Below, in pieces: positions 1-64,000 of a stretch of 64,000 nucleotides of DNA (its first letter is position 1; each line of letters begins with the position of its first letter). The notes under the pieces are model-generated. The model saw nothing but the letters and a program-made list of their open reading frames with translations, ran no database searches and was not told the DNA's origin. The stretch lies in NCBI RefSeq assembly GCF_016586165.1, contig NZ_BCPR01000018.1, forward strand, positions 1 through 64,000, written 5' to 3'. The position numbers and the translations under genes were made by a program. The DNA comes from Dyella sp. EPa41. GTDB lineage: Bacteria > Pseudomonadota > Gammaproteobacteria > Xanthomonadales > Rhodanobacteraceae.

Positions 1-324
1 TTCGTGATTGCCTTCATGCGGCGTGCCGCTGTAGCGGTCGATCACGAAGATGAAGCCCAGCCAGTCCTCGCCGTGCTTGCCGAAACCCGGCCAGTTGAGC
101 GTGCCGCGCAGCGACATCGACTCGCAGGTGATGCCCGCTTCTTCGAGGATCTCGCGGCGCATGCAGGCGGCGATGTCCTCGCCCGGCTCCATCTTGCCGC
201 CGAGGCCGTTGTACTTGCCCAGGTGCATGTCGTCCGGACGCGAGTTGCGGTGGATCATCAGGACCTGCCGACGATCGGGCGACAGTACGTAACCGAGCGT
301 GGCGACAATGGGCGTATAGGGCAT
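1..324 (-). CDS. Nudix hydrolase, 3' end cut by the window edge
   Basis: Reading the minus strand from the ATG at 322-324 gives 108 uninterrupted codons to the edge of the window, so the C-terminus is missing. A complete Nudix box spans residues 43-65: G43, E49 and then REILEEAGI, which matches the G-x5-E-x7-REUxEExGU signature. Nudix enzymes hydrolyse nucleoside diphosphates linked to another group, using Mg2+ bound by the box glutamates. The first 40 residues, with MIHRNSRPDDMHLGKYNGLG, resemble MutT-like 8-oxo-dGTP diphosphatases, which clean oxidised nucleotides from the pool. The exact substrate cannot be read from the sequence. The gene is divergent from the DUF2233 lipoprotein at 413, with 88 bases between the two starts. 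Confidence 0.85.
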   Translation of the reverse strand, partial: MPYTPIVATLGYVLSPDRRQVLMIHRNSRPDDMHLGKYNGLGGKMEPGEDIAACMRREILEEAGITCESMSLRGTLNWPGFGKHGEDWLGFIFVIDRYSGTPHEGNHE

Positions 325-412
325 GGGCGGGGACCCCGGGGAAAACCCCGAGTTTAAAACATGCCGCACCCGGGCTTGCGTCCATCGCACCTGCCCGGCG
401 ACCATCACGGTC

Positions 413-1231
413 ATGCCCACGTCATCCACCCGACGTCCGCTGCTTCGCCGCCTGCCCTGGCCCTTGCTGGTGCCGCTCCTGCTGCTTGGCGGCCTGGCCG
501 GCTGCGACCGGCAGGCGCGTGCCGTGGACAGCGCCGAGCAGGTATTCGAAGGCCAGAACTTCCGCGTGGTGAACGTGGACCTCCGGCGCGAGATGCTGAG
601 CCTGCACTGGAAAGACCCCGAAAACGGCGAGCCCTATGGCACCATCAACGCCTTGCGCCAATGGGGCATGTCGCATGGCCGCCGCATGCTGTTCGCTGCC
701 AATGCCGGCATCTACGACCGGCAGAACGCCCCGCTCGGCCTGTACGTGGAGAACGGCAAGACGGTCGTGCCGCTCAACCTCGCCCATGGCAATCCGGCGT
801 CGGGCAATTTCTCGCTGCTGCCCAACGGCGTGTTTGCCGTCTACCCCGATGGCCATGCCGCCGTGCGCACCAGCGCCGCGTTCAAGGCGGACGGCAAGGC
901 GGTGCAATGGGCCAGCCAGTCGGGGCCGATGCTGGTGATCGACGGCAAGCTCAACGACCAGTTCATCGACGACTCCAACAGCCTCAAGTGGCGCAGCGGC
1001 GTGTGCGCGAAGACACCACACCACGTGGTGTTCGCGGTGAGCGAGGCTCCGGTGAACTTCCACACCTTCGCGCGCCTGTTCAAGGAAGAACTGGGCTGCC
1101 GCGACGCGCTCTACCTGGACGGCACCATCTCGCAGTTCTACGTGGACGGCGAAGGCTATGCCGGCGCGCCCACGTTCATGGTAAAGCCCTACGCGGGCAT
1201 CTTCGCCGTGTTCGCGCAACCCACGCCCTGA
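413..1231 (+). CDS. DUF2233 (phosphodiester glycosidase-like) lipoprotein
   Basis: The product has 272 residues. An N-terminal basic stretch, a hydrophobic run at about 16-29 and a lipobox LAGC put the lipidated cysteine at residue 31, so it should be a membrane-anchored periplasmic lipoprotein. The body matches the DUF2233 / NAGPA-like fold. Typical blocks are FAANAGIYD, the Asn-rich NGVFAV, SGPMLVIDG, FAVSEAPVNF and the aspartate-containing ALYLDGTIS. Members act on or bind phosphodiester-linked sugars, but the substrate here is unknown. I start at 413 rather than the upstream in-frame codon at 323 because only this start puts the signal peptide at the N-terminus. A 9-bp hairpin follows the stop codon. 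Confidence 0.8.
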   Translation: MPTSSTRRPLLRRLPWPLLVPLLLLGGLAGCDRQARAVDSAEQVFEGQNFRVVNVDLRREMLSLHWKDPENGEPYGTINALRQWGMSHGRRMLFAANAGIYDRQNAPLGLYVENGKTVVPLNLAHGNPASGNFSLLPNGVFAVYPDGHAAVRTSAAFKADGKAVQWASQSGPMLVIDGKLNDQFIDDSNSLKWRSGVCAKTPHHVVFAVSEAPVNFHTFARLFKEELGCRDALYLDGTISQFYVDGEGYAGAPTFMVKPYAGIFAVFAQPTP

Positions 1232-1257
1232 TCCCGGCGCGCTCGCGCCGCCGGGAT
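1231..1257 (+). terminator. Hairpin after the DUF2233 gene
   Basis: ATCCCGGCG at 1231-1239 is perfectly complementary to CGCCGGGAT at 1249-1257, with a 9-base loop. It begins on the last base of the stop codon. Only a short AT-rich tail follows, so it is at best a weak intrinsic terminator. It could also protect the 3' end of the transcript. Confidence 0.4.
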
Positions 1258-1299
1258 ATTCATTCAACAGCACCACCAACGGATCGAGCATCGCGCGCC

Positions 1300-3720
1300 A
1301 TGACCCCATCACGACGTTTCCGCTGGCTTCGTTACCTCGTCGGCACCGTGCTGATACTGATCGTCGGCCTGCTCGCCGCGGGCTGGTTCCTGCTGGCCGG
1401 CAGCCGCGCCAAGCTCGATGGTGAAGTGCGCGTCGCCGCGCTTGGCGACGCCGTCTCGATCACGCGCGACGCCTTGGGTACGGCCACGCTGCAGGGCAAG
1501 AGCCGTGACGACATCAGCTATGCGCTCGGTTATGTGCATGGCCAGGAGCGCTTCTTCGCGATGGACCTGATGCGCCGCCTGCCCGCCGGCGAGCTTTCCG
1601 AGCTGGTTGGCGCGAAGGCGCTGGACACCGACATCAACCATCGCCGCCATCGCCTGCGCGCGGTGGCCCAGGCGGCTTACGCTGCGCTGCCGCCGGAGCA
1701 GAAGCGCACGCTCGACCTGTATGCATCGGGCGTCAATGCCGGTCTCACCCACCTGCACGTGAAGCCGTGGGAATACCTCCTGCTGAACACCAGGCCGCAG
1801 CCGTGGCGCCCTGAAGATTCGTTCCTGGTGATCGCGGCGATGTACCTGGACCTCAACGGCGACGGGCGCAACGAACGCGAACTGCACATGGCCGAGTTGC
1901 GCGCCACGATGCCGCGCGCGGTGGCGGATTTCCTGCTGTCGCCCGATCCCGACTGGGAGGCGCCGCTCAAGGGCGACCTCTCGCGCCCACCGGTGATCCC
2001 GGGCGCCGACGTGTTCGACCTGCGCCATGCGCAACCGACCACCAGCGCCGACAACACCGCGCTCACCGCCGCACTGCTGCCCGCGCTGGACCAGCCGCGC
2101 CCCGGCAGCAACAGCTTCGCCGTATCGGGCAACCTCACCGAGAGCGGCGCGGCCATTCTCGCCAACGACATGCATTTGAGCCTGCGCGTACCGAACATCT
2201 GGTTCCGCGCCCGCCTGCGTTACCCCGATCCGGCTGCACCGGGCGGCCAGCGCGATGCCAACGGCGTGACCCTGCCCGGCACCCCGGCGCTGGTGGTCGG
2301 CTCCAACGGCCAGGTTGCCTGGGGCTTCACCAACAGCTACGGCGACTGGCTGGACTGGGTACGCGTGCAACGCGACCCGAACGATGCCGGCCATTACAAG
2401 GTGGCCGAGGGATGGGCCCCCATCGAGACGCATGACGAAGTCATCCGCATCAAGGACGCGCCCAGCCATACGTTGAAGGTCGAGGTGACGCGTTGGGGTC
2501 CGATCATGGGCAAGGACGTCGATGGCACGCCGCTCGCTCTGGCCTGGATCGGCGATCGTCCGCGCGGCTACAACATCAACGTGATGCAGCTGGAGCACGC
2601 CACCACCATGCATGCGGCGCTGGATCTCGCCCCCACCATGGGCATGCCGCCGCAAAACCTGTTGGCGGCCGACGCCGCCGGCCACATTGGCTGGACCATC
2701 ACCGGCAACTGCATTCCCCTGCGCAAGGGCTTCGATCCGAAGGGTCCCGCGGACTGGGCCGCGCCGGACACGGGCTGGATGGGTTGCGCCGATGCGTCGC
2801 AATATCCACGCATCGAGGATCCTTCCGACGGCCGCCTGTGGACCGCCAACAACCGCACCGTCGACGGCGCGGAACTCGAACTGCTGGGCAACGGCGGCCA
2901 CGACCTGGGCGCACGCGCGCAGCAGATCCGCGACGACCTGCGCGGCCGCAACAGTTTCACGCCAGGCAACCTGCTCGATATCCAGCTTGACCATCGCGCC
3001 GTGCTGCTCACGCGCTGGCAGCGACTGCTGCAGGACACGCTGGCTGGCACGCACGATCCCGGCCTGGAGCAACTGCGCCAGCTCACCGCCACCTGGACGG
3101 GCCGCGCCGCGCCGGAAAGCGTGGACTACCGCCTCGTGCGAGCGTTCCGCGACCAGGTGAAAGAAGCCGTGCTCGCGCCGTTCGTCGCCCAGGTAAAGGC
3201 CAGGTACGACGACTTCGCGTGGCCCGGCATGATCGACGCCGAAGCCGCGGTCTGGGCCATGCTGCGGGACCGCCCCGCCAACCTGCTCGATCCGAAGTAC
3301 GACAACTGGAACGCGTTGCTCCATGCCGCCGCCCACCGGGTGGTGGACGAACTCGGCAGCCAGCCGGGTGGCCTCGCGGCGCGCACCTGGGGCGAATACA
3401 ACCGCACGCAGATCCGCCATCCGCTGTCGCGCGCGCTACCCTCGTTCATCGGCCATGAGCTCGACATGCCCGACGAGCCGGTCGCGGGCGACCACAACAT
3501 GCCCCGCGTGGTCTCACCGGGCTTCGGTGCCTCCGAACGCCTGGACGTGATGCCCGGCCATGAAGCGCAGAGCATCCTGCACATGCCCGGCGGCCAGAGC
3601 GGCCATCCGTTGTCGCCCTACCACGGGGCCGGCGAAGATGACTGGGTAAACGGTCGTCCCACGCCACTGCTGCCGGGCCCGGACCAGCATACGCTCACGC
3701 TGATGCCGGCCTCGCCGTAA
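1300..3720 (+). CDS. Penicillin acylase family protein (Ntn-hydrolase precursor)
   Basis: The 806-residue protein starts at the ATG at 1300. That start gives a membrane-spanning or signal segment at about residues 12-30, followed by GYVHGQERFFAMDLMRR, typical of the alpha chain of penicillin acylase relatives. The motif PGSNSFAVSG places the predicted autocatalytic serine at residue 270. In this family a spacer is removed, and the serine becomes the N-terminal nucleophile of the beta chain. Further family blocks are LANDMHL, NGQVAWGFTNS and, near the C-terminus, a PSFIGHELDMP region. The substrate is an amide, possibly an acyl-homoserine lactone or a beta-lactam-like compound. Sequence alone does not separate these. 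The longer in-frame reading upstream of 1300 overlaps the lipoprotein gene and is rejected. Confidence 0.88.
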   Translation: MTPSRRFRWLRYLVGTVLILIVGLLAAGWFLLAGSRAKLDGEVRVAALGDAVSITRDALGTATLQGKSRDDISYALGYVHGQERFFAMDLMRRLPAGELSELVGAKALDTDINHRRHRLRAVAQAAYAALPPEQKRTLDLYASGVNAGLTHLHVKPWEYLLLNTRPQPWRPEDSFLVIAAMYLDLNGDGRNERELHMAELRATMPRAVADFLLSPDPDWEAPLKGDLSRPPVIPGADVFDLRHAQPTTSADNTALTAALLPALDQPRPGSNSFAVSGNLTESGAAILANDMHLSLRVPNIWFRARLRYPDPAAPGGQRDANGVTLPGTPALVVGSNGQVAWGFTNSYGDWLDWVRVQRDPNDAGHYKVAEGWAPIETHDEVIRIKDAPSHTLKVEVTRWGPIMGKDVDGTPLALAWIGDRPRGYNINVMQLEHATTMHAALDLAPTMGMPPQNLLAADAAGHIGWTITGNCIPLRKGFDPKGPADWAAPDTGWMGCADASQYPRIEDPSDGRLWTANNRTVDGAELELLGNGGHDLGARAQQIRDDLRGRNSFTPGNLLDIQLDHRAVLLTRWQRLLQDTLAGTHDPGLEQLRQLTATWTGRAAPESVDYRLVRAFRDQVKEAVLAPFVAQVKARYDDFAWPGMIDAEAAVWAMLRDRPANLLDPKYDNWNALLHAAAHRVVDELGSQPGGLAARTWGEYNRTQIRHPLSRALPSFIGHELDMPDEPVAGDHNMPRVVSPGFGASERLDVMPGHEAQSILHMPGGQSGHPLSPYHGAGEDDWVNGRPTPLLPGPDQHTLTLMPASP

Positions 3721-3761
3721 AAAACAAGGACGCGCGTTCGCGTTGCCGGCGGGCGCGCGTC
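3715..3761 (-). terminator. Terminator of the Tad locus (minus strand)
   Basis: GACGCGCG at 3729-3736 pairs with CGCGCGTC at 3754-3761. Read on the minus strand, the hairpin lies downstream of the last tad-locus gene (stop at 3781) and is followed by TTGTTTTTTA, an intrinsic-terminator U tract. It also separates this transcript from the convergent acylase gene. Confidence 0.6.
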
Positions 3762-3780
3762 TTCCCGCGACATGCGCCCT

Positions 3781-4428
3781 TCAGCGATGCCGCTGTCCGC
3801 TCGGCACCGACACGCTCCCGGGTATCGCGAATACCGCGTCATCGACCCCTACCTGCTCGAAGCTCACGGTCTGCATGCGATAGCGGTGCTCGGCGAGATC
3901 GCGCGCGTCGAACGCGAGCACCACGCCGGTGGCCGCATCGATCCAGAATTCCCCCTGGTCCGTGCCATGCGGGCCGCCGCGTTCCGCGTGCCGGTATCGC
4001 CAGCCCGTGGCCGGTCGTCCGGCGATGGTCTTGCCCTCAAGCTCCTGGCAGGGGAAACCGAGATCCCAGCAGGGACGCTTGGGATCGAGTTTCGTGACGC
4101 GTCCGATCGCCACGCCACCGGCCGGAATGGCCTGGTGCGAGTTGGGCCGGATCAGCCAGGCGTGGTCCTTGTCGCGCAGGATGCGGCCACGCATATCGGG
4201 GCCCGCATCGAAATCCACACGCACCTTGTCGCCGCTGAGCCAGGTGGTCAGCACCATCGAGCCTTCGCGCGACACGCTGCCGGTGGATGAGTGGATGCCA
4301 TCGCCGGTGATCACGGATGCGAGCTTGAATCCATTCGCGGCCTCGGCGGCAAGCGCGTGAGGAAACACGCAGGTCATGGCCAGCCACGCGAGGCCACGCA
4401 GCCATGTTCGTATGCCCCGCATCGTCAC
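3781..4428 (-). CDS. Exported protein of unknown function, end of Tad operon
   Basis: The product has 215 residues from a GTG at 4428, or 213 from the ATG at 4422. A signal peptide (hydrophobic run with cleavage near HALAAEA) predicts export. The rest is a soluble beta-rich-looking domain. It has two cysteines close together (PCWDLGFPC) that could form a disulfide, and a block resembling outer-membrane lipoprotein-sorting folds (GEFWIDAATGVVLAFDARD). I do not recognise a named family with confidence. The start overlaps the stop of the TadE-like gene by four bases (GTGA), so the two are probably translated together. Its place at the end of the pilus operon suggests a role in envelope assembly of the Tad machine, which is inference. 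Confidence 0.65.
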   Translation of the reverse strand: MTMRGIRTWLRGLAWLAMTCVFPHALAAEAANGFKLASVITGDGIHSSTGSVSREGSMVLTTWLSGDKVRVDFDAGPDMRGRILRDKDHAWLIRPNSHQAIPAGGVAIGRVTKLDPKRPCWDLGFPCQELEGKTIAGRPATGWRYRHAERGGPHGTDQGEFWIDAATGVVLAFDARDLAEHRYRMQTVSFEQVGVDDAVFAIPGSVSVPSGQRHR

Positions 4429-5090
4429 GGCAGCAGGCCGCTGTCACGTATCGGCGTCTGCATGCGCACCATCGCCTGCGTGGCGATGGGCAACCGGCCA
4501 CTCTCCAGCATCGCCACTTCCTGCGCGCTCATGCCCTGGTAAAACGTCAACCGGTAGACGCCGAGGATGAGCTTGTCGATCACCGGCACGATCATCTTGT
4601 AGCCGTACACCACGCGGATCTTCAGCACGTTGGCGTCCTGTACGGTCAGGCCGCTACGGCCGCCGGTCGACGTCGAACGGTAAGGCAGGCTGTCATTGGG
4701 GATGGCATCCACGCCGTCGAACTGGCGCACCTTCCAGTCGGCGAACGCCGCCTTGGTGGGGCTGATCACCTGGATCTGCGATGCCAGCGGATTGATCGTA
4801 TCGGCATAGGCCCTGGCATAGGCCGTTGCCACCGCCGTCTTGTCAGGATCGCGCGTGTAGAGCGGCAGCAGGCCACGGGCCAGGCCCACGCGCATCGCAT
4901 TCATTTCCACGCCATGCGTCGCGCCATTGCGGGCCGCTTCCAGCGCGGCGTAGTCGACCAGGCCCTTGGCGCGATAGAACAGGATCATCTGGAAGATGCC
5001 GAGCAGAAACGTACCGAACACCGCGATCACCACACAGGTTTCGACCACGCTCTGGCCGCGCTGGCGGCGGCCGCCCACTCGCCGTTTCAT
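4425..5090 (-). CDS. tadE: TadE-like minor pilin
   Basis: The 221-residue protein starts MKRRVGGRRQRGQSVVET. The prepilin-type site is G12 followed by QSVVE, with the glutamate at +5, then a hydrophobic helix. This is the TadE/pseudopilin pattern processed by a dedicated prepilin peptidase. The C-terminal two thirds is a periplasmic domain with no recognised motif. TadE and TadF proteins are minor pilins needed for assembly of Flp fibrils. The ATG at 5088-5090 overlaps the stop of the TadD-like gene by four bases (ATGA). Upstream in-frame codons are rejected because they read through tadD. A second TadE-like protein is encoded at 12383. Confidence 0.85.
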   Translation of the reverse strand: MKRRVGGRRQRGQSVVETCVVIAVFGTFLLGIFQMILFYRAKGLVDYAALEAARNGATHGVEMNAMRVGLARGLLPLYTRDPDKTAVATAYARAYADTINPLASQIQVISPTKAAFADWKVRQFDGVDAIPNDSLPYRSTSTGGRSGLTVQDANVLKIRVVYGYKMIVPVIDKLILGVYRLTFYQGMSAQEVAMLESGRLPIATQAMVRMQTPIRDSGLLP

Positions 5091-5593
5091 GGCCCGTGGC
5101 CTGCATCCGAAGGTGCCTGTCCGGGCGGGCGAGCATCGCCCGGCGCCGAGGTCAGGCGAGCGATGCCATCGACCAGTTGCGTGCTCTGCTGCTGCAACGA
5201 GGGATCGGTGCCGTTCGCATCGACGGCGCTTTCCGAGAACGCCGCGGCGGCCTGGCGCAACCGCAATACGCCCAGGTTGTGCCACGCCTTGGCGTGCCTG
5301 GGCTCGATCTTCAGCGCCCGCTGATACGCCTCCACCGCCTGGTCCGGCTGCCCCATGCGGACGTAAGCGTTGCCGAGGCGAAACCAGGCATCCGCATTGG
5401 TCGGCAGCTGGTTGGCGAGTTTCTGGTAACCCGCCAGCGCCTCGTCGGGCCGCCCCGCCGCCGCATCATGTTCGGCCTGCTCCTGCAGCGCCTTGACGCT
5501 TGCCAGCGTGGGTTTGGGCTGGCTGGGCGACGCGCAGGCGGCGAGCCCCGCGCATGCCACCGCCGTCATCATCGTGCGCATCATCGTGTTCAT
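5087..5593 (-). CDS. tadD: TadD-like TPR lipoprotein
   Basis: The 168-residue protein has a lipobox LAAC with the lipidated cysteine at residue 20. Two or more tetratricopeptide repeats follow, with readable units such as ADAWFRLGNAYVRMGQPDQA and AKAWHNLGVLRL. TadD proteins are outer-membrane-attached TPR lipoproteins that help place or assemble the Tad secretin, in the manner of pilotins. I chose the ATG at 5591-5593 over the one at 5611 because it overlaps the stop of the DUF192 gene by four bases, matching the coupling used throughout this operon. The tail after residue 110 is Gln/Ser/Pro-rich and probably disordered. Confidence 0.85.
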   Translation of the reverse strand: MNTMMRTMMTAVACAGLAACASPSQPKPTLASVKALQEQAEHDAAAGRPDEALAGYQKLANQLPTNADAWFRLGNAYVRMGQPDQAVEAYQRALKIEPRHAKAWHNLGVLRLRQAAAAFSESAVDANGTDPSLQQQSTQLVDGIARLTSAPGDARPPGQAPSDAGHGP

Positions 5594-5943
5594 GCCAATT
5601 CCCATGTCCATGCCTCTCCAAGCCTGGGTTGCAGGCGTCCAAGCGCGCCTGCCGCGAATTCAATGGTGTGGTGTGCGCCGCGCTTGCGGCGCATGCGCCA
5701 GGGTTCGACATGCTCGTGCCAATCGATCACGCCCCCCTTGCGATCCAGAAACACCAGGTCGAGCGGATAGCGCATGCCGATGGTGTGGACGCTGCCGCAC
5801 GGCACCAGCCACAAGGCCTCGGTGCGATCCACGCGCAACGGTGCGCGTCCAAGCAACCCGCGCAACCGCGACCAGGGCCGGTCGGCGCGCCATGCATGCG
5901 GCACGATCAATCGGCCTTCGCTGCGGATGACGCCGCATTTCAC
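5590..5943 (-). CDS. DUF192 family protein inside the Tad operon
   Basis: The 117-residue protein starts at a GTG (5941-5943) that overlaps the tadC stop by four bases. The conserved DUF192 core is clear: ARGLLGR-like RLRGLLGR, then PCGSVHTIGMRYPLDLVFLD, and a C-terminal TIEFAAGALGRL. Members are small beta-barrel proteins, often exported, with no firmly known function. This copy has no signal peptide, so it is probably cytoplasmic. It sits in series between tadC and tadD and should be made with the pilus machine. Confidence 0.85.
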   Translation of the reverse strand: MKCGVIRSEGRLIVPHAWRADRPWSRLRGLLGRAPLRVDRTEALWLVPCGSVHTIGMRYPLDLVFLDRKGGVIDWHEHVEPWRMRRKRGAHHTIEFAAGALGRLQPRLGEAWTWELA

Positions 5944-6830
5944 AGGATGCCCTCCTCCTGCATGCGCAGGAAAATGAAGTAGCCCAGCATCAGGAAGATC
6001 AACGGAAAGAAGAACATCACCAGCGGCAACATCATCTTCACCGGCGCCTCCAGTGCGAGTTTTTCCGCACGCAGGAAACGCTCCTCGCGGCGCTGCGAGG
6101 CCTGCGCGCGCAAGGTGTCGCCGAGGCTGGCGCCTACGCGATCGGCCTGGATCAGCGTGCCGGTGAAGCTGGAGATCTGCGGCATGTCCATGCGCTCGGA
6201 CATGCGCGACAAGGCTTCCGAACGCGGCAGGCCCGAGCGCACGTCGCGCAGCAGACGGGTAAATTCCTGCGCCAGAGGCCCCGGCGGGCCCTTCTGCGTG
6301 GCCTGCTCGATGCCGCCGGTCACGTTGAGCCCCGCCTCCACCGCCATGGTGATGAAGTCGAGATAGACCGGCAGATCCTTGATCACCTGCCGTCGCCGCT
6401 TGTTGCGGCGCTCGCCCAGCCAAAGATTCGGGTAAAACCAGCCCAGGATGGCACCAAAGCCGACCACGCCGATGTACAGCACGAAACCGTGCGACTTCAG
6501 CAGGCCCAGCAGCAACCACATGAACATCGCCACCAGGCCGGCGCCGACCACGCGCAAACCATAGAGCTGCTCCGGGCTCAGCACGAAGTCCTGCCCGGCG
6601 GTCTGCAGTTCGCGATGCGCGCGCTCCAGCCTGTCGGGGGTCAGGCGCGGCCCGATCACGAAGGTCGCCGCGTTCACCAGCGGCCAGATCATGCGAAGGC
6701 CGAACGGCAAGGGGTCCTGGAAATGGCGGTCGGCCTGCGGCACCTCCCGCATGAAGCCGTACACCGACCAGATCACCAGGCCGATGCAGCCACCCGCGCA
6801 CATGGAAAGCACGATGAGCATGAAGGTCAT
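5940..6830 (-). CDS. tadC: TadC-type inner-membrane platform protein
   Basis: The 296-residue protein begins at the ATG at 6828-6830, overlapping the tadB stop by four bases. It has an N-terminal transmembrane helix, a hydrophobic pair around residues 80-130 and a final pair near 255-290. Between them is a type II secretion F (T2SF) domain with blocks such as DLPVYLDFITMAVEAGLNV and ISSFTGTLIQADRVGASLGD. TadB and TadC together form the platform on which the CpaF ATPase acts to extrude pilin. The order cpaF-tadB-tadC is the family norm. Confidence 0.9.
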   Translation of the reverse strand: MTFMLIVLSMCAGGCIGLVIWSVYGFMREVPQADRHFQDPLPFGLRMIWPLVNAATFVIGPRLTPDRLERAHRELQTAGQDFVLSPEQLYGLRVVGAGLVAMFMWLLLGLLKSHGFVLYIGVVGFGAILGWFYPNLWLGERRNKRRRQVIKDLPVYLDFITMAVEAGLNVTGGIEQATQKGPPGPLAQEFTRLLRDVRSGLPRSEALSRMSERMDMPQISSFTGTLIQADRVGASLGDTLRAQASQRREERFLRAEKLALEAPVKMMLPLVMFFFPLIFLMLGYFIFLRMQEEGIL

Positions 6831-7669
6831 ATGTCGATGCTCATGATCTTGCGGCACATGCGATAGCCCAGGTATTCCATCACTGCGCAGATGGCGATGA
6901 CGACCCAGCCGATGGGCGTGTGGTACATGGCGTGCATCGTGTCGGGGTAGGCAAACGTAAGGAAGGCCACCAGGCCCGCCGGCATCATCGCCATCACGAT
7001 GCCCTGCAGCCGTCCTTGCGCGGTGAGCGATTTCACCTTGCCCTCCATGATCTGGCGACGCCTCAGCGTGTCGGACAACGAGGCCAGGATTTCGGCGAGG
7101 TTGCCGCCCACCTCGCGCGAGATGCTCACCGCCGACACGAACAACGCCACGTCCTGCACCGGCACGCGCTCGTGGAAATGCGCGAGCGCATCGTCGAGCT
7201 TCACGCCCATGCGCTGCTCGCGAAGCACCAGGGCGAATTCCTGCGCCAGCGGCGGCTCGATATCGCGCGCCAGGCTTTCCAGGGCCGGCGTGAAGCCAAG
7301 ACCCGCGCGCATGCTGCCGGCGATCATCATGAGGCCATCGGGCAACTGCGCCTGGATGCGATCCATGCGCCGCTGGCGCATCCAGGCATAGGCTTTCTTG
7401 GGCAGCACGAAGATCAGCACCAGCACGCCGCCCGCCAGCAAGGGATTGCCGGTCGCCAGCCACAACAACGCCGGCAACAGCACCATGGCGACCACGTTGA
7501 AGCGGAACAGGTTGCGCGTGTCCATGAACATGAACATGTCGGCCAGGTTGAACCGCGCCTGTTCGGTGAATGCATCCTGGTAGCGCCCCCAGAACACCGT
7601 GGACGATCGCGCCATCAAAAAACCCGCCAGCGTCACGCAGGCGAATACCGCGATAGCGATGCCAAGCAT
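6827..7669 (-). CDS. tadB: TadB-type inner-membrane platform protein
   Basis: The protein has 280 residues from the ATG at 7667-7669, one base after the cpaF stop. The N-terminus has a hydrophobic helix, with another pair at about residues 60-90. A T2SF domain follows with LPDGLMMIAGSMRAGLGFTP and ALFVSAVSISREVGGNLAEI, the latter being the typical GG(N)LAE block. Two C-terminal helices end the protein. It is the partner of TadC. A longer reading from 7723 would overlap cpaF by 53 bases and has no better ribosome binding site. Confidence 0.9.
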   Translation of the reverse strand: MLGIAIAVFACVTLAGFLMARSSTVFWGRYQDAFTEQARFNLADMFMFMDTRNLFRFNVVAMVLLPALLWLATGNPLLAGGVLVLIFVLPKKAYAWMRQRRMDRIQAQLPDGLMMIAGSMRAGLGFTPALESLARDIEPPLAQEFALVLREQRMGVKLDDALAHFHERVPVQDVALFVSAVSISREVGGNLAEILASLSDTLRRRQIMEGKVKSLTAQGRLQGIVMAMMPAGLVAFLTFAYPDTMHAMYHTPIGWVVIAICAVMEYLGYRMCRKIMSIDI

Positions 7670-7670
7670 C

Positions 7671-9374
<1,704 letters not shown>

Positions 9375-9383
9375 GCATGCACC

Positions 9384-10733
9384 TCAATCAACGATATCGC
9401 TGCCGGCCACCTTGCGCATGTCGTCGCGCAGGCGGTCGCTCTTCTCGATCAACTCATGGTTCCTGGGCGATGACGCATCGATCACCACCGGCGTCACGAA
9501 GATCACCAGGTCCGTGCGGTTGCGCTGGAAGTCGCGCGAACGAAACAGCGAACCGAGGATCGGCACGTCGCCCAGGCCGGGCACCTTGTCGAAGGTCTTG
9601 GAGGCCGTGGCGTCCACCAGGCCGGAAATCACGATGGAGTCGCCTTCGTGCACGTTGAGCTGTGCACTGGCGCGGCGCGTGATGAAGCCCGGGTAGCCCT
9701 GGACGTTGATGCTGGGATCGATGCGGCTGATCTCCGTCTCGATGTCGGTGGAGATGTCGCCGCCCGCGCTGACGATGGGCGCGATGTGCAGCTTGATGCC
9801 GTACTGCTTGTATTCCACGGTGGTCTCGCCCAGGCCCTGGGTGATCGGTATGGGCACCTCGCCACCGACCAGGAAGTCGGCGATGCCGCCGCTGCGCGCA
9901 GCCAGCTGCGGCGAGGCCAGCTCCCACGCGTTGCCGGTCTGCTCCATGATGTTGATCTGCGAACCGATCGACGTGGCGATGCCGAAGAACGACGCCGTGC
10001 CCGGCACGCGCAACGGCAGCTGCGCCGCCTGGCCCGAGGCATCGATGCCCTTGAACGCCGGGTCGGTGAGGCGGTAGTAGGGATTGGTCACCCAGTCGTG
10101 CACCAGGCCGCCACCGGGACCGGCGATCATGCTGTCCCACTTGATGCCGAGGTCGCTCATGGCCTTCTTGTCGAACTCCATGATGCGTACCTGCATCATC
10201 ACCATGGGCTTCATGTCGACGGCATTCGCACTGGTGAAATCCAGCACCTGCGGATAGATCTTCCTGATCGCCGCGACCTTGGCCGCGTCACCCGGCGAGA
10301 GGTCGTTGCCGGTCATCACCACGTTGCCGCCGACCGCGTTGACGCGGATGGCGCTGCCGTCGCCGACCAGCTTGCCCACCAGGTCCGCCGTCTGGTCGGC
10401 GTTGCCGGCCACCACATGCACGCTCACGCTGCGTTGCGTGCCGTCGGTCATCCACAACTGCAGCGAGGTGTCGCCCGGTTCGTTGGCGATGAGCACCATC
10501 TCCCTGGTGCCGATCACCTTGACCTGCAGCAGCTTGCCGTCACCCACCGCGACGCGGCTGAGCGCCCCCGGTGCCTGCTGCACCAGGGCCTGCCCGGCAT
10601 ACATGTTCACTGCCTCCGGAACGATCTTGCCGCTCGCCTGCGTGGCGGCCGTGGATGGCTTGATCGTCATGGCCGCGCCCGCCACGAGCACGCCAAACAC
10701 GCACAGCTTTCCGATTCGCTTGATCGCTTCCAT
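9384..10733 (-). CDS. cpaC: CpaC/RcpA outer-membrane secretin of the Tad pilus
   Basis: The 449-residue protein has a signal peptide. Its N-terminal domain carries a pilus/secretin N0-like block (VAVGDGKLLQVKVIGTREM) and a BON-like segment with VNAVGGNVVMTGND. The C-terminal secretin domain contains VPIPITQGLG, the TRRASAQLNVHEGDSIVISG block and the signature VPGLGDVPILGSLFRSR. Secretins form the multimeric gated pore through which the pilus leaves. The protein follows cpaB by two bases and precedes cpaF by nine, so all three are probably co-translated in series. Confidence 0.92.
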   Translation of the reverse strand: MEAIKRIGKLCVFGVLVAGAAMTIKPSTAATQASGKIVPEAVNMYAGQALVQQAPGALSRVAVGDGKLLQVKVIGTREMVLIANEPGDTSLQLWMTDGTQRSVSVHVVAGNADQTADLVGKLVGDGSAIRVNAVGGNVVMTGNDLSPGDAAKVAAIRKIYPQVLDFTSANAVDMKPMVMMQVRIMEFDKKAMSDLGIKWDSMIAGPGGGLVHDWVTNPYYRLTDPAFKGIDASGQAAQLPLRVPGTASFFGIATSIGSQINIMEQTGNAWELASPQLAARSGGIADFLVGGEVPIPITQGLGETTVEYKQYGIKLHIAPIVSAGGDISTDIETEISRIDPSINVQGYPGFITRRASAQLNVHEGDSIVISGLVDATASKTFDKVPGLGDVPILGSLFRSRDFQRNRTDLVIFVTPVVIDASSPRNHELIEKSDRLRDDMRKVAGSDIVD

Positions 10734-10735
10734 GC

Positions 10736-11512
10736 TTACTGGTTCCCGCCGATGATGAATTGGATGCCCGAGCCACGCACGACGGGACGCCCCATCCGCA
10801 ACAGATCCGCCTTGCTCAACGTCTCCAACCCGAAGGGATCCTTGTTGCCCGCGCTGCGCAGCATCACGCGCAGTTCGCCGACCTTCATGGCCATGCCGAG
10901 CCGCTGGGCGTCATTCGGGGTCAGGCCCAGCGTGAGGTTGGAATAGCTCTCGTCGTCGCCGGACGGCTTCACGCCCTGCGCGCGCTTGCCGGTGGCCAGC
11001 ACCAGCACGTCGCCGAGCAGCGGCCGGATCTGGTCCTTGCCCGCCGCTTCGCCGGAAAGCAGCAACATGATGTCCACGTGGTCGCCCGGCACGATCAGGC
11101 CCGACACCGAACCCGACTCGTCGACGCTGATGGTGTAGGCCACCTTGCCCGGGTCGATCACGGTGGAGAAGTGGTCGCTGACCAGATCGATCGCACTGCC
11201 CGCGATGGGCGCCCCCTTGGTGAGCGGCGACCGCAGCAACTGGCCGAGATAGGTCTGGTAGTTGTCCGGCGTGAGCGCGTCGGCCGGCACGTACTCGACC
11301 GGCACATCACGCGTGGCGACGTCGTCGTCGCTCAGCAGCACGCCCTTTTCCAGGTCGCGGACCGGCACCACCACGGTACGCGTTTCCTGCGGCTTGACCT
11401 GCGTGCGCTCGGCCACCTTGTTGTTGATGTAATGCACCGCCATGAAGCTGGCGACGATGCCCAGAAGAATGGCAACCCCGAGAAAGAGCAGGTTGCGGTT
11501 GATCTTTGGCAT
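10736..11512 (-). CDS. cpaB: CpaB/RcpC pilus assembly protein
   Basis: The product has 258 residues. An N-terminal membrane anchor at about residues 9-28 precedes an SAF-like domain with ETRTVVVPVRDLEKGVLLSD. A periplasmic beta-rich part follows, with the typical stretch SGSVSGLIVPGDHVDIMLLL. RcpC/CpaB proteins sit in the periplasm next to the secretin and are needed for pilus production. The ATG at 11510-11512 has AAGGA upstream. It is placed between the small pilin gene and cpaC, the usual order. Confidence 0.9.
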   Translation of the reverse strand: MPKINRNLLFLGVAILLGIVASFMAVHYINNKVAERTQVKPQETRTVVVPVRDLEKGVLLSDDDVATRDVPVEYVPADALTPDNYQTYLGQLLRSPLTKGAPIAGSAIDLVSDHFSTVIDPGKVAYTISVDESGSVSGLIVPGDHVDIMLLLSGEAAGKDQIRPLLGDVLVLATGKRAQGVKPSGDDESYSNLTLGLTPNDAQRLGMAMKVGELRVMLRSAGNKDPFGLETLSKADLLRMGRPVVRGSGIQFIIGGNQ

Positions 11513-11527
11513 ACGAATTCCTTTCCG

Positions 11528-11728
11528 TTAAATCCAACTGATGGAGAGCGCGTAGACGAAGGCGGTGTAGGCCTTCTTCAGCTGATCGATGAGATCGGGA
11601 ATGGCATCGTGATTGGCGAGCAGCACGAGCACGAGGAACAGCACCAGGAGGGTGTACTCGACCACGGCGCTCCCTTGCTGGCGCCGGCGCGGGCTCGATC
11701 GCGAAACGTGGCTCATGGCATGTCCCAT
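11528..11728 (-). CDS. flp: Flp-type pilin, short form
   Basis: The small protein has 66 residues from the ATG at 11726-11728, or 62 from the ATG at 11714-11716. The processing site is QQG followed by SAVVEY, so E and Y fall at positions +5 and +6 of the mature form, the Flp signature. A single hydrophobic helix follows. It is directly upstream of cpaB, the standard place for the major pilin. The upstream stop TAA overlaps the first ATG by one base. The tail after the helix is short (DQLKKAYTAFVYALSISWI) and ends in hydrophobic residues, unlike the charged tail of the pilin at 15944. Confidence 0.85.
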   Translation of the reverse strand: MGHAMSHVSRSSPRRRQQGSAVVEYTLLVLFLVLVLLANHDAIPDLIDQLKKAYTAFVYALSISWI

Positions 11729-12399
11729 TACGGTTGCAGCACGTTGATCAGCACCTGCGACTGGCTGGCGCCTTCTCGCATCACCAGCAGCGTGAGCTTG
11801 CTGTCGCCACGTTCGTAGCGCATGACGCAGTCGTTGCCGCCGCAGGCACCCGCATCGCTCGCCTTCCAGCCGTCGGCCACCAGCCTTTCGCGGAAATACG
11901 CCGTGTTCTGCGCGGGAGAAAGGCTGTTGCGCATGGCGACCGTCCGCGCCGGCACGCTGTCATCCGGATAGGCGATGTCGTTGAACACCTTGGATCCGGC
12001 GGGCGCGGGCAGGCCCTTGCCCGGCACGAAGTGCTTCGGCGCCGAAGCCACGTCCACGATGCCGATGTTGCCCTTGCTGCCGGCGCCACTGCCGCTCACC
12101 TGCACGGTGATGTAGTAGTCGCCATCGCGATGCCCGATGACCTGCGCCTGCCCCAGGCGATTGACGACGACTTCCTTGTCCCACGCTTTGCGATAGAACT
12201 CGACCAGTTCGTCCTGGCTTTGCGCCGACGTGAACGTCTGCGCGTGCATGTCCAGGCCATTGAAGACGATGTGCTGCGCGACCTCGTCGGTGCGTGTTCC
12301 CGCAGGCACCGGCGGGCTCGGCCACGAACCCGCGTGGGCCATCAGGGGCAGCACCGCACAGGCCGCCCATGCGAGCCGTTGCCTAGTGCTGGTCCGCAT
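11728..12399 (-). CDS. Exported protein of unknown function in the Tad operon
   Basis: The 223-residue protein has a clear signal peptide ending near LMAHAGSW. The mature part holds a pair of cysteines (ACGGNDCVM) that may be disulfide-bonded. It shows alternating hydrophobic residues compatible with a beta-sandwich, but no named domain that I recognise. Its start overlaps the stop of the upstream TadE-like gene by 17 bases, and its stop overlaps the Flp pilin start by one. Such tight packing implies it is made with the pilus. It may be a periplasmic assembly factor, which is inference. Confidence 0.65.
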   Translation of the reverse strand: MRTSTRQRLAWAACAVLPLMAHAGSWPSPPVPAGTRTDEVAQHIVFNGLDMHAQTFTSAQSQDELVEFYRKAWDKEVVVNRLGQAQVIGHRDGDYYITVQVSGSGAGSKGNIGIVDVASAPKHFVPGKGLPAPAGSKVFNDIAYPDDSVPARTVAMRNSLSPAQNTAYFRERLVADGWKASDAGACGGNDCVMRYERGDSKLTLLVMREGASQSQVLINVLQP

Positions 12400-13279
12400 A
12401 CTTCACCAGCTTGTCGGCGGGAACGACGTCCGGCGCCATCTTGCCCAGCTCGAACTGGTTGAAGCCCGGCGTGAACAGGTCATTGACGAATGGAATGCTG
12501 CCCAGCAGGTGCATCACGTCATTGGTCACATCGTCGAACTTGTCGCCGACGAGCGACGTGGGCACCAGTGGCCGGATCACGTTGCGCACCGTGCGGTTGC
12601 TCGCGCCGCCGATGCCCTGGCCGTTGCGATCCTCGCCACCGCCGGCGGCATCCCACGCATCGGCCAGCAGTACGGTCTTGGACGAGAAATCCAGCTTCAT
12701 GCTGTCCAGCGGATCGAGATAGGCGAGCGGGCTGCCGTCCTGGCCGACGATGGCTTCCGGCCTGGCGTGCACTTCGGCAGTCACCAGGCCCTTGGTGTTC
12801 GGCGGCAGGTTGCCCAGCGACTTCGTGGCCTTGCCCACGATCGCCAGCCCCTTGTCGAGGTAACCGGGCGAACTCTCCTGCTTGTAGACCTGCAAGGTCA
12901 CCGCACCGGGCTTGAGCAATTCCTTGCCGGCGAACGTGGTGAGCATGGCATCGCCGAACCTGGGCGGCACGGCGGCGCCGCTGCGCAGCTTGTCCTTGGT
13001 GTCGCCGTACTGGCGCACGCGAAGATCCTGCTCGACGCGGCTGCGACCGGGCAGCTGCTCGTTCAACAGCGTGCGATCCACCGTGGCGGCCCATGCGGCC
13101 TGACGCGCCGCAGCCTGCGTCTGCTGCTTAACGTGGATGTACTGGCCCAGCAACATCACGCCCGCGGCCAGTGGCACGAGCACGATGCAGGCCACGGCCA
13201 TCTCGATCAGGCTCTGTCCCTGCTCACGACGCCGCGATCCAAGCCGCATGCGTCGCCCGATCCGATGCTTCGCGTCCAT
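12383..13279 (-). CDS. TadE-family minor pilin, long form
   Basis: The 298-residue protein starts with a basic leader. RREQGQSLIEMAVACIV follows, with cleavage after the glycine so that glutamate is at +5, and then a hydrophobic helix. The helix carries the TadE-like tail YIHVKQQTQAAARQAAWAAT. The rest is a large periplasmic domain without a recognised motif. Upstream GGGAGG gives a good ribosome binding site. It is the second TadE-like protein in the locus and differs strongly from the one at 4425. It may fill the TadF role. Confidence 0.75.
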   Translation of the reverse strand: MDAKHRIGRRMRLGSRRREQGQSLIEMAVACIVLVPLAAGVMLLGQYIHVKQQTQAAARQAAWAATVDRTLLNEQLPGRSRVEQDLRVRQYGDTKDKLRSGAAVPPRFGDAMLTTFAGKELLKPGAVTLQVYKQESSPGYLDKGLAIVGKATKSLGNLPPNTKGLVTAEVHARPEAIVGQDGSPLAYLDPLDSMKLDFSSKTVLLADAWDAAGGGEDRNGQGIGGASNRTVRNVIRPLVPTSLVGDKFDDVTNDVMHLLGSIPFVNDLFTPGFNQFELGKMAPDVVPADKLVKYADQH

Positions 13280-13303
13280 CGCTCCCTCCCGCTAAAACCA
13301 AGA

Positions 13304-14188
13304 TCAATTCGAGGCGGATATCGCGATACCCGACGGCACCTCAAACGCCCTGCCGTCGGCTGCCTCGCCCACCGTCATCTTCTCCGTGGTCCACTGCTTG
13401 CCCGTGCCCTGCGGTGGATGGCGCCACAGCAGGATGCTGTCGATGCGGCCGTTGAGCCCTTCGCTGTCATCCACCACGTCGGAAGAAAAACCCCACTTCC
13501 TGCCGCCGCTCCACACGCAGGACTCACCGATGCCTGGTTGCTCGAGACGCTTGCATGGCTGCCCCGCGGCACTGTCGGTACCCGCGGAGTGCGCCATCAG
13601 GTCGCCCTGGCCCTGCTTGTTGAGCTGGGCCGCCACGGCAGCGCGCAGCGCGGCATCGTCATCGCCGTCCGCGGGCTTGGCGGCGTTGTTGGCGTTGTCT
13701 TGCGGACTTGCCTGGCGCACCACGCCGTCAGACGGCTGACGCGTGCCGGTCTTGCCGATCAGGTCGATCGTCACGGCTTCGCCAGGCTTGATGATGGCGA
13801 GCGTCGATTCGTGCACGGGCTTGAACTGGCAGGTGCCCGCGGTTTCGTAGTCCCAGCGGTCCGCACGCTCGGCAATGCGCGGCCCCGCGTACCACACGTC
13901 GTAGAACGTGCGCCCCAGCTTTCCCGCCACGTCATCGCTGAGCGCCTGCGTGGGAAACGGGCCTTTGCGGCAATCCGCCAGCGCCTGCCGATAGTTCTGC
14001 TCGCTGGCCGGCTGGCCGTCGCGGAGCACTACCATGGTCTGGCTGACGTGGATCGGCGGCGTGGCGTCGGCGGCGTTGTGCTTGTCATCGGCACTGCCAC
14101 CGGCATCGTGGTTGCCGCTTGCCGAACAGGCCGCCAGCGGAATGGCGATCAGGGCGGAAACCAGCCAGCTCATGGAACGTTGCTGCAT
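13304..14188 (-). CDS. Lipoprotein of unknown function in the Tad operon
   Basis: The 294-residue protein has the lipobox PLAAC with the acylated cysteine at residue 21, so it should be anchored in the envelope. The mature region holds several isolated cysteines (ADCRKGPF, GTCQFKP, QPCKRL and SCVWSGG) that could form disulfides. A middle acidic and Asn-rich linker (ADGDDDAALRAAV) looks disordered. No family was recognised. The ATG at 14186-14188 has GAGGA upstream. The much longer in-frame reading to 15880 runs over the TadG-like gene in another frame and is rejected. Confidence 0.7.
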   Translation of the reverse strand: MQQRSMSWLVSALIAIPLAACSASGNHDAGGSADDKHNAADATPPIHVSQTMVVLRDGQPASEQNYRQALADCRKGPFPTQALSDDVAGKLGRTFYDVWYAGPRIAERADRWDYETAGTCQFKPVHESTLAIIKPGEAVTIDLIGKTGTRQPSDGVVRQASPQDNANNAAKPADGDDDAALRAAVAAQLNKQGQGDLMAHSAGTDSAAGQPCKRLEQPGIGESCVWSGGRKWGFSSDVVDDSEGLNGRIDSILLWRHPPQGTGKQWTTEKMTVGEAADGRAFEVPSGIAISASN

Positions 14189-14223
14189 GAATATCCTCGA
14201 ACAGATGGTGAAGATGGATGACG

Positions 14224-15777
14224 TCACCTGGCGCAGAGCGCCGCAGCGCCGTAGCTTGCCGCGACCTCCCAGCGAACGGAGCAAGGCGTATCGACGAGGC
14301 GCACCTGCCAGTACGGGCTGAACAGGCTGCCCAGCTCGCGTCGCGAGTCGATGACGTTCGCGAACAACTCGCGTGGGCGGCTGAAGTACACCTGCGCGGT
14401 GGACATCGCGGTCATGCTGTCGCCCACGGCCTGGTCCTGGGTCTGGAAATCGGGCGGCCCGCCGATGCCCTGCACGTTCTGGCTGGTGCGCACGGTGTTC
14501 ATCGGCTGCTCGACCAGCACGGTGAATACCGGGCCGACATCGACCTTGTTCACGCCGTTCTGCGCCGCGCTGCGTCCGTTGTCGTAAGGCACCGTGGCCT
14601 TGTCGGCGGCTACATCGTTGTAATCCTGCAAACCCGGCGATGTGCCCGAATAACTCTTCAGCCACGCCTTGCCGGTGCCGCCCATGGCTGGCGAGGAGAG
14701 CACCCGGCCGCTCGCTGCGTTGTTGTCCAGGCCATCGGCGTAGCGGCTGTAGTGGCCGCGATCGATCGCGTACGCGGAATCCCAGCCCCGGCCGTTGTTG
14801 ATGCCCGGCGAGGCGACGGAGCGAAACGAGGCCGGTGTCCTTGCTACCGCCGCGGCTCCGCCCCACGCGAGGGGCACATCGATTTTCACGGGTGGAATCA
14901 GCGAATGGAATTTCACGTTGAGCGTGTCCACGCCCACCCAGTCGCGGTAGTTCACCAGGTCGGTGCCGCCACGCTTGTGGATGGGGCCGATGCCGCCATC
15001 CCGCTTCTTCGAGAACCCGTCGCGCGCTTCCATCACCACGTTGGCCAGGCGGTCGGCATCCGCCGTGCGGCGCCCCGCGGTGGGAATGGTGTAGCGCCTG
15101 GCGTATTTCGCGGCGGCAATCGCATCGGTTTCGAGCAGGCCCATGCCGCGCACGCCGACGGTGGCCTTGTTGTCGGTATTGAGCTGGACGATCTTGCGCG
15201 CCAGCAGCAGCGACGATTGCGGCTCGCCGATGGCGATGAGTTGCGAAGCATCCGAATAGGCGGCGTCCAGCGCGCTGATGGCCGTGACGCCGGCGGAGAA
15301 CGCCACCTGCATGCCGTCGCGGATCTCCTGCACTGCGGTCTTCACCTCGCTGAGCACGGAGACGATCTCCTGCAGCGCCGCGCCCACTTCGGCGCCGACG
15401 ATGCTGATGTCGAACAGGATAGCGATGCCCTGCACCGCATCCTTGAAATTGTCGGTGCCGCGCAGCATGAAGTTGGTCCAGGAATACCAGCTCACCATCT
15501 GCGCGACGGCGACCTGGTTCGCCACGGTCGCGCGATTCATGTACGCGATGAGGTTGAAGGCGCGCGCCTGCTCCACGCCCACGCTGTAGGCCGCAGCGTC
15601 GGCGGTGTTCACCAGCTCGACCTTCTTCGACACGGTCTGCCCCGTGTTGAACAGGACTATCACGCCAAGGCACAGCACCAGCAGGGACACGATGGCCAGC
15701 ACCAGCGCCTGTCCCCTTGCCTTCCTGGAGGGTTTGAAGCCTGCACCTACAGGCTCCGCCCGTCGTCGCATCTTCAT
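14224..15777 (-). CDS. TadG-like pilus assembly protein
   Basis: The product has 517 residues from the ATG at 15775-15777, which has AGGA at a suitable distance. Codons at 15798 and 15771 are alternatives. Near the N-terminus ARGQALVLAIVSLLVLCLG forms a TadE/TadG-like segment, but without the +5 glutamate. It is followed by VNTADAAAYSVGVEQARAFN, the block seen in TadG-like proteins after the membrane helix. The long remainder is predicted to lie in the periplasm. TadG proteins are thought to anchor the pilus or link it to the envelope. No von Willebrand-type metal site was recognised in the C-terminal part. Confidence 0.7.
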   Translation of the reverse strand: MKMRRRAEPVGAGFKPSRKARGQALVLAIVSLLVLCLGVIVLFNTGQTVSKKVELVNTADAAAYSVGVEQARAFNLIAYMNRATVANQVAVAQMVSWYSWTNFMLRGTDNFKDAVQGIAILFDISIVGAEVGAALQEIVSVLSEVKTAVQEIRDGMQVAFSAGVTAISALDAAYSDASQLIAIGEPQSSLLLARKIVQLNTDNKATVGVRGMGLLETDAIAAAKYARRYTIPTAGRRTADADRLANVVMEARDGFSKKRDGGIGPIHKRGGTDLVNYRDWVGVDTLNVKFHSLIPPVKIDVPLAWGGAAAVARTPASFRSVASPGINNGRGWDSAYAIDRGHYSRYADGLDNNAASGRVLSSPAMGGTGKAWLKSYSGTSPGLQDYNDVAADKATVPYDNGRSAAQNGVNKVDVGPVFTVLVEQPMNTVRTSQNVQGIGGPPDFQTQDQAVGDSMTAMSTAQVYFSRPRELFANVIDSRRELGSLFSPYWQVRLVDTPCSVRWEVAASYGAAALCAR

Positions 15778-15943
15778 CTCGGTTCTTCCTGCGTCCATCG
15801 CCAGTCCACATCCGTGCCCAAAGGGCTACGCCCGTGACCTCAATCCGCGGCTTCCCCACGGGCCACCGCGCATCGGCCACGCTCCGCCGTGGCGCGCCGC
15901 CACCTGGCGGCGCGCCACGGCCGGTAACGAAGTGATCGCGAAA

Positions 15944-16234
15944 TTACTGGGCCGTCTCGTTGTTGTAGCTCTTGAGGGTCTTGTCCTTCGTACCCTCGGA
16001 GTGGGCCTTGTTGCCCTGGTTGCCAGCCCGGCTGATGTCCTGCGTCGCGCTCTGGCCGGAAAGCTCGCGGGCCATGCCGCCGATCTGCGCGCGGGCAGTG
16101 CCGCCGAAGTAGGTGACGGCAGCGATCGCGGCGATCGCGATGAGTGCGGTGATGATGATGTATTCCGTCATGCCCTGGCCACGCTGACGGATGCGGTACG
16201 AGGTGTTGCGGTTGCTCTGACGCTTCGGGTCCAT
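15944..16234 (-). CDS. Flp-type pilin, long form, first gene of the Tad locus
   Basis: The 96-residue protein starts at the ATG at 16232-16234, with AGGGG upstream. The processing site is QRG followed by QGMTEY, giving E and Y at +5 and +6, then a helix (IIITALIAIAAIAAVTYFG). Unlike the short pilin at 11528 it has a hydrophilic tail of about 50 residues rich in Ser, Asn, Gln and Lys. It is first in the operon and has a long untranslated region upstream, so it may be the major, strongly made subunit. The longer start at 16288 lacks a ribosome binding site. Confidence 0.82.
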   Translation of the reverse strand: MDPKRQSNRNTSYRIRQRGQGMTEYIIITALIAIAAIAAVTYFGGTARAQIGGMARELSGQSATQDISRAGNQGNKAHSEGTKDKTLKSYNNETAQ

Positions 16235-16605
16235 CGGACTACCCCTATCGATAAAGGTTACGGCTCGTCCTTGACGAGTCCGATCCACTAAGGATCAAAG
16301 GCGAGCGTCCCCTGTATCAGTCTTTCGACCACGCAAGCACTGAAAGCTACGCATGAACTTTCAGCGGCGTGCAAACTAGCGAATCAAGATGTTCGCTTTG
16401 TGAAAACTGTAGAGCGAATGCCCAAAAGTGTGACCGATTAGCCGGAATCGGCGTAAGTATCATCTGACACAAAAGTAGGAATATTCGTTCGAACGCATGA
16501 TTTTCACATCACTGAATGAATCTTCACGGCACATCGCAGCCTTCGTAAAAAAGCGCTCGGGTTCGTTATCGTTAGCCACCTGGCGGAAACGAGGAGAAAG
16601 GATTC
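16235..16605. promoter_or_regulatory. Divergent control region between pilin and OmpA-like gene
   Basis: This 371-base gap is clearly richer in A+T than the genes beside it. CTGAAAG at 16340-16346 and CTTTCAG at 16358-16364 form a perfect 7-bp inverted repeat with an 11-base centre. TTCGCT at 16392-16397 and AGCGAA at 16413-16418 form a second, wider-spaced one. CTCGTC at 16264-16269 and GACGAG at 16273-16278 give a hairpin in the pilin leader. No convincing sigma-70 or sigma-54 promoter pair was found, but both divergent transcripts must start here. The 7-bp repeat is a candidate operator. Confidence 0.4.
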
Positions 16606-17595
16606 ATGCTGTTCAGCGCACGACGCACGATTTCCACACTCTTCGTCGCACTGACGACATGTTCAACGGGCGCGACCATGGCCGCCGACACGGCAGGCGC
16701 ACACGATCATCCGCTGGTGACGCGATTTGCCGGCTCCAGCATCATCGGCTACCAGCAGGTGTCCTACGACAAGGCCGTGCTGCCGCTGGGGCCGATCAAA
16801 CCAGGCAGCTCAGACCAGTTCACCGCGGCGGACGTGGTCGAGGGCCGCATCACGCGCATCGCCTACGAAGCGCCAGCGGGCAAATCCGTTGTCGAGGTCT
16901 ACCGCAATTTTGCCCAGGCGCTCGCCAAGGCCGGCTTCAAGGCGCGCTTCGAATGCGCTGGACCATCGTGCGGCAACGGCGCGGATTTCTCCGATCGCGT
17001 GATCCAGCCACTGCTTGAACCCATGCATGCGCGCAACGCGATGACCGCTGCCCTCTACGCCGCCAGCGGCGACATGCGGCAGCTGACGGCGCGACTGGAG
17101 CGGCCCGAAGGTCGCGTCGACGTGTCACTGCTGGTGGCGCAGGCCGATGAAAAGCGCCCCGTGGGCATCCTGCTGCAGATCGTCGAAGCACAGGCCATGG
17201 CCACGGGCCAGGTGAACGTCGATGCGAAGGCGATGAGCCAGGGCCTCGGCCAACAAGGCCATATCGCGCTGTACGGCATCCGCTTCGCCACCGACAGCGC
17301 CGACCTCACGTCGGATTCGGACGCCACGCTAGGCCAGATGGCGCAGTTGCTCAAGAATGAACCGACGCTCAAGGTGTTCATCGTCGGTCATACGGACGAT
17401 ACCGGTGAACTCGATCATAACCTGGCGCTTTCGCAGCAACGCGCGGAGTCGGTCGTCAAGGCGCTGACCACGCGCTATGGCGTTGCCGCCCCGCGCGTCG
17501 CCGCGAAGGGCGTGGCGTCTTATGCCCCCGTGGCCAGCAATCGCGACGAAGCGGGACGTTCGCAGAATCGCCGCGTCGAGCTGGTGGCGCAGTAG
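16606..17595 (+). CDS. OmpA-like protein with DUF4892-type N-terminal domain
   Basis: The 329-residue protein has a signal peptide (ending near TMAADTAG). The N-terminal domain at about residues 35-205 carries FAGSSIIGYQQVSYDKAVLP and resembles DUF4892. The C-terminal OmpA domain spans about 215-329, with YGIRFATDSADLTSDSD, VFIVGHTDDTG, LSQQRAESVV and SQNRRVELV. These residues bind peptidoglycan in the family. GAGGAGAAAGG lies just upstream of the ATG. It is divergent from the pilus operon and may fasten the envelope machinery to the cell wall, which is inference from position. Confidence 0.85.
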   Translation: MLFSARRTISTLFVALTTCSTGATMAADTAGAHDHPLVTRFAGSSIIGYQQVSYDKAVLPLGPIKPGSSDQFTAADVVEGRITRIAYEAPAGKSVVEVYRNFAQALAKAGFKARFECAGPSCGNGADFSDRVIQPLLEPMHARNAMTAALYAASGDMRQLTARLERPEGRVDVSLLVAQADEKRPVGILLQIVEAQAMATGQVNVDAKAMSQGLGQQGHIALYGIRFATDSADLTSDSDATLGQMAQLLKNEPTLKVFIVGHTDDTGELDHNLALSQQRAESVVKALTTRYGVAAPRVAAKGVASYAPVASNRDEAGRSQNRRVELVAQ

Positions 17596-17650
17596 CCGCG
17601 AAGGCTGCATTCCCTCCCCCTGCCAAACCTCAGTTCCGGAGATTGCCCCG

Positions 17651-18124
17651 ATGAACCGCAAGCCGATGAAGTCCTCCTTGAAGCGCGTTGCGCTGGCCCT
17701 GATGCTGCTGCTTCCCGTCGGCCATGCATTCGGCCAGGGCATCTCATCCCATGCGCTCACACCTGCCGACAAGGCAGCGGTGCGCCAGTACGTGATTACC
17801 GAAGCGGTGTTCGGCAAGGTGCGTGCGGCAAGCCATGACGCGCAAGCCAAGGGCGTCGAGCTGAGCCCGTTCAAACCGGGCGCGCATTCGCTCGACGAGT
17901 CGGCGGCGGCCCTCGATGCGCAGCCCGCTGCGCACGACATCCTCAAGTCGCACGGACTCACCTCGCACGAATACGTGCTGGCGAGCGCGGCCACCTTGGG
18001 CGCGGTGATGACCGTGAAGTACGGCAAGGCCAAATCGAAGAACAACGGCGATGAACTGGTGAATCCGGCAAATATCACCTTCGTGCAGAAGCACATGGAC
18101 GAACTCGGCGTCGACGACAACTGA
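17651..18124 (+). CDS. Small exported protein of unknown function
   Basis: The 157-residue protein starts at the ATG at 17651, with CCGGAGA ten bases upstream. Its signal peptide ends near HAFGQG. The mature chain is mostly helical-looking and charged, ends in an acidic tail (HMDELGVDDN), and has no cysteines. No family was recognised. It follows the OmpA-like gene by 55 bases on the same strand and may share its transcript. A longer in-frame reading from 17477 is rejected because it lies inside the OmpA-like gene. Confidence 0.65.
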   Translation: MNRKPMKSSLKRVALALMLLLPVGHAFGQGISSHALTPADKAAVRQYVITEAVFGKVRAASHDAQAKGVELSPFKPGAHSLDESAAALDAQPAAHDILKSHGLTSHEYVLASAATLGAVMTVKYGKAKSKNNGDELVNPANITFVQKHMDELGVDDN

Positions 18125-18218
18125 TCCGGCACTTTTTTATGGCCACTTCCCGCTCGGCGAAGTGACCCGGCAAAATGCGCGTTCCGGCATTTCCAGACCG
18201 GCACGCCACGAGGGAACG

Positions 18219-18899
18219 ATGAGCGACGATCTGCATTTCTCCAGCAACTACCGCGACCTCAGCCAGCAGTACGGCACGGGATCGGGCTTCCAGTTCGAGT
18301 TCTATTGCCAGTCGTGCAGCGACACGTGGCGTTCACCGTTCGCCCCGTACCGAAGCGGCCAGGCTTCCGGCTGGGTGCGCGAGATCGGCAACTTCGCCAG
18401 CAACCTGCTTGGCGGTCTCGGCAACGGACTGGACAACGCCGTCGAAGGGTTGGCCAAGGCCGGCTGGGGCGGTTCGCGCGACGAGGCCTTCAAGGAGGCC
18501 ATCGCTGCGGCCCAGGCGCATTTCCATCGCTGCGCGCGCTGCCACAACTACGTGTGCGACCGTTGCTGGAGCACTGACAGCGGCCTTTGCCAGACCTGCG
18601 CACCCGACCTGTCCACGCAGGTGCAGGCGGCACGCCACCAGGGCAAGCTCGAAGCAGCCATGGACAACGCGCGCGAATTCGGCAAGGGCCAAGCGGGCCA
18701 GGTCGACGTGGCGACCGCCAAGCAGCTCGTGTGCCCGCAGTGTGGCTGTGAAGCGCGCGGCGGCAAATTCTGTCCCGATTGCGGTTTTCGATTGGCCGCG
18801 CCGGACGAATGCAGCGGTTGCCACGCCAAGCTCCCCGCGGGAAGCCGTTTCTGCCCTGAATGCGGCGAACGCACCAGCGCACCCGTGGCCAAGGCCTGA
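18219..18899 (+). CDS. Zinc-ribbon protein
   Basis: The 226-residue protein has several CxxC pairs that suggest three or four zinc sites. They are CQSC at about 29-32, then CARC and CDRCW with CQTC around 104-128, and CPQCGCEARGGKFCPDCG with CSGCHAKLPAGSRFCPECGE at the C-terminus. The last two are double zinc-ribbon modules of the kind found in many regulatory or scaffold proteins. Between residues 50 and 80 is a Gly/Asn-rich amphipathic stretch (FASNLLGGLGNGLDNAVEGL) that may touch membranes. I start at 18219 because AGGGA lies just upstream. The function is unknown. Confidence 0.75.
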   Translation: MSDDLHFSSNYRDLSQQYGTGSGFQFEFYCQSCSDTWRSPFAPYRSGQASGWVREIGNFASNLLGGLGNGLDNAVEGLAKAGWGGSRDEAFKEAIAAAQAHFHRCARCHNYVCDRCWSTDSGLCQTCAPDLSTQVQAARHQGKLEAAMDNAREFGKGQAGQVDVATAKQLVCPQCGCEARGGKFCPDCGFRLAAPDECSGCHAKLPAGSRFCPECGERTSAPVAKA

Positions 18900-18914
18900 C
18901 CCAAGGCGCCATTG

Positions 18915-18950
18915 CACGCATCGCGCATGGGTATGGATGCGCGATGCGTG
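18915..18950. terminator. 14-bp perfect hairpin between convergent genes
   Basis: CACGCATCGCGCAT at 18915-18928 and ATGCGCGATGCGTG at 18937-18950 are exact reverse complements with an 8-base loop. It lies between the zinc-ribbon gene and the convergent M28 peptidase gene. There is no T tract on either side. It may work with Rho or block exonucleases rather than be a classic intrinsic terminator. Confidence 0.5.
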
Positions 18951-19013
18951 TCAGCGAAGCATGGGTTCGATCACGCCGCCACCATCCGGAGAGAGCGATG
19001 GTGACCCGGTGCC

Positions 19014-20663
19014 TCAATGGCCCGGCGCACTGCCCGGATGCGAAATGAAACGCGGCGGCGTCGCTTCGTCGGCAAACTGCCAGGCGCTCAGATACGCGAG
19101 TTTCAGGATCTTCGCCATTTTCGGATAGTCGATCTTGTCGGCCGTGTCGCTGGGATGGTGATAGTCCGGATGGAAACCGGTGAACCACCAGAACGCCGGC
19201 ACGTTGTGCAGCACGAACGGGAACTGGTCGGAGCGGAAGAACACGTTCAACGCGTATTCGTGGTCGAAGCGGTCATCCAGCACCAGGCCCACCTGTTCGT
19301 TCTGCTTCGCCACCGTGCGTTGATAGTCGGGGCTGTAGGCGGCGCCGATCAGGTTGAGCCGGTTGCTGGTGTCGGCCGGCACGTCGATCAGGCCGTCCGT
19401 CTGCTGGCTGGGCTTCTCGTCGCGGCCGATCATGTCGAAATTGATCATGGCGCGCGTGGTGTCGAGCGGCCGGAGCGGATGCGCCGCCATGTAGTAGGCG
19501 CCGAGCAGGCCGCGCTCCTCCGCCGCGAACACCGCGAACAGGATCGAGCGCCTGGGCTTGACGGGGTTGGCCGCGAAGGCGCGCGCCAACGTCACCACGC
19601 CGACCGTGCCGGAGGCGTTGTCGTCCGCGCCATGCCAGATCTTGTCGCCACTCTGGCCATCATGGTCATGATGGCCGCTGATGATGATGGTCTCCGGCGC
19701 CAGCTTCGGATCGCTGCCCTCCACCAGGCCCACCACGTTCCAGGTGGTCGCTTCGCGCCGCGACGTGTTGTGCAGATGCAGGCTGAGCGTGCCGTCCTGC
19801 AGGCCTTCCGAGTGAGGCTTCAGGTCCTTGTCGATCGCATTCTGCAAGGCCATCGGCGTCTCACCGCTGGCGCCGAGCAACTGCTCGGACACCGTCGACG
19901 AAATCACCATGGCGGGAATGTGCACGGGGCTGTCCGCCAAAGCCTGCGCGGGAATCGGATTGCCGGCATGCTCGGCGTGGTGGCCGATGCGCGTGCGGAT
20001 TTCCTGCGCCGACGGATGGTTGTGCGAAGGCTCGGGAGCCAGCAGCACCGCCACGGCACCGTGTTCCTGGGCGTTGAGTATCTTCACGTAGCTCGTTGCG
20101 TAGCGGGTATTGCCGGTGCCGTTGAAGACGGAGTCGGCTTTCTTTTCCTGCGGCTCGTGATCGAACACCACGACGATCTTGCCCTTTACATCCAGGCCCG
20201 CGTAGTCGTCGTAGCCCAGTTCCGGCGCCGTGATGCCGTAGCCGGCGAATACCAGCGGCGCATCGACGTCGCGATCCTCGGGAAACGAACCGGCGACGTC
20301 CGGATCCTTCCACTCCACGGTCTTGCCATGGCGCTTCATGGCCAGGCGCGTGGCTTTCGCGTCCGGACGATACTCGACCAGCGGCACCGCCTGCAGATAG
20401 CCGGGCTTGCCCTGGGCATCGGTGGCGATCGGCTTCAGGCCTGCCTTGGCGAATTCGGAGGCGATCCACTGCACGGCCGCATCGTCGCCCGGCTGCAGCG
20501 AAAGCCTGCCCTGCAGCGCATCGGAGGCGAGGAATCCGATATCGGCGCGAAGGTCGGTTTCGCGAATCTGGTCGAGGCCCGCCTGCTCGCGCGAGGGAGA
20601 GCCGGCGAAGGCGGTGGCGGACAGCGTCGTGGCGAGTACAGCCGCGAGTAGCGTGCGAGACAT
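19014..20663 (-). CDS. M28 family zinc metallopeptidase (exported)
   Basis: The 549-residue protein has a signal peptide ending near TAFAGSP. A PA domain insert lies at about residues 130-280 (VFAGYGITAPELGYDDYAGL). The M28 catalytic part follows. Predicted zinc ligands are the histidine of IIISGHHDH, the aspartate of HGADDNASG, the glutamate pair of FAAEERGLLG, the aspartate of MINFDMIGR and the histidine of DYHHPSDT. The family removes N-terminal amino acids from peptides in the periplasm or outside the cell. I start at 20661-20663, where the signal peptide begins. The longer reading to 20846 runs into dapE. Confidence 0.9.
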   Translation of the reverse strand: MSRTLLAAVLATTLSATAFAGSPSREQAGLDQIRETDLRADIGFLASDALQGRLSLQPGDDAAVQWIASEFAKAGLKPIATDAQGKPGYLQAVPLVEYRPDAKATRLAMKRHGKTVEWKDPDVAGSFPEDRDVDAPLVFAGYGITAPELGYDDYAGLDVKGKIVVVFDHEPQEKKADSVFNGTGNTRYATSYVKILNAQEHGAVAVLLAPEPSHNHPSAQEIRTRIGHHAEHAGNPIPAQALADSPVHIPAMVISSTVSEQLLGASGETPMALQNAIDKDLKPHSEGLQDGTLSLHLHNTSRREATTWNVVGLVEGSDPKLAPETIIISGHHDHDGQSGDKIWHGADDNASGTVGVVTLARAFAANPVKPRRSILFAVFAAEERGLLGAYYMAAHPLRPLDTTRAMINFDMIGRDEKPSQQTDGLIDVPADTSNRLNLIGAAYSPDYQRTVAKQNEQVGLVLDDRFDHEYALNVFFRSDQFPFVLHNVPAFWWFTGFHPDYHHPSDTADKIDYPKMAKILKLAYLSAWQFADEATPPRFISHPGSAPGH

Positions 20664-20748
20664 GGGGGCTCCGATGAAGTGGACTTCGGGATGTCTGGAC
20701 TTCCCTGAGGGTGCCACGACCTCAAGCCCCGGGCAAACCCGCTTGTCG

Positions 20749-21882
20749 TCAGCCCAGCAGTTTTTCGCAGACGGCCTGGTAGAGCGAAGGCAACTTTTCG
20801 AGGTCGGCCACGGCCACGCACTCGTCCACCTTGTGGATCGTCGCATTCACCGGGCCGAGCTCCACGACTTCCACGCCCAGCGGTGCGATGAAGCGGCCGT
20901 CCGAGGTGCCGCCGCCGGTGCTCTCCTCCGGCGAGATGCCGCACAGCTCGCGGCATGCCGCGATCACCGCATCGCGAACCGCGCCGCCGGGCGGCGTAAG
21001 AAAAGGCTCGCCGGAAAGCGACCACTGGATCTGCCAATCGAGCCCGTGCCTCGAGAGGATCGCTTCGGTGCGCGCACGCAGGTCGTCGGCACGGCTCGCC
21101 GTGCTGTAGCGAAAATTGATCAGCGCGCAGAGCGTGCCCGGGATGACGTTGTTCGCGCCCGTGCCCGCGTTGAGGTTGGAAACCTGGAACGACGTGGGCG
21201 GAAAATCTTGGTTGCCTTCGTCCCATCGTTCGGCGGCGAGCTCGGCAAGCGCCGGTGCGAAGGCGTGGATGGGGTTCCTGGCTTTTTCCGGGTATGCCAC
21301 GTGCCCCTGCACGCCACGCACGGTCAACGTGCCCGACAGCGAGCCACGACGGCCTACACGGATCAGGTCGCCCAAGCGCTCCTTCGAGGACGGCTCGCCG
21401 ACCACGCACCAATCGATGCGCTCGCCCTTGGCGCGAAAATGCCCGGCGACACGGCGCACGCCATCGAGATTGTCCGGACCTTCCTCGTCGCTGGTCAGCA
21501 ATAGCCCCACCCGCCCGCGGTGCCGCGGATGCGCCGCCACGAATGCTTCAAGCGCCACCACCATCGCCGCCACCGAGCCCTTCATGTCGGCGGCGCCACG
21601 TCCGTACAGATAGCCATCGCGAATGGACGGCTCGAACGGATCGCTGCTCCACGCTTCGACGGGCCCGGTGGGCACCACGTCGGTATGCCCCAGGAACACC
21701 AGGGTCGGCGCGCCTTCGCCATGGGTCGCCCACAGATTGTCGACGTCGCCATAGCGCAACGATTCGCAGCGAAAACCGGCGCGGGCGAGCCGCTCCGCCA
21801 GCACCGCCTGGCAACCGGCATCGTCCGGTGTCGTCGAGCGACGACGGATCAGGTCACTGGCAAGTTCGAGCACATCGGTCAT
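20749..21882 (-). CDS. dapE: Succinyl-diaminopimelate desuccinylase
   Basis: The 377-residue enzyme hydrolyses N-succinyl-LL-diaminopimelate to LL-diaminopimelate in the lysine and peptidoglycan pathway. M20 family metal ligands are readable: the histidine of [11 protein letters not shown], the aspartate of GRGAADMKG, the glutamates of [14 protein letters not shown] and the late histidine of [10 protein letters not shown]. The length fits the family (about 375). The start at 21882 matches the family N-terminus ([14 protein letters not shown]). The partner dapD lies further upstream on the same strand at 23885, with three other genes between them. Confidence 0.93.
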
Positions 21883-21942
21883 GGCGTACGGGTCGAGGGG
21901 GAAAGGCTGCGACAGCATACCAAGCGATGCCCGGCGCGCCCG

Positions 21943-23004
21943 CTAACCCGTGATCGCGGCGCCGAGCAGGTGCCCTACCAGATAGGTGATGGCGCTGGCC
22001 GACAGCGTGATGCCCACCTGCCGCGCGATGGAGAACAGCAGGCCACGGCCAGTGAACAGGGACGTGCCGAGCGCGATGAGCACGAGCCCGACGAAGGTCG
22101 TTGCGATGCTTGCCGTCAACGCCTGCGACCCATGCAGCACGAAGTAAGGTGCCACGGGAAAGATGGCGCCGAAGGCGAACAGGCAGAACGAAGAGATCGA
22201 GGCGCTCCAGGCGGAGCCGCCAAGATCGGCGGGATCCACGCCCAAATCTTCGCGCACCATCGTGTCCAGCGCGGCGCGCGGCGTGTCCAGCAGATGCCTG
22301 GCCAGCGCGTCCGCGGCCTTGGCGTCCAGGCCCTTTTCGCGATAGGTGCGCGCCAGGTACTGCATGCCGTCTTCGGGAGCGACGGCCAGGCGCTCGGCGC
22401 GCTCGGTGATCTGCGCCTGGTAGAACTCGCGCGAACTGTTCACCGACAACCACTCGCCCAGCGCCATCGAACACGCGCCCGCCACCAGACCCGCAAGGCC
22501 CGCGAGCAGCACGGCGTGATCGCCGCTCGACGCACCGGCCATGCCCATCACCAGGCTGGTATTGGAAACGAGCCCGTCGTTGGCGCCCAGCACGGCGGCA
22601 CGCAGCGTGTTGCCACTCTGCGTGGCATGCCGCCCATGCCGCATCGGCAAGGCGTCGTCGGCGAAGTGGTTGCGCTGCCCTTGCCGGTCCACCGGCGTGG
22701 CCAGATGGTCCGCGTGCTCCATGCGCACGACCGTGGGCATCACGAACTCGGTGCCGAACCGCGCGGCCAGCCAGCCCAGCACCTTCACGCGCACACCCGT
22801 GCGCTGCGGAGGCACCGCCTCGCCGTGCTCCCGCAGCCGCGCCTCCCAGAAACCCGCGTTGGTCTGCTCGATGTCCGCGATGCGCCGATAAGCGGTGGCG
22901 AGACGCTCGTTGCGCGCAAGCTTGGCCAACCGCCGGTACAGCACGGCGTTGTCGCGCTCGATGCGCAGGTTGCTGCGGAAGCGCTGCGTGCGTGGCGTGG
23001 TCAT
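21943..23004 (-). CDS. VIT1/CCC1-type transporter with N-terminal ferritin-like domain (MbfA-like)
   Basis: The 353-residue protein has two parts. Residues 1-130 form a helical, ferritin-like domain with acidic residues in ERDNAVLYRRLAKLARNE, RIADIEQTNAGFW and VVRMEHADHL. Residues 135-353 form a VIT1/CCC1 membrane domain with AAVLGANDGLVSNTSLVMGM, the Glu-rich cytoplasmic loop SMALGEWLSVNS and several hydrophobic helices. Relatives (MbfA) export iron from the cytoplasm or store it. In the second helix the usual ExxH pattern appears as EQTN, so one predicted metal ligand may be lost or replaced. Metal choice (Fe or Mn) is not proven. Confidence 0.8.
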   Translation of the reverse strand: MTTPRTQRFRSNLRIERDNAVLYRRLAKLARNERLATAYRRIADIEQTNAGFWEARLREHGEAVPPQRTGVRVKVLGWLAARFGTEFVMPTVVRMEHADHLATPVDRQGQRNHFADDALPMRHGRHATQSGNTLRAAVLGANDGLVSNTSLVMGMAGASSGDHAVLLAGLAGLVAGACSMALGEWLSVNSSREFYQAQITERAERLAVAPEDGMQYLARTYREKGLDAKAADALARHLLDTPRAALDTMVREDLGVDPADLGGSAWSASISSFCLFAFGAIFPVAPYFVLHGSQALTASIATTFVGLVLIALGTSLFTGRGLLFSIARQVGITLSASAITYLVGHLLGAAITG

Positions 23005-23020
23005 ACCGGTTCCAGGAGAG

Positions 23021-23518
23021 TCATTCGTCCAACGGCTCCTCGCGCTGCCCCAGGTAGACCAGCGCGGCCAACAACACCACCACGAAGCGGAAGGCGCTTT
23101 CCAGCCCGTTCCATTGCGTGGACATCCACATGCCGAACCACTCGCCGCCCACGGCGAGAAAACCGCCAAGCCACAGCAGCATCCCGGTGGTGATGCCGAG
23201 CACGCCCAGCCGCTTGGCCCGATGGAAGGTTTCGCTGCCCGCCGTGCGCGCGCGCCAAAGACGCCACGCGCCCAGGCCGCACAAGACGGCGGCAAGCGTT
23301 TCGACCGCGATGATCAGCGCATAGGCCACGCGTTGCAGCAGCGGCGAGGTGATGGCGCGATAGTGGATGCCCGCGCCCGGAAAGATCGTGTCCATCGCCA
23401 GTACATGCTGTACGAAGGGCCAGTTGCTGCCGTAATCGGTAAGGTTGCCGAAGGCGACCAGCGTCAGCCACAACGCGATGGCGGCCATCAGCAGGATCTT
23501 GGACAGGCGCACCACCAT
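23021..23518 (-). CDS. DUF2165 family membrane protein
   Basis: The 165-residue protein has four hydrophobic segments, at about 7-27, 60-85, 105-125 and 135-158. FGNLTDYGSNWPFVQHVLAM and DTIFPGAGIHYRAITS are the conserved blocks of DUF2165. EWFGMWMSTQWNG is the other family signature. The function is unknown. It stands 16 bases upstream of the iron-transporter gene and 13 bases downstream of the ArsC-like gene, so it is part of the run dapD-arsC-like-DUF2165-VIT-dapE. Confidence 0.82.
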   Translation of the reverse strand: MVVRLSKILLMAAIALWLTLVAFGNLTDYGSNWPFVQHVLAMDTIFPGAGIHYRAITSPLLQRVAYALIIAVETLAAVLCGLGAWRLWRARTAGSETFHRAKRLGVLGITTGMLLWLGGFLAVGGEWFGMWMSTQWNGLESAFRFVVVLLAALVYLGQREEPLDE

Positions 23519-23531
23519 GGAGCGCCTCCCC

Positions 23532-23888
23532 TCAGCGTCCGAACAGCTTCTTGAAGCCGTTGTCGGTGAAGCCGACGCTGACCGAACCGTCGTCCTGCAA
23601 CACCACGGGACGACGCACCAGCGCCGGATACTCCTTGAGCAACAGCGTCCACTCCGGATCGCTGCCCGGGTTCTTGCGCTGCGGCAGCAGGTTGCGCCAG
23701 GTGGTCGAGGCCTTGTTGACCAGCTTTTCCCAACCGCCCAATTGCTGCGCCCAGGCCTTCAGCGTCGCGGCCGGCACCGGGTTGGCGCGGTAGTCGACGA
23801 AGGTGTGCGGCACGTCGAATCGGTCCAGCCAGTTGCGAGCCTTGCGGCAGGTATCGCAGGTGGTGAGGCCGTACAGGGTCACGCTCAT
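23532..23888 (-). CDS. ArsC/Spx-family reductase, YffB-like
   Basis: The 118-residue protein has a thioredoxin-like fold with the catalytic CDTC at residues 11-14 ([16 protein letters not shown]) and the [16 protein letters not shown] block of the ArsC family. Members are glutathione- or thioredoxin-linked reductases or regulators. YffB of E. coli lies next to dapE, and here the same kind of gene lies in a dap cluster, directly downstream of dapD. Its ATG overlaps the dapD stop by four bases. Arsenate reduction is not supported: the neighbours are lysine genes, not ars genes. Confidence 0.85.
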
Positions 23889-24712
23889 TCGGCGCTCCGC
23901 AGCAGTTCGTTGATGCCGGTCTTGCTACGGGTCTTTTCGTCCACCTGTTTGACGATGATCGCCGCGTACAGGCTGTGCGTGCCGTCCTTGGAAGGCAGGC
24001 TGCCGGCCACCACGACGCTGCCCGCAGGCACACGGCCATAGCTGACCTCGCCGGTCGCGCGGTTGTAGATGCGCGTGGACTGGCCCAGGAACACACCCAT
24101 GCCGATCACGCTGCCCTTCTCCACGATCACGCCTTCGACCACTTCCGAACGCGCGCCGATGAAGCAGTGGTCCTCGATGATGGTCGGGTTGGCCTGCAGC
24201 GGTTCCAGCACGCCGCCGATGCCGACGCCGCCGGACAGATGCACGCTCGCGCCGATCTGCGCGCACGAACCCACCGTGGCCCAGGTGTCGACCATGGTGC
24301 CCGCGCCCACGTAGGCGCCGATGTTCACGTAGCTGGGCATCAGCACGGCGTCCTTGGCCACATGTGCGCCACGACGCACCAGTGCGCCCGGCACCACGCG
24401 TGCGCCCAGGCCCTGCAGTTCGGCATCGTTGCCATGCGCGAAGCGCAGCGGCACCTTGTCGAAGGCCAGCGCCGGGCCACCGTCGACCACCTGGTTGCCG
24501 TTGATGCGGAAATACAGCAGCACCGCTTTCTTGATCCACTGGTTCACCACCCAGTCGCCCTTGCCGTCCGGCTCGGCCACGCGGCGCTCGCCGCTTTCGA
24601 GCAGGTTGATGACCTGCTCCACGGCCGGACGCAGATGCGTCTCGATTTCCGCCTGGGTCAGTTCGTTGCGACGCTCGAAGGCGTCCTCGATGAGGGACTC
24701 GATGCTTTGCAT
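23885..24712 (-). CDS. dapD: Tetrahydrodipicolinate N-succinyltransferase
   Basis: The 275-residue enzyme adds succinyl from succinyl-CoA to tetrahydrodipicolinate, one of the first committed diaminopimelate steps. The N-terminus matches the family ([18 protein letters not shown]). A left-handed beta helix of hexapeptide repeats begins at about residue 105 ([21 protein letters not shown]) and carries the conserved [11 protein letters not shown] and [16 protein letters not shown] blocks. The length equals the usual 274-275. The start at 24712 is preferred over 24745, which adds only unrelated residues. glnD lies upstream on the same strand. Confidence 0.95.
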
Positions 24713-24852
24713 GGGGTGTTTCGCAGGACTGAGTGGGATACCCACGAATGCTAACGCAGCCGCGGGGTCACCGACACAGGAAATGGCCGTACGCGGCCGA
24801 AATAGCCGTTCGTCCGATCAGGATCCCGACGCCCGCGCGCCACGCGGCACCG

Positions 24853-27540
24853 TCAGGCTGCCCGGCTGGTGCCCAATCGATCCAGCAGCGCATGGAGCAG
24901 CTTGTCCTGCTGGTCGATGCCGAGCGGCGCGTCATGGCGATTGGTGATCAGGAAAAAGTCCTCCACGCGCTCGCCGAAGGTGGCGATGCGCGCGTCATGC
25001 ACGCGCACGCCCGACTCGAACATCACCTGCGCCACGGCCGCGAGCAATCCGGGGCGATCGCTGCACACCAGGGCCAGTCGCGTGCGCCCGCCGGTGGTGC
25101 TGAAGGAAATCTTCGGCGTCGCCTGGAAGTGCTTGAGGTGTCGCGACATGCTGCGTCGTGACGGCTGGTGGACGTGCCCCGGCTGCGAAAGGGCGCGGTG
25201 CAGGCGTTGCTTCAGCTCTTCGGAGCGCTCCGGCGAGGCCGGCTGCTGCGACTCCGACTCCAGCAAGAGGAAGGTATCCAGCGCCATGCCGGTGGAGGAA
25301 CTCAGGATGCGCGCCTCCATCACCGAGAAATGCAGCCGGTCGAGCATGATCGCCACCGCGGCGAACAGGCCATCGCGGTCCGGCGTATAGACGAAGAGTT
25401 CGGTCGTGCCACGCACCGACTGCGGATGCACGGCGACCAGTGGCGTGGCGCCCCGCGCCTCCAGGATCGCAGCCGTCTGCCACGCGATCTGCTCGGGTCG
25501 ATGGCGAAGAAAGCTCTGCTCGGGAAAACCGCGCCACACGCGTGCAAGCGTGTCGGGCGCATAGCCCTCCCCGGCCAATATCGCCTGCGCCTGCTCGCGG
25601 CAGGCGGACACCCGGGCCACCGCATCGGACGGCAACTCGTCCTCGCTGCGCAACGCATAGCGTGTAGCCGTATAGAGGTCCGCCAGCAGGCGGTCCTTCC
25701 AGCCGTTCCACAGCTTGGGACTGGTACCGATGATGTCGGCGATGGTCAGCAGGTAGAGATAGTCCAGTCGCGCGGAATCACCCACCGTCTCGGCGAAACG
25801 CTGCACCACGTCGGGATCGGTGATGTCCTGACGTTGCGCCGTGGTGCTCATCAGCAGATGCCAGCGCACCAGCCATGCCACCAGTTGCGTGTCCTCCTCC
25901 GGCAGGCCCAGGCGCGCGCCGAAGGCCAGCGCCTCCTCCTCGCCGAGCACCGAATGGTCGCCTCCGCGCCCCTTGGCGATATCGTGGAAAAGCGCAGCCA
26001 GCAGCAGCAATTCCGGCTTGGGCAACGTCGGCCAGATCTCGCAGGCGATGGGGAATTCCGACGACGCCCCCGGGTCGGCGAAGCGCGCCACGTTGCGCAG
26101 CACGCGCAGCGTGTGCTCATCCACCGTGTAGACGTGGAACAGGTCGTATTGCATGCGGCCGAACACCTTGCCGAAGGCGGGCAGGATCGCGGCCAGCAGG
26201 CCATGGCGATTCATCCGCCACAACGCTTCCACGGCCGGCGCCCCCAGGCGAAGCAATCGCAGGAACGCGGCCAGCACGTCGGGATCATCGCCCAGCGAAC
26301 CATCCAGCGCGGCCGAGGCCTGGTGCATGCGTCGCATGGTGTCCGCCGTGAAACCGGTGATGCCCGGTTCGCCGAGCCGCGCGATGAAGGCTTCGACGAG
26401 CGCCGCATGACGTCGCATGAAAATATCGGGATCACGCGCGGCGAGGCGCTTGCCGTAGCGCACGAAGTCCTCGCCTACCGGCTGCGCGGCGGTCGGCGGC
26501 TCCAGCATTTCCTCGAAACGCTCCGCGATCTGCACGCCAAGCCGTTCCACCTGGCTGGCCGCGCGGTAATACCCCTGCATGAACTGCTCGACGCCGAGGT
26601 TCTTCTCGTGTTCGTCCTGGAAACCAAGGCTGGCAGCGAGCGCACGCTGGTAGTCGAACAGCAGGCGTTCCTCCGCACGACCCGCTTCCAGGTGCAGCGC
26701 GAAACGATAGCGGCGCAGGGTGGCCTCGGATTGCTCCAGCGAGTCCTTCTCCGCGGGATCGAGCAAGCCTTCGGCCACCATGTCGTCGAAGTCATCCGCA
26801 TGCGCCAGGCGCCTTCCCAGCCAACGCAATGAATCGAGCGTGCGCAGTCCGCCGGGGCCGTCCTTCAGGTTGGGCTCCAGGTTGTACGCCGTGTCGTTGT
26901 AGCGCGCATGCCTCGCGTCGCGCTCGGCGAGGCGAACGGCGAGATACGCCGCAGGCGGCCACAAGGCCGGATCGTTGATGATCGCCGCCAGCCCCGCTTC
27001 CATCGCCGCATCGCCAACCAGGCGCCGTGCGTCGAGCAGGCTGGTAAAGACACTGGCGTCCTCCGCGGCCAATGCACGGCATTGCGCGAGATCGCGCACC
27101 GCATGACCGACCTTCAGGCCGATATCCCAAAGCGTGGCAAAACACTGCTCCAGCGCACGAAGACGCGCCGGTTCGGAAGGCCCGACCAGCGCCAGCAGAT
27201 CGACGTCCGAATGCGGAAACAGCAAACCCCGGCCAAAACCGCCCACCGCGAACAACGCCGCGTCACTCACCTCGCCCAGGCAGGCCGTCCACACATGCAC
27301 CACGATGCGCTGCACCGACTCGCTGCGCCGATGCGCCAATGCGGTGGCATCGGCGCCCTGCCGAAACGCCGTCGCCAGCGCGCGGTCCACATCCCCCAGC
27401 AACTGGCGCAACGCCCGGCGCGCATCGCTCGACACACCCGAGCGCGGCACCGCCACGGGCAGACGAGGCAAAGGGGGCAGCACGATCGGGGCGACGGGCA
27501 TGGTCAGCAGACGCGTGTGGCAGTGCAGCAAGTCTGCCAT
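24853..27540 (-). CDS. glnD: Bifunctional uridylyltransferase / uridylyl-removing enzyme
   Basis: The product has 895 residues from the ATG at 27538-27540 (E. coli GlnD has 890). It is the nitrogen sensor that adds UMP to, or removes it from, PII proteins according to glutamine level. The nucleotidyltransferase site is GGFGRG from residue 100 with DVDLL at 112-116. The HD hydrolase core is ALFHDIAKGRGGDHS. Two C-terminal ACT domains follow, the first with TELFVYTPDRDGLFAAVAIM and the second with RLALVCSDRPGLLAAVAQVM, which bind glutamine. A later ATG at 27501 is possible, and the reading to 27606 is unlikely. Confidence 0.95.
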   Translation of the reverse strand: MADLLHCHTRLLTMPVAPIVLPPLPRLPVAVPRSGVSSDARRALRQLLGDVDRALATAFRQGADATALAHRRSESVQRIVVHVWTACLGEVSDAALFAVGGFGRGLLFPHSDVDLLALVGPSEPARLRALEQCFATLWDIGLKVGHAVRDLAQCRALAAEDASVFTSLLDARRLVGDAAMEAGLAAIINDPALWPPAAYLAVRLAERDARHARYNDTAYNLEPNLKDGPGGLRTLDSLRWLGRRLAHADDFDDMVAEGLLDPAEKDSLEQSEATLRRYRFALHLEAGRAEERLLFDYQRALAASLGFQDEHEKNLGVEQFMQGYYRAASQVERLGVQIAERFEEMLEPPTAAQPVGEDFVRYGKRLAARDPDIFMRRHAALVEAFIARLGEPGITGFTADTMRRMHQASAALDGSLGDDPDVLAAFLRLLRLGAPAVEALWRMNRHGLLAAILPAFGKVFGRMQYDLFHVYTVDEHTLRVLRNVARFADPGASSEFPIACEIWPTLPKPELLLLAALFHDIAKGRGGDHSVLGEEEALAFGARLGLPEEDTQLVAWLVRWHLLMSTTAQRQDITDPDVVQRFAETVGDSARLDYLYLLTIADIIGTSPKLWNGWKDRLLADLYTATRYALRSEDELPSDAVARVSACREQAQAILAGEGYAPDTLARVWRGFPEQSFLRHRPEQIAWQTAAILEARGATPLVAVHPQSVRGTTELFVYTPDRDGLFAAVAIMLDRLHFSVMEARILSSSTGMALDTFLLLESESQQPASPERSEELKQRLHRALSQPGHVHQPSRRSMSRHLKHFQATPKISFSTTGGRTRLALVCSDRPGLLAAVAQVMFESGVRVHDARIATFGERVEDFFLITNRHDAPLGIDQQDKLLHALLDRLGTSRAA

Positions 27541-27906
27541 GCATGGCGCCTGGAAGCAGTCATGTGTTGATGAAATTGGCGAGGAAATTTCGAAGGGCGA
27601 CCGCAAGCCCCACCCCTCACCCCAGCCCTCTCCTCGCTCCTCATCGAAACGCCCGCTGCGTAGGCGGCAACCTAGCCGTGTCGCGACAGCCGAAGACTGT
27701 CGCTACTGGATCCCGGCCTACGCCGGGATGACGACCGTGGAGACTGTCGCGAAAGGATGTCGCGCACAGGGTGCGCTCCTACAGGGAGGCCAACCGCAAA
27801 CACGCGCCGTCACGGCGCGGGAGGATGAAAGCGGGGGCTCGATGTCGCGTGAAGCGACATTCGCCCAAAAAAAAGAAGGGCCGCCGAAGCGACCCTCCCT
27901 CAAACC
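27541..27906. repeat. Repeat-filled gap between glnD and map
   Basis: No gene is supported here. Three dispersed repeat families lie side by side. 27608-27633 is a C-rich half copy (CCCTCACCCCAGCCCTCTCC) of the palindrome found whole at 32326. 27706-27733 is a copy of the repeat also seen at 52619, 52771 and 52866. 27759-27784 is a single copy of the end of the 108-base repeat. A terminator for map occupies the last part (27866-27894). Confidence 0.7.
27866..27894 (-). terminator. Intrinsic terminator of map
   Basis: Read on the minus strand, GGGTCGC, a TTCG tetraloop and GCGGCCC form a 7-bp stem (one G-U pair), followed by TTC and eight T. In window coordinates the stem is 27877-27883 with 27888-27894. 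It lies just past the map stop codon at 27907. Confidence 0.8.
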
Positions 27907-28674
27907 TCACGCCGCATCCGGCCAAGGCGTCAAAATCTCGAACCCGTCATCCGTCACCGCGATGGTGTGCTCCCACTGCGCCGACAGCGAATGATCCTTG
28001 GTGACCACCGTCCAGCCGTCCGGCAACTGCTTGGTCTGCGGCTTGCCCGCATTGACCATCGGCTCGATGGTGAAGGTCATGCCCTTCTTCAGCTCAAGGC
28101 CCGTGCCCGAGCGGCCGTAATGCAGCACCTGCGGCTCGTCGTGGTAGACCTTGCCGATGCCGTGGCCGCAGTACTCGCGCACCACCGAGAAGCCGGCCGC
28201 TTCCGCGTGCTTCTGGATCGCCGCGCCGATGTCACCCAGCGTGGCGCCGGGGCGCACGGCGCGGATGCCTTGCATCATCGCCTCGAAGGTGGTGTCGACC
28301 AGGCGCTTGGCCAGCACCGACGGGGTACCGACGAAATACATGCGGCTGGTATCGCCGTGCCAGCCGTCCTTGATGACGGTGACATCGAGATTGATGATGT
28401 CCCCATCCTTCAGCAGCTTGGCCGGGCTCGGGATGCCGTGGCAGATCACGTGGTTCACGGACGTGCACAACGTCTTGGGGAAGCCGTTGTAGCCGACATT
28501 GGCGGGAATCGCCTTCTGTACCTTGGTGATGTGCTCGTAGGCGAGGCGGTCAAGGTCCTCGGTGGTGACACCGGGCTTGACGTGCTCTTTGAGCATGGCC
28601 AGCACTTCGGCGGCCAGCTTGCCGGCCTCGCGCATGGACTGGATGTCTTCGGGGGTTTTCAGGGTGACTGCCAT
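27907..28674 (-). CDS. map: Methionine aminopeptidase type I
   Basis: The 255-residue enzyme removes the initiator methionine from new proteins. The N-terminus MAVTLKTPEDIQSMREAG matches the E. coli enzyme closely. The metal ligands are readable: two aspartates in INLDVTVIKDGWHGDTSR, the histidine in YCGHGIGKVYH, and glutamates in FTIEPMVN and SAQWEHTIAV. HGIP and the TSVNHVICHGIP block are typical of class I. An in-frame ATG four codons upstream (28686) is possible. I chose 28674 because it aligns with the family. The gene is divergent from rpsB, as in other gammaproteobacteria. Confidence 0.95.
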   Translation of the reverse strand: MAVTLKTPEDIQSMREAGKLAAEVLAMLKEHVKPGVTTEDLDRLAYEHITKVQKAIPANVGYNGFPKTLCTSVNHVICHGIPSPAKLLKDGDIINLDVTVIKDGWHGDTSRMYFVGTPSVLAKRLVDTTFEAMMQGIRAVRPGATLGDIGAAIQKHAEAAGFSVVREYCGHGIGKVYHDEPQVLHYGRSGTGLELKKGMTFTIEPMVNAGKPQTKQLPDGWTVVTKDHSLSAQWEHTIAVTDDGFEILTPWPDAA

Positions 28675-28716
28675 AGCTGTGCTCATATGGCGGCAATTGC
28701 CCAGAAATCCAGCAAC

Positions 28717-28746
28717 TTGCCGCGCCGCCGGCGTACCGGCTACAAT
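28717..28746 (+). promoter_or_regulatory. Predicted sigma-70 promoter of rpsB-tsf
   Basis: TTGCCG at 28717-28722 and TACAAT at 28741-28746 are 18 bases apart. The -10 box has five of six consensus bases and the -35 box four. Transcription from it would give rpsB a leader of about 250 bases. Confidence 0.55.
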
Positions 28747-28752
28747 TTCGAA

Positions 28753-29005
28753 GTTTTGCTGACCCGACCTGTCCGTTTCAACGGGCGGCGCGGTAGTCGC
28801 AAAGCGGGGGAGATTGTAACCGCGTTGCGGTGCAAGCCCCACAAGTCCTTGATTGGACACTTTAAATCGCCACACACGTATCGGCACCGCCTTCGGGGTG
28901 CCTTGGCCAACCCTCCACATCATACGGGTTGCCAGGGTCGAAGTCGGGGATGCGTGGAGGTCCCAACCCCCGGGCCTAGCCGGCCCAACAATCGGAGTTT
29001 TACCC
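28753..29005 (+). promoter_or_regulatory. Long leader of rpsB (possible S2 autoregulatory element)
   Basis: Between the predicted promoter and the S2 start lie about 250 bases without a gene. A hairpin GGCACC (28883-28888) / GGTGCC (28897-28902) with a CG-rich loop is visible, followed by other potential stems. In E. coli the map-rpsB gap holds the t44 RNA, which overlaps the leader through which S2 represses its own operon. The same position and divergent map suggest an equivalent here. The assignment rests on position and one hairpin, not on a covariance model. Confidence 0.45.
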
Positions 29006-29887
<882 letters not shown>

Positions 29888-29945
29888 GCCCTCCCTGCCC
29901 CGGCCCGCAAGGGTCGGGGCGCATCAAAGTTTTTGAGGATTCCAG

Positions 29946-30824
29946 ATGACTGCTATCACCGCAAAACTGGTCAGCGAACTGCGCGAGCGCTCGGGCGCCG
30001 GCATGATGGATTGCAAGAAGGCGCTGGTCGAGAACAACGGCGACATCGACGCCGCGGTCGAGTACCTGCGCAAGACCGGCCTGGCCAAGGCCGACAAGAA
30101 GGCCGACCGCGTGGCCGCCGAAGGCCGCATCGCCACCGCCCAGGCCAACGGCCAGGCCGTACTGGTCGAAGTGAACAGCGAGACCGACTTCGTCGCCAAG
30201 GCGCCGAACTTCATCCAGTTCACCAACGACGTCGCCGAGGCCGTGCTGGCTTCGGGCGCCGCCGACATCGACGCCGCCAAGGCTGCCGCCTTCCCGGGCG
30301 CCGACAACGTCGAGTCCGCCGCCAAGGCACAGACCGCCACCATCGGCGAGAAGATCGAAGTGCGCCGCGTGGCCCGCATCGCGAACGATGGCCCGCTGGC
30401 CACCTACTCGCACGGCGGCAAGATCGGCGTGATCGTGGCGCTCAAGGGTGGCTCGGAAGAGCTGGCCAAGGGCATCGCCATGCATGTGGCCGCCATGAAC
30501 CCGCCGCACATCAAGCCGGAGCACGTGCCGGCCGAGTTCGTCGAGAAGGAAAAGGAAATCGCGCTGAGCCAGATGACCGAGAAGGACAAGGCCAAGCCGG
30601 CCGAAATCCTCGAGAAGATCATCTCCGGCAAGATCAACAAGATCGTCTCGGAAGTGACCCTCGTCGGCCAGCCGTACGTGATCGACACCAACACCACCGT
30701 GGGCGAAGTCCTGAAGAAGGAAGGCGCCGACGTCGTGGCCGTGGTTCGCCTGGCCGTGGGCGAAGGCATCGAGAAGGTGCAGGAAGACTACCTGGCCGAA
30801 GTCGCCAAGGCGATGCAGGGCTAA
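29946..30824 (+). CDS. tsf: Elongation factor Ts
   Basis: The 292-residue factor exchanges GDP for GTP on EF-Tu. The N-terminal UBA-like part has [20 protein letters not shown], the first EF-Ts signature, and the core has [18 protein letters not shown], the second. Two coiled or dimerisation segments follow, with [20 protein letters not shown]. It is 58 bases after rpsB in the usual order and ends at a strong terminator. Confidence 0.97.
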
Positions 30825-30847
30825 GCAGCCCGTTCCACGCAACATCG

Positions 30848-30876
30848 AAAAAGCCGCGGGAAACCGCGGCTTTTTT
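30848..30876 (+). terminator. Intrinsic terminator after tsf
   Basis: AAAAAGCCGCGG at 30848-30859 and CCGCGGCTTTTTT at 30864-30876 enclose a GAAA tetraloop. The A and T flanks make it usable in both directions, so it can also end the convergent gene at 30886. Confidence 0.92.
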
Positions 30877-30885
30877 ATTGCCTGC

Positions 30886-31473
30886 TCATGGGCGATCAAG
30901 GCCGAGATCGGCGTGGTGATGCAGGCTTGATACGTTGAAGCCGAACGCGCTGCGCTGGCCTCGCAGCTCCATCTCAACCCGGTGCCGAGGAAAGGACTCG
31001 TAGTACGACGAACGGACGCATAGATGGCCAGGCATGGCATAGTCGAGGCGCCAGCCGGTCGCCTGGTAGTGGCACTCCCGTCCGGAGCGGCGCTCCAGCC
31101 TCAGCGTTGCCACTTCCGCATGCGTTGCACCGAACAGCCGGGTGTATGCGCCCGCGGCACCGTGCACCAGCGCCATCCACAGAAACCCGCCGGATGCCAC
31201 GAACATCAGGGGCGAGAGGACGATCAGGTCGGCTGGCCCGCGCCGGTACCCTGGGTTGCGCCCGCTGAGGATCAACCATGTCAGCCACCCCGTCAGCAGG
31301 GCGGCAAGGACGGCCGATACGCACAGTCCCCACCACGGCAGCCACTCTTCCGGAATGAAGTCGTTCCACATGCCGTAGAGCGCGAGCGCCAGCACCGCCA
31401 TGATCGAATGGATCGCGATGCGATGGCCCGTGGCCGGGTTTTCCTTGCCGAAGTAATGCGTGCGCCAGCCCAT
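30886..31473 (-). CDS. Membrane protein of unknown function
   Basis: The 195-residue protein has three hydrophobic stretches at about residues 15-37, 45-70 and 85-108 and a soluble C-terminal half. The N-terminus begins MGWRTHYFGKENPATGHR. The C-terminal part (GWRLDYAMPGHLCVRSSYYE) may be a small beta domain like those of DUF3592-type proteins, but the match is weak. It is alone on the minus strand between two plus-strand operons. The start at 31473 is the first that keeps the membrane segments near the N-terminus. The longer reading to 32514 lies across pyrH. Confidence 0.7.
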   Translation of the reverse strand: MGWRTHYFGKENPATGHRIAIHSIMAVLALALYGMWNDFIPEEWLPWWGLCVSAVLAALLTGWLTWLILSGRNPGYRRGPADLIVLSPLMFVASGGFLWMALVHGAAGAYTRLFGATHAEVATLRLERRSGRECHYQATGWRLDYAMPGHLCVRSSYYESFPRHRVEMELRGQRSAFGFNVSSLHHHADLGLDRP

Positions 31474-31531
31474 GCCCCGCTTCCCGGTCCGTGGAAATGC
31501 ACTCCATGCTAACTGCAACGCCACGGAACTC

Positions 31532-31560
31532 TTACAGGCATGCGTCGCTCTCGCTACAAT
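31532..31560 (+). promoter_or_regulatory. Predicted sigma-70 promoter of pyrH
   Basis: TTACAG at 31532-31537 and TACAAT at 31555-31560 are separated by exactly 17 bases. The -10 has five of six consensus bases and the -35 has four. The pyrH ATG is 33 bases downstream of the -10 box. Confidence 0.65.
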
Positions 31561-31593
31561 GCGGCGGTTTGCATCACACAATCCGGAGACCCC

Positions 31594-32316
31594 ATGAGCG
31601 CACCGCTTAAATACCGCCGCATCCTGCTCAAACTCTCCGGTGAAGCCCTCATGGGCGAGGCGGACTACGGCATCGACCCCAAGGTGATCGGTCGCCTGGC
31701 CGATGAAATCATCGAAGTGCAGAAGGCCGGCGTGCAGATCGGCGTGGTCATCGGCGGCGGCAACATCTTCCGCGGCGCGGGCCTCGCGGCCGCCGGCATG
31801 GATCGCGTGACCGGCGATCACATGGGCATGCTCGCGACCGTGATGAACGCGCTGGCCATGCAGGATGCCATCGAACGCCGCGGCGGCTTCGCCCGCGTCA
31901 TGAGCGCGATCCAGATCCACGACGTCGCCGAGGATTTCATCCGCCGCCGCGCGATCCGCCACATCGAGAAGGGCCGCATCGCGCTGTTCGCCGCAGGCAC
32001 CGGCAACCCCTTCTTCACCACCGATTCGGCCGCCGCGCTGCGTGCGGTGGAAGTGGGCGCGGACCTGCTGCTGAAGGCGACCAAGGTCGACGGCGTCTAC
32101 ACCGCCGACCCGGCTCGCCACGCCGACGCGACGCGCTACGACCAGCTCACCTATGACCAGGTGATCGAGCGCAAGCTCGCCGTGATGGACACCGCTGCCA
32201 TCGCGCTGTGCCGTGACCACGGCATGCCGCTGCGCATCTACGACATGACGGTCGCAGGCAACCTCATGCGCATCATGCACGGCGAAGCGGTCGGCACCAT
32301 CGTCTCCGACAACTGA
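31594..32316 (+). CDS. pyrH: Uridylate (UMP) kinase
   Basis: The 240-residue hexameric enzyme phosphorylates UMP to UDP in pyrimidine synthesis. Its signatures are [15 protein letters not shown] at the start, [12 protein letters not shown] for the phosphate loop and [27 protein letters not shown] is close upstream of the ATG. It is the bacterial type, unrelated to eukaryotic UMP-CMP kinases. It is followed by frr, as in most gammaproteobacteria, but 215 bases with a repeat lie between. Confidence 0.96.
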
Positions 32317-32325
32317 AGCCTTGCG

Positions 32326-32360
32326 CGCCCTCTCCCCCGGGGAGAGGGCGGGGGTGGGGG
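32326..32360. repeat. Dispersed GC-rich palindrome between pyrH and frr
   Basis: CGCCCTCTCCCC at 32326-32337 and GGGGAGAGGGCG at 32339-32350 are exact reverse complements, followed by GGGGTGGGGG. This type of palindrome (CCCTCTCCC / GGGAGAGGG with a G-rich tail) is common in genomes of Xanthomonadales and related bacteria. It lies ten bases after pyrH and may act as its terminator or 3' end. A half copy is at 27608. Confidence 0.7.
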
Positions 32361-32494
32361 CCAATCTTGCCGTAGTGCAACATCCAGGCGATGCGTCGAT
32401 GAAACGCTTCCGCGAGCACCCGCCCCTTACCTCGATACGCTCTCCGGCGGGGAGCGGAGGAAACCGCTTCGCTCCAACGCCCCTCGCCCCCCTG

Positions 32495-32500
32495 CTATAC
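32495..32500 (+). promoter_or_regulatory. Possible -10 box upstream of frr
   Basis: TATACT lies 31 bases before the frr start and matches the -10 consensus in five of six bases. The -35 position with a 17-base spacer (TCCAAC at 32472-32477) is poor. The repeat between pyrH and frr makes a separate frr promoter plausible. Confidence 0.35.
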
Positions 32501-32531
32501 TCGCGGGCTTGCACGGTTCAAGGGGTTACCC

Positions 32532-33089
32532 ATGCTCAATGACATCAAGAACGATGCCCAGACCCGCATGGGCAAGAGCATCGATTCGCTCAAGCACAGC
32601 CTGACGCGCCTGCGCACGGGCCGCGCGAGCACCGCCCTGGTCGACGGCATTAAGGTGCCGTACTACGGCTCCGACATGCCGCTGAACCAGGTGGCCACGG
32701 TCGCGCTGGGCGATTCGCGCTCCATCATCATCACCCCGTTCGAGAAAACCCTGGTGGGCCCGATCGAAAAGGCCATCATGGCCTCGGACATCGGCATCAC
32801 GCCGAACACGGCCGGCACCACCATCCGCCTCAACATGCCGCCGCTCACCGAAGAGCGCCGTCGCGAGCTGGCCAAGCACGTGGCCCATGAAGGCGAGGAA
32901 GCCAAGATCGCCATCCGCAACGTGCGCCGCGACGCCATGCAGCAGGTGAAGGATCTGCTCAAGGAAAAGCTGATCACCGAGGACGACGAGCGTCGTGCCG
33001 AGGACGAGATCCAGAAGCTCACCGACCGCTTCGTCAAGGACGTCGACGGCGTCGTCAAGAACAAGGAAGAGGAGCTGATGGCGCTCTGA
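32532..33089 (+). CDS. frr: Ribosome recycling factor
   Basis: The 185-residue factor, with EF-G, takes apart the terminated ribosome. It carries the family blocks SIDSLKHSLTRLRTGRASTA at the N-terminus, PLNQVATVALGDSRSIIITP in the beta domain and ERRRELAKHVAHEGEEAKIA in the helical hairpin. The length equals the family norm (185). The stop is 19 bases before uppS. Confidence 0.97.
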   Translation: MLNDIKNDAQTRMGKSIDSLKHSLTRLRTGRASTALVDGIKVPYYGSDMPLNQVATVALGDSRSIIITPFEKTLVGPIEKAIMASDIGITPNTAGTTIRLNMPPLTEERRRELAKHVAHEGEEAKIAIRNVRRDAMQQVKDLLKEKLITEDDERRAEDEIQKLTDRFVKDVDGVVKNKEEELMAL

Positions 33090-33108
33090 GCGCCATCGCG
33101 CCCTCACC

Positions 33109-33855
33109 ATGACCACCAGCGCCGATTCCGCGCGGATACCGCGCCACATTGCCATCGTGATGGATGGCAACGGCCGCTGGGCAAAGCTCCGCCACCGACC
33201 ACGCACCTTCGGCCACAACGCGGGCCGCAAGGCCGTGCGCAACGTGGTCGAGGGTTGCCTGCGCCAGGGCGTCAAAGTCCTCACCCTCTTCGCGTTTTCC
33301 AGCGAGAACTGGAAACGCCCCGAGGAAGAAGTCGGCGCCTTGATGGAACTGTTCGTGCGCGCGCTCGACAAGGAAGTGGACGAGCTGCACGGCAACGGCG
33401 TGCGCATCCGCTTCGTGGGCGACCTCAATGCATTCGACAATGGCCTGCGCCAGCGCATGACCGGGGCGATGGCCCGCACCGCCGGCAATGATGCGCTGCA
33501 CCTCAACATCGCGGTGAACTACGGCGGGCGCTGGGACATCGTCCAGGCGGCGCGCAAGGCCGCCGAAGCCGTGGCGCGCGGGGAACTGCGCGCCGACGAC
33601 ATCGACGAAAAGCTGCTGGGCCACTGGATGTGCCTGGCGGAGCTGCCGCCGCTGGACCTGTTCATCCGTACCGGCGGCGAATGCCGCGTGAGCAACTTCC
33701 TGTTGTGGCAACTGGCTTACGCCGAACTGCATTTCACCGATACCCTGTGGCCTGATTTCGACCAGGCGAGCCTCCAGCACGCCATCGACGATTACGCCCG
33801 CCGCGAACGCCGTTACGGCAAGACCGGCGAACAAGTCGCCCGCCAGGCCAACTGA
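33109..33855 (+). CDS. uppS: Undecaprenyl diphosphate synthase (di-trans,poly-cis)
   Basis: The 248-residue cis-prenyltransferase builds the C55 lipid carrier of peptidoglycan and LPS. The signature HIAIVMDGNGRWAK places the catalytic aspartate at residue 19. Other blocks are LTLFAFSSENWKRP, NIAVNYGGRWDI and LDLFIRTGGECRVSNFLLWQ. The stop codon's last base is also the first base of the non-coding element that fills the gap to cdsA, so here the usual tight uppS-cdsA link is broken by 330 bases. Confidence 0.96.
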   Translation: MTTSADSARIPRHIAIVMDGNGRWAKLRHRPRTFGHNAGRKAVRNVVEGCLRQGVKVLTLFAFSSENWKRPEEEVGALMELFVRALDKEVDELHGNGVRIRFVGDLNAFDNGLRQRMTGAMARTAGNDALHLNIAVNYGGRWDIVQAARKAAEAVARGELRADDIDEKLLGHWMCLAELPPLDLFIRTGGECRVSNFLLWQLAYAELHFTDTLWPDFDQASLQHAIDDYARRERRYGKTGEQVARQAN

Positions 33856-34175
33856 GAGCCTGCTCAATGTCCCCACGTAGCCCGCGTTGTTCATCCCAAG
33901 GCTCCAGCGAATGGATCGTGACGCCGCGCCTGGCTGGCCGTCAGGCCAAGTCGCGAGCCGCTCGCTGGAGCCTTGGCATGAACAACCCTTCCCCGCTCCT
34001 CAAAGCCGGCGCCATCCATGGCGCCTCCCCGCGCGCGGGCCGGGTCTGTTTGCTCACAGCCCGGCGCCATCACTCAGTCGTGTACGGACGTACACTCCAT
34101 CGTTCCATCGTTCTTCCTTGGTCTGCGCGCCAACAGCTCCCGGCGCGGGCCACGGGGGGACGTTGAACAGGCTCT
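33855..34175 (+). other. Structured non-coding element, copy A (upstream of cdsA)
   Basis: This 321-base element fills the whole gap from the uppS stop to the cdsA ribosome binding site. Its ends, 33855-33886 and 34144-34175, are complementary over 32 bases without gaps (28 Watson-Crick pairs and one G-U). Just inside, TTGTTCAT at 33887-33894 pairs with ATGAACAA at 33978-33985, and CCAAGGCTCCAGCGA at 33896-33910 with its complement at 33962-33976. GTGTAC/GTACAC at 34080-34095 is a small hairpin. A relative lies at 60907-61164 on the other strand, also just upstream of a start codon. It could be a structured RNA or a mobile palindromic element. No protein of it is credible. Confidence 0.75.
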
Positions 34176-34185
34176 AAGGACCCGC

Positions 34186-35004
34186 ATGCTGCTTCAGCGC
34201 ACCCTCACCGCCTTGCTGCTCGCTCCGTTGGTGATCGCACTGATCCTGCTGACGCCGACCTGGCTGTTCGCGCCCATCGTCGTCATCGCCTTCCTGGCCG
34301 CGATGTGGGAGTGGACCCGGTTGTCGGGCCTCAAGGAAACCGCGCCGCGCATCGGCTTGCTGGTGCTGACGGCCATCCTGTTCGCGCTGTGCTGGTGTGC
34401 ACGCGGCACGGCCTGGTGGCCCGTGGTGATCGGCGTCGGCGTCGCCTGGTGGATCGTCGTCGGCCAATGGCTGCGCCACTTCGCCTTCGGCGCCGCCCCC
34501 ACGCGCGAAAACAGCCTGATGAAGCTGGGCGCTGGCCTGCTGGTGATCGTGCCGGCCTGGGTGTCGGTGGTCTCCATTCACGGCACGGGCGAGCATGGCC
34601 ACTGGTGGACCTTGCTGGCCCTATTCATCGTCTGGGCCGCCGATATCGGCGCCTATTTCAGCGGCCGCATGTTCGGCCGCCGCAAGCTCGCCCCCACCAT
34701 CAGCCCGGGCAAGACCTGGGCCGGCGTGTATGGCGCCTTCGTGGCGGGCGCGCTGGTTACCGTCGCCGGTGGGCTGATGCTCGGCGTCGAAGGCGGCAAG
34801 CTGTTCGGCCTGCTGGTGCTGTCGGTGTTGACCGTGGTTGCCTCGGTGGTGGGCGACCTGCTGGAAAGCCTGATGAAGCGCCACGCCGCCGTGAAGGATT
34901 CGGGCAACCTCTTCCCCGGCCATGGCGGCCTGCTCGATCGCCTCGACAGCGTGTTCGCCGCCCTCCCCGTGTTCGCTGCAGGCAAGCTGCTGCTGGGCCT
35001 ATGA
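34186..35004 (+). CDS. cdsA: Phosphatidate cytidylyltransferase
   Basis: The 272-residue integral membrane enzyme makes CDP-diacylglycerol from phosphatidate and CTP, the branch point of phospholipid synthesis. About seven hydrophobic helices are seen. The C-terminal signature is [20 protein letters not shown] followed by [32 protein letters not shown] is the other family block. AAGGA lies 6-10 bases upstream of the ATG, immediately after copy A of the non-coding element. The stop overlaps dxr by four bases (ATGA). Confidence 0.95.
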
Positions 35005-36188
35005 GCACCGCACTTCGCCACGTTGCGGTCCTGGGCGCCACCGGTTCGATCGGCGGCAGCACGCTGGACGTGATCGCCCGGCACCCGGAGCGTTTCCGCG
35101 CCACCGTGCTGACGGCGCACAGCAATGTCGCCGCGCTCGCCGATCTCTGCGTCCGCCATCGCCCCGAGCTGGCCGTCATCGCGGATGCCGCGCTGGAAGG
35201 CGAGCTCGCCCGGCGCCTCGCCGCAGCAGGCGTGCGTTGTGACATCGCGAGCGGCCACGACGCGATCACCGCGGCGGTATCGGGCGCGGTGTGCGACACC
35301 GTGGTGGCCGCCATCGTCGGTGCCGCCGGCCTCGATTCCACGCTGGCGGCGGCCCGCACGGGCAAACGCCTGCTGCTGGCCAACAAGGAATCGATCGTCA
35401 TGGCCGGGCCGTTGCTGCTGGAGGCCCTGGCGATCGGCGGCGGCGAGCTGATTCCGGTCGATTCGGAGCACAACGCCATCTTCCAGTGCCTGCCAGGCGG
35501 TCGTCCGGACCTGAAAGGCAACGGCGTCCGCCGGCTGATCCTCACTGCCTCCGGCGGTCCGTTCCGCGGCCGTACGCGTGCCGAACTCGCCGGCGTGACG
35601 CCTGAGCAGGCCTGCAAGCACCCGAACTGGGTGATGGGCCGCAAGATTTCGGTGGATTCGGCCACGCTGATGAACAAGGGCCTCGAGGTGATCGAGGCGC
35701 ACCACCTGTTCGGCGCCACCCCGGACACCATCGACGTGCTGGTGCATCCGCAAAGCCTCGTGCATTCGATGGTGGAGTACGTGGACGGCTCGGTGCTCGC
35801 GCAGCTGGGCAATCCCGACATGCGCACCGCCATCGCGCACGCGCTGGCCTGGCCCACGCGTGTCGAAGCCGGCGTTTCGCCGCTCGATCTCGCCACCTCG
35901 GCGCCGCTGGCGTTCGAGCAGCCGGACCTGGGCACCTTCCGCTGCCTTGCCCTGGCCTTCCAGGCCTTGCGCGCCGGCGGCGACGCGCCGGCCATCCTCA
36001 ATGCGGCCAACGAGGTGGCGGTGGAGGCCTTCCTGGCCGGCGGACTGCCCTTCCTCGGCATTGCCGACCTCGTCGAAAGCGTCCTTGCGGAACTGCCGTC
36101 TCAAGCTGTGGTCGATGTGCAGACCCTGAATGAACGAGACCGTTCGGCACGCGAGGCCGCCCGGCGCATTCTCCGCAACGCTTGCTGA
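35001..36188 (+). CDS. dxr: 1-deoxy-D-xylulose 5-phosphate reductoisomerase
   Basis: The 395-residue NADPH enzyme converts DXP to methylerythritol phosphate, the first committed step of the MEP isoprenoid pathway. [18 protein letters not shown] is the nucleotide-binding loop. [27 protein letters not shown] and [20 protein letters not shown] carry the substrate and metal residues. The length fits the family (about 398). The start overlaps the cdsA stop. ispA and uppS, which use its products, are also in this window. Confidence 0.96.
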
Positions 36189-36210
36189 CAAGCCTGATAA
36201 GCTCTTACCG

Positions 36211-37557
36211 ATGAATACTCTTCTTGGATCCGTGTTTTGGCTGCTGGTCACGCTTGGCGTGCTGGTGACCTTTCACGAATTCGGCCACTACTGGGTCGCC
36301 CGCCGCTGCGGCGTCAAGGTGCTCCGCTTTTCGGTAGGCTTCGGCAAGGCCATCTGGAAGCGCATCGGCAAGGACGGCACCGAGTATCAGGTCGCGGTGA
36401 TTCCGCTGGGTGGCTACGTGAAGATGCTCGACGCGCGCGAAGGCGACGTCGATCCCGCGCTGGCCGGCCAGGAATTCACCGGCAAGCCCGTCTGGCAGCG
36501 CATCGCGATCGTCGCGGCGGGCCCTGCGTTCAACCTCATCTTCACCGTGGTGGCGTTCTGGCTGATGTTCATGCTGGGCAAGCCGGACATCGCCCCGCTG
36601 GTCACCGCCGCGCCGCAGAGCTTGGCTGCGCAGGCCGGCATCCACCCCGGTGACCGCGTGCTGCGCATCGACGGCAAGCCGGTCGCCACCTGGAGCGATT
36701 CGCTGGAAGCCGTGGCCAACGCCATGCTCGGCCGCGAACCGCTGCCGCTGGATGTGCGCGGCACCGACGGCGCCGAGCGCCATGTGGTGCTGCCGCTGCA
36801 GGAGCTGCCGGCCGGCCAGGGCATCGACCAGTATCTGGACAAGCTGGGCCTGAAGCCCGCGCCGCTCCCGGCCGTCGCCGCCATCGTCACCGAGGGCGAC
36901 CCGGCCCAGGCCGCGGGCATGCGCGGCGGCGATCGGCTGGTCAGCGTCAACGGGCAGCCGGTGGCCGACTTCGACGCCTTCGGCAACCTGGTGAAGGATG
37001 AAGCGGCCAAGTCGCCCAGGCTGACCATCGCCATCGAGCGCGCAGGCCAGCCGATGACGCTGACCGTCACCGCGGTCAAGAAGTCGTTCGAGGGCCGCCC
37101 CGCGCAGTGGCTGATCGGCATCCGTCCGCCGCAACCGGAAGAGGCGCTGGTGCGCTACGGGCCGGCCAAGGCCCTCGCCGCCTCCCTCGGTACCACCTGG
37201 GACCGCGCCATGTCGATCTTCAACATGATCGGCAAGATGGTCAGCGGCCAGGCCTCCACCAAGAACCTCTCCGGCGTGATCGGCATCGCCCAGGTGGCCA
37301 ATGCCTCGGCCAGCATGGGCGCCACCTGGTTCATCGAATTCCTGGCGCTGGTGTCGCTCAGCCTCGCCGTGCTCAACCTGATGCCCATCCCCGTCTTGGA
37401 CGGGGGTCACCTGCTGTATTACCTTATCGAGTTGGTCAAGGGCAGCCCCTTAAGCGAACGCGCAATGATGGCCGGTCAGTATGTCGGCCTGATCCTGCTG
37501 TTTACGTTGATGGGACTGGCTTTCTACAACGACATCCATCGCTTCCTGCCTTCGTGA
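36211..37557 (+). CDS. rseP: Site-2 intramembrane zinc protease RseP
   Basis: The 448-residue inner-membrane protease cuts anti-sigma-E within the membrane after the first cut by DegS, activating the envelope stress response. The zinc motif HEFGH is at residues 22-26 in the first membrane helix. Two PDZ domains are at about 120-285. [19 protein letters not shown] near the C-terminus carries the third zinc ligand. It lies between dxr and bamA, the conserved order, which links envelope quality control to outer-membrane assembly. Confidence 0.95.
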
Positions 37558-37759
37558 CGCGCGCTGACCTTGCTGGGAGTCGCGCCGTGTCCGGGGGCAA
37601 GGCGTACCTGCGGTGCAAGCCGCCGGCACGACGCGATGGTTGACCCGCCGCATCCGGGGAAGATGCAAGCACCCATTCAAGGCTGGGCTTGTCCTGGCTT
37701 CACGCATTGATCGGGCGGCCCAGGCCGCCTCATCGGAATAAAAAACAACGGAATCGACG

Positions 37760-40210
37760 ATGAAGCGTATCGCCGCCCTGATCTTGCTTGCCTCACTGTC
37801 CGCCAATGCACTCGCCTTCGAGCCGTTTGTCGTTTCCGATATCCGTATCGATGGCCTAAGCCGCATTTCCCAGGGCACGGTGCTCAACTACCTGCCCGTC
37901 AACCGGGGTGACCGCCTCACCAACGACGGTGCGCAGCGCGCCATCCGCGCCCTGTACCAGACCAAGTTCTTCAGTGACGTGGAAGTCGACCGCGAAGGCG
38001 ACATCATGGTCATCAAGGTGGTCGAGCGCCCGTCCATCGCCAAGCTCAACATCCGCGGCAACAAGGACATCAAGGAAGACGACCTGCGCAAGGGCCTGAA
38101 GGAGATCGGCCTGTCCGAGGGTGAAACCTTCGACCGCCTGTCGCTGGACCGCGTGCAGCAGGAACTGGTGCGCCAGTACTACAACCGCGGCAAGTACAAC
38201 GTGTCGGTCGAGCCGCACGTAACCAACCTCGACCGCAACCGCGTCGCCATCGACATCGAGATCCGCGAAGGCAAGGTCGCGAAGATCAAGGAAATCAACA
38301 TCGTCGGCAACAAGGCGTTCACCGACAAGGAAATCCGCAAGGGCTTCGAGTCGGACACGTCCAACTGGATGTCCTGGTACTCCAAGGACGACCAGTACTC
38401 GCGCGAGAAGCTCAGCGGCGACCTCGAGAAGCTGCAGTCCTACTACATGGATCGCGGCTACGCCGACTTCGGCGTCGACTCCACGCAGGTGACCATCGCG
38501 CCGGACAAGCGCACGATGTACATCGCCGCCAGCGTGAAGGAAGGCGACATCTACACCATCTCCGACGTGCACCTGCTCGGCGAGCTCATCCTGCCCGAGG
38601 AATCGCTCAAGCAGCTGGTGTACGTGAAGAAGGGCGACACCTTCAACCGCAAGGCCATCGAGGCCAGCACCAACTCGATCAAGAGCATCCTCGCCAGCAT
38701 CGGCTATGCGTTCGCCAAGGTGACGCCGGTGCCGAAGCTGGACAAGGACAAGCGCACCGTCGACCTCACGCTCTACATCGAGCCGGGCAAGCGCGTGTAC
38801 GTGCGCCGCGTGATCTTCCAGGGCAACACCCGCACGGAAGACGACGTGATGCGCCGCGAAATGCGCCAGTTGGAAGGCAGCTGGTTCTCGCAGCCGGCGA
38901 TCGACCGCTCCAAGATCCGCCTGCAGCGCCTGGGCTACTTCAAGACCGTCAACATCGACAAGGCCCTGGTGCCCGGCACCGAGGACCAGGTCGACCTGAC
39001 CGCGAAGGTCGAAGAGCAGTCCGCCGGCAGCCTGATGTTCGGCGTGGGTTACTCGCAGTACTCGGGCATCATCCTGTCCGCGTCGGTGTCGCAGAACAAC
39101 TTCCTCGGCACCGGTGACAGCTTCACCGTGGGCGCGTCGCGCAGCGACTACTCCACGTCGATCAACGCGAGCTACTTCAACCCGTACCTCACCGACAGCG
39201 GCGTGGGCATCGGTTACAACGCCGGCTACACCAAGAGCAACTACGCCGACACCAACAGCGACTTCGTGAACTACGAAAGTTCGATGAAGTCGTTCTCGAG
39301 CTTCCTCAGCTTCCCGATTTCGGAAACGGACAACATCCGTACCGGACTGGGCCTGAGCAGCAACAAGATCAACCTCGCCTACCAGTACGTCGACACGCTC
39401 AACGGCAACACCGTCACCACGGTGAACTACTCGCCGCAGATCATGATCGACTACCAGAACGCGATCGGTCACAAGACCATCCACACCTGGGACGCGACCA
39501 TCGGCTGGACCCACGACACCCGCAACGGTTACTGGGCACCGACGCGCGGCGGCCTGATTTCGCTGTCGACCGACATCGCGCTGCCGGGCTCCACCGTGCA
39601 GTACTACAAGATCTTCGGCGAGGCGAACCACTACTGGCCGATCGGCAAGGGCTTCGTGCTGTACCTGGACGGCCAGGTCGGCTACGGCAAGGCCTATGGC
39701 CAGACGTTCGACTACGACGGCGGCACCAGTTACAAGGCGGGCGATCCGGTCACCTTCCCGTTCTGGGAAAACTACTACTCCGGCGGCGTGCGCGACGTGC
39801 GCGGCTTCCAGGACAACACCCTGGGCCCCCGCGTGTGTACCGGCACGAACGCCGATGGCTCGCCGATCCAGCCCAACAAGGACGGCACCTGTACCGGCGG
39901 CTACTACTCGTACGCGCAGCCGATCGGCGGTGCGTTCAAGGTGCTGGGCACGGCCGAGCTGTACCTGCCGCTGCCGTTCCTCAAGGACATCAACACGGCC
40001 CGCGTGTCGTGGTTCGTCGACGTCGGCAACGTGTACCAGGACTACCAGAGCTTCAAGGCGAGCGAACTGCGCGCCTCGACCGGTATCTCGCTGCACTGGC
40101 AGGCGCCGATCGGCCCGCTGATCATCAACTTCGCCGTGCCGATCCGCACCAAGCAGGACGACAGCCACTACGAGGAGCGCATCCAGTTCACCTTCGGCAG
40201 CCAGTTCTAA
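37760..40210 (+). CDS. bamA: Outer-membrane protein assembly factor BamA
   Basis: The 816-residue Omp85 protein inserts beta-barrels in the outer membrane. It has a signal peptide (about residues 1-20) and five POTRA domains up to about residue 420. Typical blocks are FVVSDIRIDGLSRISQGTVL and KLNIRGNKDIKEDDLRKGL. The C-terminal 16-stranded barrel ends in phenylalanine (RIQFTFGSQF), as expected for the barrel signal. VRGFQDNTLGPR is the conserved VRGF lock motif. No skp (ompH) gene follows: lpxD comes directly after the terminator. Confidence 0.96.
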   Translation: MKRIAALILLASLSANALAFEPFVVSDIRIDGLSRISQGTVLNYLPVNRGDRLTNDGAQRAIRALYQTKFFSDVEVDREGDIMVIKVVERPSIAKLNIRGNKDIKEDDLRKGLKEIGLSEGETFDRLSLDRVQQELVRQYYNRGKYNVSVEPHVTNLDRNRVAIDIEIREGKVAKIKEINIVGNKAFTDKEIRKGFESDTSNWMSWYSKDDQYSREKLSGDLEKLQSYYMDRGYADFGVDSTQVTIAPDKRTMYIAASVKEGDIYTISDVHLLGELILPEESLKQLVYVKKGDTFNRKAIEASTNSIKSILASIGYAFAKVTPVPKLDKDKRTVDLTLYIEPGKRVYVRRVIFQGNTRTEDDVMRREMRQLEGSWFSQPAIDRSKIRLQRLGYFKTVNIDKALVPGTEDQVDLTAKVEEQSAGSLMFGVGYSQYSGIILSASVSQNNFLGTGDSFTVGASRSDYSTSINASYFNPYLTDSGVGIGYNAGYTKSNYADTNSDFVNYESSMKSFSSFLSFPISETDNIRTGLGLSSNKINLAYQYVDTLNGNTVTTVNYSPQIMIDYQNAIGHKTIHTWDATIGWTHDTRNGYWAPTRGGLISLSTDIALPGSTVQYYKIFGEANHYWPIGKGFVLYLDGQVGYGKAYGQTFDYDGGTSYKAGDPVTFPFWENYYSGGVRDVRGFQDNTLGPRVCTGTNADGSPIQPNKDGTCTGGYYSYAQPIGGAFKVLGTAELYLPLPFLKDINTARVSWFVDVGNVYQDYQSFKASELRASTGISLHWQAPIGPLIINFAVPIRTKQDDSHYEERIQFTFGSQF

Positions 40211-40243
40211 CTGGCATAGCCGGGCTGGAACGGCCCATGGAGA

Positions 40244-40275
40244 GAAGGCGCGGCCCTGCCGCGCTTTCTTTTTTT
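40244..40275 (+). terminator. Intrinsic terminator after bamA
   Basis: GCGCGG at 40248-40253 pairs with CCGCGC at 40259-40264 across a five-base loop, followed by TTTCTTTTTTTC. It separates bamA from the lipid A genes. Confidence 0.75.
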
Positions 40276-40298
40276 CATGCGCCCGGTGGCGCCTCCTC

Positions 40299-40304
40299 CT
40301 ACAA
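40299..40304 (+). promoter_or_regulatory. Possible -10 box of the lpxD operon
   Basis: TACAAT lies 24 bases before the lpxD start, in the short space after the bamA terminator. No good -35 box is seen at 16-18 bases. Because a terminator precedes lpxD, a promoter must exist here or the terminator must leak. Confidence 0.4.
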
Positions 40305-40328
40305 TGGCCCGATTGCAGGGAGCCAAGC

Positions 40329-41357
40329 ATGAGCGTCTTCAAAACCACCGTGTCCGGGCTGGCCGACCGCTTCGGCCTCGCCTTTCATGGCGATGGCGAC
40401 CGCGTCATCGATGGCGTGGGCACGTTGGCGGGCGCGGGTCCCGGCCAACTCAGCTTTCTTTCGAACAGCAAGTACGCCTCGCAACTGGCCTCCACCCGTG
40501 CTGGCGTGGTGGTCATGCGCGAGGAGAACGTGGCCGACAGCCCCACCGCGGCGCTCGTCGCGCACGACCCTTACGTGGCCTACGCCAAAATCGCCGCGCT
40601 GTTTGAACGGCTGCCGGCCTCGCCGCAGGGTATCCATCCCACGGCGGTGGTTTCGCCGAACGCGCGTGTCGCGCCGACCGCCAGCATCGGCCCGGGCTGC
40701 GTGATCGAAGACGGTGCCGTCGTGGAGGACGGCGCGATCCTCGGCCCCCATTGCATCATCGGTACCGATTGCACGGTCGGCGCGCAATCGCGCCTGGTGG
40801 CGCGCGTGACGCTGGTGATCCGCGTGAGCCTGGGCAAGCGCGTGCTGGTGCATCCGGGCGCGGTGATCGGCTCGGACGGCTTCGGCCTCGCCTTCGACCG
40901 CGACCATTGGATCAAGCTGCCCCAGCTCGGCGGGGTGCGCATCGGCGACGACTGCGAGATAGGCGCCAACACCACCATTGATCGCGGCGCGCTGGACGAC
41001 ACCGTGCTGGAAGAGGACGTTCGCCTGGACAACCAGATCCAGATCGCCCATAACGTCCACATCGGCGCGCACAGCGCCCTGGCCGGCTGCGCCGCGGTCG
41101 CCGGCAGCGCCAGGATCGGCCGCTACTGCATGATCGGCGGCAATGCCGGGGTGCTGGGCCATCTGGAAGTGGCCGACCGGGTTACCATTACCGCCAAGAG
41201 CCTGGTCACGCACTCCATACGCGAGCCCGGCGAATATTCTTCGGGCGTCCCGCTGCAGGAAAACCGACTGTGGCGCCGGAACGCAGCCCGATTCAAGCAT
41301 CTCGATGAATACGCGCGCCGACTCTCGGCGCTGGAGAAGGACAGCAACAATGAGTGA
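40329..41357 (+). CDS. lpxD: UDP-3-O-(3-hydroxyacyl)glucosamine N-acyltransferase
   Basis: The 342-residue enzyme adds the second hydroxyacyl chain in lipid A synthesis. The N-terminal uridine-binding domain has GVGTLAGAGPGQLSFLSNSK. A left-handed beta helix of hexapeptide repeats begins at about residue 100. GSDGFGLAFDRDHWIKLPQL and NTTIDRGALDDTVLEEDVRL are family blocks, and IQIAHNVHIG holds the catalytic histidine. The stop overlaps fabZ by eight bases. lpxD-fabZ-lpxA-lpxB form a coupled operon. Confidence 0.96.
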   Translation: MSVFKTTVSGLADRFGLAFHGDGDRVIDGVGTLAGAGPGQLSFLSNSKYASQLASTRAGVVVMREENVADSPTAALVAHDPYVAYAKIAALFERLPASPQGIHPTAVVSPNARVAPTASIGPGCVIEDGAVVEDGAILGPHCIIGTDCTVGAQSRLVARVTLVIRVSLGKRVLVHPGAVIGSDGFGLAFDRDHWIKLPQLGGVRIGDDCEIGANTTIDRGALDDTVLEEDVRLDNQIQIAHNVHIGAHSALAGCAAVAGSARIGRYCMIGGNAGVLGHLEVADRVTITAKSLVTHSIREPGEYSSGVPLQENRLWRRNAARFKHLDEYARRLSALEKDSNNE

Positions 41358-41823
41358 CCTCACCGTGCCTTTCCACCTTCCCGTGACTGTGGAACATATC
41401 CAGCAGCTGCTGCCGCACCGCTATCCGTTCCTGCTGGTCGACCGCGTGATCGAACTCGTCCCCGACAAGAGCGTGGTCGCCCTCAAGAACGTGACCATCA
41501 ACGAGCCGTTCTTCCAGGGTCACTTCCCGGGCCATCCGGTGATGCCGGGCGTGCTGATCGTGGAAGCCATGGCCCAGGCCGCCGGCCTGCTCACGCAGAT
41601 CTCCAGCCGCCTCAAGGGCAACACGGGCAGCCCGCTGTTCTATCTCGCCAAGGTGGACAACGCGCGCTTCAACGCGCCGGTGGTGCCGGGCGACCAGCTG
41701 CGCCTGGAAGTGACGCTCAAGCGCCTGCTGCGCAGCATGGGCCTGTTCGAGGCGCGCACGATGGTGGGCGACAAGGAAGTGGCGAGCTGCGAGCTGATGT
41801 GCGCCGCGAGGTCCGAGAAATGA
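41350..41823 (+). CDS. fabZ: 3-hydroxyacyl-[ACP] dehydratase FabZ
   Basis: The 157-residue hot-dog-fold enzyme removes water from 3-hydroxyacyl-ACP in fatty acid elongation. The family blocks are [17 protein letters not shown] and [20 protein letters not shown], with the catalytic histidine in GHFPGHP and the glutamate in VEAMAQ. It competes with LpxA for 3-hydroxyacyl-ACP, which explains why the two are linked. The start overlaps lpxD and the stop overlaps lpxA (ATGA). Confidence 0.96.
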
Positions 41824-42593
41824 TCCACCCCACCGCGCAGATCGATCCGTCGGCCGTCATCGCCAGCAACGTCACCATCGGCGCGTTCAGCGTGATCGGT
41901 GCCGACGTGCATATCGGCGAAGGCACGGTGATCGGACCGCACGTGGTGATCGAGGGGCCGACCCGCATTGGCCGTGACAATCGCATCAGCCAGTTCGCCT
42001 CGCTCGGCGGCGCACCGCAGGACAAGAAGTTCGCCGGCGAGCGCACCGAACTGGTGATCGGCGATCGCAACCAGATCCGCGAATTCGTCACCATCAACCG
42101 TGGCACGGGTGATGGCGGTGGTGTCACGCGCATCGGCAACGACAACTGGTTGCTCGCCTACGTGCATGTTGCGCACGACTGCCAGATCGGCAACCACACG
42201 GTGTTCTCCAACTATTCGGCACTGGCCGGCCATGTCGAAGTGGGCGACTGGGTCGTGATGGCGGGCTTTTCCGGCGCCCACCAGTTCTGCAAGGTGGGCG
42301 CGCACGCGTTCATCGGCATGGGCTGCCTGCTGGGCTCGGACGTGCCGCCGTTCGTGATGATGGCCAACGAGCAGCGCGGTCGTCCGCGCGGCATCAACAG
42401 CGAAGGCCTCAAGCGCCGCGGTTTCGACGCGTCGCGCATTTCCGCGATCAAGCGCGCGTACCGCACGCTGTACATGGCCGGCCTTACCCTGTCCGACGCG
42501 CGCGAGCAGCTGGTGTCCCAGGCGGCCGACAGCGAGGACGTGCGCGCCATGCTGGAATTCCTCGATCGCAGCGAACGCTCGCTGGCACGCTGA
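41820..42593 (+). CDS. lpxA: UDP-N-acetylglucosamine O-acyltransferase
   Basis: The 257-residue trimeric enzyme makes the first acylation of UDP-GlcNAc in lipid A synthesis. It is a hexapeptide beta helix from the N-terminus ([20 protein letters not shown]). [17 protein letters not shown] carries the catalytic histidine, and [19 protein letters not shown] is a family block. The C-terminal helical domain has [20 protein letters not shown]. The length fits the family (262). The stop codon lies inside a repeat that can form a hairpin before lpxB. Confidence 0.96.
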
Positions 42594-42628
42594 TATGGGC
42601 CGCTGACATGGGCTTCGCCCATATCAGC
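42589..42628 (+). promoter_or_regulatory. Alternative hairpins between lpxA and lpxB
   Basis: GCTGATATGGGC at 42589-42600, which contains the lpxA stop codon, and GCTGACATGGGC at 42602-42613 are nearly identical. Either can pair with GCCCATATCAGC at 42617-42628: the first perfectly over 12 bases, the second with one mismatch and a three-base loop. The two pairings exclude each other. The lpxB ATG is 40 bases further on. Confidence 0.45.
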
Positions 42629-42667
42629 ATGAGGCACGGGAGTTTGCTTTTGTCTCCTTCATAAGCC

Positions 42668-43879
42668 ATGACTCCCACTGACACTACAAACCAGCCCCCC
42701 CTCATTGCCATCGTCGCCGGTGAAGACTCCGGCGACCAGCTGGGCGCCGATCTCATCGCCGCGTTGCGGCGCCGCTATCCCGACGCGCGCTTCGCCGGCA
42801 TTGGCGGCGCGCGCATGCAGGCGGCCGGGTTCGAGTCCTGGTACGACATCAAGGAACTGTCGCTGTTCGGCTTCGTCGAGGTGATCTCGCATCTGCCGCG
42901 CCTGCTTCGCCTGCGCAAGGAACTGGTCGCGCGGCTGGTCGCCGCAAAGCCCGCCGTGGTGATCGGCATCGATGCGCCGGATTTCAATCTTGGCGTGGAG
43001 AAGCGCCTGCGCGAGGCAGGCCTGCGTACCGTGCACTACGTCAGCCCTTCGGTGTGGGCATGGCGCGAGAAACGCGCGGAAAAGATCGGCCGCAGCGCGG
43101 ACCGCGTGTTGTGCCTGTTCCCGATGGAACCGCCGATCTATGCCAGGCATGGCGTCGACGCGCGTTTCGTCGGCCATCCGCTGGCCGACCGCTTTGCCAT
43201 GGTTTCCGACCGCGCCGGTGCGCGCGACTTCCTGGGGCTGCCGCACAACGTACCCGTGCTGGCCGTGCTGCCGGGCAGCCGCGCGTCGGAGATCGAGCGG
43301 CTTGGGCGCAGCTTCATCGAGGCGGCCCGCAAAGTGGCCACCGCCCTGCCCGGCCTGCGCGTGATCGTGCCGGCCGCCAATGAGCGGGTGCACGCCACGC
43401 TGAAAACCCTGCTGGGCGATGCAACAGGCGACGACGCGCCGCTGCTGCTGGACGGCCACGCGCACGAGGCGATGCTGGCCGCCGACGTCGTGCTGCTCGC
43501 ATCCGGCACCGCCGCGCTGGAGGCGATGCTGGCGAAGCGGCCGATGGTGGTGGGTTATCGTGTATCGCCGGTGAGCTATCGCATCGCGCGCATGCTCAAC
43601 ATGCTGAAGACGGACGTCTACTCGCTGCCCAACATCCTGGCGCGCGCCGGGGGCATGGGCGAGAAGGTCGTGCTCGTACCCGAGCTGATGCAGGACGACT
43701 TCACGCCCGAAAAACTCGCCGATGCGACACTGGCGCTGTTCCAGGACAGCGAGCGGCGTGGCGCGATCGTGACGGCATTCGAACAGCTGCACCGTGCCCT
43801 GCGCGGCGACCTGGAAGGCCACGCAGGCGACCTGGCAGCCGATGCCGTGGCCGAACTGGTGGAGGCTGCACGTGGCTAG
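42668..43879 (+). CDS. lpxB: Lipid-A-disaccharide synthase
   Basis: The 403-residue GT19 glycosyltransferase joins 2,3-diacylglucosamine 1-phosphate to its UDP form. The family motifs are [17 protein letters not shown] at the N-terminus, [20 protein letters not shown] and [15 protein letters not shown]. Its donor site contains [14 protein letters not shown] and [20 protein letters not shown]. The rnhB start overlaps the lpxB stop by eight bases and is preceded by GGAGG inside lpxB. Confidence 0.95.
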
Positions 43880-44519
43880 TTCGACCTTGAAGATGGACGT
43901 GCCGACGTCAGTCGCAGCCACCGGCGAAACCGTGGTTCGTCTCATCGCCGGCGTGGATGAAGCCGGACGCGGTCCCTTGGCGGGCCCCGTCTCGGTCGCC
44001 GCCGTCATCCTCGATCCGTCGCGTCCGAAAATCCGCGGCCTGGATGATTCCAAGAAGCTCACCGAAGCCAGGCGCGAGGCGCTCTACGAGAAGATCGTGG
44101 ATCGTGCCCTGGCGTATTGCGTCGTGCTGGTCACGGCCGATGAGATCGATCGCATCAATATTTTCCAGGCCACCATGACCGGCATGTGCCGTGCGCTGGC
44201 CGGCCTCAATCCCTCGGCGCACGAAGCATGGATCGACGGCAATGCCCTGCCGCGCGAACTGCCCTGCGCCGGCCGCGCCATCATCGGAGGCGACGCGCTC
44301 GAACCGGCCATCAGCGCCGCGTCGATCCTCGCCAAGGTGAGCCGCGATCGCTGGATGGTCGAACTCGATCGCGAGTATCCCGGTTACGGTTTCGCCGAGC
44401 ACAAGGGCTATGCCACGCCCTTCCATCTGTCTGCACTGAAGCGGCTGGGCCCCTGCCCGCAACACCGCCGCAGTTTTGCGCCGGTGAAGATCCTGGTGGA
44501 CCAGGGCGTGTTGTTCTGA
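43872..44519 (+). CDS. rnhB: Ribonuclease HII
   Basis: The 215-residue enzyme removes ribonucleotides from DNA and cuts RNA in hybrids. The catalytic acidic residues lie in [15 protein letters not shown] (aspartate and glutamate), in [10 protein letters not shown] and in a later aspartate. [16 protein letters not shown] and [15 protein letters not shown] are further family blocks. I chose the GTG at 43872 because GGAGG lies six bases upstream. An ATG at 43893 would also give a complete domain. Confidence 0.94.
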
Positions 44520-44939
44520 GCGCGTGATTGGACGACCAAACAGGCGCCATCCCCAAGCATCAAGAAGGCCAAGAAGCGCATGCGCGAGCATGCCCTATGG
44601 GCCACGTCATGCGCGTGCAACGGAGCTAGAATACAGTCGACTTCGCAAGAGGCCGCGACCTGCGACGCGACCGCTGCAAAGCCAGGAAACAGCGGCTGTA
44701 TCGCGTACTGCCCAGCGTGTTTTCCAGCAGGCAACCTTTTCCGCCGCTGCCGCATCCGAACGGATACAGGAAACGAAGTCACCGGGCCGCCACAGGTAGG
44801 GCCGCAACGCGACACCGTCACGCGCCATTCCGCGGCGCGGTGCGCTTCCGCCGAGGCATGGATGCACGGGTCGACCCGCATGGTCCCCGCCATGCGGCCT
44901 GCAAATCATCGCGCGCATTAGACCGCAGGAGTGGTGCCA
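44520..44939 (+). other. 420-base gap before a small protein gene
   Basis: I found no credible gene here. Several hairpins are visible. CCGCTG and CAGCGG surround a 13-base loop near 44680. CCGCATGG at 44876-44883 pairs perfectly with CCATGCGG at 44890-44897. A TAGAAT near 44629 may be a -10 box. A leader of about 300 bases ahead of a 71-residue protein is long enough for a control element. I compared it by eye with c-di-GMP, SAM, SAH, TPP and cobalamin riboswitches and saw no match. Confidence 0.4.
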
Positions 44940-45154
44940 TGACGCTTCCCAACCGCCCATCCGACTTCGCCCCGTCGCCGGACGAGACGTCGATCGAGGT
45001 AACCGCCGGGTTGCTTTCCTCCGACGAACTCACGGCCATCGTGGACGCCGAATACCAGCACGTGGATTACGACCGGCATCCCTTGTCGGTGCGGCGCTTC
45101 GACCACTACATCGAAGGGCCGCTCGGCGACGGGCGTTTCCACATCTCAGGCTGA
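44940..45154 (+). CDS. Small protein of unknown function, 71 residues
   Basis: The protein starts at the ATG at 44940, with GCAGGAG nine bases upstream, a good ribosome binding site. It is acidic at the start and has no signal peptide, membrane segment or cysteine. The middle DETSIEVTAGLLSSDELTAI and the end DRHPLSVRRFDHYIEGPLGD are readable but match no family that I know. It is alone after a long untranslated region and convergent with the permease gene. Confidence 0.6.
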
Positions 45155-45210
45155 TCGAGAACCGGGTCGACGGCGGCACCGCTGGCGTGCCGTCGTCCGT
45201 GGGGCAAGAC

Positions 45211-46650
45211 TCAGCCGCGGCTGCGCAGCGCGCTGTGCCGGTAGCCGTAACCGATGTAGATCAGCATGCCGATGGCGGTCCAGCTCGCGAGCAACATCCA
45301 GTTGCCCGCGTTCATCTGCGCAAGCAGGAACAGGCAGACCAGCACGCCCAGCGAACAGACCACCGGGGCCGCCGGCACGCGGAAGCCGCGTGGCAGGTCG
45401 GGGTGCGTGCGACGCAGCACCAGCACGCCCACGCACACCGTGGAGAAGGCCAACAGCGTGCCCATCGACAACAAGTCACCCAGCAGGCTGAGCGGGAACA
45501 CCGCCGCCAGCAGGCCGCCCACGCAGCCCACCAGCAAGGTGGTGCGATGCGGCGTGCGGAACCGCTCGTGCACGGCGCCGAACAGGCGCGGCAGCAGCCC
45601 GTCGCCGGCCATGGAGTAGAGGATGCGGGCCAGGCCCATGTGCATCACCAGGATGACCGAGGTGAGGCCGGCCACCGCGCCCACCTGGGTCAGCAGCTTC
45701 AGCCACGCCAGCGCCGGGTGGGCGGCCAGCGCGGTCGCCACCGGTTCGGCGGTGGCCAGTTGCGGGTATGGCACCAGGCCGGTGAGCACGGCCGCCACGA
45801 TGATGTAGAGCACCGTGCAGACCGCCAGCGAAATGAGGATGCCGGCCGGCACGTTCTGCTGCGGATTGCGCGTTTCCTGCGCCGCGGTGGCCACCGCGTC
45901 GAAGCCGATGTAGGCGTAGAACACGCTGGTGGCCGCGCGGAATACGCCGGCCCAGCCATAGTGGTCGCCACCCTGGTTTTCCGGCACGTAGGGATGCCAC
46001 AGCGAAGGGTCGACGTACTGCAGGCCGAACACCACGAACAGCACCACGACCAGCACCTTCAGCACCACCACGAAACTGGCGAACAGGGTCGACTGGCGGG
46101 TACCTACGTAGAGCAGCGCGGTGATCGCCGCGACCACCAGCAGGGCCGGCAGGTTGAGCCAGGCGCCGGTCGCCACGAAATGACCGTCGCGGAACGACAG
46201 CGGCGCATTGGCCCATACCGACGGGATATCGATGCCCATGCTGTGCAGCAGGCCCACGCCGTAACCGGACCAGCCCACCGCCACCGACGACACCGCCAGC
46301 AGGTACTCGGCCACCACGTTCCAGCCGATGAACCACGCCAGCAGTTCGCCGAACGTGGCGTAAGCGTAGACATAGGCGCTGCCCGACACCGGCAGCATGG
46401 CCGCGAACTCGGCATAGCTGAGCGCCGCCAGGGCCGCCGCCAGGCCGGCCAGCACGAAGGAGATGGTCAGCGCGGGGCCGGCATGCTCGGCGGCCGCCTG
46501 TCCGGTGATCACGAAGATGCCCGCGCCGATCACCGCGCCCACGCCCAATACGATCAGGTCCTTGAGGCCGAGCGTGCGGCGCAGGTTGTCGCCCACGGAA
46601 AGCGACGCCTCGATGGGCTTGACGGTGAACAGTGAGCGGATCAGTGACAT
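45211..46650 (-). CDS. APC-superfamily amino acid permease
   Basis: The 479-residue protein has about twelve to fourteen hydrophobic helices. The first holds the family motif GVGAVIGAGIFVITGQAAAE (substrate-binding GxG in helix 1), and ATSVFYAYIGFDAVATAAQE is the conserved block of helix 6. TRNPQQNVPAGI follows, as in cationic amino acid transporters of the CAT/YhdG type. Charge and substrate are not clear, but a cationic amino acid is likely. The start at 46650 is chosen because MSLIRSLFTVKPIEASL is the usual N-terminus of this group. Confidence 0.88.
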   Translation of the reverse strand: MSLIRSLFTVKPIEASLSVGDNLRRTLGLKDLIVLGVGAVIGAGIFVITGQAAAEHAGPALTISFVLAGLAAALAALSYAEFAAMLPVSGSAYVYAYATFGELLAWFIGWNVVAEYLLAVSSVAVGWSGYGVGLLHSMGIDIPSVWANAPLSFRDGHFVATGAWLNLPALLVVAAITALLYVGTRQSTLFASFVVVLKVLVVVLFVVFGLQYVDPSLWHPYVPENQGGDHYGWAGVFRAATSVFYAYIGFDAVATAAQETRNPQQNVPAGILISLAVCTVLYIIVAAVLTGLVPYPQLATAEPVATALAAHPALAWLKLLTQVGAVAGLTSVILVMHMGLARILYSMAGDGLLPRLFGAVHERFRTPHRTTLLVGCVGGLLAAVFPLSLLGDLLSMGTLLAFSTVCVGVLVLRRTHPDLPRGFRVPAAPVVCSLGVLVCLFLLAQMNAGNWMLLASWTAIGMLIYIGYGYRHSALRSRG

Positions 46651-46858
46651 GCAGTGCCTTCGGAAGCCCGGACGGGCCACCGTCCCTGGGTGAAAAGTCC
46701 TGAACCATGCCAGCCGCGGCGAGCCCCCGCAACCGCCAGAAGTCCGGAGCACCTCGTGGCCGAGGCACGTTGTTGCCGGTCACAGACGGGGACTACCATG
46801 CCTCCAGGGGAGGGCTTCGGCCCGCGCAGTCTGCTTTACCGCCCGTTGGAACCGAACC

Positions 46859-48343
46859 GTGCGCGCTGCAGGGGTGTTGTTCGCCGTCGTGCTGATCCAT
46901 GGGGTGCTGGTGAGCCTGCCGGCGCTCGCGGGCGGCGTCGCGCCCGCCCTGGCATCCATCGCGGTGCAGTGCGTGGCCGTGGCAGCGGTGATGGCGCGTC
47001 GCCGCCGCGATCCGGCCGAACTGCGTACGCCGTGGTTGCTGCTTGCCGTCGCGGCCAGCCTGCAGGTGATCTGGGCGGGCATCAACGTGCTGGCTGCCTT
47101 GCTGAAAGACGAAGGCGGCTACCTCACCGCCGTCGGCGTGGTCTGCTCCGCGCTGTACATGATCCCGGCGATGCTGCTGATCGCGCGATCCCATGGCCGC
47201 CATGAACCGGCCGCGGCACGCGTGCTGGACCTGGCGTTGTCGTGTCTCGTCGGCGTCCTGCTCTACGTGCTGATCACCCACGCGCTGCCGGGGTCGCCCG
47301 ATGCGCCTTCCTCGGGCGTGTACGTGATCATCTGGCACGCCGATGCCATCGATTTCTCGATGGCCTTCATGGCGATCCTGCGCATGTTCGGCGCGCGCGG
47401 CCTGCGCCTGCGCTTTCTCTTCTATGCGGCGGCGAGCTACCTGCTCGTCAACGCCGCCGTCGCCGCGGCCTACAACCGCATCGAACTGCATGGCTTGCCG
47501 CACTGGAGCACCCTGCTCGTCGACCTGCCTTATATCGCCCTGGCGCTGATCGTCTCGCGTCGCCCGCCACGCCTGCTGCGCCGGTTCCGTCCTTCGCTGC
47601 GCACCTCGCAGACGATCGCGTTCTTCTCGCCCATCATGCTGTCGATCGGCGTGCTGTTGCTCGGTGTCAGCGTATCGCGCCTGGCCTTTGCGCCCGGCGT
47701 CGCGGTGGCCGCGTTGGCGGTGCTCTATTACGGCTTGCGGGTCGCCTTCATCCAGCGCCAGCACCTGGACCTGCAGCGCGCGGCGCAGCTGGACAACGAG
47801 TCGCTGCAGCGCCAGGTGGGACGCGACCCGCTCACCGGCATCGCCAACCGCACCACCCTCGACACCCGCCTCCACGAGGCGCTGGAGGATGCGGTGCGCA
47901 CGAAGACGTCGTGTTCGGTGCTGATGATCGACATCGACTACTTCAAGCAATTCAACGACCGCCAAGGGCATCTGGCCGGCGACGCGTGCCTCGTGGGCGT
48001 GGCGAAAGCCCTCGCCACCAGCCTGTTCCGCAATGGCGACCTGGTGGCGCGCTACGGCGGCGAGGAATTCGCCGTGGTGCTGCCCGACACCGATGGCGTC
48101 GCCGCCGACGCCATCGCGCAACGGCTGATCCAGGCGGTGGAACGCCTGCACATCCCGCACGGCGACAGCCCGCATGGCGAGCTGTCTGTCAGCATCGGCC
48201 TCGCCACGCAACCCGAAGGGGTGACGATCGACGCCGCCCAGCTGCTCAACGCCGCCGACCGCGCGCTCTATCGCGCCAAGACCCTGGGGCGCAATCGCCA
48301 CGAAGTGGCGGACATGCGCATGGCGCCACGCGATCACGCCTGA
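46859..48343 (+). CDS. Membrane-bound diguanylate cyclase (GGDEF)
   Basis: The 494-residue protein starts at a GTG (46859). About seven or eight hydrophobic helices fill residues 1-300. The C-terminal GGDEF domain has DPLTGIANRTTLDTRLHEAL at its start, IDIDYFKQFNDRQGH and the active site RYGGEEF. RNGD lies five residues before GGEEF and is an intact RxxD inhibitory site, so product feedback is expected. It should be active in making c-di-GMP. The membrane part may sense a ligand of unknown nature. The Tad pilus locus is elsewhere in this window, but no link is shown. Confidence 0.9.
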   Translation: MRAAGVLFAVVLIHGVLVSLPALAGGVAPALASIAVQCVAVAAVMARRRRDPAELRTPWLLLAVAASLQVIWAGINVLAALLKDEGGYLTAVGVVCSALYMIPAMLLIARSHGRHEPAAARVLDLALSCLVGVLLYVLITHALPGSPDAPSSGVYVIIWHADAIDFSMAFMAILRMFGARGLRLRFLFYAAASYLLVNAAVAAAYNRIELHGLPHWSTLLVDLPYIALALIVSRRPPRLLRRFRPSLRTSQTIAFFSPIMLSIGVLLLGVSVSRLAFAPGVAVAALAVLYYGLRVAFIQRQHLDLQRAAQLDNESLQRQVGRDPLTGIANRTTLDTRLHEALEDAVRTKTSCSVLMIDIDYFKQFNDRQGHLAGDACLVGVAKALATSLFRNGDLVARYGGEEFAVVLPDTDGVAADAIAQRLIQAVERLHIPHGDSPHGELSVSIGLATQPEGVTIDAAQLLNAADRALYRAKTLGRNRHEVADMRMAPRDHA

Positions 48344-48411
48344 CGCGGCCGCTGAAGCCGCCTCCGGCGCACGAGGGAATCCGCTAAGCTGGCTCCAGGG
48401 GGGAAATGCTC

Positions 48412-48951
48412 ATGAAGAAACGCATCGCACGGTTCGCGCTGGCCACGCTCGCGCTCATGCTCGTCGCGGTCTGCCAGGCCCGCCCCGGACCGGGCGATAT
48501 ACCGCCCGACTTCCTGGGTCGCGATCGCAACGGCAACGATCTGCACGTGTCGGACCTGCGGGGCAAGGTCGTCATCGTGACGTTCTGGGCCACCTGGTGT
48601 GGCTACTGCATGAAGGAATTGCCCGTCCTCGCGGCGCTGCAGAAGATGAAGGGATCGAACGATCTCGCCGTCGTCGGCATCAGCCACGACGACGACCTGG
48701 AGGCGTTCAAGAAGGCCCGCCACAACTGGCGGAGCCTCGATGTCATCCTGACCTACGACGCCAAGGACCGGCGCATCGCCAAACCCTACGGCGTCAATAC
48801 CATTCCGCACATGGTGATGATCGGGCGCGACGGCCGCATCGCCGACGTCTACGTAGGCTACGACGAAAGCATGCTGGACCAGATCCTCGCCGAAGTCGAC
48901 GACCTGCTGAGCCAGCCTGCTCCGCAGGCGCCCGCGGCATCCGCGCCCTGA
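48412..48951 (+). CDS. Exported TlpA/ResA-like thiol-disulfide protein
   Basis: The 179-residue protein has a signal peptide (hydrophobic residues 8-22) and a thioredoxin fold with FWATWCGYC (cysteines 63 and 66). The conserved cis-proline lies in VNTIPHMVMI. Such proteins reduce disulfides in the periplasm, for example in cytochrome c maturation or in protection of other proteins. I start at the ATG at 48412 because AGGGGGG lies eight bases upstream, while the ATG at 48406 is only two bases from it. dnaE follows by 83 bases. Confidence 0.87.
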   Translation: MKKRIARFALATLALMLVAVCQARPGPGDIPPDFLGRDRNGNDLHVSDLRGKVVIVTFWATWCGYCMKELPVLAALQKMKGSNDLAVVGISHDDDLEAFKKARHNWRSLDVILTYDAKDRRIAKPYGVNTIPHMVMIGRDGRIADVYVGYDESMLDQILAEVDDLLSQPAPQAPAASAP

Positions 48952-49034
48952 GCCGGGCCGGCCCACACCGGATGTCAATTCTTGTCCGTCCGGGCCGGCG
49001 CCGGTAGGCTGGCGTTCCATCCTGCGCGCACGCC

Positions 49035-52000
49035 ATGTCCGTCCGCTTCGCACACCTCCACCTGCACAGCGAGTACTCGCTGGTCGACTCGACCATCCGC
49101 ATCAAGGGACTGGTCGACGCCTGCGTGCGCGCAGGCATCCCGGCGGTGGCGCTGACCGACGACAGCAACATGTTCGCGCTGGTGAAGTTCTACAAGGCCT
49201 GCAGCGCGGCCGGCATCAAGCCGATCGGCGGCGCGGACCTGTGGGTGAGCTCGCCGGACGATCCGCGCCCGTGGCGTCTCACCGTGTTCTGCCAGAACCA
49301 CGAGGGCTACCTCAACCTGTCGCGCCTGGTGTCGCGCGCCTGGCGCGACGGCCAGCAGGGCGGCCGCGCGATGGTCGACATGGCCTGGCTCACGCCGCAG
49401 GCGACGCTTGGCCTGATCGCCATGATGGGGCGCGAGAGCGAGGTCGGTCGCATCGCGGTGAACCAGGGCGTGGATGCCGCCGCCGCGCGCCTGCGCCCGT
49501 TCGCACGGCAGATGGCCGACCGCCTTTACCTGGAACTCACCCGCACCGGCCGCGAAGGCGAGGAAAACTGGAACGCCGCCGCGCTGGGCCTCGCCGCCGA
49601 GCTCGACCTGCCGGTAATCGCCAGCAACGACGTGCGCTTCCTCAAGCAGGAAGGCTTCGAGTCGCACGAGGCGCGCGTATGCATCAACCAGGGCCGCGTG
49701 CTGGCCGATCCCAAGCGCCCGCGCGACTACAGCGACCAGCAGTACCTGAAGTCGCCCGAGGAGATGGCGGCGCTGTTCGCCGACCTTCCCGAGGCGCTGG
49801 AAAACACCATCGAACTGGCCAAGCGCTGCACGCTGGAACTGAGCTTCGGCACCTACTACCTGCCCGACTTCCCGGTGCCCGAAGGCCACGACCTGGCCAG
49901 CTATATCCGCGAGCTTTCCCGCGAGGGCCTGAAGGAGCGCCTGGCGTTTGCCGGCGTCGCGCCCGGCCGCACGCGGGAGGAATACGAAGCGCGCCTGGAA
50001 CGCGAGCTGGACGTCATCATCAAGATGGGCTTCCCCGGCTACTTCCTGATCGTGGCGGACTTCATCAACTGGGGTAAGCAGAACGGCATCCCGGTCGGCC
50101 CGGGCCGTGGTTCGGGCGCGGGCTCGCTGGTGGCATGGGTACTGAAGATCACCGACCTGGATCCGATCCAGTTCGACCTGCTGTTCGAGCGATTCCTCAA
50201 TCCCGAACGCGTGTCGATGCCCGACTTCGACATCGACTTCTGCATGGACCGCCGCGACGAGGTGATCGACTACGTCGCGCGCAAGTACGGCCGCGACCAC
50301 GTCAGCCAGATCATCACCTACGGCTCGATGGCGGCGAAAGCCGTGCTGCGCGACTCCGGCCGCGTGCTCGGCATGGGCTACAACGCGGTCGACCGCATCG
50401 CCAAGCTGATCCCCGCGCGCCCGCTCGACCTCACCCTGCAATGCGCCCTGGGTCGCTCGGAGAAGGCGAAGAAAGAACCCGATCGCATCGTCAAGGATTT
50501 CTGCGACCTCTACGACCAGGACGAGGAAGCGCGCACCCTGATCGATCTCGCGCTCAGCCTGGAAAGCATCACGCGCGGCGTCGGCAAGCACGCCGGCGGC
50601 GTGGTGATCGGCCCCAAGCCGCTCACCGAATTCGCGCCGCTGTACTGCGAACCGGGCGGCGCCGGTGTCGTCACGCAGTACGACAAGGACGACGTGGAAG
50701 CCGTCGGCCTGGTGAAGTTCGACTTCCTCGGCCTGCGCACGCTCACCATCATCGACTGGGCGGTGAAGGCCATCAACGCGCGTCGCGCGGCGAACGGCGA
50801 GGAAGCCCTGGATATCGCGGCGATTCCCACCGACGATCCGGCCGCCTACGACGTGCTGAAGAAGGCGCAGACCGTCGCCGTGTTCCAGCTCGAATCCTCG
50901 GGCATGCAACGCATGCTCAAGGACGCCAAGCCCGACCGCTTCGAGGACATCATCGCGCTGGTGGCGCTGTATCGCCCCGGTCCGATGGACCTGATTCCCA
51001 GCTTCGTCGCCCGCAAGCACGGCCGCGAGGAAGTGGTCTATCCCGACCCGCGCGTCGAGCCGATCCTGAAAGAGACCTACGGCATCATGGTCTATCAGGA
51101 GCAGGTGATGCAGATGGCCCAGATCGTCGGCGGCTACTCGCTCGGCGGCGCCGACCTGCTGCGTCGCGCGATGGGCAAGAAGAAAGTCGAGGAAATGGCG
51201 AAGGAGCGCGCCAAGTTCCGCGAAGGCGCCGCCAAGGACGGGCTCACCGGCGAGAAGGCCGACGAGATCTTCGACCTGATGGAGAAGTTCGCGGGCTACG
51301 GCTTCAACAAGTCGCACGCCGCCGCCTACGCGCTCGTCTCGTACCACACCGCCTGGCTGAAGGCGCATTACCCCGCCGAGTTCATGGCCGCGACGATTTC
51401 GTCGGACATGGACAACACCGACAAGGCGGTGACCTTCATCGACGAGTCGAAGGCGATCGGCCTGACGGTGTTGCCGCCGGACGTCAACGCGTCGGAGTTC
51501 ATGTTCGTCGCGGTCGAGCCGAAGGTGATCCGCTATGGCCTGGGCGCCATCAAGGGCGTGGGCCAGGGCGCGTGCGAAGCGATCGCCGACGAGCGTCGTC
51601 GCGGCGGCGCGTATACCGACCTCGCCGATTTCTGCCGTCGCGTCGATTCCACCAAGCTCAATCGCCGCGTGCTTGAGGCGCTGATCCTGTCCGGCGCGCT
51701 CGACGCGCTGGCACCGAATCGCGCCAGCCTGATGGCGCAGTTGCCGAACGCCATGAAGGCGGCGGAGCAGCACCTGCGCAACAAGCAGTCCGGCCAGAAC
51801 GACATGTTCGGCACGGCCATGTCGTTCGGAAGCGGGGGCGCCACCGCGCCGACCGTCGAGGTGGATCTGCCCGTCGTCGCCGACTGGCCGCTGGAGCAAA
51901 TCCTGCAGGGCGAGCGCGACACCCTTGGCCATTACCTTTCCGGTCATCCCACCGACCCATGGAAAGAGGAATTCGCCCAGCTCTCGACCTGCCCGCTGGG

Positions 52001-52607
52001 CGAGATCGCCGATCGCTACCAGCCGCCCAAGCCACGCAAGAACGACGGCGACGACAACCGCTTCCGCCGCGGCCCGGATACGCCATGGACCGTGGCGGGC
52101 ATGGTCACCGCCGTGCGCAAGCGCGGCGACAGCGATGCCTTCGTGCGGCTGGAAGACGGCACCGGCGTCATCGAGGTGAGCTTCTTCGGCGAGCTGTACC
52201 AGCAGGTTGCCCCGCTGCTGGTGCGTGACGAACTGCTGGTGGTCGAAGGCGGCTTGCGCATCGACGATTTCTCCGGCGGCGGTTTCGCCCTCCGCGCCCG
52301 CAGCGCGCTGAGCCTGGGCGATGCCTGCCGCCGCTATGCGCGCCTGCTGCGTTTGAAACTGAACGGCGTCGGCCCCGGCTTCATCGACGACCTGCGCCGC
52401 ACCCTCGCCGGCTACCGCGGCGGACGAGCCAGCGTGGTGCTCTACGGTTACCACAACAAGACCGCGCAGGCCGACCTGGAGCTGGGCGAGGAGTGGCGTG
52501 TGGACGCCATCCCCGAGCTGCTGCGCGCCATCCGCGCGGTGCCGGGGGTGGAGGCGGCCAAGCTGCGCATCGTGAAGACGGACGACCGGCCACGCGGCGG
52601 CGATTGA
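49035..52607 (+). CDS. dnaE: DNA polymerase III alpha subunit
   Basis: The 1190-residue replicative polymerase is close to the usual 1160-1180. The N-terminal PHP domain has FAHLHLHSEYSLVDSTI. The palm motifs are GPGRGSGAGSLVAWVLKITD and MPDFDIDFCMDRRDEVIDY, with the two catalytic aspartates, and later ESSGMQRML. The helix-hairpin-helix part includes FAGYGFNKSHAAAYALVSYH. An OB-fold near residues 1010-1090 (FVRLEDGTGVIEVSFFGELY) ends the chain. The last bases of the gene are present a second time at 52721 after the stop. Confidence 0.97.
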   Translation: MSVRFAHLHLHSEYSLVDSTIRIKGLVDACVRAGIPAVALTDDSNMFALVKFYKACSAAGIKPIGGADLWVSSPDDPRPWRLTVFCQNHEGYLNLSRLVSRAWRDGQQGGRAMVDMAWLTPQATLGLIAMMGRESEVGRIAVNQGVDAAAARLRPFARQMADRLYLELTRTGREGEENWNAAALGLAAELDLPVIASNDVRFLKQEGFESHEARVCINQGRVLADPKRPRDYSDQQYLKSPEEMAALFADLPEALENTIELAKRCTLELSFGTYYLPDFPVPEGHDLASYIRELSREGLKERLAFAGVAPGRTREEYEARLERELDVIIKMGFPGYFLIVADFINWGKQNGIPVGPGRGSGAGSLVAWVLKITDLDPIQFDLLFERFLNPERVSMPDFDIDFCMDRRDEVIDYVARKYGRDHVSQIITYGSMAAKAVLRDSGRVLGMGYNAVDRIAKLIPARPLDLTLQCALGRSEKAKKEPDRIVKDFCDLYDQDEEARTLIDLALSLESITRGVGKHAGGVVIGPKPLTEFAPLYCEPGGAGVVTQYDKDDVEAVGLVKFDFLGLRTLTIIDWAVKAINARRAANGEEALDIAAIPTDDPAAYDVLKKAQTVAVFQLESSGMQRMLKDAKPDRFEDIIALVALYRPGPMDLIPSFVARKHGREEVVYPDPRVEPILKETYGIMVYQEQVMQMAQIVGGYSLGGADLLRRAMGKKKVEEMAKERAKFREGAAKDGLTGEKADEIFDLMEKFAGYGFNKSHAAAYALVSYHTAWLKAHYPAEFMAATISSDMDNTDKAVTFIDESKAIGLTVLPPDVNASEFMFVAVEPKVIRYGLGAIKGVGQGACEAIADERRRGGAYTDLADFCRRVDSTKLNRRVLEALILSGALDALAPNRASLMAQLPNAMKAAEQHLRNKQSGQNDMFGTAMSFGSGGATAPTVEVDLPVVADWPLEQILQGERDTLGHYLSGHPTDPWKEEFAQLSTCPLGEIADRYQPPKPRKNDGDDNRFRRGPDTPWTVAGMVTAVRKRGDSDAFVRLEDGTGVIEVSFFGELYQQVAPLLVRDELLVVEGGLRIDDFSGGGFALRARSALSLGDACRRYARLLRLKLNGVGPGFIDDLRRTLAGYRGGRASVVLYGYHNKTAQADLELGEEWRVDAIPELLRAIRAVPGVEAAKLRIVKTDDRPRGGD

Positions 52608-53017
52608 CCCACCCAACCCGTCATTCCGGCGCAGGCCGGAATCCAGTTTCCGATACCTCCGTTGTCGCGGAAACGTCCAAAGGGGTTTTCGCGAGAACCG
52701 GACCCGCGCCCTACCCGGGATGGAGGCCGCCAAACTGCGCATCGTGAAGACAGGCGACCAACCCATCCCCCGTCATTCCGGCGCAGGCCGGAATCCAGTG
52801 GCCGATCCCGCCGGTTGTCGCGGAAGCATCCAAAGGAGTTTTCGCAAAACCGGTTACCTCCGCTGCTGGATTCCGGCCTGCGCCGGAATGACGGTCCTTT
52901 GCGGGCACCGCGTGCGTGAGGCTTCCTTCACGCTTTCCTCACTCCCATACGCCCCCGTTCCCGCGTTTTTTCCCGGCCCGGTATACTGGCGCGCTTCCGT
53001 GTCCTGAACTGCACCGA
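52608..53017. repeat. REP-like repeats and a dnaE tail copy between dnaE and accA
   Basis: This 410-base gap has three copies of a 28-base palindrome-type repeat (CGTCATTCCGGCGCAGG and its mate GCCGGAATCCAG). They lie at 52619-52646 and 52771-52798 on the plus strand and at 52866-52893 inverted. The last two face each other and enclose 67 bases, forming a REPIN-like unit. Between copies one and two, about 40 bases from 52721 repeat the end of dnaE (from 52549) with a few changes. A possible -10 box TATACT is at 52982-52987 before accA. Confidence 0.75.
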
Positions 53018-53974
53018 ATGAATCCCAACTTCCTCGATTTCGAACAACCCATCGCCGAACTGGACGCGAAGATTGAAGAGCTTCGCCACGCCAGCCACGG
53101 GCAGGCGTTCAACATCGACGAAGAAGTCGCCCGCCTGCGCGAGAAGCTGAAGCTCAAGACCAACGAGATCTTCCGCAACCTCACGCCGTGGCAGGTGACC
53201 CAGCTGTCGCGCCATCCGGCCCGGCCATACACGCTCGACTACATCAGCGTGATGTGCGACGAGTTCCACGAACTGGCCGGCGACCGCGCCTACGCGGACG
53301 ACGCCGCCATCGTGGGCGGCCTGGGCCGCATCAACGGCCGCTCGGTGATGATCATCGGCCACCAGAAGGCGCGCGACACCAAGGGCAAGGTGCGCCGCAA
53401 CTTCGGCATGCCGCGTCCCGAGGGTTACCGCAAGGCGCTGCGCCTGATGAAGATGGCCGAGCGCTTCGGCCTGCCGTTGTTCACCCTGATCGACACCCCG
53501 GGCGCCTACCCGGGCGTGGGCGCCGAGGAGCGTGGCCAGTCCGAAGCCATCGCCCGCAACCTGCTGGAAATGGCCGACCTGAAGACGCCCATCATCTGCA
53601 CCGTGATCGGTGAAGGCGGTTCGGGCGGCGCGCTGGCCATCGGCGTGGGCGATCGCACGGTCATGCTGCAGTACTCCACGTATTCGGTGATTTCGCCGGA
53701 AGGTTGCGCGTCGATCCTGTGGAAGAGCGCCGACAAGGCCAAGGACGCCGCCGAAGCGCTGGGCCTCACCGCCCCGCGCCTGCTCGAGCACGGCCTGATC
53801 GACAAGATCGTGCGCGAACCGCTGGGCGGCGCGCATCGCAATCCGCACTCGATGGCCGTGCGCCTGAAGGCCGTGCTGATGAACCAGCTCGACGAGCTGG
53901 AAGCGATGCCGATGAAGGACCTGCTCGAGCAACGCTACAAGCGCCTGCGCGGCTACGGCGCGTTCATCGAGTAA
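53018..53974 (+). CDS. accA: Acetyl-CoA carboxylase carboxyltransferase subunit alpha
   Basis: The 318-residue protein has the same length as the E. coli subunit (319). It makes malonyl-CoA together with AccD. The N-terminus [20 protein letters not shown] is typical. The catalytic region has [20 protein letters not shown] and the oxyanion glycine run [35 protein letters not shown] is a further signature. The upstream in-frame extension to 52916 has no ribosome binding site. Confidence 0.97.
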
Positions 53975-53998
53975 CCCCCCACGCATCCTTGGTTTTTC

Positions 53999-54366
53999 CT
54001 GTAGGAGCGCACCCTTGTGCGCGACAAGCCTACGCAGCGGCGACGCCACCGCACCGCGGTCGCCCACTGGGTGGGCTCCTACAAAAAAACGCGCCGCGCG
54101 CTTCACCTGTAGGAGCGCACCCAGTGCGCGACAAGCCTACGCAGCAGCAACGCCACCGCACCGTGGTCGCCCACTAGGTGGGCTCCTACAAAAAAAACGC
54201 GCCGCCCGCGCCCCCTGTAGGAGCGCACCCAGTGCGCGACAAGCCTACGCAGCAGCAACGCCAACGCGCCGCGGTCGCCCACTGGGTGGGCTCCTACAAA
54301 AAAAACGCGCCGCCCGCTTCACCTGTAGGAGCGCACCCAGTGCGCGACAAGCCTACGCAGCGGCGA
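53999..54366. repeat. Tandem REPIN array, 108-base period, after accA
   Basis: Units begin at 53999, 54107, 54215 and 54323, exactly 108 bases apart. The last is cut after 44 bases. Each full unit starts with TGTAGGAGCGCACCC and GTGCGCGAC, has a GC-rich centre (AAGCCTACGCAGC), and ends with GTCGCCCACTGGG and TGGGCTCCTACA. The end is the reverse complement of the beginning with only two changes per 25 bases. A run of seven or eight A follows each unit. This resembles REPIN elements of Pseudomonas, which need a RAYT transposase encoded elsewhere. None is in the window. Confidence 0.85.
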
Positions 54367-54473
54367 GACCACTACCCCCACCTCCCCATTTCGAAGGCAA
54401 AGCCTCGCCCCCCTCACCGCCCGGTCACGCCGCCGCGCTACCATCCATGGCATCTCCGCCAGGGAAACGCGAC

Positions 54474-55226
54474 ATGGCCACCGACAGCATCAAGCTTGCC
54501 GTTCTCATCGATGCGGACAACGCGCAGCCAGGCATCGCCGAAGCACTGCTCGCGGAAGTGGCCAAGTACGGCACGGCGCACGTGAAGCGGGCCTACGGTG
54601 ATTGGACGTCCAATCACCTCAAGAGCTGGAAGGAGCAGCTGCTCACGCAGTCGATCCAGCCGATGCAGCAGTTCGGCTATACCAGCGGCAAGAACGCCAC
54701 CGACTCGGCGATGATCATCGACGCGATGGACCTGCTGTATTCCGGCCGCTTCGATGGCTTCTGCATCGTCTCCAGCGACAGCGATTTCACGCGGCTCGCC
54801 GCGCGCATCCGCGAATCGGGGCTGATCGTCTACGGCTTTGGCGAGCGCAAGACGCCCGACCCGTTCGTCGCCGCGTGCGACAAGTTCATCTACACCGACA
54901 TCCTCGTCGCCAAGCCCGATGAGGAACAACCGCTCAAACCACGTACGGCAGCGCAGCTGAAGCAGGACTCCAGCCTCGTGAACCTGCTGCGCAACGCGGT
55001 GGACGCGGCCTCGGACGATGATGGCTGGGCCGCCCTCGGCGGCGTGGGCTCGATCATCACCAAACAACGTCCGAACTTCGATGCGCGCACCTATGGCTAC
55101 AACAAACTCAGCGAGCTGATCACGGCCACCACGCTGTTCGAGATCGATCGGCGCAGCCCGGGCGAAGGCCGACCCAAGGTGATCTACGTGCGCAACAAGA
55201 CGAAGAAAGCCGCGCCCCGTGAGTAA
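54474..55226 (+). CDS. NYN domain protein with C-terminal LOTUS (OST-HTH) domain
   Basis: The 250-residue protein has an N-terminal NYN/LabA-like nuclease domain at about residues 1-145. It shows LAVLIDADNAQPGIAEALL, NATDSAMIIDAMDLLYSG and CIVSSDSDFTRLAARIRESG, whose aspartates should bind Mg2+. The C-terminal part from about 165 (DSSLVNLLRNAVDAASDDDG and TYGYNKLSELI) is an OST-HTH/LOTUS domain, which binds RNA in other proteins. This pairing suggests an RNA-degrading or RNA-binding enzyme. AGGGA lies upstream of the ATG at 54474. The in-frame reading from 54015 crosses the repeat array and is rejected. The stop overlaps tilS by eight bases. Confidence 0.87.
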   Translation: MATDSIKLAVLIDADNAQPGIAEALLAEVAKYGTAHVKRAYGDWTSNHLKSWKEQLLTQSIQPMQQFGYTSGKNATDSAMIIDAMDLLYSGRFDGFCIVSSDSDFTRLAARIRESGLIVYGFGERKTPDPFVAACDKFIYTDILVAKPDEEQPLKPRTAAQLKQDSSLVNLLRNAVDAASDDDGWAALGGVGSIITKQRPNFDARTYGYNKLSELITATTLFEIDRRSPGEGRPKVIYVRNKTKKAAPRE

Positions 55227-56508
55227 GCTCGCATCGATCCTGCGCGACGCCTTGCGCAAGGAGCCGCAGGGCGCGTTGTGCGTGGCGTACAGCGGCGGCC
55301 CGGACTCCACCGCGCTGCTGCACGCGCTCGCGCAGCTGCCCGAAGCACATGATCGCGGGCTGCGCGCGCTGCATGTCGATCACGGCCTGCACGCGGACAG
55401 CCACGCCTGGGCCACGCATTGCCGCGAACTCGCGCAGGCATGGCAGGTGCCCTGCCTCGTGCTGCGCGTGGAGGTCAATCACGCGAGCGGGTACGGCCTG
55501 GAAGCCGCCGCGCGCGATGCGCGTTATCGCGCGTTCGCACTCTCGCTGCACGAGGGCGAGCGCATCGTGCTTGGCCATCATCGCGATGACCAGGCCGAAA
55601 CTGTGCTGCTCAAGCTGCTGCGTGGCGCCGGCCCCGAGGGGCTTGGCGGCATGCGCGTGGCGCGCCCGCTCGGACGCGGCATGCTGTGGCGGCCGCTGCT
55701 CGAGGTACCGCGTGAAGCCTTACGCCAGTATGTGGACATGCACGGCCTGCCCTGCATTGCCGATCCGTCGAACGCCGACCATCGATTGACCCGCAACTTC
55801 CTCCGCCACGAGATCCTGCCGCGCCTCACCGAACATTGGCCGCAGGCCGTCGACTCGATCGTGCACAGTGCGCGCCACAGCCGCCAGGCGGCGGAAGCGC
55901 TGTCGCAACAATGGCACGCGGCCCGCAACGCATTGCACGACCCCGCCACCGGCAGCCTCGACGCCGCCGGCTGGCTGGCACTGTCGCCCGCGCTGCGGTA
56001 TCCGCTGCTGGACGACTGGCTGCATGCGCGTGGGCTGCCGGCCCCCACCTCCGCACAGCGCGCACAGATCGAACGCCAGTGCCTGGCGCGCGAAGGCCAG
56101 TTGCCGCGCATCCGTTGGCCGGGCGCGGAGCTGCACGTATGGAAGGGCCGGCTGTGGGCCCTTCCGCCACAACCGGTCATCGACCCGCAGTGGCATGCCG
56201 ATTGGTCCGGCGCGCCACTGGCCTTGCCCGATGGCGGCAGCCTGCAGCTGGAACCGGCGGGCCGACTCGCCGAACCCGTCAGCGTGCGCCTGCGCCAGGG
56301 CGGCGAGCAGTTGCGCCCCGCCGGCAATCCTCACACCCGCGAGCTGCGGGATCTCATGCAGCAGGGCGGCATGCCGCCCTGGCGTCGCCGGGCCTGCCCG
56401 CTGCTGTACGCCGACGGCGAACTGGTCGGCGTGGGCGACCGCTGGCTGACCGAACGAGGTGCCCGATTGTTCGGCACGCATCGACCGCTCTGGCATCCGG
56501 CCTTCTGA
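55219..56508 (+). CDS. tilS: tRNA(Ile)-lysidine synthetase
   Basis: The 429-residue enzyme converts the wobble C of the AUA-reading tRNA-Ile to lysidine, which makes it decode isoleucine. The PP-loop is SGGPDS at residues 25-30. LHVDHGLHADSHAWATHCRE and VLGHHRDDQAETVLLKLLRG are N-type ATPase blocks. NADHRLTRNFLRHEILPRL is the family signature for the substrate. The C-terminal domain has LRQGGEQLRPAGN. The start is GTG at 55219, inside the end of the NYN gene. Confidence 0.95.
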   Translation: MSKLASILRDALRKEPQGALCVAYSGGPDSTALLHALAQLPEAHDRGLRALHVDHGLHADSHAWATHCRELAQAWQVPCLVLRVEVNHASGYGLEAAARDARYRAFALSLHEGERIVLGHHRDDQAETVLLKLLRGAGPEGLGGMRVARPLGRGMLWRPLLEVPREALRQYVDMHGLPCIADPSNADHRLTRNFLRHEILPRLTEHWPQAVDSIVHSARHSRQAAEALSQQWHAARNALHDPATGSLDAAGWLALSPALRYPLLDDWLHARGLPAPTSAQRAQIERQCLAREGQLPRIRWPGAELHVWKGRLWALPPQPVIDPQWHADWSGAPLALPDGGSLQLEPAGRLAEPVSVRLRQGGEQLRPAGNPHTRELRDLMQQGGMPPWRRRACPLLYADGELVGVGDRWLTERGARLFGTHRPLWHPAF

Positions 56509-56601
56509 AGGCCACCATCCCACGGCAAAAAACCGCCACGACGCCGCGTTTGGCCCCCCGCAGATTGATTCCGCACGCCCCCTGCGTTAGCTTTGCGGGC
56601 C

Positions 56602-56859
56602 ATGGCCAAGTCTGCATCCGCCCCCGCCAATCCCGCTCCCGCCGCCGATTTCGAGCATTCGCTGGACGAACTCGAGCAGCTGGTCGCGCGCATGGAAGGC
56701 GGCGAGTTGAGCCTGGACGAATCCCTCGCCTCTTTCGAGCGCGGCATCGGCCTTTATCGCCATTGCCAGCAGGCGCTGGAAAGTGCCGAACTGCGCGTGC
56801 GACTCCTGCTTGATCCCGATGCTCCCGACCACGCCGAACCGTTTGAACCCGAGCTCTGA
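56602..56859 (+). CDS. xseB: Exodeoxyribonuclease VII small subunit
   Basis: The 85-residue protein is of usual size. [20 protein letters not shown] and [20 protein letters not shown] are the family blocks of XseB, which forms coiled-coil helices around XseA to cut single-stranded DNA. It starts at the ATG at 56602 (a TTG three codons upstream is possible). The end overlaps ispA by about 40 bases, if ispA starts at 56819. Confidence 0.94.
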
Positions 56860-57742
56860 ACTCGGAGCCCGTCTCAAGTCGCTGATCGTGCGCGCCGATG
56901 AGGCACTGGCCCGCTCGCTGCCGTCGGAAGACACCGCTCCCTTCGAATTGCATCGCGCCATGCGCTACGCCGTGCTCGGCGGCGGCAAGCGCCTGCGCCC
57001 GCTGCTGGTGTACGCCGCAGGCCACGCCTTCGGCGAAACAGGCTCGCGCCTGGATGCGCCGGCCTGCGCAGTGGAGCTGATCCACGCCTACTCGCTGGTG
57101 CACGACGACCTGCCCGCGATGGATGACGACTCGCTGCGCCGTGGCCGTCCCACCTGCCACATCGTGTTCGGCGAGGCGATGGCTATCCTTGCGGGCGACG
57201 CACTGCAGGCGCTCGCCTTCGAGTTGCTGGCCCACGACATCGAACTGGGCGTGGCGCCCGCGCGCTGCGTGGAGATGCTCCGCGTGCTGGGTCGAGCCTG
57301 CGGGGCCGAGGGCATGGCCGGCGGCCAGGCGCTGGACCTTGCCGCCGTGGGCCGCAAGCTGACGCTGGCCGAACTGGAACACATGCATGCCTGCAAGACC
57401 GGTGCGCTGATCCGCGCATCGGTGCGCCTCGGCGCCCTCGCGGCCGGCGCATCCGATGATGCGCTGGCCGCGCTCGATCGCTATGCCCATGCAGTGGGCC
57501 TGGCCTTCCAGGTGCGCGACGACATCCTCGACGTGGAAGGCGAAGCTGCCGTGATCGGCAAGACTGCCGGCAAGGATGCGGCCGCCGACAAGCCGACCTT
57601 TCCCTCCATCATCGGCATGGAAGCGTCGCGCGAACATCTCGCCCGCCTCACCAGCGACGCCCTGGAAGCCATCGCGCCGCTGGGCGAGCAAGCCACCCTG
57701 CTGGAAGAACTGGCGCGCTACGCCGCCGCCCGCCTGCACTGA
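56819..57742 (+). CDS. ispA: Farnesyl diphosphate synthase (geranyltranstransferase)
   Basis: The product has 307 residues from the ATG at 56819, or 299 from a TTG at 56843 which removes most of the overlap with xseB. It joins two IPP units to DMAPP to give farnesyl-PP. The first Asp-rich motif is [20 protein letters not shown] and the second is [27 protein letters not shown] is the other family block. Its product is the primer of UppS in this same window. The usual partner dxs is not adjacent; a repeat array follows instead. Confidence 0.95.
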
Positions 57743-57751
57743 CTGGTCCGG

Positions 57752-58100
57752 CTGGTTGCGGGGGCGCACCCTGGGCGCGACAAGCCTACGCAGCGGCAAC
57801 GCCACCGCGCCGCGGTCGCCCACTGGGTGGGCTCCTACAACAAAAGCGCCGCCCGCTTCCCCTGTAGGAGCGCACCCTGTGCGCGACAAGCCTACACAGC
57901 GGCAACGCCACCGCGCCGCGGTCGCCCACTGGGTGGGCTCCTACAAAAAAAGCGCCGCCCGCTTCCCCTGTAGGAGCGCACCCTGTGCGCGACAAGCCTA
58001 CGCAGCGGTAACACCACGACGCCGCGGTCGCCCACTGGGTGGGCTCCTATAAAAAAAGGCGCCGCCCCCTCACCTGTAGGAGCGCACCCGGTGCGCGATC
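57752..58100. repeat. Tandem REPIN array, 106-base period, after ispA
   Basis: This is a second array of the family at 53999. The first unit is degenerate at its left end (57752). Good units start at 57862 and 57968, with a truncated one at 58074, giving a period of 106. Left end (TGTAGGAGCGCACCC), right end (TGGGCTCCTACA) and A-tract are the same as in the other array. It lies between ispA and the Gly/His-rich gene. About 75 bases up to the next start (58177) hold no other signal that I can see. Confidence 0.85.
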
Positions 58101-58176
58101 GCAGTATCCGGAACTCCTGGTCAACAACGTCCGCACACAGACGTTTCCTGGGGGAACCTCCGCTGACGCCCCGTCG

Positions 58177-58935
58177 ATGACCGCCACGCCATCCCCAACC
58201 CAGCGACTGCTGGGCTCGATCTTCCTGGCCACACTGCTCGTGCTGCACGCCCATGCAGCGCCCGTGCAGAAGCCCGACTTCAGCGGTGCCTGGCGCCTCG
58301 ACGACCGCAACAGCGACACCACCGACACGCTGACGGCGGCCATGCGCACCGAGGCGCGCAACGAACAGCAGGCCTCGCTTCCCCAGAATGCGAATGCGAC
58401 AAGCGCCGGCGCTCCCGCTGGCGCCGGCGCCGGCGGCGGGCGCCACGGTGGCGGCATGGGAGGCCACGGCGGTGGCATGGGTGGCGGTGGCATGGGCGGT
58501 CACGGCGGCGGCATGGGCGGCGGCGGACACGGCCGCCATGGCGACAGCGGCACCGGCACCGCCAAGAAGCCGGACACCGACAAGGACCCCATCGCCACGG
58601 CGACCTATCCGATGCCGCCGATGCTGAAGTTGGACTCGGTGCTGCTCGTGCAGCAGGACGACAAGACGTTCCAGGTACGTCTCAACGACGGCAGCCAGCT
58701 CACCGGCAAGCTCGACGGGCAGGCGCGGCAATCACTCAGCGGCAATGCGATGGTGCGTGGCCATGTGGAGAACGGGCAGCTGCGCGTTTCCGTGCAATAC
58801 GCCGACGGCATGCAGCTGGAACAGACCTGGGCGTTGTCGCCGGACGGCCAGCAGATGGTCGTTACCGGCGCCTGGAAGATACCCGCGCTGGAGCAGCCCG
58901 TGACGTTCAAGCGCACCTACGTCGGGCTTCACTAG
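58177..58935 (+). CDS. Exported Gly/His-rich protein of unknown function
   Basis: The 252-residue protein has a signal peptide (ending near HAHAAPV). A low-complexity middle at about residues 80-125 is made of repeated GGG(M/H)GGHGG units, rich in His and Met. A C-terminal domain (residues 140-252) has MLKLDSVLLVQQDDKTFQVR and QLEQTWALSPDGQQMVVTGA, resembling small lipocalin-like or beta-sandwich folds. His- and Met-rich stretches often bind copper or nickel, which is a possibility here. I start at the ATG at 58177. The upstream in-frame residues come from the repeat array. Confidence 0.7.
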   Translation: MTATPSPTQRLLGSIFLATLLVLHAHAAPVQKPDFSGAWRLDDRNSDTTDTLTAAMRTEARNEQQASLPQNANATSAGAPAGAGAGGGRHGGGMGGHGGGMGGGGMGGHGGGMGGGGHGRHGDSGTGTAKKPDTDKDPIATATYPMPPMLKLDSVLLVQQDDKTFQVRLNDGSQLTGKLDGQARQSLSGNAMVRGHVENGQLRVSVQYADGMQLEQTWALSPDGQQMVVTGAWKIPALEQPVTFKRTYVGLH

Positions 58936-58940
58936 ACACG

Positions 58941-58967
58941 AAAAAGGCGGCCCTTAGGCCGCCTTTT
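58941..58967. terminator. Bidirectional terminator
   Basis: GGCGGCC at 58946-58952 and GGCCGCC at 58957-58963 enclose a CTTA loop. AAAAA precedes and TTTT follows, so it can stop both the plus-strand gene ending at 58935 and the minus-strand gene ending at 58987. Confidence 0.88.
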
Positions 58968-58986
58968 CCCTTCGCCCGCCAGTGGC

Positions 58987-59424
58987 TTACTTGATGAGCC
59001 GCAACGTGAACGGATAGCGGTAGCGGACACCCTCGTTGGCGCGGATGCCGGCCAGGATGGTGAACACCAGCCAGGCGATGCCGACGACCACGCCGATGGG
59101 AATGGCCAGCAGCACGCCCAACCCGAACGTGATGGCGGTCAGCACCAGCAGTGCCACGCCAATGATGGCGACGGTGATGTTGAAGTTCAGCGCTTCCTTG
59201 GCCTGGTCGTCCACGAAGGGCATGGTGTCCTTCTTGACCAGCCAGATGATCAACGGACCAAGAAAGCAGCCCCAGCCGAACCAGGCGCCGGTGACGATGC
59301 ACCCCAGCAACGCGGACAGGTGGGCGAAGAGCGCCCATTGACGCTCATCGGCGGAGGGCATGTCGGAGGGCCCTGCGGGGCCCGCCGACGGCGGCGGTAC
59401 GACGGACTCGGGCGGAACGCTCAT
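58987..59424 (-). CDS. DUF4870 family membrane protein
   Basis: The 145-residue protein has a Pro-rich N-terminus (VPPPSAGPAGPSD) and then ERQWALFAHLSALLGCIVTG, the start of the DUF4870 domain, with three hydrophobic helices. FLGPLIIWLVKKDTMPFVDD and EALNFNITVAIIG are family blocks. Its function is not known. Relatives are common as small inner-membrane proteins. It ends at the bidirectional terminator. Confidence 0.85.
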   Translation of the reverse strand: MSVPPESVVPPPSAGPAGPSDMPSADERQWALFAHLSALLGCIVTGAWFGWGCFLGPLIIWLVKKDTMPFVDDQAKEALNFNITVAIIGVALLVLTAITFGLGVLLAIPIGVVVGIAWLVFTILAGIRANEGVRYRYPFTLRLIK

Positions 59425-59535
59425 GCGTGCTTCTCCTGTCGTGAACCTGTGTTGTCAGGGCCGGTCCCCAGCGCCGGCAAGCGCGATCCTAGCAAGGTCG
59501 CGCAGGTTTTTCCGATGCCGGAAGGCCTAGAAGAC

Positions 59536-60888
59536 CTACTCGCCGGCGATCGTCATCTGTTCCAGCAGGATCGAGCCGGTGAGGATGTGCGAGCGCGGGT
59601 CCACGTCGGCGCCGACGGCCACGATGTTGGCGTACATGTCGCGCAGGTTCGCCGCGATGGTGATCTCCTCCACCGGATAGGCGAGCTGCCCGTTTTCCAC
59701 CCAGAAGCCGGCCGCGCCGCGCGAGTAGTCGCCCGTCACGGTGGACACGCCCTGCCCCATCACTTCGGTCACCAGCAGGCCGGTGCCCATGCGCTTGAGC
59801 ATCGCGGCGAAATCGTCCTGGCCGCCTTCGACGATCAGGTTGTGGACGCCACCCGCGTTGCCGGTCGATTCCAGGCCGAGCTTGCGGGCCGAATAGCTGC
59901 CCAGCACGTAGCGCGCCAGCACGCCGTTCTCCACCAGCGCACTGTCGCGCGTCGCCACGCCCTCGGCGTCGAACGCGCTGGAACCCTGTCCGCGCATCAG
60001 GAACGGGCGTTCCACGATATTCAGCCACGAGGGCATGACCTGCTTGCCGGCATGATCGAGCAGGAAGCTGGCGCGACGGTACAGCGCGCCGCCGCTTACC
60101 GCGCCGATGAAATGGCCGATCAGGCCCCGTGCCACTTCCGGCGCGAACATCACCGGGCATTGCCGCGTGGAAAGGCTGCGCGCTCCCATGCGGGACAAGG
60201 TCCGCTGCGCCGCCTTGTCGCCCAGCGCCGCCGCGCTCATGAAATCGTCGGCGGAGCGCACGCTGTCGTACCAGTAGTCGCGTTGCATGCCCTCTTCGTC
60301 ACCAGCGATCAGCGAGAGCGACAGCGAATGGCGGGTGCCGCGCTCGCGTCCCAGGAAACCATGCGAATTGGCGTAGACCGCGATGGCCTCGCCCATCTGC
60401 ACGCTGGCGCCGTCGGAATGGGTGATGCCGGCGTGGCTGCGGCCGGCGTCCTCGATCTGCTTGCCCAGCGCGATCGCACCCTCGGTGTCGATGCGCCACG
60501 GATGCCACAGGTCCAGGTCGGGGAACTGGGTGGCCATGCGCGCGGCATCGGCCAGGCCGGCGGCCTCGTCTTCCTCGGTATAGCGGGCGATCGCGCAAGC
60601 CTGGTCCAGCGTGGCCTGGATCGAACCGGGGTTGAGGTCGGCGGTGCTGGCCGAGCCCTTGCGCTTGCCGAAATACACGGTGAGGCCGAAACCGCGGTCG
60701 CGCGTATGCTCCACCGTCTCCACCTCGCCCAGGCGCACGTTCACGTTCAACCCGGTGTCGATGCTGGCCGCCACCTCGGCCTGGCTGGCGCCGGCGGCGC
60801 GGGCGCGGCGGATCACGTCCTCGGCCAGTTGGGCCAGTCGATCGAGTTCTTCGAGGCTGCGGTCCTGGGTGGGGCTGAGTTCGGTCAC
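59536..60888 (-). CDS. pmbA: Metalloprotease subunit PmbA (TldE)
   Basis: The 450-residue protein is the usual length. TldD and TldE form a heterodimer that clips peptides, for example in microcin maturation and antitoxin decay. TldE has no HExxH zinc motif of its own, and none is seen here. The family blocks are TGLNVNVRLGEVETVEHTRD, SRGAAGFWVENGQLAYPVEE and ANLRDMYANIVAVGADVDPR. The start is a GTG at 60886-60888, with AGGA nearby. Copy B of the non-coding element ends 18 bases upstream. yjgA (darP) is close, as in E. coli. Confidence 0.94.
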   Translation of the reverse strand: MTELSPTQDRSLEELDRLAQLAEDVIRRARAAGASQAEVAASIDTGLNVNVRLGEVETVEHTRDRGFGLTVYFGKRKGSASTADLNPGSIQATLDQACAIARYTEEDEAAGLADAARMATQFPDLDLWHPWRIDTEGAIALGKQIEDAGRSHAGITHSDGASVQMGEAIAVYANSHGFLGRERGTRHSLSLSLIAGDEEGMQRDYWYDSVRSADDFMSAAALGDKAAQRTLSRMGARSLSTRQCPVMFAPEVARGLIGHFIGAVSGGALYRRASFLLDHAGKQVMPSWLNIVERPFLMRGQGSSAFDAEGVATRDSALVENGVLARYVLGSYSARKLGLESTGNAGGVHNLIVEGGQDDFAAMLKRMGTGLLVTEVMGQGVSTVTGDYSRGAAGFWVENGQLAYPVEEITIAANLRDMYANIVAVGADVDPRSHILTGSILLEQMTIAGE

Positions 60889-60906
60889 TCGTCAAATTCC
60901 TGCCAT

Positions 60907-61164
60907 AGAGTCTGGTTCGTGTCTTGCTGCAGCCCGTGCCGGGAGCTGTTTGCTTGCCTGCCGGGGAAGAGCGGGGGAGTGTATGTCAATGCACGACTAT
61001 GAGATGACGCCGGCTGGCGGGCAAACAGGCCCTGCCCGAAGGGTTTGCCGCCCAGGGCACCCATGCCGGCGCCCCGAGGCTTGACCCGAGGGCCAGCCAG
61101 GCGCTGCGCCACGAAACATTCGCATGGGCAAACGCGGACCACAGGAAGGCACGAACCAGGCTCC
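60907..61164 (-). other. Structured non-coding element, copy B (upstream of pmbA)
   Basis: Read on the minus strand, this 258-base element has 5' and 3' ends (61164-61133 and 60938-60907) complementary over 32 bases without gaps. There are 24 Watson-Crick and four G-U pairs. Inside, GTTTGCC at 61133-61127 pairs with GGCAAAC at 61049-61043, CTGTTTGC at 61028-61021 with GCAAACAG at 60953-60946, and GTGCAT with ATACAC at 60994-60979. It aligns with copy A (33855-34175) through GCGCCTGGCTGGCC, CTGTTTGC and AACAGCTCCCGGC. The paired ends differ between copies but keep pairing. No protein is credible. Confidence 0.75.
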
Positions 61165-61257
61165 GGTAACGGGTAGAATACGCGGTCCAACCCGCGTGAC
61201 TTCCCAAGATGGGGGTGGCGCGGCCGAATGCAAAGAGCGTCCCGCGGAGATAAGCCC

Positions 61258-61506
61258 ATGTCACCGGCAGCCGGCATCTACCGCCACTACAAAGGCCAGC
61301 GTTATCGCGTCCTGGGCACCGCCCGGCATAGCGAGACGATGGAAGAGGTAGTGGTCTACCAGGCGCTCTATGGCGACTTCGGGCTGTGGGTACGCCCTGC
61401 CGTCATGTTCTGCGAAACCGTGGAATGGGACGGCGAACCGATTCCGCGCTTTGCGCTGGAGCAGGCCGAGCCCGACCCGTTCGATCACGCCGACGCCGCA
61501 CGCTGA
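61258..61506 (+). CDS. DUF1653 family protein
   Basis: The 82-residue protein begins at the ATG at 61258, with GCGGAG at a good distance. GIYRHYKGQRYRVLGTARHS followed by EEVVVYQALYGDFGLWVRP and FCETVEWDGEPIPRF make up the whole DUF1653 domain. It is a small SH3-like fold of unknown role. It is divergent from pmbA, with copy B and a possible promoter (TAGAAT near 61174) between. yjgA (darP) follows at 30 bases. Confidence 0.87.
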   Translation: MSPAAGIYRHYKGQRYRVLGTARHSETMEEVVVYQALYGDFGLWVRPAVMFCETVEWDGEPIPRFALEQAEPDPFDHADAAR

Positions 61507-61535
61507 GTGCCACCCCGGCCCGCTGGAAGTTTTCC

Positions 61536-62117
61536 GTGAAACGCACCTATACCCACGACCCCGACCACGATTACGGCCCCACCCGCACGCAGCAGCGCCG
61601 TGACGCGCTGGCCGTGCTGGCGCTGGCCCAGCAGCTGATGGAGATGCCGCCATCGAAGCTGGCGCGACTGGCATTGCCCGAGGACGTGGAACGCGAGATC
61701 GCCAACACGCGCCGCATCACCGCGCACATCGCGCGCAAGCGGCAGCTGCAGTTCCTCGCCAAGGTCATGCGCCGGCATGACGCCGACGTGTTCGACGGCG
61801 TGCGCGCCGCGCTTGGCGAGAACAAGGAGCGCCAGCGGCAGGAAACCGCCGCCATGCATCGCATGGAGGCCCTGCGCGAACGCCTGCTGGAAAACACCGA
61901 CGAAGCGATGAGCCAGCTCATCGCCGAATACCCGGGCGTGGACCGCCAGCACCTGCGTTCGCTGGTGCGCCAGGCCAAGGCCGAGAAGGACGCCAACAAG
62001 CCGCCGCGCGCGTATCGCGAGATCTACCAGTTGCTCAAGCAGCTGGCGGCGGGTGGCGAAAGCGACGAGGTTGCCGATGAAGGCGGCGAAGAGCTGCCGG
62101 GCAACGCTGAAGACTGA
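61536..62117 (+). CDS. yjgA: Ribosome-associated protein YjgA (DarP, DUF615)
   Basis: The 193-residue protein starts with GTG at 61536, with GGAAG upstream. TRTQQRRDALAVLALAQQLM and PEDVEREIANTRRITAHIAR are family blocks of DUF615/YjgA (renamed DarP), which joins late steps of large-subunit assembly. Two four-helix bundles fit the lengths. The proximity to pmbA is conserved with E. coli. The C-terminal tail is acidic. A REPIN hairpin follows the stop. Confidence 0.92.
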   Translation: MKRTYTHDPDHDYGPTRTQQRRDALAVLALAQQLMEMPPSKLARLALPEDVEREIANTRRITAHIARKRQLQFLAKVMRRHDADVFDGVRAALGENKERQRQETAAMHRMEALRERLLENTDEAMSQLIAEYPGVDRQHLRSLVRQAKAEKDANKPPRAYREIYQLLKQLAAGGESDEVADEGGEELPGNAED

Positions 62118-62125
62118 GGTCGCCT

Positions 62126-62190
62126 GATCGCGCACTGGGTGCGCTCCTACATCAGCTCCCCACCTGTAGGAGCGCACCCAGTGCGCGATC
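62126..62190. repeat. REPIN-type perfect hairpin after yjgA
   Basis: 62126-62151 and 62165-62190 are exact reverse complements over 26 bases (GATCGCGCACTGGG and TGCGCTCCTACA against TGTAGGAGCGCACCC). They are separated by 13 bases. This is the end sequence of the 108-base repeat, here as a compact pair in the opposite order. It separates convergent genes and may stop transcription from both sides. Confidence 0.8.
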
Positions 62191-62199
62191 GGACCCGCA

Positions 62200-62412
62200 T
62201 CAAACCTCAGTTGCCCGAAAACGCGAGCAACTATCCTCCGGCGACACCCACGCATCGTGCACCTCGCACAACGCGCTCGCACCGATGCTCGCGCCATAGG
62301 CGGAACCCAACGACGCCATGCCCGGCAGACGCCGTTCGATCTCGCGCGGATCGTCGCGACGAAACCGGCAATGCCGGCAGCACGCCGCGCGACGATCGGC
62401 GACCTCGCTCAT
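62200..62412 (-). CDS. Small Cys-rich protein coupled to the YeiH-type gene
   Basis: The 70-residue protein starts at the ATG at 62410-62412, which overlaps the stop of the transporter gene by four bases. It has RAACCRHCRFRRDDPREIER at the N-terminus, ASALCEVHDAW in the middle and DSCSRF near the end. The spacing CRHC, CEVH and a late Cys suggests a metal site with four Cys/His ligands. I know similar small proteins in proteobacteria but no named function. Tight coupling suggests it works with, or is expressed together with, the transporter. Confidence 0.65.
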   Translation of the reverse strand: MSEVADRRAACCRHCRFRRDDPREIERRLPGMASLGSAYGASIGASALCEVHDAWVSPEDSCSRFRATEV

Positions 62413-63827
62413 CCGCCCAGCCCGTTCCAGTAGTCGGCAAACACATGCACCGACAGCACGTAGCCGATGACCACGTTCACCGCGACGCCGATGGTGAACG
62501 CCAGCAACGGACGCCAGCCGATCGCCGTGAGTGAGCGCAGGCGCGTGGTCAGGCCGATGCTGAGGAAGCAGAAGGTGAAGGCCCAGGTACGCAACACGCT
62601 GATCGGCGCCACCAGGTCGGGCGTGACGATCTTGCGGTAATCGGCCAGCGAGTAGTGGCTGGCGATCCACGTGACCAGGGCCGAAGCCAGCACGAAGCCG
62701 ATCACGAACTTGGGAAAGCGCGCCCAGATCTCGCGCGCATCGGCCTTGGCCTGCACGCCGTCCTCGCCGTTCCAGCGCGTCGTGGCCACCCACGCCAGCG
62801 CGAAGGCCCAGATGCCGATCCAGATGTCGCGTCCCACCACTTTCATCAGCGTGAACGCCTGCACCGCCGCATCCGGCGCGCCGGCAATGGCGCCGCCGGC
62901 ATGGCGCGCCACATCGCCATAAGCCTGCGCCGCGGCGATACCGGCGGCGTCGGCGAATTCGGAGGTGCCGATCCACGCACCCGCCACCGCCGTCGAGAGA
63001 CCCAATGCGCGCGACGCGAAGGGCAGCACGAAGATCATCACGATGGCCCACACCACCACCAGCGTGATGGCCATGGAGGCATGCTCGCGCTTGGCACGCA
63101 CCGCACCGCCCGCGGCAATCGATGCGGACACGCCGCACACGGCGCCGCCCACGCCGAGCACCGCGGCAAACCGCTTGTCCAGGCCCAGCGCCTTGCCGGC
63201 CAGGAAGATGGTGAAGAACGTCGCCAGCGAAACGATGGTCGCCTGCACCACCGCCACCGGGCCGGCCCACACCAGCAACGTCAACGGCAACGTCGCGCCG
63301 AGCAGCACGATGCCCACCTTGATGTAGAACTCCACGCGCAGGCTCGACTGGAACCACTCGGGCAGCGTCAGCGTGTTGGATACCAGCAGGCCCAGCAGCA
63401 GCGCGATCAGCGGCGCTTCCAGGTTGTAGCGCGCCGCTTCGTTCCACGCCGATGCGGTGAAGATCAGCAGCGCGGCGACGAACAGGATCAGGAAGCCAGG
63501 CAGGAAGCGCGACAGCGATTGCCCCAATACCGCCAGCACGGTGCCAAACAGCAACGCAAATGTCGCAAAAAGCGCTAGGTAATTCGGCCAATGGCTCGCG
63601 ATGCCCTGCCCGGCTTCCGCCAGCGTCTTCCACTTGGCCGGCGCCACCGCCAGCCACTTCAGGCTGCTGCCGCTGGCGAACAGGGCCCAGGCCACGAGGA
63701 TGACGGCCAGGCCGATCCATACCGACCACCAGTCTTCGTTGGAGAAGAGCCCGCCGCGCGATGCGCGCGGCACGGAGGATTCGGCAGCCCGGGCCTTCGC
63801 CGGCAACGCTTGCGTCACATCGCTCAT
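62409..63827 (-). CDS. YeiH-family putative sulfate exporter
   Basis: The 472-residue membrane protein has about ten to eleven hydrophobic helices. The family blocks are FYIKVGIVLLGATLPLTLLV, GVGGAVCGVSASIAAGGAVR, WIGTSEFADAAGIAAAQAYG and KVVGRDIWIGIWAF. YeiH/UPF0324 proteins are predicted anion exporters. The E. coli gene is controlled by a LysR-type regulator (YieE/YeiE), which could lie beyond the window edge. I start at the ATG at 63825-63827, which has GAGGGG upstream. The N-terminal 25 residues are hydrophilic and longer than usual. Confidence 0.88.
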   Translation of the reverse strand: MSDVTQALPAKARAAESSVPRASRGGLFSNEDWWSVWIGLAVILVAWALFASGSSLKWLAVAPAKWKTLAEAGQGIASHWPNYLALFATFALLFGTVLAVLGQSLSRFLPGFLILFVAALLIFTASAWNEAARYNLEAPLIALLLGLLVSNTLTLPEWFQSSLRVEFYIKVGIVLLGATLPLTLLVWAGPVAVVQATIVSLATFFTIFLAGKALGLDKRFAAVLGVGGAVCGVSASIAAGGAVRAKREHASMAITLVVVWAIVMIFVLPFASRALGLSTAVAGAWIGTSEFADAAGIAAAQAYGDVARHAGGAIAGAPDAAVQAFTLMKVVGRDIWIGIWAFALAWVATTRWNGEDGVQAKADAREIWARFPKFVIGFVLASALVTWIASHYSLADYRKIVTPDLVAPISVLRTWAFTFCFLSIGLTTRLRSLTAIGWRPLLAFTIGVAVNVVIGYVLSVHVFADYWNGLGG

Positions 63828-64000
63828 CACAACGCCCCTCGTCGGAAGTGGTGCGGACATCCAGACGTCCATACGGCCTTGCATGACGGCAAGCCCCGGT
63901 CACGCACTGTCCGACGCGGGGCGCGGAAAGCGAAATGAGCTTTGGTTCTATCGATATGCAGGAACGGAACGCCTTGCACGCGCCGCTAACAAGAAAGGGC
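63828..64000. other. Upstream region of the YeiH-type gene, no gene seen
   Basis: The last 173 bases hold no credible reading frame on either strand. They should contain the promoter of the transporter gene. I see no clear -35/-10 pair. The window ends here, so any divergent gene is not visible. Confidence 0.5.

Follow-up and report, generated by a model that had tools for sequence, protein, structure and literature searches.

Two copies of a structured, non-coding element lie in the window, a stretch of 64,000 nucleotides from Dyella sp. EPa41, each just before the start of a gene. An earlier note, made from the letters alone, had proposed that their G-U pairs and compensatory base changes favoured a conserved RNA over a plain mobile repeat. 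The question raised by this locus is whether the element is a leader RNA of the genes it precedes or a piece of mobile DNA, and what keeps its stems paired while their sequence changes.

Both copies were found as described, with the four shared strings occurring once in each and in the same order. The ungapped arms of 32 nt gave the same pair counts as before, with 28 Watson-Crick pairs and one G-U in copy 1, where two A-C and one other mismatch complete the arm, and 24 Watson-Crick pairs and four G-U in copy 2, completed by three A-C and one other mismatch. In two tests, no dinucleotide shuffle folded as well (0/100, z -11.4, and 0/200, z -3.1). The whole window was scanned with Rfam, and neither copy matched a family at the gathering score; permissive scans with copy 1 and with the related copy L003 gave seven matches each, far below threshold and mostly to miRNA hairpin models. 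The sole gathering-level match of the window is an ordinary t44 RNA (RF00127, 28853-28967, 59.6 bits). The features of both copies are collected in the table.

Table. Features of the two element copies in the window (positions are those of the whole window)
Feature	Position	Strand	Context or evidence
Element copy 1	33855..34175	+	Gap between uppS and cdsA (gene names from the earlier, sequence-only note)
Copy 1 borders	uppS stop TGA 33853-33855; cdsA ATG 34186		
Copy 1 P1 5' arm, terminal inverted repeat AGAGCCTG...	33855..33886	+	Pairs with 34144-34175
Copy 1 P1 3' arm ...CAGGCTCT	34144..34175	+	Pairs with 33855..33886
Copy 1 P2, hypervariable inner hairpin with conserved tip GCGCCTGGCTGGCC at 33926	33886..33986	+	Inverted repeat and consensus structure
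Foreign hairpin unit in copy 1 (GGCGCCATCCATGGCGCC)	33992..34035 (approximate)	+	Missing from 56 full copies
Copy 1 P3 domain with conserved core	34035..34147	+	R1 match of 90.7 bits; core alignment of related copies
Element copy 2	60907..61164	-	Upstream of an open frame with GTG start at 60888 (pmbA according to the earlier note)
Copy 2 P1 5' arm	61133..61164	-	Pairs with 60907..60938
Copy 2 P1 3' arm	60907..60938	-	Pairs with 61133..61164
Copy 2 P3 domain	60935..61039	-	R1 match of 96.2 bits

Each of the two copies has been altered internally. Copy 1 contains an insertion of about 44 nt between both inner hairpins, which is a piece of another dispersed hairpin repeat, and part of its inner stems is therefore foreign. 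In copy 2, one inner arm is short of about 12 nt that are present in the relative occupying the same site in genome G044. With copy 1 as query, the EPa41 genome gave 48 matches, 24 of which consist only of the unrelated repeat inside it; 12 of these 24 places were read. Several of the places matching the hairpin unit GGCGCCATCCATGGCGCC lie near contig ends, and in one copy (L002) this unit replaces P2. Other repeats are present in the window as well: two arrays of units of about 107 nt with CCTGTAGGAGCGCACCCNGTGCGCGACAAGCCTACGCAG (54005-54372 and 57761-58101), single stretches related to these arrays near 27744 and at 62119-62191, and, at 52617-52894, a REP-like-looking set of repeats, some direct and some inverted, based on CCCGTCATTCCGGCGCAGGCCGGAATCCAG.

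Full copies of the element measure about 268 nt and fold as a three-way junction: the outer arms, of about 31 bp, form P1, the long hairpin P2 has a hypervariable stem and a conserved tip, and the stem P3 contains a core conserved around GTGTATCGACATACAC. The statistics on full copies exclude short or decayed ones (81 of 97 were kept), and 56 were picked for structural alignment. In these 56, pairing is found in 97.7% of cells, against 79.1% after shuffling and 33-41% with slid partners, and in 98.0% of cells for the 30 pairs of P1, the terminal inverted repeats. Double changes affect 77 of the 100 pairs and amount to 1001 cells, against 253 in shuffled alignments. None of 500 shuffles reached the observed values, whichever measure is taken; the shuffle ignores the relatedness of the copies, and with that reservation the compensatory changes reported earlier are genuine. 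Conservation is at its maximum in the P2 tip and the P3 core and variation in P1 and the outer part of P2; in G019, a genome of another genus, the P3 stem has a different sequence with its pairing kept.

The distribution of the element was followed with R1, a covariance model built from 43 sequences of the inner domain. In the EPa41 genome R1 gave 30 rows, made of 23 strong copies, one weak further place and six opposite-strand echoes. Across the family, at least 112 of 233 genomes and at least 17 of 26 genera were matched, the copy numbers being those of the best 17 candidates scored per genome. An exact scan of public genomes for the core returned 34 stretches, mostly from Dyella, the others being from Rhodanobacter, Luteimonas gilva and two MAGs without genus. 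Phages, plasmids and viral contigs gave no match with one copy as query or in an exact-pattern scan. No gene-bearing copy was seen among those read, the element having no gene in its 268 nt or so, and no description of the family was apparent in a limited search of the literature.

The junction between uppS and cdsA provided the first comparison of filled and empty sites. A match to cdsA was found in 223 of 230 genomes, and the junction was read at 30 loci: 28 are without the element, one is that of copy 1 and one, in G087, holds an apparent decayed copy. The two nearest relatives present at this place CCAACT/AAGGACCCGCATG (CCAACT/AAGG), and the element of EPa41 sits between the two halves, so that the uppS stop changes from TAA to TGA and AAGGA remains downstream. 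The decayed, element-like sequence of G087 (L179), which belongs to another genus, lies at the identical junction and is perhaps an independent insertion, hinting at a preferred target where a stop codon and a Shine-Dalgarno sequence overlap. Among the 28 empty junctions, L166, L167 and L172 have about 30 nt just upstream of cdsA with a stretch like CCATGTCTCCAC that resembles the P1 arm; judged by their letters, these stretches like CCATGTCTCCACAAGG in the uppS-cdsA gap may be remnants of the element.

The same picture was obtained at each of 14 further sites of the EPa41 genome, copy 2 included: for every site, at least one of four relatives has the two flanks joined directly; 30 matched places, at 11 of these 14 sites, were read. 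The site of copy 2 is contiguous in G051, G049 and G054 and filled in G044. At several sites the joined flanks differ from the empty site by a few bases, and the exact ends of the element are therefore uncertain. Four sites, that of copy 2 among them, are common to EPa41 and one relative and could be aligned, a fifth shared-looking site turned out to be a different insertion and a sixth was not alignable. At the site of the EPa41 copy L023, the relative's locus L218 (G051:C1:1113000-1115700) holds an insertion of another kind, which has a CCGTCATTCCGGCGCAGGCCGGAAT-type repeat.

In G019, about 20 copies that are nearly identical stand between unlike flanks; 19 of them read as 269 nt, and the set is a recent burst. 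Compared with their consensus, the 19 copies present 35 one-side differences at paired positions, 14 differences at unpaired positions and none affecting both partners, these numbers being cells rather than events, several of them common to many copies. One composite copy (L301, G019:C1:1496500-1498100) has an extra partial element on its 5' side, with 392 nt between the outer ends. Mobility of the element is nearly certain, and the preference for a conserved RNA over a mobile repeat does not stand in view of the 23 strong copies of EPa41, the empty sites, the burst in G019 and the signal of 3-bp TNA duplications described below. The traits that the earlier note had expected of a MITE were recovered in part: scattered copies and a duplication signal were found, near-identical copies only in G019, and the covariation is strong, not absent.

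What maintains the complementarity of the arms was studied through the kinds of changes they have accumulated. In the 45 pairs of P1 and outer P2, the 81 full copies present 54 G-T against 51 A-C mismatches (p = 0.85). Compensated pairs between nearest copies comprise 189 transitions and 155 transversions (155/344, 45%), a ratio close to that of the 345 and 253 at unpaired sites; each copy was compared with its nearest neighbour, so that reciprocal pairs count twice, 70 of the 81 copies had a neighbour within 20% and many counts rest on related sequences. RNA selection on these stems is disfavoured because an excess of G-U over A-C would be expected, yet the two are equal, and compensation does not seem to take a route through G-U because such a passage would suppress transversions. 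The argument for RNA drawn previously from G-U pairs and compensation consequently fails for the arms. A mechanism in which a hairpin is corrected by template switching has been proposed (PMC8794818). The symmetry of the mismatches and the spectrum of the compensated changes suggest that the arm covariation likely arises in this manner, at the DNA level, and not from RNA selection.

The strongest competitor is that arm pairing is kept by selection alone, acting on an RNA fold or on a DNA palindrome needed for transposition, with no correction by template switching, and we regard it as rather unlikely though worth weighing. It accounts for the occurrence of compensated pairs between copies at the same site as well as between sites, and for the young copies of G019, in which 35 one-side differences against no both-side one (counted as cells) indicate that correction is not immediate. 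The uncompensated changes of the arms, 112 transitions and 30 transversions, are also mostly GU or AC (65 GU, 50 AC and 27 other), from which it follows that mismatches of a strongly disruptive kind are either less well tolerated or more quickly removed and that the type of mismatch is not wholly neutral; this speaks against a simple copying model. Single and compensated changes are both present in thirteen same-site copy pairs from different species, one of which (L004/L215) has six GU-type changes and no AC-type change. Selection for an RNA fold is nevertheless contradicted by the 54 GT against 51 AC and by the 155 transversions among 344 compensations, and selection for a perfect palindrome by the P1 mismatches of the recently spread G019 copies. 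Returning to template switching, we infer that one arm is corrected by the other during DNA synthesis, with some selection added.

Part of the interior behaves in the opposite way. In distal P2, 309 G-T face 22 A-C mismatches, and at four positions the wobble is the commonest pair, the reverse of what is seen in the arms. The asymmetry is small or absent in P3, with 14 G-T and 7 A-C in the stem and 8 and 9 at the tip. The loop columns of the conserved interior are invariant in the full-copy alignment. By this measure distal P2 appears to be strand-specific, although its wobbles may reflect conserved sequence instead of pairing. The sense strand folds better by a mean of 4.4 kcal/mol (67 of 101 copies), and flanking control DNA shows a weaker shift in the same direction (2.3 kcal/mol, 66 of 115), so that the fold offers weak support for a strand-specific role.

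The placement of copies relative to genes gives a second view of their orientation. Context genes were called from the open frame and GC3 only, and some same-site copies of different species were counted separately. Among the 117 copies outside G019, starts within 30 nt number 45 on the 3' side and 13 on the 5' side (p = 3e-5), and all starts together 65 and 45 (p = 0.07), no call being obtained on the 3' side of 20 copies and on the 5' side of 25. Where upstream stops were called, 16 of 30 lie 0-8 nt before the 5' end of the element. From the bias of 45 versus 13 it follows that retained copies lie preferentially in sense in intergenic gaps, and the sense-strand placement just before gene starts noticed for the two window copies is borne out. 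The G019 burst has no such pattern, with one start against none within 30 nt, and in 15 of its 40 flanks the call was an open frame that extends into the element.

A predicted RNA function of the interior is plausible. It could be argued instead that the interior has no function and is conserved only through the recent common ancestry of the copies, since these are related by transposition and both window copies are partly decayed. We consider this improbable: across genera the best-kept parts are the P2 tip and the P3 core, whereas P1, outer P2 and the P3 stem of G019 have been replaced with pairing kept. A small reverse-strand frame in the core was dropped after reading the alignment, its stop codon being lost in GGT variants, and so was an attC-like site, the core-site arrangement of attC being the reverse of that of the element.

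The ends of the element and their targets point to the machinery that would move a MITE-like element of this kind. The copies of G019 sit as C[TAGGGCGTG...CACGCCCTA]G, with C before TAGGGC in 18 of 19 copies and G after GCCCTA in 19 of 19; TA is present at both ends in 17 of the 17 parsed copies and could belong to the element. In 93 other copies whose ends could be parsed, the three bases adjoining GAGCC are TAA, TGA or TTA in at least 39 cases on the left and at least 46 on the right. Exact 3-bp direct repeats flank 17 of these 93 copies against 7.3 after shuffling (0 of 3000 shuffles as high), 76 having no exact 3-bp duplication, and there is no excess of 2-bp or 4-bp repeats. Several lengths and offsets were tried in this test, 3 bp being the clearest, and it kept 93 of the 117 copies outside G019, the others being without a flank or without pairing terminal 5-mers.

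A degraded fragment of an IS5-type transposase present in G019 (with a PF01609 score of only 22.7 bits) served as query for plasmid relatives, and 11 insertion sequences were examined. Four of them carry TAGGG(C/T)GTGTC(A/G)TCA at both ends, as does the G019 element. The Acinetobacter plasmid insertion sequence has TAGGGCGTGTCATCAAT in common with the G019 copies, with 17 terminal bases identical, and those from plasmids of Acidovorax, Azospirillum and Psychrobacter depart from it by one or two bases, at a single end or at both. The fifth, from Leptolyngbya, presents GCGTGTCATCAATT preceded by TTAGA; three start with CTAGGGCCTGTT (Methylosinus), CTAGGCCGTAG and TAAGGCTTGTT; in a further one the repeat is of another kind (AGGCTCAGGACCCAT), and the last two gave no clear ends. 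A subset of the elements (L140, L152, L228 and L070) has ends resembling CTAGGGCCTGTT, and the Dyella-type end GAGCCTGTTC, which is that of the window, has a partial match only, to the same Methylosinus CTAGGGCCTGTT. In PMC2516522, IS1237 (IS5 family, IS427 group) is given an inverted repeat GAGGTGGTTTCAG, starting with GAG, and a direct repeat TTA/TAA.

Searches for the enzyme itself gave another result. PF01609 had no match in the EPa41 genome, of which 20 small contigs lay outside the search, or in the copy-rich G059, and it matched in G018, G020, G193 and G198, which have no copies, so that the presence of the transposase does not track copy number. Within the same limits no mobilising transposase was found in EPa41. 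G019 showed no autonomous copy sharing these ends; the lone end matches that were read there are decayed or chance in look, one of them (2204006) lying about 1.6 kb from the degraded transposase fragment. Mobilisation by the IS5 family is the best reading because the ends match those of IS5-type insertion sequences, the flanks are TNA or CTAG and the repeat is like that of IS1237. From these comparisons of ends, the putative link to IS5 is strong where the ends are of the G019 type and probable where they are of the Dyella type, and it is on this footing that we infer which transposase moves the element in EPa41.

That other machinery is at work, be it RAYT/Y1 as for REP sequences, a reverse transcriptase or an IS630-type transposase, is distinctly improbable. 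The hairpin ends resemble REP-type substrates in outline, TA at both ends as in the G019 copies would fit IS630, and Y1_Tnp is present in the copy-rich G000, G059, G019 and G200 and RVT_1 in G056 and G201. With one Pfam model for each, however, Y1_Tnp is absent from the copy-rich G056, G207 and G201, RVT_1 from G000, G019, G207, G200 and G059, and DDE_3 from all five genomes searched (G019, G000, G207, G042 and G056), and absence from several copy-rich genomes makes each of them unlikely as the mobiliser.

The least likely reading, one to which we give very little credence, is that cdsA, pmbA and other genes are preceded by cis-acting leader RNAs of one stable family, akin to riboswitches or attenuators, whose stems are under RNA selection: the strong covariation, the sense position before starts (45 versus 13) and the one-strand G-U pairs of distal P2 agree with it, but 28 of the 30 uppS-cdsA junctions read lack the element, which rejects a fixed leader RNA of cdsA, each of the 14 other sites of EPa41 is empty in at least one of four relatives, the near-identical burst copies of G019 have unlike flanks, the arms have GT equal to AC and 45% transversions among compensations, and both window copies have suffered an insertion or a deletion.

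Comparison with known systems, based partly on the traits of the IS427, IS1031 and ISL2 groups of the IS5 family, helps to place the MITE-like element. Like IS5-family insertion sequences, it has inverted repeats starting with GAG or TAGGG and TNA or CTAG flanks; unlike them, IS1237 included, it has no transposase gene, measures about 268 nt and has outer arms of about 31 bp, and the conserved folded interior is its own, not being seen in the IS5-type insertion sequences read. REP and REPIN sequences with RAYT are also dispersed palindromic elements without genes, but the element is larger, forms a three-way junction, and the Y1 transposase is missing in three copy-rich genomes. MITEs are usually recognised by their conserved ends, and MITEAba12 is reportedly a bacterial example to be compared. 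The element differs from them in keeping its inside (P2 tip and P3 core) across genera while its ends change type. It shares with bacterial MITEs, as they are presented in PMC10969869, a short, non-coding sequence with inverted repeats, some direct repeats, many copies and a stable fold, and it is GC-rich to the eye whereas the same source gives MITEs as typically AT-rich. Finally, P1 and outer P2 would resemble the hairpins maintained by template switching of PMC8794818 in being compensated without G-U intermediates; that work concerns RNA genes, and here the mechanism would act on a mobile DNA element.

Taken together, the earlier reading of the element was partly supported, and we hold with reasonable confidence that both copies belong to a non-autonomous, MITE-like element that would be moved in trans by IS5-family DDE transposases, with upkeep of its arms at the DNA level and an interior working on one strand. 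The ends of P1 would act as terminal inverted repeats, with insertion at TNA or CTAG and the movement supplied in trans by the IS5-family enzymes. A change in one arm would be copied into the other during DNA replication, by template switching between the inverted repeats; this would be the main reason why the arms stay complementary, next to the need for two matching ends. The conserved interior (P2 tip and P3 core) would work on one strand, most likely as RNA, and copies landed in sense before start codons would fold into a compact leader tolerated by the neighbouring genes, and would hence be retained. More tentatively, and with doubt prevailing, the lasting identity of the family may be its folded, strand-specific RNA interior, predicted from the alignments, with exchangeable ends of the IS5 groups and stems evolving chiefly by template switching of DNA.

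A functional RNA is usually proved by its covariation, and the element is a caution for the discovery of RNAs by covariation alone. In one molecule, arms with strand-symmetric mismatches and nearly half transversions stand beside a hairpin with one-strand G-U pairs, which makes the element a natural test bed for the origin of compensatory changes, by selection or by template switching. If the more tentative reading is true, long stems can show strong compensatory covariation without RNA selection acting there, and lineages with inverted repeats of different IS5-family groups would ride on whichever transposase the host has. Our verdict is that of a MITE-like family, conserved inside and variable at its ends; it suggests that the ends of such an element can be exchanged while its inside is kept, and it adds to Dyella and its relatives a widespread mobile family often lodged between stop and start codons.
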